Positions 1-24,962 of a stretch of 24,962 nucleotides of DNA are shown in pieces. Position 1 is the first letter of the stretch. Every line of letters begins with the position of its first letter. Source of the DNA: a virus. The translations under genes were made by a program, and so were the position numbers. The stretch is taken from IMG/VR virus record IMGVR_UViG_3300033149_002667, positions 1 to 24,962 of that record; one strand, written 5' to 3'. The notes under the pieces were generated by a model. The model saw only the letters and a program-made list of their open reading frames with translations. It was not told where the DNA came from and did no database searches.

Positions 1-258
1 ATAGGCAAACCTCTGCTCGATATGTGGGCTGACCGCGTCGCAGAGCTGGAACGATATGCCAATGCCTGGAAAGCTGTCTTCCCCGACCTGTATAATGAAC
101 TAATAGCCGACCCCGCCGCGCTCCCAGGCTGGCTGGATACGCTTGATGTTATTCTTCAGCGCTTAGAAGCTGGCGGCGACATTACTGCACGGCCTGAGGC
201 AAGCGATATGACAAACGAGGAGTTGTTTGATGAGGGAGCTGCTGATGAAGCTGAGTGA
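1..258 (+). CDS. Small helical protein, 5' end outside window
   Basis: The reading frame is open to the left edge. The first ATG (position 22) has no ribosome binding site, so the true start probably lies outside the window. The visible part is acidic and helical. Its WADRVAELERYANAWKAV stretch resembles WADCAAELEKELADCKRAW in the next gene, so the two look like tandem paralogues. The 3' end overlaps the next start. No known family is recognised. Confidence 0.6.
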   Translation: MGKPLLDMWADRVAELERYANAWKAVFPDLYNELIADPAALPGWLDTLDVILQRLEAGGDITARPEASDMTNEELFDEGAADEAE

Positions 259-490
259 TGAATTAGCGTTCTCCGTCGGCGAGGCTATAGACGAAGCGAC
301 TATGAGTCAATGGGCTGACTGCGCTGCCGAGTTGGAGAAGGAGCTGGCTGACTGTAAACGGGCCTGGGAACTCCACGATTGTGATTTTTCTGAGCTGAAA
401 GAAATGCTGCCCCACAACAGTCACTACTATCTGCGTTTGGCCCGGGAGGACGCTGCTGTCGCCACCGAAGAAAGGACGGGATTACGATAA
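230..490 (+). CDS. Small acidic helical protein, paralogue of the preceding gene
   Basis: 86 residues from ATG 230, with GAGGAG about 8 bases upstream. ATG 245, behind GAGGGAG, is an alternative start. It shares a W-A-D-x-x-A-E-L-E core (about residues 27-35) with the gene before it. The stop TAA overlaps the next ATG (TAATG), which implies translational coupling. No enzymatic motif is seen. Confidence 0.6.
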   Translation: MRELLMKLSDELAFSVGEAIDEATMSQWADCAAELEKELADCKRAWELHDCDFSELKEMLPHNSHYYLRLAREDAAVATEERTGLR

Positions 491-801
491 TGGAAAGCGC
501 GATGCCACTAAGTCAACGGCTGCGCGAAGATGCTAACTTGGCCGATTCCGTTTCCTTCCCGTATCTAACACTTGTCGCATCTGACAAAGGTGAACGCTGG
601 TATGGGTTTGGTGACAGGTTACGGGAGCGGGCTAACCTCGCCGCCAAGCTGGAAACTGGACTGGCTGTTTGGAGGAGAGCGTGCCAAATAATAGTTCAGA
701 AGCACTATCCAGATGCTCAGATAGAAACCCAATATGAGTTGCTAAGTCAAGCCCGCCAAGAGCTGACAGAGGAGGCCGTTAATGAGACCACTCCCGATTA
801 G
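490..801 (+). CDS. Small helical protein, third member of the tandem set
   Basis: 103 residues. The start overlaps the previous stop and sits behind AAAGGACGGG (471-480). The middle part (ERANLAAKLETGLAVWRRAC) aligns loosely with the W-A-D/A-E-L-E segment of the two upstream genes, so this may be a diverged third copy. Its end, ACTCCCGATTAG, recurs at about 1129-1140 as a likely remnant of a duplication. Function unknown. Confidence 0.6.
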   Translation: MESAMPLSQRLREDANLADSVSFPYLTLVASDKGERWYGFGDRLRERANLAAKLETGLAVWRRACQIIVQKHYPDAQIETQYELLSQARQELTEEAVNETTPD

Positions 802-844
802 CCTGCTGCTGCTGATGATGGCCGCCGAAGAAAGGACGGGATGA
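782..844 (+). CDS. Possible 20-residue leader peptide
   Basis: An ATG inside the end of the previous gene opens a short frame (MRPLPISLLLLMMAAEERTG). Its TGA overlaps the start region of the 841 gene (ATGA). The peptide has a hydrophobic core. It could couple translation to the next gene or be chance. There is no clear ribosome binding site. Confidence 0.2.
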   Translation: MRPLPISLLLLMMAAEERTG

Positions 845-1074
845 CGATGTCAAATATCAAGAGAGGTGCGCTAGTGAATATAACAGTAACTTGTACCGTC
901 GGCGAACCAGTAGCAATAAATGGTATAGAGGCAACAAGCGAATTGCTTGAGGCTGTCGGGAACTATCTGCAGACTTGCTCCCGCGCGGAAACAACGCGAG
1001 GTCTTTGGGATGGTTGGATTATAGCGGAAGAGAACAAAATTGCAGAATTATTGGAGGCTGCCCGCAATCAGTGA
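841..1074 (+). CDS. Small hypothetical protein
   Basis: 77 residues from ATG 841; ATG 847 is an equally good start. The ribosome binding cassette GAAGAAAGGACGGG (827-840) repeats the one before the 490 gene, exactly 360 bases away. The N-terminal half looks like beta strands (ALVNITVTCTVGEPVAING) and the C-terminal half is helical and acidic. No family is recognised. Confidence 0.6.
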   Translation: MTMSNIKRGALVNITVTCTVGEPVAINGIEATSELLEAVGNYLQTCSRAETTRGLWDGWIIAEENKIAELLEAARNQ

Positions 1075-1161
1075 CCTAAATTGGTGTACTTATGAATACG
1101 GAATAGTTGAGGATAGACAGACCAATGAGACTCCCGATTAGCCCACGCCAGAAAGGACGGG

Positions 1162-1341
1162 ATGATGGTGTTCTTAACTCGCAAGGAACTCGTTAAGGCT
1201 GCCCGTTTATGGGGACAACTCTCGGAAAAGGACCTACGAAAGGCACGAAAGGCTTTTGCCCCGTTGACACAAAAGGAGATGGCTCGTGCCTACAGGCTAC
1301 TTGGCTTTACTACTTACCCTGCCGCAGAAAGGGCGAGATGA
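1162..1341 (+). CDS. Small basic hypothetical protein
   Basis: 59 residues, starting at ATGATG behind GAAAGGACGGG (1151-1160), the third copy of the initiation cassette. The N-terminal half is basic and helical (LTRKELVKAARLWGQLSEKD, then RKARKAF). Its TGA overlaps the next ATG (ATGATGA), so the two are coupled. The intact frame with a good ribosome binding site is the evidence that it is real. Function unknown. Confidence 0.6.
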   Translation: MMVFLTRKELVKAARLWGQLSEKDLRKARKAFAPLTQKEMARAYRLLGFTTYPAAERAR

Positions 1342-1640
1342 TGAAGATTAGAAACACAGCAACTGGCCGTGAGTATAAGGACGGGATGATGTATAATCCT
1401 CGGCTCGATCAAGAGACTTTCCGTGTTCAATATGAGGCCGACCCTCGTCCAATGTCTATTTGCCGTCGGTGTGGTTGTCAATGTGAATTGGATGCACGAC
1501 TATGCGATAAGTGTATTCGTTACCTACAACGGCAAGCGAGGAGACGAATAAGACCAAGCTGGGCGAAGCTAAGTGAAGTGATCGCAGAGGACCTTACCAT
1601 AGCCGATATGCTTAGTAGTCCTCAGCGAAGGACAAGATGA
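1338..1640 (+). CDS. Zinc-ribbon mini-protein
   Basis: 100 residues from ATG 1338, which overlaps the previous stop and follows GAAAGGGCGAG. The open frame reaches further upstream, but that part is the shadow of the 1162 gene. About residues 40-60 carry C-R-R-C-G-C-Q-C and then C-D-K-C, a four-cysteine zinc ribbon, followed by an Arg-rich helix (YLQRQARRRIR). It may bind nucleic acid or protein; this is inferred from the fold only. An internal in-frame ATG pair behind AAGGACGGG (1377-1391) could give a shorter product. Confidence 0.65.
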   Translation: MMKIRNTATGREYKDGMMYNPRLDQETFRVQYEADPRPMSICRRCGCQCELDARLCDKCIRYLQRQARRRIRPSWAKLSEVIAEDLTIADMLSSPQRRTR

Positions 1641-2269
1641 TGCTACGACGACGGATTAGAATTGATATGCCAGTCTGGGAGTTTATCCTTTGGGGCATAG
1701 TTCCCTGGGTGCTCTTCGGCTTTTTCTTGGGGCTTCTCGTAAGGATTGCCGATGCCGCCGAGTTGCCCGCCGATGTGCAGCGCGTGGCTGAGAAGGCCCT
1801 TCGTGGCGAGTTCGGCGAATTGGAAGACTGGCAACACAAAGCCTATACGCTGGCACTTGAGCAACGTGTCCAGCTTATGCCTGGGCGGGCTTGGGTGACT
1901 GGCTACACGCCAAGCGAAGGATTTTACAGGGGTAAGCCCGTCCGCTGGGGTTTCGGTTGCTCTGAGCGTGTCTGTGCGATGATAATGGTAGACCGTGATA
2001 GCCAGACACGTAAGTGGCCAGACAGCAAATGGCGCGGTGGCAAGGTCTGGACAGGCTACTACATCCTGATAGAGCTATCTCCTGGTCGGTTTGAGATGCG
2101 GCAAGTGTTAGACACGGGTAGCAAGCGAAACTTGCAAAGAGCATACAGCAAGGGTCTCGTCACTTGGATTGACCGCTGGGTAGATGATACTCTTCCAGCA
2201 TTCAAGAAGGCTAAGAGGTTGACCTACCATTCGCGGTATGCAATTATTCGGGCAGAGAAAACTTGGTAG
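1637..2269 (+). CDS. Membrane-anchored protein with possible 3D (double-psi barrel) cell-wall domain
   Basis: 210 residues from ATGATG 1637, behind GAAGGACAAG and overlapping the previous stop. Residues 12-37 form a hydrophobic segment (membrane anchor or uncleaved signal) ending IADAAELP. The rest is exported-looking: W-V-T-G-Y-T-P (86-92), a glycine and aromatic-rich middle, V-L-D-T-G (157-161) and W-I-D-R-W-V (177-182). YTP, DTG and a final hydrophobic-Asp strand are the layout of 3D domains found in MltA- and Rpf-type peptidoglycan enzymes. A lysis or wall-remodelling role is therefore plausible, but the match is by eye and incomplete. Confidence 0.6.
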   Translation: MMLRRRIRIDMPVWEFILWGIVPWVLFGFFLGLLVRIADAAELPADVQRVAEKALRGEFGELEDWQHKAYTLALEQRVQLMPGRAWVTGYTPSEGFYRGKPVRWGFGCSERVCAMIMVDRDSQTRKWPDSKWRGGKVWTGYYILIELSPGRFEMRQVLDTGSKRNLQRAYSKGLVTWIDRWVDDTLPAFKKAKRLTYHSRYAIIRAEKTW

Positions 2270-2310
2270 CGAACGGGCGCGAGGGTGACACTGTTGTGAA
2301 AGGAGGCAAT

Positions 2311-2517
2311 ATGGATAGCATTAAACTCATAGATAGTGCACAGAAACTGCCCTATGCGTTTGTGGATGGGGAGAAGCACGTCCCCCTTGCCCGCGTGCTG
2401 GAGATTGTACAGAAGGAGATAGACGATATTGACGATTCTACTTACGGCATTATTGAATGCGCCAGTAAAGCTGAAGCCGAACAAATCCTTCGCCTGTTGC
2501 GGGAGGAGTTTGAGTAG
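2311..2517 (+). CDS. Small acidic hypothetical protein
   Basis: 68 residues from ATG 2311, chosen because AAAGGAGG lies 5 bases upstream. The in-frame TTG at 2263 has no such site. The protein starts MDSIKLIDSAQKLPYAFVDG and ends in an acidic helix with AEAEQILRLLREEFE. No family is recognised. It is the last gene before the candidate structured RNA. Confidence 0.6.
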   Translation: MDSIKLIDSAQKLPYAFVDGEKHVPLARVLEIVQKEIDDIDDSTYGIIECASKAEAEQILRLLREEFE

Positions 2518-2523
2518 CTTGAA

Positions 2524-2629
2524 ATGGCGCGGCCTGGGGCGGGAAACTGGGCGGGGCCTCAGTCCCTAATACGTGTCCATTGCCCACCTTCAAGTGCAAA
2601 GGGTGCGCACGTTCCTCGGGCCGCGCCAT
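2524..2629 (+). ncRNA. Candidate three-way-junction structured RNA
   Basis: An 11-bp perfect closing stem (ATGGCGCGGCC at 2524-2534 with GGCCGCGCCAT at 2619-2629) encloses two further arms. Arm A pairs GGG 2541-2543 with CCC 2564-2566, ACTG 2546-2549 with CAGT 2560-2563, and GGC 2550-2552 with GCC 2556-2558. Arm B pairs ACGTG 2571-2575 with CACGT 2608-2612 and CACCTT 2585-2590 with AGGGTG 2600-2605. It ends 20 bases before a small gene with a strong ribosome binding site, so it could be a cis-acting leader, or a free RNA read from the upstream operon. It matches no RNA family I recognise. Confidence 0.5.
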
Positions 2630-2648
2630 ATTCTGAAAGGAGACGGAG

Positions 2649-2750
2649 ATGTCAAGGAGTGCTTTGGTAGGCTATTTGATCAACAAACACTTAGAGAGAA
2701 GGCGGGCTGGGGCATATGGGCGGTGGGGTTTTGTCGGCTATTTTTCGTAG
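2649..2750 (+). CDS. 33-residue basic peptide
   Basis: ATG 2649 follows GAAAGGAGACGG. The product is short, basic and aromatic (MSRSALVGYLINKHLERRRA, then GAYGRWGFVGYFS). It lies directly downstream of the folded RNA at 2524-2629, and its end overlaps the end of the convergent minus-strand gene by 13 bases. No family is recognised. Confidence 0.5.
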   Translation: MSRSALVGYLINKHLERRRAGAYGRWGFVGYFS

Positions 2751-3061
2751 TTTGTTGTTCCGTCTAGTCTGCCGCCAACCTTAATGTTTGGATGTAGTTG
2801 CCAGAAGTGAATCCCCTTTGAAACCACTTCCCAAGCCATAGTTTCCAGTGCATCGGTAGCTCTGACTTCGTGGAATGTTCCACTAATCCTAAATGGAAGC
2901 CGACTGGTTACAATGTCATCTTGCCGTCGTTCTGTTGCCTCAATTGTTACCGTGTAATTTGCCATTCCATATTCATCACGAGCACTGGTTTGGGCTACGT
3001 TATAGAACAGTCCCTTCTTTGCATAAGCACGATTTAACAACTTCCAAAATGTACGCCACAT
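2738..3061 (-). CDS. Hypothetical protein, last gene of the leftward operon
   Basis: 107 residues. ATG 3061 follows AAGGAGG by 9 bases. The middle is beta-rich (YTVTIEATERRQDD, then LPFRISGTFHEVRATD), with no transmembrane segment. It converges on the plus-strand 2649 gene with a 13-base tail overlap and no obvious intrinsic terminator between them. Function unknown. Confidence 0.6.
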   Translation of the reverse strand: MWRTFWKLLNRAYAKKGLFYNVAQTSARDEYGMANYTVTIEATERRQDDIVTSRLPFRISGTFHEVRATDALETMAWEVVSKGIHFWQLHPNIKVGGRLDGTTNYEK

Positions 3062-3079
3062 CTCTTTTTACCTCCTTGG

Positions 3080-3754
3080 TTATTGGGCGGGTATCGCATT
3101 TAGCACTTCCTTAAACCTCTCCAATGCCTTGCTATCCATTTCCAGCAGCTTCGCTAGTATGTCTTCCACTAATTCCTGTCGCTCTTTGTCGTTCCCTCGG
3201 TTGAACATCTTGGCTGCTAATGCTGCTGGCCGAACGTGGGTGTAGATTTGGGTGGTAGCCACAGAGGAATGTCCAAGCAGGGTTTGAACTTCTCGCAGGT
3301 TATAGCCTTCCTCCAGCAATTCGGTTGCGAAGCTGTGGCGTAGCACGTGAGGCGATATCTGCGTCGGATCAAGCCCTGCTCGCTTGGCATACTTCTTAAT
3401 CATTCGGCGCAGATGCGAGGTGAGCAACTGCGTGCCGAGGCGCGTACAGAAAAACCATTTGCTCTCTGCTGGTCGCTTCTCGTTCCAGGCTTGCAGCCAG
3501 CCTGCCAGTTCTGGGCCGATAGGGACGGTTCTAGACGCACCGCGCTTGGACTTGCGTATATCCAGTCGGTAATCGGCTATCTTCACGTCAGCGGGCCGCA
3601 AATTGACGATCTCACAGGCGCGTAGCCCTGCACGGTACATCGTTTCCAGTATTGCACGGTCTTTGATGCCATTGGTGTAGCGCAGGTTAGGCTGCTTGAG
3701 CAACAGTTCGGCTTCGTCGCGATTGATTACTTTGGGCAAGCGATTAGGCATCAT
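3080..3754 (-). CDS. Tyrosine recombinase (integrase), catalytic domain only
   Basis: 224 residues, XerC/D-like. All catalytic residues of the family can be placed: Arg45 in G-L-R-A-C-E, a Lys at 68 or 70 in the beta-hairpin, His136-x-x-Arg139 in H-V-L-R-H, His162 in L-L-G-H-S-S, and Tyr171 in I-Y-T-H-V. It should catalyse strand exchange between phage and host attachment sites or resolve dimers. XerC/D proteins are about 300 residues and begin with a helical core-binding (SAM-like) domain, which is absent here: the catalytic domain begins almost at once. The start overlaps the end of the upstream gene by 11 bases. The C-terminal 40 residues form an extra charged helix (about 185-224). Confidence 0.9.
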   Translation of the reverse strand: MMPNRLPKVINRDEAELLLKQPNLRYTNGIKDRAILETMYRAGLRACEIVNLRPADVKIADYRLDIRKSKRGASRTVPIGPELAGWLQAWNEKRPAESKWFFCTRLGTQLLTSHLRRMIKKYAKRAGLDPTQISPHVLRHSFATELLEEGYNLREVQTLLGHSSVATTQIYTHVRPAALAAKMFNRGNDKERQELVEDILAKLLEMDSKALERFKEVLNAIPAQ

Positions 3755-3941
3755 CTCTCACCAACTTGACCTTCACGCATTCGCCTGGCTTGAGTTTGGG
3801 AAAATTGCGCTTTAGAAGTGGACACATATCCTGTAGGCAGTATGCACCTGTCGCGGGAATCCACATCTTTTCGCGCTTATCCCACTTAGGTTTGTATGGA
3901 TATAGAATTAGTTCTTCATAATCTCTTGCCAGCCAAGGCAT
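3744..3941 (-). CDS. Small cysteine-containing hypothetical protein
   Basis: 65 residues. ATG 3941 sits behind AAAGGAGAATAATCG. It is basic in the C-terminal half, with three Cys (YCLQDMCPLL and GECVKV). It overlaps the integrase start and could be translationally coupled to it, possibly as an accessory factor, but no excisionase signature is recognised. Confidence 0.55.
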   Translation of the reverse strand: MPWLARDYEELILYPYKPKWDKREKMWIPATGAYCLQDMCPLLKRNFPKLKPGECVKVKLVRDDA

Positions 3942-3969
3942 CGATTATTCTCCTTTGCACTTATGCTGT

Positions 3970-4149
3970 TTACGCAGGTCTCAGATTTCCTTCGACGGTT
4001 TCTTTGAATTCGTATGCCACAATTATGTAAGTGTCTTGGCCTGGCACAGGCTCGCGTATTTCATAGTAGTTGCCACAGTCCACTCGATAATGAGTAGTAT
4101 TATAAGTTGTTCTACCCATCACGCCGTTTTTGATTTTCTCTTTCGGCAT
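3970..4149 (-). CDS. 59-residue hypothetical protein
   Basis: ATG 4149 follows GAAGGAGACATAA. The product has the pattern YNTTHYRVDCGNYYEIREP then GQDTYIIVAYEFKETVEG, which looks like a small beta-sheet protein. Its first 31 bases overlap the zinc-finger gene in another frame. Its 3' end lies in a degenerate copy of that zinc-finger gene's coding DNA (see finding at 3958-4187). Confidence 0.6.
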   Translation of the reverse strand: MPKEKIKNGVMGRTTYNTTHYRVDCGNYYEIREPVPGQDTYIIVAYEFKETVEGNLRPA

Positions 4150-4259
4150 TTATGTCTCCTTCGCAGGTCTCGGATTTCCTGCCCGCACCGCAGGCAAATA
4201 ATTCGGTCGCCACGCAGTGCCGTTGTCGTTTGCTGTTTGGTTTTCTTTGGGCTTTTCAC
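4119..4259 (-). CDS. 46-residue zinc-finger protein
   Basis: GTG 4259 overlaps the previous stop (GTGA), implying coupled translation. The product is basic, with C-L-R-C at 22-25 and H-K-C at 36-38, giving a possible C2HC zinc knuckle. The tail is Lys/Arg-rich (RKRKSKTA). It is probably a nucleic-acid binder, judged only from composition and the cysteine pattern. It overlaps the downstream gene by 31 bases. Confidence 0.5.
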   Translation of the reverse strand: MKSPKKTKQQTTTALRGDRIICLRCGQEIRDLRRRHKCRKRKSKTA

Positions 4260-4465
4260 TCAACCCACTTCTCTAAAGTAGTTTTCGGAGGATGTGCTAA
4301 TGCCTCAAGTGCTTCTGCCGCAATCACAAGAGCACAAGCACCCTCTATTGGATCGCCGACCCATAGCCCACACTCGTCTCGTAGGCAGCGCGGTTGGCTT
4401 TCGGTTTCCAGGCGAGCATCAACAGCGCGGCGGATGCGGTTCATAAATGGGCAAAGTTTAGTCAT
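4256..4465 (-). CDS. Small hypothetical protein
   Basis: 69 residues. ATG 4465 follows AAAAGGATAACCGTA. It has Cys at 5, 27, 32 and 44, an Arg-rich N-terminal helix (FMNRIRRAVDARLE) and a C-terminal helix (ACALVIAAEALEALAH). The start overlaps the upstream S4-domain gene by 8 bases. No family is recognised. Confidence 0.55.
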   Translation of the reverse strand: MTKLCPFMNRIRRAVDARLETESQPRCLRDECGLWVGDPIEGACALVIAAEALEALAHPPKTTLEKWVE

Positions 4466-4778
4466 TACGGTTATCCTTTTCTATTAGTGCAGCCCATCGT
4501 TTCCCAACTCGCAGTATGTCACCGTCAGATAAGTCAATTCGCGTCATCTCGTCTTCCACTATCTGTTCATTGAACTTGACTCCACCTTGGCGGATAACTC
4601 GTCGCGCCTCGCTTTTGCTCTTTGCGAAGCCTGCTATTATAATCAAGTCCACAATCCACATTTGCTGACCAGCGAGTTTTAGGCGGCGAGTTGCGGATTG
4701 GCGTTTAGTCTTCACCGTTTCTGGATCATCGAAGTGTCTGCCGAACATAGCAAAGAATGCGTCTGCGTCTTTCGTCAT
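4458..4778 (-). CDS. Orphan S4 RNA-binding domain, TyrRS-like
   Basis: 106 residues from ATG 4778, whose ATGA overlaps the stop of the small upstream gene. Residues 43-100 form an S4 domain of the kind at the C-terminus of bacterial tyrosyl-tRNA synthetase: G-F-A-K-S-K-S-E-A-R-R-V-I-R-Q-G-G-V, then L-S-D-G-D-I-L-R-V-G-K-R. In that enzyme the domain grips tRNA outside the anticodon. The synthetase catalytic domain is absent, and residues 1-40 are charged helix. It most likely binds structured RNA. The phage's own tRNA- and tmRNA-like elements at 17695 and 15552, or the host ribosome or tRNA, are candidate partners (inference). A TTG start at 4820 is possible but lacks a ribosome binding site. 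Confidence 0.8.
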   Translation of the reverse strand: MTKDADAFFAMFGRHFDDPETVKTKRQSATRRLKLAGQQMWIVDLIIIAGFAKSKSEARRVIRQGGVKFNEQIVEDEMTRIDLSDGDILRVGKRWAALIEKDNRND

Positions 4779-4858
4779 CGTTTCATTCCAAACATCTCTG
4801 TGATGAGGTTCATCAGCCAATCGGTGATGGCTTCAGCAAGTTGGTCAATAAGTCTCAT
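4775..4858 (-). CDS. 27-residue amphipathic peptide
   Basis: ATG 4858 follows AAGGAGACTACCGA. The product (MRLIDQLAEAITDWLMNLIT, then EMFGMKR) is one amphipathic to hydrophobic helix. Both ends overlap neighbours by 4 bases (ATGA), locking it into the chain of coupled genes. It could associate with the membrane, or serve mainly to couple translation to the S4 gene. Confidence 0.5.
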   Translation of the reverse strand: MRLIDQLAEAITDWLMNLITEMFGMKR

Positions 4859-5127
4859 TCGGTAGTCTCCTTGTCTTTATTCGTGTGCTGCTCTTCTATC
4901 AGTGTTGCAGCGGTTACTTGTGGGCCAAGGCTATTGGCTTGCCTCCGCTGCCAATCGTGCTTCGCTCTGAGCGTTTGTAGCCAACCCTCCGCTCTTCTGT
5001 CCGCTTGCGCTGCTGCTTTCATCAGTGCCATAACCCAGACCATAGCCACCAGGTAACCGAGAATGACCAGAATTGTGGTGAGGCTAATACTGTGGAGTAG
5101 AGATTGCAGCCAAGTTACAGGGTTCAT
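4855..5127 (-). CDS. Single-span membrane protein
   Basis: 90 residues from ATG 5127, chosen for GGAGGAAGCGAA upstream; the longer open frame to 5274 is a shadow. A transmembrane helix at about residues 13-35 (LTTILVILGYLVAMVWVMAL) is followed by a charged cytoplasmic-type tail. Size and topology would fit a holin or exclusion-type protein, but nothing specific supports either. Confidence 0.6.
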   Translation of the reverse strand: MNPVTWLQSLLHSISLTTILVILGYLVAMVWVMALMKAAAQADRRAEGWLQTLRAKHDWQRRQANSLGPQVTAATLIEEQHTNKDKETTE

Positions 5128-5474
5128 TTCGCTTCCTCCTTGACTGGTACGCCTTCCAGTCGCCTGATTGCGTTCGTGACCGCATCGCTCTCCTGGATGT
5201 TGAGCGGGAAGTGGTCGCGAAGGTACACCAGAACGCTGATGGCGTTCTGCTCGCTCTCTGTTATCGTTGCCCATTCTTGGGAGAGGCCGCCGGCCGCGTA
5301 GTTGAGCAACTGTACCGCATTGCCGATATGGTCAAGCAGCAGCGTGCGTAGGCCCGATTGTCGGCCTGGCGATAAACCCTCCTCTCGCGCGGATTTGGGC
5401 AACTCTTTGGCTAGGTCAGCGGCCTTCTCCAGCATTGCCACAGCGGCCTTAATCCTGCTGGTTTCTGCTTCCAT
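5124..5474 (-). CDS. Helical hypothetical protein
   Basis: 116 residues from ATG 5474, behind AGGGAGGCAACACAG. It is mostly amphipathic helix (IKAAVAMLEKAADLAKELPK; LLLDHIGNAVQLLNYAAGGL; AISVLVYLRDHF), with no Cys or membrane segment. It overlaps the downstream gene by 4 bases. Function unknown. Confidence 0.6.
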   Translation of the reverse strand: MEAETSRIKAAVAMLEKAADLAKELPKSAREEGLSPGRQSGLRTLLLDHIGNAVQLLNYAAGGLSQEWATITESEQNAISVLVYLRDHFPLNIQESDAVTNAIRRLEGVPVKEEAK

Positions 5475-5493
5475 CTGTGTTGCCTCCCTTGTG

Positions 5494-5859
5494 CTATTCG
5501 CGATACCAATCATATATTTCAATCTCTCGTTCGGGGCCATTTACCAAGTCAAATAGTGGCCGCCCCAACACAAGGTCCCCGTGCTTATCCTGAAAGGCCA
5601 GTAACTCCTCGAGTGTCTCAAACTCAATTACCCAGTAATCCCTGGGCCCCAAGTCCCGCGCTATACCACAGTCCCCGCTTTTTTCTTCGCGATGGTTTTC
5701 GCCGCTTGCGAAGAACTCGGCACCCCACTTAGCTTTTCGCGCGGCAGCCAGGGATTTTACCGTTCGCCTATCAACGTATTTATAACTTTCCTTCCTTGCA
5801 CCATCACAAGGAGAAACATTGCTTCCCCGTTTGCTTGTTCGGCTGATTATGAACTTCAT
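5494..5859 (-). CDS. Hypothetical protein
   Basis: 121 residues from ATG 5859, with GAAGGAGG about 9 bases upstream; a GTG directly before it is an alternative. It has a basic N-terminal half and a C-terminal half of the form W-V-I-E-F-E-T-L-E-E-L-L-A-F, which looks like a small alpha/beta fold. No family is recognised. Confidence 0.6.
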   Translation of the reverse strand: MKFIISRTSKRGSNVSPCDGARKESYKYVDRRTVKSLAAARKAKWGAEFFASGENHREEKSGDCGIARDLGPRDYWVIEFETLEELLAFQDKHGDLVLGRPLFDLVNGPEREIEIYDWYRE

Positions 5860-5876
5860 CACTAATTGCCTCCTTC

Positions 5877-6110
5877 TCAGTATTCGCTATCGTATCTCTT
5901 GTCAGGGTCTGGCCCCAAGTCCACATAATCTCGTCCGCCGCATTCAGGGCATAGGTACCATAGTCTCGGATAGCCTGTCGGCGCACCGTATTGCTCAACA
6001 GTATTAAAGGCCATCGCAACATCGCACTGCTCGCAGACAACCTCGTGGGCCTCGGCAATCTCGTCCCACAGCGGCTCGTGGGCAATCGGGTTATCTATCT
6101 GCTGGTTCAT
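5877..6110 (-). CDS. Zinc-ribbon hypothetical protein
   Basis: 77 residues from ATG 6110, behind AGGGAGCCGACA. C-E-Q-C and C-P-E-C-G-G-R lie about 25 residues apart and form a probable four-cysteine zinc ribbon. The segments around it are acidic. It overlaps the upstream gene by 20 bases. An overlapping frame at 5804-6085 is judged a shadow because it breaks this motif. Confidence 0.6.
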   Translation of the reverse strand: MNQQIDNPIAHEPLWDEIAEAHEVVCEQCDVAMAFNTVEQYGAPTGYPRLWYLCPECGGRDYVDLGPDPDKRYDSEY

Positions 6111-6342
6111 TGTCGGCTCCCTGCTGCTGTTCACTGCCAGCTTTGCGGTAAGCCCTTTGCCCCTGGAGGTAGTCATTAGCCAGCCCTCCTGGTAAGACTC
6201 TGAGACCTTCGTCTATACCCTTTTCTGCATCCAGCCAGCCCATAGACCAGGCCCAGGCTGCGCCGCTGCCAGGCATAATGTGGTCGGGCAATGTGGGTGC
6301 ATTTTCAGCCTCTATTTCCCAAGGATTGGTGCTCGCCATCAT
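6091..6342 (-). CDS. Small hypothetical protein
   Basis: 83 residues. It starts at ATGATG (6342 or 6339) behind AAGGAGAATAG. It is acidic, with a central G-A-A-W-A-W-S-M-G-W-L-D-A-E-K-G motif and a Q/E-rich tail. The W-x-x-G-W pattern is common in small phage proteins of unknown role. No function is assigned. Confidence 0.55.
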   Translation of the reverse strand: MMASTNPWEIEAENAPTLPDHIMPGSGAAWAWSMGWLDAEKGIDEGLRVLPGGLANDYLQGQRAYRKAGSEQQQGADNEPADR

Positions 6343-6372
6343 CTATTCTCCTTATACTCGCTCGCTGGTTCA

Positions 6373-6552
6373 TTATCGGTCTCTCTTCACTATGCTGAAT
6401 ATTTCCTGAACATCTCGCTGCGTAGCCCAGTATTTGGTTTCTTCAGATAACGCTAGCCACTGGCTTGCCGCTTCACGCTCCTCTGGCGGGGATGTGGTAT
6501 TCATAATACGGCGTGCCTGCATATCTCTAAGTTCGATGATTTCTTCTATCAT
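6373..6552 (-). CDS. 59-residue helical protein
   Basis: ATG 6552 follows AAGGGAAGGCAACAAG. The product is MIEEIIELRDMQARRIMNTT, then a proline turn and a second charged helix containing W-L-A-L-S-E-E-T-K-Y-W. An acidic-basic helical hairpin is likely. Function unknown. Confidence 0.55.
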   Translation of the reverse strand: MIEEIIELRDMQARRIMNTTSPPEEREAASQWLALSEETKYWATQRDVQEIFSIVKRDR

Positions 6553-6567
6553 CTTGTTGCCTTCCCT

Positions 6568-6645
6568 TCATGGTCTAATCTTGACATCTGGGCTACTGCG
6601 ATATTGACTAAATCGCTTGCTAGTATTCGGAATGCCTCCTCTCAT
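6568..6645 (-). CDS. Possible 25-residue peptide
   Basis: ATG 6645 follows a weak GGGTAGG. The product begins MRGGIPNTSKRFSQYRSSPD and is basic. It fills an otherwise empty 130-base gap, but the only support is an intact short frame. Confidence 0.2.
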   Translation of the reverse strand: MRGGIPNTSKRFSQYRSSPDVKIRP

Positions 6646-6685
6646 TCTTAGCCTACCCTGCTTGTCGCACTCCTAAACATCTGCG

Positions 6686-6910
6686 CTACTTATCTTCTTG
6701 CTGGAATTGATTTGCCCAGTCCTGAATTGCGTTGCTTATATGTTCTTGTATAGCAAGTTTCAGTAGACGCCATTCGGTGGGTTGAATATCTCTTACTCCG
6801 TATCTCTCACAAAGTATTCTGGCAAGTCCCCTTATTGGAGGGTATATTGTGTCTATAACCATATTCAGTGATTGCTCATACTTGGTCTGCCAGATTTTGT
6901 CTGAAAGCAT
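6686..6910 (-). CDS. Helical hypothetical protein
   Basis: 74 residues. ATG 6910 follows a modest AAAGAGAGACA. Three helices are likely (SLNMVIDTIYPPIRGLARIL; RLLKLAIQEHISNAIQDWAN). No family is recognised. Confidence 0.55.
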   Translation of the reverse strand: MLSDKIWQTKYEQSLNMVIDTIYPPIRGLARILCERYGVRDIQPTEWRLLKLAIQEHISNAIQDWANQFQQEDK

Positions 6911-6969
6911 TGTATTGTCTCTCTTTCTTACTTGGTAGGTAATCTTGTTCTATTCGCCTTGTCTTTATT

Positions 6970-7158
6970 CTAAACATCCGCGCTACTGCTACGCGGCGGC
7001 ACAAACATACTTGCCGTCCACAAGTCGTGGTCAAGATTTGGTTTGAACTTGCGTTGCGCTCGCTCAAACGCCGCCCGATCCTTTGGGTGCATTCGAGCCT
7101 TTAGTTTAGCTAGTTCTCTCAGCTTCTTTGTTTGTCTTTGGGCTTCTTGCTTAGCCAT
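6970..7158 (-). CDS. Small basic hypothetical protein
   Basis: 62 residues. ATG 7158 has AAGGAGG at a long distance (13 bases). It is very basic and coiled-coil-like at the start (MAKQEAQRQTKKLRELAKLK), then D-R-A-A-F-E-R-A-Q-R-K-F-K. It may bind nucleic acid, judged from charge. It overlaps the upstream gene by 40 bases in another frame. Confidence 0.45.
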   Translation of the reverse strand: MAKQEAQRQTKKLRELAKLKARMHPKDRAAFERAQRKFKPNLDHDLWTASMFVPPRSSSADV

Positions 7159-7307
7159 TCGGGATAGTTTTCCTCCTTGTCATTCGGTACATAGGCTTTG
7201 GTAATTCGGTACTCATTCGGTACGCTCAAAACTTTTCGCCCGCCTATCGGCCCACTTACACGCGAGTGACTTACCTCAATTTTGAATAAGGTTTGCCTTA
7301 ACTTCAC
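7119..7307 (-). CDS. Small basic hypothetical protein
   Basis: 62 residues from GTG 7307. An internal GTG preceding S-G-P-I-G-G, behind TTGAGGTAAG, is an alternative start. The tail is basic (WLSKKPKDKQRS). It lies directly downstream of parB. Start and reality are less certain than for its neighbours. Confidence 0.4.
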   Translation of the reverse strand: MKLRQTLFKIEVSHSRVSGPIGGRKVLSVPNEYRITKAYVPNDKEENYPEWLSKKPKDKQRS

Positions 7308-7356
7308 CTCTGTTTATTATGTTAACTCGCTTGAGGAACCTCAAAAAGAAGAAGGG

Positions 7357-8322
7357 TTACCGACGGCTCAATTCTTCGCTAACTGCTGCCCCGATTTGCC
7401 GCCCGATAGCCTCAAGTACCTTCGCTTGAGCCTGCACAGCTCGCAACTGTTCGCCAGTCAACTGTGTGAGTTTGTCTATATTCTCCGTTGCCCAGGTCTG
7501 TAACTTGCCTGCTTGCTCAAGCCGCTTCTCAAACTCGCTCTTCGCTCGTACAACCTCTTCGCTCAACTGCTGCTCGTCAAACCCCAGCGAGGTCTGCACT
7601 GGTGCTTCACCAAGTCCATACCCGCCCTTCACCTTCTCAACAATCTGCTGCACGGCTGTCGCTGGCCTGCCCCGTGCTGCACTCGTCGCCTCCTCTTGCG
7701 GGTTCCCGACTACCCAGGCCTCTGGCAAGTCATACTGGCAAGCCTCGCACTGCACCACGCCCTCCGCATTGATCTTATGACAACGCGGGCAACGCACTGG
7801 CGAAAGGTTCCTGCAGGGTAGCTTGCTCAGTTCCTGTAAAGCCACCAAGCCGATTTGCCCGTCAATGTATGCTTGCTTCAGCTTCTCGCCTGCGTTCTTT
7901 GCAAGCTCAATTCTCCCCTTGACGAAGGCAACCGACTTGCCTGCTTTCTGGCCGACTGCTTCTGCTGATAGACCGTGCTTCTCGATCAATTCCGCGAAGC
8001 CTGCCCCTTCTTCCCAAGGCAAAATATCTTCACGGTTCAGATTGTCCAGCAGCACATATTCCCGTGCCGCCTGGTCGTCCAGGTCAACGACAACGGCGGG
8101 CAACTCTCGCAAGCCTGCCTGCAACGCGGCAAGCCGCCGCCGGTGTCCAGCAAGTAGCTCATAATACTCGTCCACGCGCCGCACCGTAACCTGGCCTATG
8201 AACCCCTGCGCTCTTATGCTATCGGCAAGCTGCTCAATGCCCTCTTCGGCAAAGTATTGACGCGGCTGATCCTGCCGAGGTTGTATTTGCGCTATCGGTA
8301 TGGTCTCAATTCTATTCGTCAT
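7357..8322 (-). CDS. parB: ParB/Spo0J-family protein with embedded zinc ribbon
   Basis: 321 residues from ATG 8322 (GAGGAGGACA upstream; a TTG 18 bases further up is less likely). ParB proteins bind parS sites and clamp DNA using CTP, to partition chromosomes or plasmids or regulate genes. The N-terminal nuclease-like/CTPase region shows A-G-H-R-R-R-L-A-A (58-66, the GERR-type motif) and L-L-D-N-L-N-R-E-D-I (91-100), then the HTH region at about 105-165. The odd part is C-P-R-C (178-181) and C-E-A-C (192-195): a zinc ribbon just after the HTH domain, not part of standard ParB. The C-terminal third is coiled coil. No ParA ATPase is visible here, so it may act as a regulator or in phage-plasmid maintenance with a partner elsewhere. 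Confidence 0.9.
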   Translation of the reverse strand: MTNRIETIPIAQIQPRQDQPRQYFAEEGIEQLADSIRAQGFIGQVTVRRVDEYYELLAGHRRRLAALQAGLRELPAVVVDLDDQAAREYVLLDNLNREDILPWEEGAGFAELIEKHGLSAEAVGQKAGKSVAFVKGRIELAKNAGEKLKQAYIDGQIGLVALQELSKLPCRNLSPVRCPRCHKINAEGVVQCEACQYDLPEAWVVGNPQEEATSAARGRPATAVQQIVEKVKGGYGLGEAPVQTSLGFDEQQLSEEVVRAKSEFEKRLEQAGKLQTWATENIDKLTQLTGEQLRAVQAQAKVLEAIGRQIGAAVSEELSRR

Positions 8323-8968
8323 TGTCCTCCTCTTCTTCAACGGGGAAGGCTTCTACCGGTATCCAAGTTTTCTTCCAGACTCGCGGCAGCCCGCATTCCT
8401 TCTGAGCATAAACAAACTTCTGGCCGTCCACCTCTCGCAATTGTGTCGGCTGCACCGGAACCCACGGACGGCCAGGCCAGTAAACGCGGCGAAGGTATAG
8501 ACTATAACCGCCGATCCACACCACAACCGCGACTATGCTGCAAACTGGCCCAAAGTTTGGTGCGGAGAATATCAAGCCAAGCCAGATTGATGGTGCAATT
8601 ATAAATTGACCGACTGCCCAAAACAGCCCACAGAATACAACCACACAGCCAGGCATCGTTGACCAGAAGCTCGCGGGTTCCTGCGGTAGTATGTTTGCGG
8701 CCTCCTGGTCGTTGTCGTTTGCTGTTGTTGTATTCGTTGGAGTCGTTTCTGGCTGTAAGTCCAACTGTACATCTACTGCAACCCTCTGCTGTCTTTGCCT
8801 TGGCTGTTCTTGCTCAACTGCCGCTTGCCCGTTTCCTGTCAACCTCTCTGGCGGCACCCAGCTCTCGTTGCCAAACTCGTCAACGGCTAGCACCCGTTCC
8901 TGTAGCTGACCGTCAACTTCCTGCATTCTGCTAACTGTCTGCCCTTCCCTGCGTATAGCCAAGAACAT
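8312..8968 (-). CDS. Two-span membrane protein with charged termini
   Basis: 218 residues from ATG 8968, chosen for GGGAGGCACTCTG upstream. A start at 9037 is in frame but has a poor site. The N-terminal 85 residues are hydrophilic and Gln/Thr-rich. Two transmembrane helices follow (GCVVVFCGLFWAVGQFIIAP and VCSIVAVVVWIGGYSLYL), then a W/P-rich soluble part and an acidic tail (VEEEEDNDE). It overlaps parB by 11 bases. Function unknown. Confidence 0.6.
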   Translation of the reverse strand: MFLAIRREGQTVSRMQEVDGQLQERVLAVDEFGNESWVPPERLTGNGQAAVEQEQPRQRQQRVAVDVQLDLQPETTPTNTTTANDNDQEAANILPQEPASFWSTMPGCVVVFCGLFWAVGQFIIAPSIWLGLIFSAPNFGPVCSIVAVVVWIGGYSLYLRRVYWPGRPWVPVQPTQLREVDGQKFVYAQKECGLPRVWKKTWIPVEAFPVEEEEDNDE

Positions 8969-9049
8969 CAGAGTGCCTCCCGTTGCTGGTTCCTGTGTCT
9001 CTGAGACGCGGCGCGGCCTTTGCCTATGCTCTACCATAGCCGCCCGCCT

Positions 9050-9074
9050 CTGAGCGCTCAGTGAACGCTCAGAA
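9050..9074. repeat. Nested palindrome CTGAGCGCTCAG plus partial copy
   Basis: TCTGAGCGCTCAGTGAACGCTCAGA contains a 12-base perfect palindrome (first part) and an imperfect second arm, giving two alternative hairpins. It lies between the 9092 gene and the 8312 gene. The core TGAGCGCTCA recurs in the RNA at 19491-19504. It could be a protein operator or an RNA processing/regulatory hairpin. Confidence 0.45.
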
Positions 9075-9091
9075 GCCGAAGGCTAGTTAAC

Positions 9092-9418
9092 TTATACCGG
9101 TGCGTCTTTTGACGACTGCTCTAGCCGCTTTGTGTTCTCTTGTGTCTGTTGACGCAAACTCTCAATTATGTTCCAGATTGTCTGCGTTTCTTCGTCTCGT
9201 TCTTTGTTTTGTCTGTGTAGCTTGTTGCTGTCGGCCTGAAGGCAGTGAACTTCTTCCCATAATTCCCCTAGACTGTTGTCTCTGTCTTCGTCAGCTATGC
9301 TTCGGCTTGTATAATGCAGCAAGCTCAATAACATAAGCATACCGACGACCACAACAAAGCTGACTGCTGCTTGTGCTGCCACTACTGCCCAGAATGTTGT
9401 CCAAAACATACTTAGCAT
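9092..9418 (-). CDS. Membrane-anchored coiled-coil protein
   Basis: 108 residues. ATG 9418 is behind AAAAAGGAGAAGAACGAT. A transmembrane helix (about 5-35; AAQAAVSFVVVVGMLMLLSL) is followed by a long hydrophilic coiled coil (residues 45-105; LWEEVHCLQADSNKLHRQNK and onward). The topology resembles phage spanin- or exclusion-type proteins, but no signature decides between them. Confidence 0.6.
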   Translation of the reverse strand: MLSMFWTTFWAVVAAQAAVSFVVVVGMLMLLSLLHYTSRSIADEDRDNSLGELWEEVHCLQADSNKLHRQNKERDEETQTIWNIIESLRQQTQENTKRLEQSSKDAPV

Positions 9419-9434
9419 ATCGTTCTTCTCCTTT

Positions 9435-9659
9435 TTATAGTCTGAGTAACCCCTTGATCGCCTTTGCTATCAGCCCCTTGCCAAACAACTGTTTGCTGAA
9501 CAGTTTGCCTAAGCTCCGATGCACTTGCCGCCGCACTATCTTTTTCGGCCCTCGGCTATCACCGAGTAGCGTCTCAATAAATGGTTGCCAGTTACCGAGG
9601 GTTCGCGCCCAGGCATACATCTCGCGCCGTACCCGTTTGTAAGTCTTTAACCGCGCCAT
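9435..9659 (-). CDS. Very basic small protein
   Basis: 74 residues from ATG 9659, behind AAAGGAGAGAAGCATA. It is rich in Lys and Arg (MARLKTYKRVRREMYAWART; GPKKIVRRQVHRSLGKLFSK), ending in an amphipathic helix (LIAKAIKGLLRL). It probably binds nucleic acid or membrane; this is inferred from charge only. Confidence 0.6.
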   Translation of the reverse strand: MARLKTYKRVRREMYAWARTLGNWQPFIETLLGDSRGPKKIVRRQVHRSLGKLFSKQLFGKGLIAKAIKGLLRL

Positions 9660-9678
9660 TATGCTTCTCTCCTTTCTG

Positions 9679-9933
9679 TTATCTCTTAATGCTGTCTTTA
9701 ATGGCAAGGGCGTCCTGGTGTGATAGCCTCTCTGCTATCACTTGCTCCACCACCTCCTCTGCTACCTCCACAACATCCCACTCGTCTCCATAGTCCAAAC
9801 CCTCAACGCGCTCGTTGTGTCTTATAATGTACTCCTTGATCTTCTGAATAACTGAGTGCAACGCCTTTGCCCCTGCCCGAACTGCTAATGGTATCAACAC
9901 TACCAGTAAGCCAACCTCAATCCACCATAACAT
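9679..9933 (-). CDS. Single-span membrane protein
   Basis: 84 residues from ATG 9933, behind AAAGGAGGGCCTATA. An N-terminal transmembrane helix (IEVGLLVVLIPLAV) precedes an acidic cytoplasmic helix (DEWDVVEVAEEVVEQVIAER). The start overlaps the upstream stop (TAATG). Function unknown. Confidence 0.6.
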   Translation of the reverse strand: MLWWIEVGLLVVLIPLAVRAGAKALHSVIQKIKEYIIRHNERVEGLDYGDEWDVVEVAEEVVEQVIAERLSHQDALAIKDSIKR

Positions 9934-10202
9934 TATAGGCCCTCCTTTACTGTAATATGTTGTTGCCGAACATAAGCAGCACGCCGACAATAATGCACGC
10001 AGCAAACCATAGCGGGATACTCATCGCCCAGGTTATTGCCCCCAAAAACATTATTAACTCTGTTATAGTCTTGCCAGAAGCCCGTTCGTGCTCGTGCTGC
10101 ACCAGCCTCATATATGAGCCGCCCGATTATGAGCAGCAGCACCAGCAGGCCAATATGAGACCAGCCGACGCCGGCTAACAATTCTCTGAGTGTGTCTACC
10201 AT
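9933..10202 (-). CDS. Single-span membrane protein with Cys-rich tail
   Basis: 89 residues. ATG 10202 follows GAGGAGAATAAT. The transmembrane helix is at about 17-31 (IGLLVLLLIIGRLIY). The tail has a C-C-V-H-Y-C cluster. It is coupled to the next gene through TAATG. The two single-span proteins may work as a pair. Confidence 0.6.
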   Translation of the reverse strand: MVDTLRELLAGVGWSHIGLLVLLLIIGRLIYEAGAARARTGFWQDYNRVNNVFGGNNLGDEYPAMVCCVHYCRRAAYVRQQHITVKEGL

Positions 10203-10203
10203 A

Positions 10204-10419
10204 TTATTCTCCTCGTGCTATATCGCCGAGCAGTGCCTGAATATCACGGAGGCAAGCCCGCGTCGTATTCAGGCGCTCAAGCACACGCGGCAGGTGTATG
10301 CCCACTCGCGGGAGCATAATCCTCAGTTGCCGCCTTGTTTCTCGAAGGTTATACTCAACACTCTCAAGCAAGTCGCGTACACGTTCCTCATCCAAAACTG
10401 TTTCAGGTGAACTATACAT
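10204..10419 (-). CDS. Small helical hypothetical protein
   Basis: 71 residues from ATG 10419, behind GGGAGGAGAGACA. It is Arg/Leu-rich helix throughout (VRDLLESVEYNLRETRRQLR; LERLNTTRACLRDIQALLGD). It is the first gene after the promoter at 10460-10488. Function unknown. Confidence 0.6.
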   Translation of the reverse strand: MYSSPETVLDEERVRDLLESVEYNLRETRRQLRIMLPRVGIHLPRVLERLNTTRACLRDIQALLGDIARGE

Positions 10420-10459
10420 TGTCTCTCCTCCCTCTGCTCTTCTGTCGCCTTCTGTATCT

Positions 10460-10488
10460 ATTATACCACAAGCCGCTACAAAACTCAA
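10460..10488 (-). promoter_or_regulatory. Leftward sigma70-type promoter
   Basis: Read on the minus strand: TTGAGT (10483-10488), a 17-base spacer ending TGTGG, then TATAAT (10460-10465). The TGG before the -10 also gives an extended -10 (TGGTATAAT). It would transcribe the 10204 gene and everything to its left, including parB and the integrase. Confidence 0.75.
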
Positions 10489-10563
10489 CCCCTTCTCCAA
10501 AGAAATATTCTCTCCTCCCCCAGACCCCCTCCTCAACGGCAGGCGGCCTTGCACTAACAGCCT

Positions 10564-10589
10564 GCGCCTGTGCCCGAAGACGCAAGCGC
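10564..10589 (-). terminator. Stable UUCG-capped hairpin between transcription units
   Basis: On the minus strand GCGCTTG pairs with CAGGCGC (7 bp with one wobble). After a C-A mismatch, GTC and GGC close a TTCG tetraloop. It lies just past the end of the 10596 gene and before the promoter at 10460. It has no U-tract, so it is either a weak or factor-dependent terminator or an RNA-stabilising hairpin. Confidence 0.35.
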
Positions 10590-10595
10590 CGACCG

Positions 10596-10790
10596 TTAGG
10601 CTTTACGGGATACTGTTAAGCCACAATCAGACCAAACCGCAGCCTCAAACTTTTCCCTGTCGAAAAGCGGGTTTTCTGCCTGTAACGCTTGGCAGAAGTG
10701 CCGGCATATCTTGTTGCGTATTCTCATCTTTTCGAGGGGGACTGCCTCTTGGATTACTTTTGCGATTAGCTTGTAATCTTTCCTCGTCAT
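10596..10790 (-). CDS. Small basic hypothetical protein
   Basis: 64 residues. ATG 10790 follows GGGAGGCCGCGAAG. The sequence MTRKDYKLIAKVIQEAVPLE then CRHFCQALQAENPLFDREKF matches the general look of small phage proteins of unknown role. It lies between its own extended -10 promoter (10828) and a stable hairpin, so it may be expressed separately. Confidence 0.6.
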   Translation of the reverse strand: MTRKDYKLIAKVIQEAVPLEKMRIRNKICRHFCQALQAENPLFDREKFEAAVWSDCGLTVSRKA

Positions 10791-10827
10791 CTTCGCGGCC
10801 TCCCTTCTGAATTGCCCTTCTGCTTAT

Positions 10828-10836
10828 AGTATACCA
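10828..10836 (-). promoter_or_regulatory. Leftward extended -10 promoter
   Basis: On the minus strand TGGTATACT forms an extended -10. No good -35 lies 16-18 bases upstream. It sits about 38 bases before the ATG of the 10596 gene. Confidence 0.5.
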
Positions 10837-10869
10837 AACTGTCTCAATCCTAAACCTAAACGCCACAAC

Positions 10870-11277
10870 CTATAAGTAACCGCCTAAGTCGCATACCGCC
10901 TGCATATCACCAGCACTTGCCTTCGCTTGTAGATCAGCAACCCTCGCCGCCTCCGCTTTATTCTCCGCCTCCCGCTTGTCAACAAGTTCTATAAACTTTG
11001 CCTTTGCTGTTCGCGCTGTCTTCAAGTACCATACCCGCCGTCCGCTTACTCTGTATACCCTATGAGTCTTGCCGCCCAACTGCAAGGCTTTCCGTAACTG
11101 TGTCTCCCAAACCTCAAGTACATCATTCTCCAAACCCACAACATACGCCCCGTTCTTCAGTCTGCATATTATAGGCTTGAACCCCGAATTGAAACACCCG
11201 AATGGTTCTGGCCCCGATACTTGACTTCCCCTCTTCATCGGTTTTGATAGAAACTTCTCGTCACTTAATCTGTTCAT
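10870..11277 (-). CDS. Hypothetical protein, first gene of the leftward operon
   Basis: 135 residues. ATG 11277 follows AAGGGAGGAAGCC. The middle is beta-rich (FKPIICRLKNGAYVVGLEND, HRVYRVSGRRVWYLKT), followed by a long Lys/Glu/Ala helix (about 100-125). As first gene behind the strong leftward promoter it should be made very early and could be a regulator or anti-host factor. No HTH is visible. Confidence 0.6.
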   Translation of the reverse strand: MNRLSDEKFLSKPMKRGSQVSGPEPFGCFNSGFKPIICRLKNGAYVVGLENDVLEVWETQLRKALQLGGKTHRVYRVSGRRVWYLKTARTAKAKFIELVDKREAENKAEAARVADLQAKASAGDMQAVCDLGGYL

Positions 11278-11309
11278 TGGCTTCCTCCCTTCATTATGGT
11301 ATTGTATCT

Positions 11310-11338
11310 ATTATAACACAAAGCGCTACGATTGTCAA
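11310..11338 (-). promoter_or_regulatory. Strong leftward consensus promoter
   Basis: Read on the minus strand: TTGACA (11333-11338), 17-base spacer, TATAAT (11310-11315). Both hexamers are perfect. It drives the 10870 gene and probably much of the leftward operon. Confidence 0.85.
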
Positions 11339-11368
11339 GGCCCTTCTCAAAGTTTCTTCTCTATCTGT

Positions 11369-11395
11369 AGTATACCTCGCCCGTCTCGCTGTTAA
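11369..11395 (-). promoter_or_regulatory. Possible second leftward promoter
   Basis: Minus strand TTAACA (11390-11395), 15-base spacer, TATACT (11369-11374). The short spacing makes it weaker than the neighbour at 11310. Confidence 0.3.
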
Positions 11396-11417
11396 GCATA
11401 TCTGCTACAAAATAGTT

Positions 11418-11479
11418 TTGTACAACTCGTGTGCATAGCTTTGTACAAGTGTACAGTTAATGTGCAGAGTTTTGTACAA
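11418..11479. promoter_or_regulatory. Operator cluster: three TTGTACAA palindromes
   Basis: TTGTACAA occurs at 11418-11425, 11441-11448 and 11472-11479, with a partial TGTACA at 11450-11455. The surrounding bases are also similar (TTTTGTACAA or CTTTGTACAAG). The cluster lies between the leftward promoters and the rightward promoter. It is a likely binding array for a phage repressor, or for the ParB as a non-canonical partition site. Confidence 0.6.
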
Positions 11480-11534
11480 TTGACAACGGTAGGCGGCTTG
11501 ACCCGAAAACCCTCACGACCCGCCGATCACCAAA

Positions 11535-11555
11535 ACCCTAGGGTCTATTATATCA
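11535..11555 (-). promoter_or_regulatory. Leftward extended -10 with palindrome at the start site
   Basis: On the minus strand TGATATAAT (11547-11555) is an extended -10. The palindrome ACCCTAGGGT (11535-11544) lies where transcription would begin, a typical operator position. No gene starts nearby, so any transcript would have a leader of more than 250 bases before the 11277 start. Confidence 0.4.
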
Positions 11556-11587
11556 CGGCTCGCCTGCCGCCGCTTGGCTTGTAGCTT

Positions 11588-11599
11588 TTATCACGATAA
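11588..11599. repeat. Inverted repeat TTATC-AC-GATAA
   Basis: Two 5-base arms with a 2-base spacer in the divergent control region, followed by ACCGTTACCGT. It is a possible second operator type, distinct from TTGTACAA. The rest of 11556-11722 shows no gene. Confidence 0.35.
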
Positions 11600-11722
11600 C
11601 CGTTACCGTATAGCTGCCGCCGCTCGCTTATGAGCCAAAAACGAGACAAAAATTAGGTTTTGAGCGTTTTCGAGACAGACTCCTATTCGGAGATAATTGA
11701 GGTCTAAAAAGCAATTGGGGGG

Positions 11723-11751
11723 TTGACATTTTAGGCGTTACGGTTTATAAT
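11723..11751 (+). promoter_or_regulatory. Rightward consensus promoter for the packaging/head operon
   Basis: TTGACA (11723-11728), 17-base spacer, TATAAT (11746-11751). GTTACG occurs on both sides of the -10 (11737-11742 and 11756-11761), a 19-base repeat that could be an operator. The predicted start site (about 11757-11759) is only 5-7 bases before ATG 11764. Confidence 0.85.
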
Positions 11752-11763
11752 GAGTGTTACGAT

Positions 11764-12414
11764 ATGAACCAGACAGATGATGAGAACAAGGTAGTACGAC
11801 GGGCATACCCACTGCGGACGGTGCGAGCGGCGATGTGTTTGTATGCAGCTGGGGGAGAGAGTGGTCTGCACGACAATGATATAGAGAAAATGCTGGGGAT
11901 AGAGACGGAGGGGATAGTGAGGGTATGGCGAGATCGGGGGCGCGGGGGGAATTGGGAAGCGAAGCGAGCGTGGGTGGAAAACGAAGCTGACGATGAGGAG
12001 GAGGATCGGCCGTTTGAGCTAAGTGATCGCAGGGAATTACTGAAGAGCAGTGTAGAGGTAGCGAGGATGTTATTGATGAAATGCAAGGATGCACTGGAGG
12101 GGAAGAAGAATGTTGAGTTTGTAAGCGGGGAAAAGCCGACGGCGCGAAATGTAATAGAAGGTCTGCAGAGGGCGCATGTGATCATCGAGAAGGATACAAC
12201 ACAGTTACGGGAGATAGAGGAAAGCGTCAGGGACGAGCGGCAAGTTGAGGAGGAACGAGTACGACGGATACTACGGCGAGTGCAACAGGCATTAGCAGAA
12301 AGCGAATTGAAATTAACGCCTGAGCAGTTAGAGGTATTGAGGAAGGCGTTTCCAGGAGTGCCGCTGCTATGGATAAGCGAGGTGCTGCCACAGGGGATGG
12401 CGGCGGAGGTTTAA
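11764..12414 (+). CDS. Putative small terminase subunit
   Basis: 216 residues. It is the first gene of the head operon, and a small terminase subunit recognises the phage packaging site in this position. The N-terminal part (about 12-60) contains AAMCLYAAGGESGLHDNDIE then M-L-G-I and V-R-V-W-R-D-R-G-R-G-G-N-W-E, which is HTH-like and resembles the small-terminase style of K-R-A-W lists. The C-terminal two thirds are long charged helices (coiled coil, 75-190), suitable for oligomer formation. No ribosome binding site precedes the ATG, and the promoter would give a leaderless or near-leaderless mRNA. The assignment rests on position and fold style only. Confidence 0.55.
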   Translation: MNQTDDENKVVRRAYPLRTVRAAMCLYAAGGESGLHDNDIEKMLGIETEGIVRVWRDRGRGGNWEAKRAWVENEADDEEEDRPFELSDRRELLKSSVEVARMLLMKCKDALEGKKNVEFVSGEKPTARNVIEGLQRAHVIIEKDTTQLREIEESVRDERQVEEERVRRILRRVQQALAESELKLTPEQLEVLRKAFPGVPLLWISEVLPQGMAAEV

Positions 12415-12488
12415 GACTAACACAAATGGGTAAAATGGTTTAGATGACAACAACTCCAATGAAGAAAACAACATATAAGGGAATAGAG

Positions 12489-12605
12489 ATGACGTGCCAA
12501 GACTGGAAGGAGGTGCCGTTGTTGTTGGTGATGTTGTTGGGGGGTTGGGGTTTGCTTTGTGGTGTCGTTTTGGTGATTTACGGAATAATCAACAAGAAGT
12601 ATTAA
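12489..12605 (+). CDS. 38-residue membrane peptide
   Basis: ATG 12489 follows AAGGGAATAGAG; an in-frame ATG at 12444 lacks such a site. The product MTCQDWKEVPLLLVMLLGGW, then GLLCGVVLVIYGIINKKY, is one transmembrane helix with a basic C-terminus. It ends 4 bases before the phosphoesterase start. Function unknown. Confidence 0.5.
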   Translation: MTCQDWKEVPLLLVMLLGGWGLLCGVVLVIYGIINKKY

Positions 12606-12609
12606 AAGG

Positions 12610-13671
12610 GTGAAAAAAATAGATATTGAAAAGTATCGCGGTAAGCGTAGCCTGCTGAAAAAGGAGCTTGGTGACAAGGGTTTGGTTGCACTGCACGCTA
12701 AGTGCCACGGGTCGCCGACACTGGCGAAGGAGTTTTTGGGATATAAGAGTACTGCGATAATTCGTCGTCAGTGGAAACGTCTTGGCTTGAGCAATCGTCT
12801 CCAAGGATCGCGGCTTGACCTTGACCCGCTGCTGTCAGGCGAGGAACCACAAACAGTTGCCGAGATACGCGAGATGTATTTGACTGCTACGGCAAGAGTG
12901 GACACTGCTCCTACCTATAATTGGGAAGTAGCTCGCGATACCGAATATGCACACCTTATATTCTTAGGCGATTTGCATTATGGCTCTCCCGATATGGATT
13001 ATCGGCGGTTTCTGGCTCTTTGTGATTGGATAGCTGAGCACCCTGATGTGCGCTGGATAGGAATGGGTGACTACTGGGATTTGGTAACAATGCGGAGTCC
13101 TGGAATACACCGCCAGGCGCTTACTTACGACCAAGCAACTGATCTCTTGCGTGTCGACACCAATCCCATAATGCCTCAGTGTATAATGCTACATCGCGGC
13201 AATCACGATGAGCGTATTATGCGAGGGTTGCAAATAGGCCACGACCCAGTCAAGAGATGGGCAGAAGAATATGGCGTTCTTTATGGTGGATATAGTGGCT
13301 TTGTCAGAGTTACCGTAACCGATGGACGGAAGAGTCGGACGCAAGAATACATAGGATTTCAGCACCACGGCTTTGGCGGCGGGGCAACCTGGGGATATGT
13401 GCTAAACTCAATGGAGCGATTGGCAGCGCAGAATGACTGTGATTGGGTAGCTATGGGGCACCGTCACCAGCGCGCCAGCGTGGAAACATCAAAGGCAAGA
13501 GTGGTAGATGGAGTTGTGGAGGTTTATGGCGTGCCACTTATTAGTACAGGCAGCTTTCAGAAGCATCTTAAAGACAGTTATGCTAGCAAAAAGGGAATGC
13601 GGCCAGCGTCACTTGGCGCAGCGACAGCACATCTGTACCTAGACAGACATTCGGTTCATGGAAGGGCTTAA
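12610..13671 (+). CDS. HTH-fused calcineurin-like metallophosphoesterase
   Basis: 353 residues from GTG 12610 (weak ribosome binding site, start 4 bases after the previous stop). Residues 1-65 look like a helix-turn-helix module (SPTLAKEFLGYKSTAIIRRQ then W-K-R-L-G-L-S). The catalytic domain carries the full metal-binding set: G-D-L-H-Y-G (120-125), G-M-G-D-Y-W-D (151-157), R-G-N-H-D-E (196-201), Q-H-H-G (251-254) and G-H-R-H (283-286). It should be a two-metal phosphoesterase acting on DNA, RNA or a small phosphoester; the DNA-binding-like N-terminus favours a nucleic acid. It lies between the terminase genes, where phages often carry nucleases, but it is not an HNH enzyme. Confidence 0.8.
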   Translation: MKKIDIEKYRGKRSLLKKELGDKGLVALHAKCHGSPTLAKEFLGYKSTAIIRRQWKRLGLSNRLQGSRLDLDPLLSGEEPQTVAEIREMYLTATARVDTAPTYNWEVARDTEYAHLIFLGDLHYGSPDMDYRRFLALCDWIAEHPDVRWIGMGDYWDLVTMRSPGIHRQALTYDQATDLLRVDTNPIMPQCIMLHRGNHDERIMRGLQIGHDPVKRWAEEYGVLYGGYSGFVRVTVTDGRKSRTQEYIGFQHHGFGGGATWGYVLNSMERLAAQNDCDWVAMGHRHQRASVETSKARVVDGVVEVYGVPLISTGSFQKHLKDSYASKKGMRPASLGAATAHLYLDRHSVHGRA

Positions 13672-13679
13672 GAAGCACA

Positions 13680-13934
13680 ATGCACTGGACGGCATTTGTT
13701 GGTTGGATAGGTGTGGTGATTGGCATTTGCGTAAACCTACCGCAGGCTTACCGCATCTGGAAAACAAAGAGCAGCAAGGATGTAGCTGTCTGGACTTACC
13801 GACTGTTGCTATTTACTGTTGTCTGCTATTTAATCCGTGCTATAGCAATCGGCGAGTGGATATTTATTGTGTCTAACTCAATTGCTATCTTTGTGACAAC
13901 TGCTGTTCTATTGCTGAAGAGGAGATATGGATGA
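13680..13934 (+). CDS. SemiSWEET-type sugar transporter (PQ-loop)
   Basis: 84 residues. SemiSWEETs are three-helix proteins of about 85-100 residues that dimerise to let sugars cross membranes. Three hydrophobic helices can be seen (about 3-25, 38-58, 60-78). The first holds V-N-L-P-Q-A-Y-R-I-W-K-T-K-S, the PQ-loop signature followed by the usual K-T-K-S-S-K-D-V turn. Helix 3 contains S-N-S-I-A-I, matching the family's conserved Asn. The stop overlaps the next ATG (ATGA). A sugar carrier in a phage head operon is unexpected; with the kinase at 14717 and the cupin at 15669 it suggests sugar-related cargo. Confidence 0.8.
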   Translation: MHWTAFVGWIGVVIGICVNLPQAYRIWKTKSSKDVAVWTYRLLLFTVVCYLIRAIAIGEWIFIVSNSIAIFVTTAVLLLKRRYG

Positions 13935-14236
13935 AGGGCTTCATGGCCGACATGATAGGGATGGCTGAGAATGCACGCTTACCTAAGCTGATGATAGCAG
14001 CAATGATAGCTGCGTATAATGAAGGGCGACTTATCAATGAGAACACTGAAGCAGATTGGCATCGGCCAGGCTTCAACTTCCGCAGCGAAATATGGAAGGA
14101 ACTTATTGATGCTGCAAATTATGTGGTAGAAGGCAGACGACAAGGACAGCTTGACGAGTTTGAGTCCCACACAATATTGCAATCTCTTAAATGTGTGGCA
14201 AACAAACTTCTGAGAGGAGGTGATACAGATGACTAA
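13931..14236 (+). CDS. Hypothetical protein
   Basis: 101 residues. ATG 13931 overlaps the transporter stop and follows GAGGAGATATGG. It is helical, with NEGRLINENTEADWHRPGFN in the middle, and soluble. Its end overlaps the next start by 8 bases. Function unknown; it is tightly coupled on both sides. Confidence 0.6.
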   Translation: MKGFMADMIGMAENARLPKLMIAAMIAAYNEGRLINENTEADWHRPGFNFRSEIWKELIDAANYVVEGRRQGQLDEFESHTILQSLKCVANKLLRGGDTDD

Positions 14237-14606
14237 ATGGATATTTGTTTTGATGATGCTCGTATTGGTGGCATCACCCACGTTTGCCGACGACGTCTTC
14301 GCTGAGATTGGCGACGCTGGTACCGTTGTAGCACAGAATGTGGAGTTATCACTGCTTGGTGGAACTATTGGTTGGGGTGCAGGGGCATATTGGCCGCTAT
14401 ACGAAGTCAAGCCAATTGGAGCAACAGTCGGCCCATTCATTGGATTTGGCAGTCAAATGGTGGCTGGTGGTGTGGGTGCTAGGTTGGCTGTTGAGATTCC
14501 TATGCTGGAAAACTACATTGATTTTTTGGCAGCTGGTGGGGCTTATAAGCATGACAGCTTGACCTTTGAGCTATGGGTTGGCAAGACAATTCCGCTAAAG
14601 AAGTAA
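14229..14606 (+). CDS. Secreted, probably outer-membrane-type protein
   Basis: 125 residues from ATG 14229, behind a near-perfect GAGGAGGTGAT. A signal peptide is clear (MTKWIFVLMMLVLVASPTFA, cleavage before DD). The mature part alternates small and hydrophobic residues (GGTIGWGAGAYWPL, IGATVGPFIGFG, VAGGVGARLAVEI, LTFELWVGKTIPLKK) in short strands ending with an aromatic or basic residue, as in small beta barrels. It may modify the surface of the infected cell or lysogen. This supports a diderm host but does not prove it. Confidence 0.6.
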   Translation: MTKWIFVLMMLVLVASPTFADDVFAEIGDAGTVVAQNVELSLLGGTIGWGAGAYWPLYEVKPIGATVGPFIGFGSQMVAGGVGARLAVEIPMLENYIDFLAAGGAYKHDSLTFELWVGKTIPLKK

Positions 14607-14615
14607 TTTGATGAT

Positions 14616-14690
14616 GCAGGGAGGCTGCCAAATAAAAACAAATCTAGCATAGCAGGATTGGACTCTCCTTCGGGGCGGTGGCCTCCCTGC
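14616..14690 (+). ncRNA. 75-nt element closed by a 10-bp stem
   Basis: GCAGGGAGGC (14616-14625) pairs perfectly with GCCTCCCTGC (14681-14690). The 55-base interior holds a small CC-TTCG-GG hairpin (14667-14674). The run TTATTTATTT follows. The loop is too long for an ordinary terminator. It might still be a terminator or attenuator ahead of the kinase gene, or a discrete RNA. It is not a tRNA: there are no arms and no CCA. Confidence 0.4.
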
Positions 14691-14716
14691 TTATTTATTT
14701 GTTATTGGAGGTTAAC

Positions 14717-15565
14717 TTGAACATTTACGTTGTTGGCGATGTGATGTTAGATGTAGAGATGCAGGTGCAGCCTCGCGAGAATTATGAGGGAGCAAGTATT
14801 TGTGTAACGGGAACTAGATGCACTTACTACCCTGGCGGCGCTGCAAATGTGGCGGCTTTGTTGCAAAGATTAGGTTGTGATGTGTCTCTGTTTGGATTAG
14901 TGGGAGCAGATTGGGCAGCAGCGGAATTATACAATTTACTACGAGGCATAAGGATATACTGTCTGGCCTTGCTACCAACCACTACAGTGAAAACCCGAAT
15001 CTATGATGATGGGATGATGATACGAGTGGATTGCGAAGATCATAAGTCTGATAATTGGGCAGTGGAGCGATGTCTGCAAGAGATTGAACATATTCGTCCC
15101 GATTGTGTGGTCTTCTCTGATTATGGCAAGGGTATATTCGGCAGCCATGTGAGGGATACAGTCCAGCGTATTATCAGGCATGAGCCTCCAATCCCGACTG
15201 TGGTAGATCCAAAACCTTGTGAGCACAATGATATTTATGCTGACATCTGGAATGGGTGTACTGTGGCTGTTCCCAACAATAGAGAAATGGACGAGATGGC
15301 TCTTGATGTCCAAAACTTGATTGTTACGCATGGTGCGAATGGCGTTGTAGCTACAGGCAATTTTGACACAACTGCTATTCCTTGTCGCGAGGTTAGTAAT
15401 CCGCAAGTGGTCGGTGCTGGAGATGCTTTTACAGCAGGGATAGCTTCGTCGTTATCTCAGGACGATGATATAGCGAAGGCTGCACGGTTTGCGGTTGAGT
15501 TTGCTACAGATTATGTGTCGCAGCCACGAGTCGAGGCATATAATAAAAGATGGGGGCGAGAATAG
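14717..15565 (+). CDS. PfkB-family sugar kinase, HldE kinase-domain-like
   Basis: 282 residues from TTG 14717, chosen because TTGGAGG lies 5 bases upstream; the frame is open to 14678 but without such a site. The PfkB signatures are present: V-V-G-D-V-M-L-D (5-12), Y-P-G-G-A-A-N-V-A-A (38-47) and V-G-A-G-D-A-F-T-A-G (232-241) with the catalytic Asp236. The D-V-M-L-D and P-G-G-A-A-N-V-A forms, plus F-S-D-Y-G-K-G and V-D-P-K, are those of D-glycero-beta-D-manno-heptose-7-phosphate kinase (RfaE/HldE N-terminal domain), which makes a precursor of LPS heptose. It is slightly shorter than that domain (about 310-320). The last codons overlap the tmRNA-like element. Confidence 0.85.
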   Translation: MNIYVVGDVMLDVEMQVQPRENYEGASICVTGTRCTYYPGGAANVAALLQRLGCDVSLFGLVGADWAAAELYNLLRGIRIYCLALLPTTTVKTRIYDDGMMIRVDCEDHKSDNWAVERCLQEIEHIRPDCVVFSDYGKGIFGSHVRDTVQRIIRHEPPIPTVVDPKPCEHNDIYADIWNGCTVAVPNNREMDEMALDVQNLIVTHGANGVVATGNFDTTAIPCREVSNPQVVGAGDAFTAGIASSLSQDDDIAKAARFAVEFATDYVSQPRVEAYNKRWGRE

Positions 15566-15634
15566 TTTCGACCGCAGTTAAATCCCGAAAGGGCACTCTG
15601 TGGCACGCGGGGGCAGAACCCGCCGCCTCCACCA
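15552..15634 (+). ncRNA. Mini tmRNA-like RNA (tRNA-like domain only)
   Basis: GGGGGCG (15552-15558) pairs with CGCCTCC (15624-15630), giving a 7-bp acceptor. Pair 3-70 is G-U, then come A73 and encoded CCA (15632-15634). G3-U70 with A73 is the alanine identity of tRNA-Ala and tmRNA. After the acceptor comes AGAATAGTTTCGAC, the same length as the tmRNA D-loop segment and carrying its TTTCGAC signature. The T-stem GCGGG/CCCGC (15607-15611, 15619-15623) is the one seen in many tmRNAs, but the 7-base T-loop is GGCAGAA rather than TTCRANN. Between them, only a 6-bp stem (CCGCAG 15572-15577 with CTGTGG 15598-15603) and a CCC-GAAA-GGG hairpin (15584-15593) replace the roughly 270 bases holding the tag frame and pseudoknots. 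It overlaps the kinase gene by 14 bases. Confidence 0.65.
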
Positions 15635-15668
15635 ATTGGCAACAAAGAATGAACAGTAGGAGGCTATA

Positions 15669-16046
15669 ATGAACTGGGAAGAGTTGGGTTTTAAGCATGT
15701 AGAAAAGACGTGGGGTAGTGAAGACTGGCTAGTAAATACTGACGCGTATTGTGCTAAGGTATTAATGGTGAATCAGTATTGTGGGGGCAGCTACCATCAC
15801 CATACACACAAGGATGAAACATTTTTATGTTTAAGCGGATGTGCTCAGTTGCTTCTTGAACACGATGGAAAACATATGGAAGTTCACGAGTTGAGTACGG
15901 GTGGCTCGGTACGTATTCCTCCTGGTACTGCTCATTTACTAATTGGGATTTCAGAAGAGCCGTGCGTTTTGCTGGAAATTTCAACACACCATGACGACGA
16001 AGATGTAGTGCGTCATTTTCGCATAGACGGTGCAGCAGATGGTTAA
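15669..16046 (+). CDS. Cupin protein, sugar-phosphate isomerase-like
   Basis: 125 residues, ATG 15669 behind AGTAGGAGGCTATA. It is a single-domain cupin: motif 1 is G-G-S-Y-H-H-H-T-H-K-D-E-T-F-L-C-L-S-G and motif 2 is I-P-P-G-T-A-H-L-L, so metal ligands His, His, Glu and His are all present. The opening V-E-K-T-W-G-S-E-D-W-L and the ending S-T-H-H-D-D-E-D-V-V-R resemble small cupins of sugar-nucleotide and LPS clusters (mannose-6-phosphate isomerase or lyxose isomerase type), which often lie beside HldE kinases. Together with the upstream kinase it suggests a short sugar-modifying path; the substrate is unknown. Confidence 0.8.
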   Translation: MNWEELGFKHVEKTWGSEDWLVNTDAYCAKVLMVNQYCGGSYHHHTHKDETFLCLSGCAQLLLEHDGKHMEVHELSTGGSVRIPPGTAHLLIGISEEPCVLLEISTHHDDEDVVRHFRIDGAADG

Positions 16047-16054
16047 TACTGATT

Positions 16055-17560
16055 ATGGCTACTAGCACAACATTCTCCGAAACTAGGCGATACACCGAGG
16101 ATGATGTAATCCTTGATCCTGTTGCTTGGTGCGCAGTAGCTAAACCTTGCATTGAAAGTAAGGTGCAAGGCTTAATCCCATTTGAGCCATATGACTTCCA
16201 GAAACAGATTATGCGAGCAGTTGCGGCAGGGAAAGCATATATCATTGATAAGTCTAGCCAGATTGGGGTTTCAACAGCAGTAGTAATAGGATATGCACAT
16301 CAGCTTCTTTACCGAGCCAAGGCGACAGGCATACCATTGCATTGTCATTTTATTGCTAACTCAGAAGAAGTTGCTGTGGAGCGGCTTTTGAAGATTGCTA
16401 AGGTTGCTCTTAGTACAGCGGAATTATCTGCAAGTCAGCAGAAGACTATTGATGGCATCAATCCGAAAACCAAAAACAACGAGATTCGCTATTACACTCC
16501 CCTTGCTCACAATTATATTCGCGCTCACCCCTCGCGAGAAACAGCAGGTCGTAGCTTCGACGGTAATGCGGCACTAATGGAGGAAGTTGCTTATATGCCG
16601 TATGCTGAAGGTGTTTGGCGATCAATGGCTCGCACCCTTGATGATATGGCGAATGCCCCTATATTTTTGGTGAGCACTTATAATGGCGATGGAGATTTTT
16701 TCTGTGAGTGTGTTGACAATCACAAGGAGTTAGGGCTTACTCATTTGCCCATTGACTGGCGGGCGCATCCTGATCGTTGGGGTGATGATAATGGTAAGAC
16801 TTGGAAGGAGCGATCTCAGAAGAAGTTCTTAGGGAGAATCGCAGAGTGGGAAGAGGAGCACGAACTGAAACGAATAAAGAGTGGAGAGCAGGCAATTGAC
16901 GTACGAATAGTAGAAGATTTTGCAACTGATATAGAGTTTTTAGGCCATAGCCCTATTGCTTCTCACCGTTATAGCAAAGGGGTAGATATTGCTGGTGCTG
17001 GTCGAGATAATACGGTGCATACCGTTATTGACCTTCACGTACGACCTCCTCAGGTTGTTTTTCAGCGTAGCTATGCTCGTCAGTCAACGACGGACAAGGT
17101 AGCAGCCATTGAAGCACTAGACAAGAGATGGCCTGGTTCATTATTTATTGATGGCACTAAAGATAGTGCAATACCTGCATTGGTAGATGCTCGACAAAAG
17201 ACAGCAGTAAACTTCACGGCTGGGCATCGAGCAACTGAGCGAGTAGATCGTGTGGAAGGACTGCAATGGCGCAATGTTCCTCGCGGTGAGATGTTGAGTT
17301 GGTTGATAGCTAATCTGGAAAGCGGTGCTCTTATTGCTCATCTGGAGGAGTTCCCTGAATTACGAGAGGCCTTAAGAACAGCTCGTACAGGTGTGGGCGA
17401 AAAGAAGCAGGGAAGAAATGTTGATTTCTTGGATTCGTTGATGTTGGCGAATTTGGCCTTGACAAAGCGAGTTCGAAGAGGATATGATAGGGGCGAAAAG
17501 TTGGTTGGGGGAGTACCCTCTTCTGATAAGCTGAAGAAGTTACTAGGAACTAGATGGTAA
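16055..17560 (+). CDS. Large terminase subunit (TerL)
   Basis: 501 residues. TerL is the ATP-driven motor and nuclease that packages and cuts phage DNA. Visible parts: adenine-binding F-E-P-Y-D-F-Q-K-Q-I (43-52), Walker A variant D-K-S-S-Q-I-G-V-S-T (65-74), Walker B A-A-L-M-E-E-V-A-Y (172-180) with catalytic Glu, coupling motif F-L-V-S-T-Y-N-G (204-211). The RNase H-like nuclease has acidic residues at Asp311 (G-V-D-I-A-G-A-G-R-D), Asp366 (F-I-D-G-T-K-D) and Asp457/460 (N-V-D-F-L-D-S). K-S-x-Q-I-G-x-S-T is the Mu gp28-like form. Length is normal. It lies directly upstream of the portal region, separated by a small basic gene and a tRNA-like element. Confidence 0.9.
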   Translation: MATSTTFSETRRYTEDDVILDPVAWCAVAKPCIESKVQGLIPFEPYDFQKQIMRAVAAGKAYIIDKSSQIGVSTAVVIGYAHQLLYRAKATGIPLHCHFIANSEEVAVERLLKIAKVALSTAELSASQQKTIDGINPKTKNNEIRYYTPLAHNYIRAHPSRETAGRSFDGNAALMEEVAYMPYAEGVWRSMARTLDDMANAPIFLVSTYNGDGDFFCECVDNHKELGLTHLPIDWRAHPDRWGDDNGKTWKERSQKKFLGRIAEWEEEHELKRIKSGEQAIDVRIVEDFATDIEFLGHSPIASHRYSKGVDIAGAGRDNTVHTVIDLHVRPPQVVFQRSYARQSTTDKVAAIEALDKRWPGSLFIDGTKDSAIPALVDARQKTAVNFTAGHRATERVDRVEGLQWRNVPRGEMLSWLIANLESGALIAHLEEFPELREALRTARTGVGEKKQGRNVDFLDSLMLANLALTKRVRRGYDRGEKLVGGVPSSDKLKKLLGTRW

Positions 17561-17580
17561 TATGAAAGGAGTCATAAGTG

Positions 17581-17688
17581 ATGGCCCGAGGAGATAAAAG
17601 TGGGCATGGGCCGCCGCCAGGTGGCAGACGACGCAATAGGCCGAAAAGCGGAAAGTGTCGTCGTAATCCGAAGAAGAAGGCTAGATAG
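17581..17688 (+). CDS. 35-residue Arg/Lys-rich peptide
   Basis: ATG 17581 follows GAAAGGAGTCATAAGTG. About 40% of residues are Lys or Arg (MARGDKSGHGPPPGGRRRNR, then PKSGKCRRNPKKKAR). It should be disordered and bind nucleic acid, for example packaged DNA or the adjacent RNA. It ends 6 bases before the tRNA-like element. The good ribosome binding site is the main evidence that it is real. Confidence 0.6.
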   Translation: MARGDKSGHGPPPGGRRRNRPKSGKCRRNPKKKAR

Positions 17689-17694
17689 TTAGGG

Positions 17695-17768
17695 TGCGGG
17701 TTGGGCCAGAAGTAAGCCGCCAGCATCATAAGCTGGAGACCTCGGTGCAATTCCGAGACCCGCTACCA
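17695..17768 (+). tRNA. Divergent tRNA with CAU anticodon, initiator-like features
   Basis: Acceptor TGCGGGT/ACCCGCT (17695-17701, 17758-17764) with six pairs and a T1-T72 mismatch, then A73 and encoded CCA (17766-17768). D-arm GGC/GCC with loop CAGAAGTAA, which lacks the G18-G19 pair. Anticodon arm CCAGC/GCTGG with loop ATCATAA: U33, anticodon CAU at 17727-17729. Variable loop AGAC. T-arm CTCGG/CCGAG with loop TGCAATT (G in place of U55). A 1-72 mismatch and a purine11-pyrimidine24 pair (G11-C24) are bacterial initiator traits, but the three G-C pairs of the initiator anticodon stem are missing. It may be a Met or lysidine-type Ile tRNA, or a non-standard effector. Confidence 0.7.
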
Positions 17769-17848
17769 ATTTGCAATTAGAGCAGAAAAGTGTAATTTGA
17801 CAGACTGCTATTGTAGTTAGTGTAACATTGATAAGGTAGGTACAGATA

Positions 17849-19258
17849 ATGGCTAGTCCGATGCACTATCGGTTAAGCCGTTGGTGGCACAACCATATCG
17901 CTGGTTGGGGGCATAGTGAAAAGGAGGAAACTCCCTTGCTACGGGGAGGTTTTTTGGTTCTCCCAAATGGGCGGGTGATTACTACTCCTGGTGATGTTCC
18001 TCCTATTGCGGCAACAAATGTAGCTGAAGCCGATACAAATGCCTCGTTGGGTGAGGTTGGCGTTACTGGCCTTGATGTTCGCCAAGGTCGTATTTATCAA
18101 GAGTATAGCGATCGTCTTCAAACACTTAATGATCGCATGATTGCCTACGAGGAAATGCGGCGTTCGGATTCGGCGCTGGCGGCGATGGAGGCAATTATTT
18201 CTTTGCCAATACGTCATGCAGATTGGCGAATTGAGCCTGGCGATGATAAGGAGCTTTCTGCTCGCATTGAAGATAATTTGTTCAACGATTTAAGTCATTC
18301 TTTTGATGATCTTCTTCGTGAATCTTTGTTGGCAGTGCTTTATGGATTTACTGTTCACGAAAAAGTCTTTGAGAAAAAAGATGATGGGTTTCTTGGCTGG
18401 CGCAAATTTGCTGAACGAAATCGAGCTACTGTGCAAGAATGGCAGTTTGATTCCACTGGTGGACTGGCAGGCATTGTTCAGCGTGGTGTTAATCCTAATG
18501 ATGGAATGCCTACTACAGTGAACATTCCTATCAAAAAGCTGATTATTTGGACGTGGCGTAAAGAGTCAGGGAACCCTGAGGGCATCGGAGCTTTTCGGCA
18601 AGCATATAAACACTGGATGTATAAGCAATACTTTGAGGAGTTTGCGGCCATTAGAATTGAGCGGCAAGCGTGTGGAATCTGGGTTGCCACTGGGCCACCT
18701 GAGGGATATGATAAGACTGAGCGCGACAATGTGATAACTATACTGAAGAATTTGCGTTCGGCGTCTGATGCCTCTTTAGTCAAACCTCCAGGTTGGGAAA
18801 TTGAGATGATAGAGCCAGGGCCTGCTGATGTGCCTTTTGAATCACACATTGAGCGACAGCATCAGTCCATGCTCCAGACTGTGCTTGGTCAATTTGTGGG
18901 CCTTGCTCAAGGTGGTGATACGGGTGCATGGGCGCTTAGTCGCGACAGTAGCACCTTCTTCCTTATGTCGCTTGAAGCGGTTGCAGACTGGTTCTGTTCT
19001 TTCTTCAATCGTTATGCTATTGATCAACTAGTACGCTATAATACTAACGAAAAGATGAAAAATCCTCGTCTGGTTCATGGCCCACTGGGAGTGCGCGATC
19101 CTTTTACATTGGCACGTGCTCTCAACAGGCTGTTTGATCCTAAGGTTCCTTTGCCAGAGGATGTAGAGAGATATGCACGGGAGGAGCTTGGTTTACCAGA
19201 ATTGAAAGAGAGGCAAACAGTAACAAATAAAGAACAAGTAGAGGAGGGTGTTGAGTAA
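17849..19258 (+). CDS. Portal protein, Mu gp29/DUF935-like
   Basis: 469 residues, ATG 17849 behind GATAAGGTAGGTACAGATA. The portal forms the ring through which DNA enters the head. Family features: N-terminal arm, then E-M-R-R-S-D-S-A-L-A-A-M (an exchange-and-measure segment common in this family), L-L-A-V-L-Y-G-F-T-V-H-E-K-V-F (typical of gp29 portals), a central crown region, and the helical segment A-L-S-R-D-S-S-T-F-F-L. Order terminase-portal-protease matches phage Mu. The stop overlaps the next ATG (TAATG). Confidence 0.85.
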   Translation: MASPMHYRLSRWWHNHIAGWGHSEKEETPLLRGGFLVLPNGRVITTPGDVPPIAATNVAEADTNASLGEVGVTGLDVRQGRIYQEYSDRLQTLNDRMIAYEEMRRSDSALAAMEAIISLPIRHADWRIEPGDDKELSARIEDNLFNDLSHSFDDLLRESLLAVLYGFTVHEKVFEKKDDGFLGWRKFAERNRATVQEWQFDSTGGLAGIVQRGVNPNDGMPTTVNIPIKKLIIWTWRKESGNPEGIGAFRQAYKHWMYKQYFEEFAAIRIERQACGIWVATGPPEGYDKTERDNVITILKNLRSASDASLVKPPGWEIEMIEPGPADVPFESHIERQHQSMLQTVLGQFVGLAQGGDTGAWALSRDSSTFFLMSLEAVADWFCSFFNRYAIDQLVRYNTNEKMKNPRLVHGPLGVRDPFTLARALNRLFDPKVPLPEDVERYAREELGLPELKERQTVTNKEQVEEGVE

Positions 19259-19377
19259 TGACTTTCTATATTTCAGAACGATGGTTGGGATTTATCGCGG
19301 GTTGGATTGTGAGTTGGCTAGTGTTATATTTGATTTATAGATTAGGTAAATCCAGAGACGAAAACGACAAATCTTAG
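19258..19377 (+). CDS. 39-residue membrane peptide
   Basis: ATG 19258 overlaps the portal stop. The product MTFYISERWLGFIAGWIVSW, then LVLYLIYRLGKSRDENDKS, has one transmembrane helix and a charged tail. It could be a small holin-like or inner-membrane protein. It is coupled to portal translation. Confidence 0.5.
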   Translation: MTFYISERWLGFIAGWIVSWLVLYLIYRLGKSRDENDKS

Positions 19378-19385
19378 AATAGGCC

Positions 19386-19414
19386 TTGACAAAGTCTAGG
19401 AAAAAGTTTATAAT
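19386..19414 (+). promoter_or_regulatory. Consensus promoter for the small RNA
   Basis: TTGACA (19386-19391), 17-base spacer, TATAAT (19409-19414): a perfect sigma70-type promoter inside the head operon. Start expected near 19421. Confidence 0.85.
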
Positions 19415-19420
19415 AGTATA

Positions 19421-19560
19421 GACAATCAGGAAAGCGCCTTGACTGCGCTGATCACGCAGTGACAAATCAGTACCCGACTGATGGCGAAATGGTGAGCGCT
19501 CACCTACATTTTATTCGGGAGCAATCCTAACGGGAAGGTTGCAAGTAGCCTTCCCGTTTT
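19421..19560 (+). ncRNA. Branched small RNA with own promoter and terminator
   Basis: About 140 nt. CGCC 19435-19438 pairs with GGCG 19483-19486, closing a junction with two hairpins: ACTGCG/CGCAGT (19442-19447, 19455-19460; loop CTGATCA) and ATCAGT/ACTGAT (19466-19471, 19477-19482; loop ACCCG). Then comes the palindrome GGTGAGCGCTCACC (19491-19504) and a terminator. The loop base run CTGAT (19448-19452) is complementary to ATCAG at 19424-19428, so a pseudoknot is possible. There is no convincing open frame. It could act on mRNA, ribosomes or a protein, or be read through into the protease gene as a leader. It matches no known family that I recognise. Confidence 0.7.
19529..19560 (+). terminator. 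Intrinsic terminator
   Basis: AACGGGAAGG (19529-19538) pairs with CCTTCCCGTT (19549-19558) across a 10-base loop, followed by a T-run. It ends the small RNA and would also reduce read-through from the portal into the protease gene starting at 19577. Confidence 0.85.
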
Positions 19561-19576
19561 ACTTTGGGGAAAGAAT

Positions 19577-21400
19577 ATGCCAAGACCAAATTTTCACAGT
19601 TGTGAATTGCTGCCAGATAGTACGCCGAAGGATCGTGTGCGAACTAAACACGAAACTATTGACGGCAAACCCGTCAGTGTTATCTATTACATCAAGGACA
19701 ATAAAGCTAAACGCAAGTCTGTTCTCTTTCCTAAAAGTTCGTGGGATGCTGATGCTGCTCGTGCGCACTGTAGTGGCACCTTTGTTCCAGCGGGTAAGGC
19801 AGCGGCGACTCTAGTTTTTATTGATGAAGGTCCCGCACAAGCTATCACACTTGCTGTTGCACCTTCTGCAGAAGAGACTGAAACCCAAGAACTTGTATGG
19901 CATCCTGTGATCTATGTGGGGCGTTGGGAGCACTCATCGTATGGAGAATTTGAGGTTAAACTTTCTGATTTGGAGGAAATGGTCTCCAATTTTGAGGCAG
20001 GTGTTCCTTTGCAGGCTGGTGTGCCGATTGATGAAAATGGGGTTCATGATGTGCGAGGCGAAGGTGCGTTTGGTTGGATTGAAAAACTGGAAATACGCGA
20101 AGACGCTCTTTGGGCTGGAATTAAGTGGACACAAGATGGCATTGCAGCAATAGAGGATGGCCGCTATAAGTATCTTTCGGCGTCCTTCTATATCGGCGAA
20201 AATCCTTACGCCGAGACTAGCACATTGCAAGCGGGTGCTCTTTGTACTCGGCCATTCTTTAGTCAACAGCCAGAACTTCGAGTTGCAGCTTCTGAGTATA
20301 GTTATGCTTTAGGGAATGAGGCTATGTCTGCTGCTGATGATTCTCGCGAGAAGGCACGGGCAGCACAGCGGCAGCGAGCGAAGCGTTGGGGAATTCAGAT
20401 ACTAAGCGACACAAATCTGACGCCGCCTGCAGCTTATCGAGATGAATGTCCTAACCCCAGTGACTATGGCGATCCAGTAAACTATAAATATCCACTAAAG
20501 CCTGAAAGTCGGTTGCGCAACGCACCAGCGAGAATGGCACAAAATTATGGTGTGTATAATGTAAAGTCACGCCGCATTATCTGGAATCGAATTATTAGGC
20601 GTCAGAAAGCATCTGGCATAAAACATAAGTGGGGCAGCCCGCTAGCCTTGGATCGCTTATTGGCTCCCGACTTAGCGGCTTGGGCTAAGCGTGGACGAAA
20701 TGTTGCTGCTACGCGAACAGGAGGTTCAGTTATGAATGCCGAAGAAGCACGAGCAAAATATGTTGAGTTGAAGGGTGAAGTTACTGATGAGGAGTGGGAA
20801 AAGATAACAGAGGGCATTGAGACGGAGGAGGATTGGGAAATTCTTGTTGCCAGCTTTGTTGAAGAGGAGGGTGAAGGTAGCGAGGAAGAGGGTGGAGAGG
20901 AAGGGCCTCTGGAAGAGCAGCTTGCCGAAGCTCAGGCAAAAGTGAAAGAATTAGAGCAGTTAGTTGCTGAAGAGCAGAAAGCTAAAGACGAGGCGCTTGC
21001 AGCCACCCAGAAACTGACTGAGCGTGTGGATGTTTTGGAAAAGGAGAATAAGGAGGCTAAGTTGCGCGAAGAGATTAGCGCGGTTGATCTCGGTGGCAAC
21101 AGGCGTTATTCTCCCGCTGCTGTTGATTTGCTAGTTGCTGCTCAGCTTAATCCAGGTGAGGAGTCCATCAAAGCCATTCAGGCTCATATGGAGGAGCATG
21201 GCGGCAGTATGGACACAGTGATAATGGGTGAAGTAGGAGCAGTTAGTGCTGTCACAGCAACTGGTAAGCAGAGTGATGAGCAGTGGTGGCAGCAGAAGAA
21301 GCAAAGCATTACGCCCGAGACTGCAGCCAGAGTGGAAGCGGCTGTCGCTAGCGAAAAGAGCAAGACCTTCCGCGCAGCTTATGAGGAAACCCTTCTGTAG
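19577..21400 (+). CDS. Head maturation protease-scaffold, Mu I-like, with DUF6582-like insert
   Basis: 607 residues, ATG 19577 behind GGGGAAAGAAT. In Mu, gpI cuts the scaffold during head assembly. Residues 100-235 match the Mu-I protease pattern: V-G-R-W, then G-V-H-D-V-R-G-E-G-A-F-G-W-I, A-L-W-A-G-I-K-W-T-Q-D-G, and D-G-R-Y-K-Y-L-S-A-S-F-Y. Residues 280-350 (Y-R-D-E-C-P-N-P-S-D-Y-G-D-P-V-N-Y-K-Y-P-L, then R-N-A-P-A-R-M-A-Q-N, W-N-R-I-I) resemble the DUF6582 module seen in phage proteases. Residues 385-607 are acidic and coiled coil, as in scaffolds. N-terminal segment R-K-S-V-L-F-P-K-S-S-W-D-A-D-A-A-R resembles other prohead proteases. Confidence 0.8.
   Translation: MPRPNFHSCELLPDSTPKDRVRTKHETIDGKPVSVIYYIKDNKAKRKSVLFPKSSWDADAARAHCSGTFVPAGKAAATLVFIDEGPAQAITLAVAPSAEETETQELVWHPVIYVGRWEHSSYGEFEVKLSDLEEMVSNFEAGVPLQAGVPIDENGVHDVRGEGAFGWIEKLEIREDALWAGIKWTQDGIAAIEDGRYKYLSASFYIGENPYAETSTLQAGALCTRPFFSQQPELRVAASEYSYALGNEAMSAADDSREKARAAQRQRAKRWGIQILSDTNLTPPAAYRDECPNPSDYGDPVNYKYPLKPESRLRNAPARMAQNYGVYNVKSRRIIWNRIIRRQKASGIKHKWGSPLALDRLLAPDLAAWAKRGRNVAATRTGGSVMNAEEARAKYVELKGEVTDEEWEKITEGIETEEDWEILVASFVEEEGEGSEEEGGEEGPLEEQLAEAQAKVKELEQLVAEEQKAKDEALAATQKLTERVDVLEKENKEAKLREEISAVDLGGNRRYSPAAVDLLVAAQLNPGEESIKAIQAHMEEHGGSMDTVIMGEVGAVSAVTATGKQSDEQWWQQKKQSITPETAARVEAAVASEKSKTFRAAYEETLL
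20732..21400 (+). CDS. Nested scaffold protein from internal start
   Basis: In-frame ATG at codon 386 of the protease gene, behind ACAGGAGGTTCAGTT. It would make a separate 222-residue scaffold: acidic linker (FVEEEGEGSEEEGGEEGPLE) and a long coiled coil. Mu gpZ inside gpI and lambda Nu3 inside C are precedents. The strong ribosome binding site within coding sequence and its position at the start of the scaffold domain are the evidence. Confidence 0.7.
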   Translation: MNAEEARAKYVELKGEVTDEEWEKITEGIETEEDWEILVASFVEEEGEGSEEEGGEEGPLEEQLAEAQAKVKELEQLVAEEQKAKDEALAATQKLTERVDVLEKENKEAKLREEISAVDLGGNRRYSPAAVDLLVAAQLNPGEESIKAIQAHMEEHGGSMDTVIMGEVGAVSAVTATGKQSDEQWWQQKKQSITPETAARVEAAVASEKSKTFRAAYEETLL

Positions 21401-21412
21401 GAGTGATAACTG

Positions 21413-21796
21413 ATGCCTATTTACACTAAGGTTACAGATAGCTTTGAGGTAGAAGCTGGCGAAGCTATAGCTCGTGGGATGCTTGTATCAATCCATGATG
21501 CTGATGGATTAGCTTATTTGGCTAATGCAGGTACTGGAGCTGATCAAGACATCCCTGCGGTTGGTGTTAGCGAAACAGCGGTAGCGGCGGGTGAGATAGT
21601 TGAAGTTAAACGCGAAGGCAAGATGGCTGGTGAGACTGGATTGCAGGAGGGTAATTGGTGTTATCTTTCTACCACAGATGGCTTAATTACACAAACGGCA
21701 CCTGCTGTTTCGGGTGATGCGGTACAAGTTGTTGGTGTGGCGGTTAGTCCAACCGAGTGGATGATTCAACTGGAATCTCATTCAATTGTCACGTAA
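21413..21796 (+). CDS. Capsid decoration-type protein, copy 1
   Basis: 127 residues, ATG 21413 behind GTAGGAGTGATAACTG. It is beta-rich, with a repeated style E-A-G-E-A-I-A-R-G, then G-L-A-Y-L-A-N-A-G, I-P-A-V-G-V-S-E-T and E-I-V-E-V-K-R-E-G. This is the look of DUF2190-like capsid stabilising or decoration proteins between scaffold and capsid genes. The next gene is its paralogue. The precise family is uncertain. Confidence 0.65.
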   Translation: MPIYTKVTDSFEVEAGEAIARGMLVSIHDADGLAYLANAGTGADQDIPAVGVSETAVAAGEIVEVKREGKMAGETGLQEGNWCYLSTTDGLITQTAPAVSGDAVQVVGVAVSPTEWMIQLESHSIVT

Positions 21797-21808
21797 GAGG
21801 TGAGCAGG

Positions 21809-22405
21809 ATGACAAAGTTTGTTAATCGGTTTCCGAACTTTCCTGCAATAGCTGGCGAGGACATAACAGCAGGAGAAGCTGTGAAGATTGATACAACTAG
21901 CGGCTTAGCTTATCTAGCTTGTGCTGGTGCAGGCATTGAGGAACTGCCTTGTGTGGGATTTGCCGAAACAACTGTTGCTGAGGGCGAAGTAGTTGAAGTC
22001 AAACATATGGGCATAATGCACCAGGCTCCTGTTTCGTTGTTTTCTGGTGATCTTGTGTATTTGTCCAATACCCCAGGTGCAGTTTCGGCAACAGCTGGTG
22101 ATACTTCTCAGATTGTGGGGATGGCAATTCCACTAGAGCCGCCACAGACGCCAGGTAGTCCGACTAATAGATTCCTTATCTGTATTGAGCAAATAGCTAG
22201 TGATACACAGCAGAGTAGTAGTAGTTCTAGTTCGAGTAGTAGTAGCAGTAGCAGCAGTAGCTCCTCCTCGGAGAGTTCGAGCAGCTCGAGCAGTAGTTCG
22301 TCTAGCTCAAGCAGTAGCAGCAGCTCGGAGAGTTCGAGTAGCAGCTCGTCTAGCAGCAGCTCGGAGAGTTCGAGTAGCAGTTCAAGTTCAAGTGCAGGTG
22401 CATAA
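21809..22405 (+). CDS. Decoration-type protein, copy 2, with poly-serine tail
   Basis: 198 residues from ATG 21809, behind AGAGGTGAGCAGG; a GTG at 21800 is less likely. Residues 1-125 are a paralogue of the previous protein (shared I-T-A-G-E-A-V, G-L-A-Y-L-A-C-A-G-A-G, E-L-P-C-V-G-F-A-E-T, G-E-V-V-E-V-K). From about residue 136 a stretch of some 60 residues is almost only serine, broken by a few Glu, ending SAGA. Mixed AGT, AGC, TCG, TCT and TCC codons show that serine itself is selected. The tail may be a flexible spike on the capsid, a glycosylation target, or an adhesive linker. Confidence 0.7.
   Translation: MTKFVNRFPNFPAIAGEDITAGEAVKIDTTSGLAYLACAGAGIEELPCVGFAETTVAEGEVVEVKHMGIMHQAPVSLFSGDLVYLSNTPGAVSATAGDTSQIVGMAIPLEPPQTPGSPTNRFLICIEQIASDTQQSSSSSSSSSSSSSSSSSSSESSSSSSSSSSSSSSSSSSESSSSSSSSSSSESSSSSSSSSAGA
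22209..22395 (+). repeat. Poly-serine codon tract with three 14-base repeats
   Basis: TCGGAGAGTTCGAG occurs at 22268-22281, 22325-22338 and 22361-22374 within runs of serine codons, giving the E-S-S-S-S units. The tract could expand or shrink by slippage or recombination, changing tail length. Confidence 0.8.
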
Positions 22406-22433
22406 CCAGTAACTCTTAATGGAGGTGGCTAGT

Positions 22434-23423
22434 ATGCCTGGCACCCCAGGTGCATTGACAACCGATGATGTTCCACTGAGTCTATTGTACACAGAGTTTA
22501 TAGACTCTATAAGGAAGCACAATGAGCAGGATAGAAACTTTAAATCGCTGTTTTGTCAACCGCCTACTAAAGATCGTACGGTTAGGATAGAACGGCGGAG
22601 TATGCGTTTCTATGAGTCAGGTGAGGATACTACGCAACCTGACTACCAGCATATAGACTATGATGATATTGATTTGGATGAGCCTCGTCGGATGATTGCT
22701 GCGGTTGGCATTACCCAGAAAGCTGTTGAAAAGGGTATTAGTTCTCGCCAAGTGCGAAATCATCACGATGAGGCATTGCGTGCTGACTTTCGGCTAGTAC
22801 AGCACGCAGTGTTGAAGCCTTGTCTGACAACTGGTGGCTGGTATGATGGTACGATGGCTACGGCACCACCGCCATTCAAGAAGAACACATTTACGACAGC
22901 ACACAGCCACTACTTAGCTGCAAATGTAGGGGGCGTGCCGACGCTAAATGAGTTTACTAATGCTAAACAGCATATTCTTGAGCATGGCTATAGTGGCCCA
23001 TTTTATGCCTTTGTGAACACTGCACAGGCGGAGCAGATAGAAAATGCTGCTGAGTGGGCAAATCAGCCTGGCCCTCTGCCGACTCCGACAATGACTCAGC
23101 TAGCGGAGATGGGAATGACACCGTTTATCCGCGCAGCGGGGATAACAGTCTATGCTGAGGACTGGATTGATGAGAACTATATGCTCGTTGTCTCCTTGGA
23201 AGAGAAGCCTTGCTCTTGGCGTATTCCCGAAGGCAAGGGTGTTGGCGTTGAGGGTCTTATGGTTCATACTGCCATCAAGGGCAGCGAGGCTATGTTGTCC
23301 AAGTATAACTTCATTGAGGAGTATGTACGCTGGATAAGTTGTAATGTACTGCATCGTGGTGCTGGCGTTGCCTATTATCTTGATGGCGCTACTTGGACGG
23401 ATACTACTGGCTGGTACATATAA
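22434..23423 (+). CDS. Major capsid protein
   Basis: 329 residues from ATG 22434, behind AATGGAGGTGGCTAGT. Size, position after the scaffold and decoration genes, and a layout with an N-terminal arm, central beta-hinge (Y-D-D-I-D-L-D-E-P-R-R) and long mixed alpha/beta part fit an HK97-fold capsid protein. Segments such as F-Y-A-F-V-N-T-A-Q-A-E-Q-I and I-T-V-Y-A-E-D-W-I-D-E-N-Y-M-L-V-V look like the A-domain of Mu gpT-like or P22-type capsids. Assigned from context and fold style. Confidence 0.75.
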   Translation: MPGTPGALTTDDVPLSLLYTEFIDSIRKHNEQDRNFKSLFCQPPTKDRTVRIERRSMRFYESGEDTTQPDYQHIDYDDIDLDEPRRMIAAVGITQKAVEKGISSRQVRNHHDEALRADFRLVQHAVLKPCLTTGGWYDGTMATAPPPFKKNTFTTAHSHYLAANVGGVPTLNEFTNAKQHILEHGYSGPFYAFVNTAQAEQIENAAEWANQPGPLPTPTMTQLAEMGMTPFIRAAGITVYAEDWIDENYMLVVSLEEKPCSWRIPEGKGVGVEGLMVHTAIKGSEAMLSKYNFIEEYVRWISCNVLHRGAGVAYYLDGATWTDTTGWYI

Positions 23424-23445
23424 TTCTCGCGGGAGGTAGGCTGGT

Positions 23446-23847
23446 ATGCAAACGATGGTAGTTTATCAGCTCTCTGAGAATCAGATAATTCCACGCGAGA
23501 CTCAAACTAATCTGCCAGTAGCAAATAGTGAGGGGCCAATACGATTAGGTGCGTGGGAATGGGCAACAATACTGGTGGGCGTTGATGTTCCAGCAGGAAC
23601 TACCTTGACGCTGACGGTTCAGCTTAGTCCTGACGGAGCTACGTGGTATGATGCTTATTTGCACGACTTAGCAGCAGCAGCAAACAAGTGGGTTCTTGCA
23701 GCGAATGTTGCGTTTGTCGGAGCAGTACAAAGTGCTACTGCTGAGATCGGCCTCTCCTGCTGTGCTCCCTATGTGCGTCTGCGAGCAATAAGCGCTGGCG
23801 CTGATGATGCTGTGCTTACATCAGCATGGTTTGTGGCTATATCATAA
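23446..23847 (+). CDS. Beta-sandwich structural protein
   Basis: 133 residues, ATG 23446 behind GCGGGAGGTAGGCTGGT. It alternates beta strands (WATILVGVDVPAGTTLTLTV; TWYDAYLHDLAAAANKWVLA; PYVRLRAIS), like jelly-roll or immunoglobulin-like head or tail accessory proteins. It lies between capsid and connector genes. The exact role is not identified. Confidence 0.55.
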   Translation: MQTMVVYQLSENQIIPRETQTNLPVANSEGPIRLGAWEWATILVGVDVPAGTTLTLTVQLSPDGATWYDAYLHDLAAAANKWVLAANVAFVGAVQSATAEIGLSCCAPYVRLRAISAGADDAVLTSAWFVAIS

Positions 23848-23864
23848 GACAAGGAGAAAATTGA

Positions 23865-24206
23865 ATGGAAGCGACAATAGAGGAAACAGAACGAATTTAT
23901 GCAACCTTGCCAACAGTAGACCAGCGAGAGCTGCGTAAGATTCCAGATGATGCTGTTGCTTTTTGGGAAGGCAACTACTTCAACAAGGAAGAGGCGATAG
24001 AGTGGCTGAAGGCTGAAGAGCAACGGGCATTGGAGATATACAATAAAAGTTCAAATGGCAAGGTTGTTCGAGGTGCTCATGCTCACGCAGCAGCTTGTGC
24101 TGAATTAGCAAAAAAGATCAAAAAAGGTGGCCCGCCTCTTAAAAAGCCTTGTGATCTTGAGCTTGAGCTTGGCAAAATCCAAGATAGGATGCTTGGTGCA
24201 AAGTAG
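23865..24206 (+). CDS. Helical head-region protein
   Basis: 113 residues, ATG 23865 behind AAGGAGAAAATTGA. It is helical and highly charged (KEEAIEWLKAEEQRALEIYN; AAACAELAKKIKKGGPPLKK). It lies between a structural gene and the connector gene. No family is recognised. Confidence 0.55.
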   Translation: MEATIEETERIYATLPTVDQRELRKIPDDAVAFWEGNYFNKEEAIEWLKAEEQRALEIYNKSSNGKVVRGAHAHAAACAELAKKIKKGGPPLKKPCDLELELGKIQDRMLGAK

Positions 24207-24216
24207 GTGCAGCTAA

Positions 24217-24678
24217 ATGGCAGCACACTACATCAATTGGGCAGATGCTCGTCAGTACCTTGACAACACAACAGTCGGCGATGTTGACATTCCCAAACTA
24301 CAAGCACTTAGCGAAGTAATGGAGGAGAAGTTTGACGGTCGGCTGCGGCGGAGATATGATATCCCATTTGTAGAAGCCGACGATCCAGATAGCTTTGAGA
24401 TTGCCAAAAAAGTTTGTGGGATGTGGGCAGCAGCAGCTTACTTGCGCGAGTCGTTATCTGCGGAGGGCACCGAGGAAAATGCATGGTGGGCAAACTATCT
24501 TGACCAGATGGCTGAGGACTTGATAGCTGTGTTGGAGAGCCGTGCTGCACCCGATGACGCCGAAGCTGCTACTAACCCGTTGCAGCACATTCCTTATGAT
24601 GGGGCCTCCAGACCAGCCGCTATATTCAAACGAAAGAATGTTATTGGTGGTAGCACTTATCACCAGTATCACTGGTAA
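24217..24678 (+). CDS. Head-tail connector, DUF1320/Mu gp36-like
   Basis: 153 residues, ATG 24217 (a GTAGGTGCAGCTAA site is upstream). The pattern I-P-K-L-Q-A-L-S-E-V-M-E-E-K-F-D-G-R-L-R-R-R-Y-D-I-P-F is the typical DUF1320/gp36 signature, and the rest is helical with a C-terminal tail. These proteins form part of the head-completion ring between portal and tail. The stop overlaps the next ATG (TAATG). Confidence 0.75.
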   Translation: MAAHYINWADARQYLDNTTVGDVDIPKLQALSEVMEEKFDGRLRRRYDIPFVEADDPDSFEIAKKVCGMWAAAAYLRESLSAEGTEENAWWANYLDQMAEDLIAVLESRAAPDDAEAATNPLQHIPYDGASRPAAIFKRKNVIGGSTYHQYHW

Positions 24679-24962
24679 TGCGACTAACAGCAACATTAGA
24701 TGCAAATACAATAGCTCAAGTAGGTTTGCGGCGGTATCTGCAGACGCTAAGCGGGCGAGCAAATGATTTGTATCCTGTTTGGGATAATGTGCTGAATATT
24801 CTCTATGAAGCAGAGCGGCGATTATTTGCTCAGGAAGGGCAAACGGAAGAACACAGTAAATGGGAAAAGTTGTCGCCACGATATGCTGCTTGGAAAGAGA
24901 AACATTATCCAGGTATGCCGATTTTGACATTAACGGGCCGTTTTCGTGGTTCTATGACTGAT
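24678..24962 (+). CDS. Virion morphogenesis protein, Mu G-like (partial)
   Basis: 95 residues are visible and the frame runs off the right edge. The pattern W-E-K-L-S-P-R-Y-A-A-W-K-E-K-H-Y-P-G-M-P-I-L-T-L-T-G-R-F-R-G-S-M is the conserved region of phage virion morphogenesis (tail-completion, Mu gpG) proteins. The N-terminal part is helical. It is coupled to the previous gene by TAATG. Confidence 0.8.
   Translation, partial: MRLTATLDANTIAQVGLRRYLQTLSGRANDLYPVWDNVLNILYEAERRLFAQEGQTEEHSKWEKLSPRYAAWKEKHYPGMPILTLTGRFRGSMTD

Follow-up and report, generated by a model that had tools for sequence, protein, structure and literature searches.

Gene content of the interval between the terminase genes

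The stretch of DNA analysed here (24,962 bases; hereafter, the window) is a whole IMG/VR virus record, and the record itself is a phage fragment. Its minus strand carries an integrase gene (positions 3080-3754) and a ParB-like gene, and its plus strand a Mu-type head module; the phage is temperate-looking, with a Mu-type portal. On the plus strand, a perfect sigma-70-like promoter sequence (11723-11751) lies upstream of a set of closely spaced genes leading to the terminase large subunit gene (TerL, 16055-17560; PHROG 2). The sequence-only reading had placed this set between the two terminase subunit genes. While TerL is clear, the other boundary, at 11764-12414 (+), encodes an HTH-like protein (HTH_28, 0.028) that is a weakly supported candidate for the terminase small subunit (TerS); a 62% identical gene occupies the same place in one relative (L004, see below). 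Downstream of TerL is a tRNA-Met(CAT) gene (17695-17768, +; detected by ARAGORN, Rfam tRNA score 49.3 bits).

Between these boundaries, all features are on the plus strand. The first gene (12610-13671) encodes a calcineurin-like metallophosphoesterase or SbcD-type exonuclease (Pfam PF00149, PHROG 7339). It is followed by the gene for a divergent SemiSWEET homologue of 84 amino acids with three predicted transmembrane helices (13680-13934), by an ORF for a 101-aa protein whose first 4 nt overlap the stop of the SemiSWEET gene (13931-14236), and by a gene for a small secreted protein with a signal-like N terminus (14220-14606), neither of the last two products matching any family. Next come the gene for an HldE-type PfkB kinase of 282 amino acids (14717-15565), an 83-nt RNA element resembling tmRNA (15552-15634), which overlaps the final 14 nt of the kinase gene, and a gene for a 125-aa cupin (15669-16046). 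For the kinase, a TTG start at 14717 is more likely than a GTG at 14678 because GGAGGT lies just upstream of the former and the resulting length matches that of the relatives. The protein genes described by the sequence-only reading are real and lie where it had put them; neither the metallophosphoesterase gene nor the RNA gene was mentioned there.

Four contigs (L002, L003, L004 and L005) encode a TerL 82-85% identical to that of the window; L002 and L003 are nearly identical, so that the four represent three independent lineages. In all four, a tRNA-Met gene is found in the same place, there followed by tRNA-Pro; the cupin gene lies directly upstream of TerL (with one small ORF between in L002 and L003); and the tmRNA-like element is present. 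The kinase is found in L002, L003 and L005 (about 50% identical) and is absent from L004, where a DNA methyltransferase gene with an intein-like insert stands in its stead. The secreted protein has a relative in L004 (66% identical) and a weak one in L002, the metallophosphoesterase was seen in none of the relatives, and gene content varies among L002, L003 and L005 as well. SemiSWEET is absent from L004, the sole relative in which the whole interval is visible, nor did it turn up in what is visible of the other three; its absence is thus firm for the L004 lineage and provisional for the others.

A SemiSWEET homologue with altered pocket and gate residues

Sequence comparison shows the 13680-13934 protein to be a genuine homologue of SemiSWEETs. 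It matches the Pfam PQ-loop model (34.4 bits, cut-off 22); all six of its PDB sequence matches are to SemiSWEETs, far above chance, with phmmer alignments (9kax, 1.6e-6; 4rng, 4.9e-6) running ungapped across residues 7-84. A structural model (pLDDT 73) comprises helices at residues 2-28, 35-57 and 60-83. The best 14 Foldseek matches of this model are all SemiSWEETs, though with a top E-value of no better than 0.012, and VIA-align did not rank SemiSWEET above other helical bundles. Homology to SemiSWEETs, as the sequence-only reading had it, is borne out by the similarity analysis. So is the rarity it had emphasized: the protein had no match among 50,697 phage records, SemiSWEETs occur in three other IMG/VR contigs, and neither single-protein nor broader-profile scans for viral SemiSWEETs recovered relatives of the window type.

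Its activity is another matter. The protein retains the equivalents of G6, D32 and N64 (LbSemiSWEET numbering) and the PQ motif; however, four positions to which roles in the substrate pocket and gate have been assigned (PMC5972207) are changed: S34 to A (S in 62/62 references), W48 to Y, Y51 to R and G52 to A (each of the last three kept in 61/62). The scores obtained with MtN3_slv (21.2, cut-off 23.7) and NCBIfam SemiSWEET_2 (44.6, cut-off 80) fall short, while control SemiSWEETs pass MtN3_slv. Because these four near-invariant residues are replaced, a role as a standard sugar carrier appears doubtful.

The sequence-only reading had assembled the genes into one pathway in which SemiSWEET takes up a sugar, the kinase phosphorylates it and the cupin isomerises it. 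The same-strand, closely spaced arrangement of the genes is in line with such a unit, and so is the occurrence of SemiSWEETs in sugar-synthesis and nucleotide-sugar clusters (PMC5972207). Moreover, a contig from Dehalococcoidia (L167) carries a nonulosonate-like cluster in which a gene for this type of cupin is directly followed by one for a canonical SemiSWEET, beside NeuB and an HAD phosphatase. This makes a SemiSWEET-cupin association not absurd, yet it provides no evidence that the window homologue carries sugar. The substrates of HldE-type kinases are sugar phosphates, compounds that no SemiSWEET is known to transport. Considering this mismatch together with the four replacements and the distribution among the relatives, we regard the single pathway as highly improbable. 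In the reading that we prefer, the SemiSWEET homologue was acquired on its own and is probably not a normal sugar carrier.

An HldE-type kinase and a cupin with isomerase residues

The kinase matches the PfkB model with 88 bits, with rfaE_dom_I as the top named model. Against TIGR02198 it scores 117 bits (8.5e-34), the best of all named models and under the equivalog cut-off of 345; the kinase of cyanophage P-SSM2 scores 148 bits against the same model. The motifs GGAANVA, K.R...R.D.E, SDY.KG, VDPK, PN..E and GAGD are all present, and every signature position checked carries the HldE/HldA residue, including two lysines lost in many Chloroflexota PfkB relatives. In a tree, the kinase forms a clade of its own with those of L002 and L005 (support 100/99), outside the cyanophage kinases; the deeper position of this clade is uncertain because of long branches.

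The cupin scores above the Cupin_2 cut-off (36.6 bits). A profile of 25 cupins had its best PDB match in the D-lyxose isomerase of B. subtilis (2y0o, 5.6e-10) and matched the lyxose isomerase of Thermofilum at 2.3e-8. In the latter enzyme, sugar and metal are contacted by K62, H75, H77, K86, E88, H143, E156 and D163, and changes at the equivalents of K86, E156 or D163 abolish activity (PMC8378251). All eight contacts are present in the window cupin, whose metal ligands are H43, H45, E50 and H89 and whose isomerase residues are K30, K48, E103 and D110. Among 91 phage-type cupins, the first seven are identical in every sequence, while the position of D163 always holds either D or E. Fold neighbours of the model (pLDDT 91.5) include the CapF cupin, lyxose isomerase, KdgF and phosphomannose isomerase, as well as oxalate decarboxylase and storage proteins. 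From sequence and model together, the best reading of the cupin is that of an aldose-ketose isomerase.

Two other activities were considered, a dioxygenase and an epimerase working on nucleotide sugars. The former is the label of PHROG 7851 ("cysteine dioxygenase"), and the neighbours by fold and sequence include CapF and WxcM/QdtA-type cupins. Neither accounts for the invariance of the lysine located two residues before the metal glutamate and of the other isomerase contacts, nor for lyxose isomerase being the best profile match. We thus consider both activities distinctly unlikely and retain the isomerase assignment.

Kinase and cupin recur together in phages

Of 79 viral loci encoding this cupin, 66 have a kinase gene no more than 5 kb away, mostly in known cyanophage heptose/LPS clusters; an HAD protein is found in the fetched stretch in 68, a nucleotidyltransferase in 61 and an epimerase in 56 of these loci, a set that was gathered with an alignment including P-SSM2 and leans to cyanophage-like clusters. 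P-SSM2 has these genes arranged as nucleotidyltransferase, kinase, HAD, cupin and HldD-like epimerase (PSSM2_309-313). There, the HAD gene is annotated as phosphoheptose isomerase yet matches HAD models; this label and that of the cupin ("cysteine dioxygenase") both fail to fit. Cupin matches in genome contigs came mostly from short marine MAG contigs with a phage-type cluster, which are probably viral. Cyanophage LPS clusters with PfkB kinases, cupin isomerases and nucleotidyltransferases have been described (PMC7824862), and so have cyanophage heptose genes (PMC7378029). Hence, the kinase-cupin pair described here adds a member to a kind already known.

The new part is the proposed replacement of GmhA. 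The SIS-fold GmhA (TIGR00441) was found in none of 22 viral cupin records, complete P-SSM2 among them, while control genomes were positive. This absence is weak evidence since the host may provide GmhA as well as the other enzymes lacking here. Taken together with the eight conserved contacts, it makes an aldose-ketose isomerase acting in GmhA's place likely.

Could the interval simply be a tolerant slot for unrelated morons, with kinase, cupin, SemiSWEET and RNA each arriving on its own? The methyltransferase in the kinase's place in L004, the differing content of L002, L003 and L005, and the finding that only the window lineage shows linkage of the RNA to a close relative of the cupin would all fit such a history. 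On the other hand, throughout a different clade most viral loci with the cupin have a kinase within 5 kb, and the cupin is under purifying selection (dN 0.14-0.39 versus dS 1.3-2.3). Wholly independent acquisition is thus unlikely; we take the kinase and cupin to be a real functional pair, whose substrate we infer. The set of three sugar genes proposed by the sequence-only reading, with a heptose-phosphate-type kinase and a sugar-isomerase-type cupin, reduces to these two members, whose active-site signatures are complete and which are paired in many phages. Its suggestions of ADP-heptose signalling and capsid glycosylation gained no backing, as neither nucleotidyltransferase, HAD phosphatase, epimerase nor glycosyltransferase genes were found in the 25-kb record, itself a fragment.

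A tmRNA with only the tRNA-like domain

The element at 15552-15634 and its counterparts in all four relatives are 81-83 nt long, begin with GGGGG-Y-GAGAA..GTTTCGA and end with a T arm and CGCCTCCACCA. In the window, the acceptor stem (7/7) and T-stem (5/5) are fully paired, and G3-U70, A73 and CCA are present. The Rfam tmRNA model (RF00023, cut-off 47) recognizes the elements of L002 (72.8 bits) and L004 (65.1 bits) with about 300 model positions missing, 8-14 nt being found in their stead. Tag reading frame and pseudoknots are absent; 81-83 nt leave no room for them. On its own, the window element matches just the 3' part of alpha_tmRNA, under the Rfam cut-off, perhaps because of its T-loop, which is GGCAG rather than TTCRA in the window and L005, a form also found in the alpha-tmRNA model. 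A profile made solely from the elements of phages outside this lineage recovered the window element at 1.5e-5 and that of L002 at 4.4e-17; matches of covariance model R1 within the lineage are not independent, as the elements found there had been used to train it. Matches to alpha_tmRNA and permuted tmRNA downstream of the element, which pair with the cupin ribosome-binding site, were dismissed as spurious. By its sequence, the 15552-15634 RNA is near certain to be a tmRNA comprising the tRNA-like domain only.

A pattern combining the 5' element with a nearby T-loop and CCA matched 65 stretches of IMG/VR, with 45 distinct elements, where about three matches would be expected by chance, assuming a collection of about 60 Gb. 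Features that the pattern did not require are nearly universal: G3-U70 and a fully paired T-stem (5/5) in 45/45, and a fully paired acceptor (7/7) in 43/45. Median pairwise identity among the 45 is 64%, and compensatory changes affect 11 of the 12 modelled pairs. The element had no match in 398 Pseudomonadota genomes, and BLAST of two elements against named phages returned 3' tmRNA pieces only.

ssrA is a frequent integration site of phages and islands (PMC11915505, PMC10865867), and the window encodes an integrase. One might therefore take the RNA for a mere attP, or for a relic of integration into the host ssrA, around which accessory genes gathered by recombination. However, the integrase gene is 12 kb distant. 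An attP core holds the 3' half only, whereas both halves of the RNA are kept here and pair with each other, and the pairs covary. In other phages, the element is flanked mainly by exonuclease, terminase and HNH genes, integrases being few. We consider an attP or relic quite improbable.

Discussion

We lean, with modest confidence, towards a joint reading of the locus: an accessory slot holding a heptose-pathway kinase and cupin, an SmpB-titrating RNA and a separately acquired SemiSWEET. The TerS-TerL interval would serve as a slot for accessory genes acting at different stages of infection. The HldE-type kinase would phosphorylate C1 of a heptose 7-phosphate, or of a similar 7-phosphate, and the cupin would be a metal-dependent aldose-ketose isomerase replacing GmhA, the usual sedoheptulose-7-phosphate isomerase, in phages that carry it. 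Together they may supply two steps of the host's nucleotide-heptose pathway, the direction of which, like the substrates, we infer; the most likely outcome would be a changed glycan on the surface of the host cell, whether infected or lysogenic. The 83-nt RNA, devoid of the mRNA-like domain, is predicted to fold like the alanine-accepting half of tmRNA and to bind SmpB; titration of this protein would block trans-translation in the host. For this function we rely on analogy with the molecule of Mycobacterium phage DS6A. A molecule of the DS6A kind is a strong inhibitor of tmRNA, possibly by titrating SmpB (PMC4131195, citing Mao 2009; see also PMC11915505).

Whether tagless tmRNAs make up a widespread phage family, with dozens of diverse phages encoding a 72-85-nt decoy of the host's ribosome-rescue RNA that blocks trans-translation during infection (here next to a heptose module with GmhA replaced by a cupin), seems to us an even call. 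If the RNA acts as the DS6A-type molecule does, phages would commonly disarm a near-universal bacterial quality control with an RNA decoy. Standard annotation may miss the element, since ARAGORN reported it in none of the five sequences (window and four relatives). Should the cupin prove to be a phosphoheptose isomerase, many cyanophage genes would carry the wrong label ("cysteine dioxygenase" or "phosphoheptose isomerase"), and a gap in heptose synthesis by phages would be closed.

Each component has known counterparts. The SemiSWEET homologue is like characterized SemiSWEETs (4RNG, 4QNC, 9KAX) in length, its three helices, the PQ motif and the G6/D32/N64 equivalents; it differs in lacking the pocket Trp and the gate Tyr, Gly and Ser and in falling under the MtN3_slv and NCBIfam cut-offs. 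With the cupin D-lyxose/D-mannose isomerases (2y0o, 7nzo) the window cupin shares the metal site, all sugar contacts and the fold, but it is shorter and about 27% identical, and, unlike them, its type is found in phages with heptose enzymes. The heptose/LPS cluster of P-SSM2 likewise has an HldE-type kinase gene adjoining that of a cupin of the same family (36% identical), and such cyanophage clusters are predicted to change host surface polysaccharide (PMC7824862, PMC7378029). In contrast, the window has kinase and cupin only, without the nucleotidyltransferase, HAD and epimerase genes, and has them within a packaging operon.

As for the RNA, the CDS-less tmRNAs of mitochondria and of Mallomonadaceae plastids also have no tag reading frame; those of mitochondria are usually permuted (PMC11915505), whereas the element described here is phage-borne and of standard order. 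Nine standard-order CDS-less sequences are found among the 97,179 entries of a 2025 tmRNA database, and one is reported in DS6A (PMC11915505). By description, the DS6A molecule is likewise a tRNA-like domain alone in a phage (PMC4131195, PMC11915505), so that the form itself is not unprecedented; what is new is the frequency of CDS-less tmRNA in phage contigs and its site here. DS6A is the single published phage case, while the present set comprises about 45 distinct sequences, which are spread over many viral contigs and bear a short capped P2-like stem.

tRNA-like elements and tRNA genes

A tmRNA tRNA-like domain lacking the mRNA-like domain lies at 15552-15634 in the window and, in the four contigs related to it by TerL, at 2900-2982 (L002), 1971-2053 (L003), 7473-7555 (L004) and 2285-2365 (L005). 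Such elements also occur in viral contigs L281-L343, and viral contigs provided 45 distinct tRNA-like-domain-only elements with a canonical T-loop. Antisense ORFs (minus strand) that cross the 3' end of the RNA in the window (15504-15698) and in L002 (2855-3106) read '...VEAAG.APA/EPAS...'; they are probably spurious, a by-product of the tRNA-like sequence.

Between the terminase and portal genes, the window carries tRNA-Met(CAT) (17695-17768). The same interval in L002 (5543-5700), L003 (4614-4771), L004 (9619-9776) and L005 (4544-4702) contains tRNA-Pro(TGG) beside tRNA-Met(CAT).

Other gene contexts

A strong hairpin, GCAGGGAGGC...GCCTCCCTGC (z -2.6), lies at 14607-14716 of the window, directly upstream of the kinase start. 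In L004 (4681-7005), the kinase is replaced by a DNA methyltransferase-like ORF carrying an intein-like insert. Elsewhere in the window, 4458-4820 (minus strand) encodes a small S4-domain protein similar to the C-terminal domain of tyrosyl-tRNA synthetase.

In a Dehalococcoidia contig (L167, 1-4589), SDR, NeuB-like, HAD, methyltransferase, cupin and canonical SemiSWEET genes are consecutive. In the cyanophage P-SSM2 stretch L006, two database labels look wrong: the 'phosphoheptose isomerase' (6599-6940) reads as a HAD phosphatase, and the 'cysteine dioxygenase' (6924-7277) as an isomerase-type cupin.

Follow-up and report, generated by a model that had tools for sequence, protein, structure and literature searches.

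Trans-translation is nearly universal in bacteria; AlaRS charges tmRNA through its G3-U70 pair, and SmpB and EF-Tu bind its tRNA-like domain (TLD). G3-U70 is the determinant of this charging (PMC3985003, PMC8363625), and on the SmpB side A334 forms, together with A15 and U17, a pocket for Trp122, U17 and G19 contact the protein, and the change G19C abolishes SmpB binding (PMC8363625). A tmRNA fragment of T. thermophilus has also been seen on the ribosome with SmpB and EF-Tu.

The closest described system is Mycobacterium phage DS6A (Mao et al. 2009; PMC4131195; PMC11915505), which is reported to have a TLD-only tmRNA. According to these sources a similar molecule strongly inhibits E. coli tmRNA, perhaps by titrating SmpB, and charging is unnecessary for this inhibition. 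The mitochondrial tmRNAs of jakobids and oomycetes, and the approximately 65-bp plastid tmRNAs of Mallomonadaceae, likewise keep a TLD and have no tag reading frame, and the tagless mitochondrial molecules are thought still to help with incomplete mRNAs. Permuted two-piece phage tmRNAs, as in Melnitz and the group of Stenotrophomonas phage Mendera, have a phage-encoded TLD and encode a tag.

The window, by which we mean the whole stretch of 24,962 nt that was analysed, carries an 83-nt element that has features in common with each of these. Compared by description, it is phage-borne and little more than a TLD, as in DS6A, but DS6A is recorded as a single phage case, whereas the element in the window has a GGCAGAA T-loop and is a member of a widespread viral family. 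With standard one-piece tmRNA (RF00023) it shares the acceptor with G3-U70, the TTTCGAC D-segment, the start of P2, a GGAC-type linker, the T-arm and the CCA; it differs in having no tag frame, resume codon or pseudoknots, in a P2 that is capped after 6 bp, and in a length of about 80 instead of about 360 nt. The organellar molecules are also tagless, but those of mitochondria mostly come from permuted genes and work with a nuclear-encoded SmpB, while the window element is viral, unpermuted and found in cells expected to have a complete tmRNA. With the permuted phage tmRNAs it shares a 3' TLD stretch of about 33 nt, but its 5' half precedes its 3' half and only a short hairpin lies between them.

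The TLD-only tmRNA of DS6A and the tagless organellar cousins are thus already known. Mentions of DS6A were the only ones of phage TLD-only or decoy tmRNAs found in the literature searched. Within that literature the breadth of the family, its restriction to viruses, the fixed AlaRS and SmpB determinants, the D-loop/T-loop class and the unannotated copies in Streptomyces phages appear to be new, and an earlier report of more cases is possible.

Position and fold of the element

It is nearly certain that positions 15552-15634 of the window are the gene of a TLD-only tmRNA, consisting of the TLD and a capped P2 helix; we call it a mini-tmRNA. The linker base at 15605 is presumably the equivalent of A334, as it was placed by counting along the E. 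coli tmRNA numbering. The element and its neighbours are arranged as follows.

14678-15565, plus strand: gene for a PfkB-family sugar kinase; its last 14 nt, the stop codon among them, are also the first 14 of the RNA
15552-15634, plus strand: complete mini-tmRNA gene (near certain; RF00023 match, 50.3 bits with model R1, syntenic homologues)
15552-15558, plus strand: 5' strand of the acceptor stem, GGGGGCG, with G3 at 15554
15559-15572, plus strand: tmRNA-type D-segment, AGAATAGTTTCGAC, with U17 at 15568 and G19 at 15570 (E. coli numbering)
15572-15577, plus strand: 5' strand of the P2 helix, CCGCAG
15584-15593, plus strand: GNRA-capped inner hairpin, CCC-GAAA-GGG, in place of the tag and pseudoknot region
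15598-15603, plus strand: 3' strand of the P2 helix, CTGTGG
15605, plus strand: A taken as equivalent to E. coli tmRNA A334 of the SmpB Trp122 pocket (homologue alignment and PMC8363625)
15607-15623, plus strand: T-arm, with the stem GCGGG/CCCGC (15607-15611 and 15619-15623) and the loop GGCAGAA (15612-15618)
15624-15634, plus strand: 3' strand of the acceptor, CGCCTCC, with U70 at 15628, followed by A73 and an encoded CCA
15669-16046, plus strand: gene for a cupin of the mannose-6-phosphate isomerase C-terminal type, beginning 35 nt past the CCA
16055-17560, plus strand: gene for the terminase large subunit (PHROG 2, E 9e-14)

All the features listed in the initial annotation (acceptor, G3-U70, A73, CCA, D-segment, P2, GAAA hairpin and T-stem) are present at this place, and its view of a tmRNA reduced to the TLD agrees with RF00023, which covers the element end to end, from model position 1 to 374, with about 300 positions missing. 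The free fold consists of the 7-bp acceptor (GGGGGCG/CGCCTCC, with G3-U70), the 6-bp P2, CCC-GAAA-GGG and the 5-bp T-stem (-36.5 kcal/mol, z -2.6). The mRNA-like domain with its resume codon and tag peptide is absent from these 83 nt, and so are the pseudoknots PK1-PK4, the region of which is missing in both the RF00023 alignment and the fold. A search of the whole record found no full-length tmRNA elsewhere. Two other classifications were tried and rejected: the order of a 5' piece followed by a 3' piece is not that of a permuted tmRNA (RF04321), with which the match is partial (20.8 bits), and for a tRNA-Ala there is neither an ARAGORN nor an Rfam tRNA match at the locus, and the fold has no cloverleaf anticodon arm.

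When 201 nt were searched with RF00023, the element scored 26.7 bits (E 2e-9) as compared to a gathering score of 47, which all 30 of the relatives with a canonical T-loop that were searched exceed. The mini-tmRNA escapes annotation because the window element is missed by ARAGORN, by Rfam at gathering thresholds and by a one-genome search. No promoter or terminator of its own was found at the element, in a scan that performed at about chance level.

The contig is viral, with terminase, portal and capsid genes. The PfkB-family sugar kinase and the mannose-6-phosphate-isomerase-type cupin that flank the RNA are an unusual sugar-metabolism pair for a packaging operon. Further downstream, at 21800-22405, a protein is encoded with a terminal long serine tract and periodic glutamates, and its gene adjoins a similar, smaller one that has no such tract.

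Relatives found through the terminase

Relatives were sought with the terminase large subunit, independently of the RNA. This gave four viral contigs with terminases 82-87% identical to that of the window, and the element is present in all four at the same place; in L001, L002 and L003 it was seen upstream of the terminase, and the copy in L004 was then recovered by the covariance model. The syntenic homologues located with that model are:

L001, 2900-2982
L003, 5473-5555
L004, 2285-2365

A gene resembling the PfkB-family kinase is also found upstream of the element in L001 and L004. All 21 pairs are kept across the window, L001 and L003, with double substitutions at five of them, two in the T-stem and three in P2, where 6/6 pairs are retained in both relatives. 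The hairpin loop stays GNRA, GAAA in the window and GUAA in L001. The initial annotation had suggested looking for the same element in related phages and had named a loss of stem pairing there as what would speak against it; the element recurs in synteny, and the pairing is conserved with compensating changes.

A family of viral mini-tmRNAs

A first search pattern gave 50 listed matches, about 36 of them with a 5' acceptor; the other 14 or so had no acceptor and were dropped as chance. A second pattern placed no constraint on P2, the T-stem, the linker and position 70, nor on positions 5-6 and 67-68 of the acceptor; it imposed acceptor positions 1-4, 7, 66, 69 and 71-73, the CCA and most of TTCGAC, which are excluded as evidence. 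It matched at least 120 loci in the 2.9 million viral contigs searched, while the same pattern with TTCGAC scrambled gave 0 matches. Since the control is empty and the element is syntenic in four relatives found through their terminases, the window element is not a product of chance.

Applied to 84,980 prokaryote genomes, the pattern matched at no more than three loci. The first lies on a single-cell contig of Prochlorococcus, which agrees with an IMG/VR contig both in length and in the position of the element. The second is on a contig with phage terminase and portal genes that was binned with Hydrogenophaga. The third is on a Clostridia contig that also has chromosomal genes; terminase and portal genes lie about 13 kb from the element there, which makes it a prophage. 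This Clostridia lysogen has its own ssrA and smpB intact elsewhere.

The records that carry a mini-tmRNA have terminases of at least three families (PHROG 2, 9 and 38), and the genes next to the mini-tmRNA vary between terminase, DnaB helicase, rIIA and ribonucleotide reductase, which implies that the family spans unrelated tailed phages. Exactly one copy was present in each of the 41 records searched whole (E 1e-5). Full-length tmRNA was found in 0/30 mini-tmRNA records and a viral SmpB in 0/40, so that the partner must be the SmpB of the host. On one phage contig, L037, two mini-tmRNAs were observed, at 1562-1638 and 5108-5183, both on the minus strand, the second with a bulged T-stem.

Among the matches listed 106 are distinct; with nested alternatives removed, and the window and L005 added, they made 98 sequences, which fell into 62 clusters at about 85% similarity. 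In an alignment of 67 sequences, fitted to the covariance model, 96.6% of the pair cells are standard pairs, as compared to 67.4% after shuffling, despite heavy double substitution, and the covariation score is 0.737 against 0.159 for shuffled sequences and 0.09-0.124 with slid partners. RNAalifold recovers identical helices with no structure supplied. An alignment-free test of the arms in the 62 clusters gave 88% pairing in P2 (45% shuffled, z 17) and 99.7% in the T-stem (64% shuffled). Judged on these sequences, the mini-tmRNA genes are a virus-restricted class under strong structural selection.

The co-variation also bears on the idea that the element is an attachment-site scar, i.e. ssrA ends left by a prophage integrated into ssrA. 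The 3' ends of ssrA are common attB sites, several of the temperate-phage BLAST matches in INPHARED are confined to a short 3' stretch and may be of the att type, and the window does encode an integrase. However, the latter lies about 12 kb from the mini-tmRNA, a scar needs only the 3' end, yet both halves, joined by the short P2, co-vary in the 67 sequences, and the Clostridia lysogen keeps, on a separate contig, an intact host ssrA with a different sequence. We give a scar hardly any probability; by its sequence and that of its homologues the window element is a conserved gene.

An improbable reading, although less so than a scar, is that the RNA punctuates the transcript or mimics a tRNA in some other way, as a site of cleavage or signalling (processing by RNase P/Z, packaging, replication) unrelated to trans-translation. 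The element is tightly packed between genes, in the L006 group with a 1-nt overlap upstream and an ATG 13 nt downstream, and it is often near terminase genes. But the neighbours vary by lineage, only 9/62 clusters have the element within 200 nt of a tRNA, and processing has no need of U70, TTCGAC, the A334 equivalent or P2, all of which are fixed or maintained as pairs.

Fixed determinants of charging and SmpB contact

Among the distinct matches listed, U70 is present in 106/106, always with G3, and position 70 was free in the pattern. The third base of the linker, the A334 equivalent, is A in 105/106, the linker also being free; the one sequence without it is apparently L167, whose register is displaced by an inserted C. 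Position 8, unlike the features for charging and SmpB contact, is evenly mixed among the homologues. The window element itself has U17 and G19, the latter within TTCGAC, and as read from its nucleotides it keeps both the AlaRS determinant G3-U70/A73 and the predicted SmpB-contact nucleotides, in line with the alanine identity and the SmpB contacts that had been proposed for it.

An effect centred on AlaRS, in which the RNA sequesters alanine, AlaRS or EF-Tu, or supplies Ala-RNA elsewhere, independently of SmpB, would account for the fixed U70 and A73, the former at a free position. It would not account for the conservation of the SmpB-facing A334 equivalent and of TTCGAC, which are needless for AlaRS, and a tRNA-Ala gene would do equally well; we therefore consider such an effect very improbable.

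The variant T-loop

T-loops of the form GGCAG[AT]A were found by pattern in 29 contigs, that of L004 included. Together with the window the set comprises nine distinct sequences from five lineages, with T-stems that are intact and differ from each other. An A stands immediately before GTTTCGA in 9/9 of these variants as compared to 3/61 canonical clusters (Fisher p 6e-6, the five lineages being taken as independent). The T-loop of the window had been called diverged, and it does depart from the canonical form, but not by random drift: it is a recurrent variant accompanied by a change in the D-loop, and its recurrence in five lineages with this co-change rules out decay. We infer that the GGCAG class is a coordinated change of the contact between D-loop and T-loop, from G18-U55 to A18-G55, and the departure may bear on the predicted binding of EF-Tu or SmpB.

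The alternative that the diverged loop binds an S4 protein instead had also been raised. An S4 domain is present in 0/41 other mini-tmRNA viral records, and the variant recurs with the D-loop co-change, which speaks against such a partner. The protein in question, of about 119 aa and encoded at 4458-4820 on the minus strand of the window, is similar to the C-terminal domain of tyrosyl-tRNA synthetase.

The window also has a tRNA-Met(CAT) at 17695-17768, between the terminase and portal genes. Its D-loop is without the usual GG, and its T-loop, TGCAATT, has G at position 55, which it shares with the GGCAG mini-tmRNAs. The relatives have a tRNA-Met and a tRNA-Pro at the same place.

Proposed function

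The best explanation of the element, to which we assign a probability of about 0.6, is that it is an alanylated, SmpB-binding RNA that would antagonise the trans-translation of the host. The mini-tmRNA would be excised from the transcript of the packaging operon, charged with alanine by the host AlaRS, and bound by the host SmpB and EF-Tu. It may then compete with the host tmRNA and probably enter stalled ribosomes in its place, where the nascent chain could be accepted on its alanine with no resume codon or tag offered. Trans-translation would in this way be titrated or dead-ended, and SsrA-tagging suppressed during infection.

The inhibition described for the DS6A-like molecule proceeds without charging, so an invariant G3-U70 calls for an additional function of the alanine. 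Under natural conditions the amino acid would seem to matter, perhaps for capturing the nascent chain. The fixed pair thus predicts importance of the charged form, against a simple model of SmpB titration.

The missing tag alone does not mean inhibition, since tagless tmRNAs of mitochondria are regarded as helpful. The chief rival is accordingly a tagless rescue, in which the alanylated mini-tmRNA and host SmpB take over the nascent chain of stalled ribosomes, and its release, untagged, would come about through drop-off, Pth or a release factor; ribosomes would be kept running late in infection and phage proteins spared from ClpXP. In favour of this, invariant AlaRS and SmpB determinants imply that the molecule is active and charged, mitochondria have tagless tmRNAs alongside SmpB, and L155 encodes a PCRF/RF-1 (GGQ) protein (4093-4758, minus strand) about 1.1 kb from its mini-tmRNA. 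This reading predicts release, however, and is unsupported by co-occurrence with release factors, as an RF-1 domain was found in 0/40 mini-tmRNA viral records. Neither is there a known step that finishes rescue without a resume codon, and in E. coli the DS6A-like TLD molecule was inhibitory to tmRNA. We consider tagless rescue unlikely, although it is the most probable of the alternatives. L155 is a phage contig binned with Hydrogenophaga, and its mini-tmRNA sits between tRNA genes.

To extend antagonism from the window to the whole family is a more tentative step, which we rate at slightly below even odds: mini-tmRNAs would be a widespread, virus-specific class that interferes with ribosome rescue in many lineages of tailed phages. 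The invariant charging determinant points to a substitute that is charged but tagless and takes over the nascent chain on stalled ribosomes, rather than to a passive SmpB sponge, and the window would belong to a sub-class with a re-engineered D-loop/T-loop contact (GGCAG[AT]A, A before GTTTCGA). Carriers number at least 120 viral contigs of many lineages, and in cellular genomes the gene is essentially confined to phage DNA; what was a single oddity would become a general means by which phages act against, or within, ribosome rescue. The mini-tmRNA would also be a minimal natural candidate inhibitor of a proposed antibiotic target.

Cultured phages and permuted tmRNAs

Unannotated mini-tmRNAs are present in the cultured Streptomyces phages LuckySocke (L194, 1491-1571; 17977-18057 of OR725497.1), pSt2308 (L195, 591-671) and GiJojo (L196, 591-671). 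These carriers make the question of a tagless phage tmRNA directly testable. Their copies have no encoded CCA, so CCA addition would be needed to complete the 3' end. A degenerate mini-tmRNA is present in Streptomyces phage Alone3 (L059, 1501-1580).

A BLAST search of INPHARED with the element gave mostly matches to the 3' part of the TLD. In ten of 12 named records taken from these matches, the match lies in a permuted, tagged tmRNA according to ARAGORN; in SirSheldon, which is also among the 12, no mini form was found at the match, and the remaining record is that of Alone3 with its degenerate copy. The permuted, tag-encoding tmRNAs that ARAGORN predicts in L054, L055, L056, L060, L062, L064 and L065 are unannotated in these named phages. 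In Tunturiibacter phage Tunturi_4 (L063, 1118-1970) an annotated release-factor gene with an RF-1 domain lies directly upstream of an unannotated, permuted two-piece tmRNA.

Follow-up and report, generated by a model that had tools for sequence, protein, structure and literature searches.

Which role does a short structured RNA play when it stands, equipped with a promoter and a terminator, between the portal gene and the head maturation protease gene of an uncultured phage? The question is raised by the IMG/VR virus record IMGVR_UViG_3300033149_002667, of which the whole stretch of 24,962 bases analysed here is called the window. A first-pass annotation of the DNA had described the locus as a self-contained small RNA gene inside the structural operon and had suggested its expression outside the late program, for example in the lysogen. 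The surrounding features are the following:

3080-3754, minus strand: tyrosine integrase
11310-11338, minus strand, and 11723-11751, plus strand: divergent perfect sigma70 promoters
from about 11.7 kb, rightward: genes of which the first three encode a metallophosphoesterase/exonuclease-like protein, a PfkB-type kinase and a cupin protein
16055-17560, rightward: large terminase, standard type (phrog_2)
17695: tRNA-Met, between large terminase and portal
17849-19258, rightward: portal
19258-19377, plus strand: short open reading frame overlapping the portal stop
19386-19414, plus strand: sigma70-type promoter TTGACA-17-TATAAT, 12 of 12 consensus matches
19421-19562, plus strand: structured RNA of about 140 nt, recognized by fold and homologs
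19577-21400, plus strand: protease fusion gene (head maturation protease), directly 3′ of the RNA and a possible cis target
after the protease fusion and before the major capsid protein: cement-like proteins
22419-23423, rightward: major capsid protein

As a tyrosine integrase is encoded, a temperate life with a lysogenic state is possible. Portal matches in bacterial genomes reach 23-24% identity only, so that no host has been assigned. The protease fusion has been recognized by matches to phrog_328 (E 2.8e-13) and Mu-like_Pro (E 1e-10). Its 5′ part (19577 to about 19800) varies among relatives, at the same place in L002, L003, L008 and L009, with an N-terminal part that reads like a ChaB-type domain in L002 and is short in L003 and L008; such variation directly after the RNA points to mosaic exchange at the terminator. 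At the other border of the gap, the short reading frame of about 39 amino acids resembles, by eye, a single-pass membrane protein, and similar short reading frames are present in the relatives, including L017, which is without the RNA.

Fold, covariation and distribution of the RNA

The RNA, whose predicted 5′ end lies 7 nt past the −10 box and whose 3′ end is placed at the T-run, folds with −48.4 kcal/mol (z = −3.65), a stability that none of 200 shuffles attained, and the folds of the four homologous RNAs have z values of −2.7 to −3.7. In the branched fold, P1 closes P2 and P3 and is followed by P4, with these elements on the plus strand:

19434-19486: P1, 19435-19438 paired with 19483-19486, one two-sided change (C-G to U-A)
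19442-19460: P2 hairpin, 19442-19447 paired with 19455-19460, two-sided changes in four of six pairs, pairing in 100% of cells
19466-19482: P3 hairpin, 19466-19470 paired with 19478-19482, one pair changed on both sides
19473-19519: candidate pseudoknot, P3 loop CCCGA (19473-19477) with UCGGG (19515-19519)
19491-19504: P4, palindromic hairpin GGTGAGCGCTCACC, all 14 bases invariant in the five sequences
19529-19558: hairpin of the intrinsic terminator, 13 pairs, with the T-run to 19560

When the structure comprising P1, P2, P3, pseudoknot, P4 and terminator was tested on the five-sequence alignment A3, 97.8% of the cells paired, compared with 34-41% when the structure was slid by 1-3 columns. 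Both partners have changed in six pairs (one in P1, four in P2, one in P3), whereas shuffles gave 2.8 on average and slid structures 0-1, numbers that are drawn from few sequences, five of one clade, and from a shuffle control that ignores relatedness. Equally, RNAalifold independently predicts P1 to P4 and the terminator, placing the 3′ pseudoknot strand in a small local hairpin instead. The first-pass annotation had made the RNA gene depend on stems kept by paired changes in related phages, and P1, P2 and P3 have been kept in this way; the expected branched structure is thereby supported. The junction stems had been called perfect, which holds for P1 in L002, L008 and L009 with their full 5 bp and does not hold for the window, where P1 comprises 4 bp only (GCGCC versus GGCG and a gap); furthermore, the outer P3 pair is lost in two sequences. 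The pseudoknot, equally anticipated, is possible, as its four core pairs (CCCG/CGGG) are present and invariant in all five sequences with the fifth varying on one side; the (almost) complete invariance of this core, of P4 and of most terminator pairs means that covariation neither supports nor refutes these parts.

The element is present in four further IMG/VR contigs (L002/L011, L003/L010, L008/L013 and L009/L012), found by portal and protease searches and by three RNA patterns in IMG/VR, each of which gave those four contigs or a subset, and is placed between portal and protease in all five loci. Between homologs the RNA is 79-94% identical, compared with 55-73% at portal fourfold-degenerate sites. 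Only these five matched covariance model R1 among the loci searched; more distant portal relatives gave no match to the model, with hairpin fragments solely inside the five known loci, and relatives with 55-63% identical portals are without the RNA. The proposed comparison with known RNA families recovered no Rfam 15 family in the RNA at the gathering threshold, the best hit of a relaxed scan being RefA5 with 17.3 bits versus a cut-off of 91. DNA similarity searches in phages and plasmids gave no match to the element, and the GTDB representative genomes gave none to one strict exact pattern, which diverged copies may escape. A coding function is not indicated, as no frame is common to the five homologs and the short frames differ; MVSAHL, which starts from P4 and is the only shared start, was rejected as coding because frames and stops differ downstream. 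Judged by its sequence, the RNA constitutes a new family, of a known kind, that is confined to one clade of uncultured phages, and the earlier designation as an RNA gene is supported by a conserved non-coding unit that extends from promoter to terminator. For a lineage of phages that has no cultured relatives, this adds a previously undescribed RNA family backed by covariation.

Promoter, terminator and the possible readings

The perfect promoter noticed in the first-pass annotation is present with all 12 matches. A first-order Markov model built on the window predicts 0.017 such promoters per window, while three are observed, the other two being the divergent pair at 11338 (minus strand) and 11723 (plus strand), of which the latter stands just before the rightward genes and shares its class with the promoter at 19386-19414. 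The region of the divergent promoters (11310-11751) is probably an early switch region; between them, at 11419-11480, tandem 31-nt repeats with TTGTACAA-like palindromes have been observed. Among the five homologous sequences, the −35 box does not vary, the −10 box is 80% identical and the spacing stays at 17 nt. The spacer is close to random (38% mean pairwise identity; 47% in the 40 bases upstream), and thus gives no sign of a Q-type DNA binding element between the hexamers. A separate TTGACA-18-TATGAT sequence (17459-17488, plus strand) is found within the terminase 3′ end. In four phages the codons of both hexamers are unchanged, in contrast to the variable codons around them. The site may drive transcription of the tRNA-portal region; it has been rejected as proof of a general promoter set because it sits in terminase codons.

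In the strong intrinsic terminator that had been postulated, the word strong suits the hairpin and not the T-run, since only TTTT precedes an interruption in five of five sequences, which suggests a leaky terminator. The terminator stem is 95-100% identical between homologs (19-20 of 20 bases in pairwise comparisons), and this conservation, though P2 covaries freely and portal fourfold sites are at 55-73%, argues that more than foldability is preserved. The order portal, promoter, RNA, terminator and protease start is common to all five loci. The protease start follows the T-run after 17 nt in the window and 17-25 nt in the five loci (with an uncertain start codon in L009), and a GGGG Shine-Dalgarno-like run is found at the protease start throughout. 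As there is no room for another promoter after the terminator, transcription into the protease gene from upstream must cross RNA and terminator; the earlier term self-contained captures the completeness of the unit and overlooks this close protease start.

Relatives without the RNA are informative in this respect. The portal-protease gap of L005 contains TTGACA-17-TACGAT and that of L019 TTGACA-18-TACAAC, both with 10 of 12 matches and without a match to the RNA model, where chance would give roughly 0.02-0.03 such sites per gap and strand as estimated from the Markov model. With a promoter before the protease and no RNA, both relatives indicate that the capsid genes can be served by the promoter alone, and the promoter at 19386 may simply serve the capsid module. 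The suggested expression in the lysogen or otherwise outside the late program finds no support in these two relatives or in the promoter class shared with 11723.

Because of its position, the promoters in the two RNA-less relatives, the short T-run and the kept terminator sequence, the RNA is tentatively, with confidence somewhat below even, read as the 5′ leader of the protease-capsid module with the terminator as a gate, and this terminator-gated leader is slightly favoured over a purely trans-acting small RNA. Host sigma70 RNA polymerase would start at the consensus promoter, whereupon the nascent RNA would fold into P1-P2-P3-P4, probably with the P3-loop pseudoknot. Most polymerases would halt at the intrinsic terminator and release the RNA of about 140 nt, and those that read through would express the protease, cement and major capsid genes. 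We infer such transcription and read-through, the latter owing either to the short T-run or to an antitermination state set by a phage factor or the RNA itself. A classical riboswitch or attenuator is unsupported, as folds of partial transcripts ending before the terminator 3′ arm contain no nested antiterminator pairing common to the five homologs and the upstream partners of the terminator 5′ arm differ in each; an antitermination protein was not recognised among the proteins scanned. Against the gate stands the finding that not every relative has a gap promoter, with none in L006 and L017 and only 8 of 12 matches in L020. An extended version is considered unlikely, in which a new class of leader RNA, characterized by the P1-P2-P3 junction, a pseudoknot and a self-complementary hairpin, would control how polymerase enters the capsid genes, would in its terminated form double as a free small RNA and would thereby set both lysogen or early and late states.

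Alternatively, the RNA of about 140 nt might itself be the product of a free-standing gene and act in trans, its targets being RNAs or proteins of host or phage, perhaps after dimerisation via the palindromic P4; its place before the protease would then be incidental. This is a serious, if rather doubtful, possibility, suggested by the complete promoter-to-terminator unit, by a fold that is independent of the terminator and by the self-complementarity of P4 (two-strand duplex −29.3 kcal/mol versus hairpin −4.9). Furthermore, this genome region repeatedly harbours RNA genes, with tRNA-Met in the window, tRNA-Met/Pro in relatives, and a short gene plus a tRNA-like sequence with a CAT anticodon (by eye) in the gaps of L017 and L018, both without the RNA. 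However, the terminator of such a gene, if not suppressed, would exert polarity on the capsid genes, the two RNA-less relatives have a promoter in the gap nonetheless, and the target prediction that had been proposed found no more complementarity to phage translation starts than in shuffled controls. The gap can be seen as a promoter site of the capsid module and possibly as a settling place of RNA genes, and as it may host both, the cis and trans readings stay close.

By analogy to HK022 put, the RNA could bind its own polymerase and carry it past this and later terminators as an RNA-only antiterminator, a special case of cis action. With a structured promoter-proximal RNA immediately 5′ of a terminator, as HK022 putL is likewise located just 3′ of its promoter (PMC9378689), and with no phage antitermination protein recognised in the scan, such a function is conceivable; it is nevertheless judged quite unlikely, as the architecture differs and as efficient read-through would make the released RNA rare, yet the terminator stem is strongly kept. 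A DNA-level element, be it an operator at P4, a perfect 14-bp palindrome invariant in five of five sequences, or a packaging or recombination site with folding as a by-product, is highly improbable given the paired changes in P1, P2 and P3, the kept promoter and terminator, and a palindrome that occurs once per contig, in the window even when three mismatches are permitted, without a second operator-like copy.

A tag-less tmRNA-like RNA in the same phages

Apart from the gap RNA, an 83-nt tmRNA-like RNA has been observed at 15552-15634 on the plus strand, which consists of the tRNA-like domain of tmRNA and is devoid of the tag-coding part. The 5′ and 3′ parts of that domain are joined in 82-83 nt, and the Rfam tmRNA model aligns over its full length with 83 nt, with scores below the family cut-off for the window copy and above it for the copies in L002 (1178-1260) and L003 (1619-1701). 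A spacing-restricted pattern identified similar 82-nt elements in six more viral contigs (L023-L028), four of them listed at 63-194 kb and some belonging to large phages. ARAGORN made no tmRNA call on the mini-elements, whereas in three reference phages it recognised normal permuted tmRNAs. In an imperfect alignment of eight sequences, the acceptor stem is paired in every one and the other two stems in about 70% of cells. No matching description of a tag-less mini-tmRNA was found in the literature; possibly it is a ribosome-rescue or trans-translation decoy. In Tunturiibacter phage Tunturi_4 (L038), a gene annotated as an RF-1-domain release factor lies next to, with a slight overlap, an ARAGORN-called permuted tmRNA, which places two ribosome-rescue functions side by side.

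Comparison with known systems

The packaging RNA of phi29 is structured, has a self-complementary loop and is encoded beside the portal gene. The phage RNA described here shares with it the structure, the self-complementary loop and the adjoining portal gene; a role in the packaging motor is unlikely because relatives with 55-63% identical portals lack the RNA and the terminase is of the standard type (phrog_2). Like the small regulatory RNAs of phages and prophages, the RNA is non-coding, about 140 nt long and provided with its own sigma70-type promoter and an intrinsic terminator. Unlike these, it has no antisense target found in the phage, is highly structured and lies 17-25 nt before a start codon.

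The HK022 putRNA, with putL just downstream of its promoter, measures about 70 nt and forms two stem-loops (PMC9378689). Both are structured phage RNAs near a promoter and 5′ of a terminator; the RNA of the present phages, however, has about 140 nt with a P1 junction closing P2 and P3, a P4 and a possible pseudoknot, and is found at the capsid module and not behind early promoters. The lambda pR′-tR′ region combines a constitutive sigma70 promoter, a short leader and an intrinsic terminator, which are followed by the structural genes (PMC6606751). The same succession of elements before structural genes is found here, in contrast with a leader fold that is conserved and covarying and a site between portal and protease instead of before the late operon. 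Unlike in the lambda Q leader, the spacer that would hold the Q binding element site is only 38% identical, and a phage-specific site in each homolog might still exist. With the defining features tested, the Q site and the putRNA architecture, not shared, lambda pR′-tR′ and HK022 put are analogies; the conserved fold and terminator directly before the capsid module would open RNA-based regulation of structural genes beyond the lambdoid model to experimental test.
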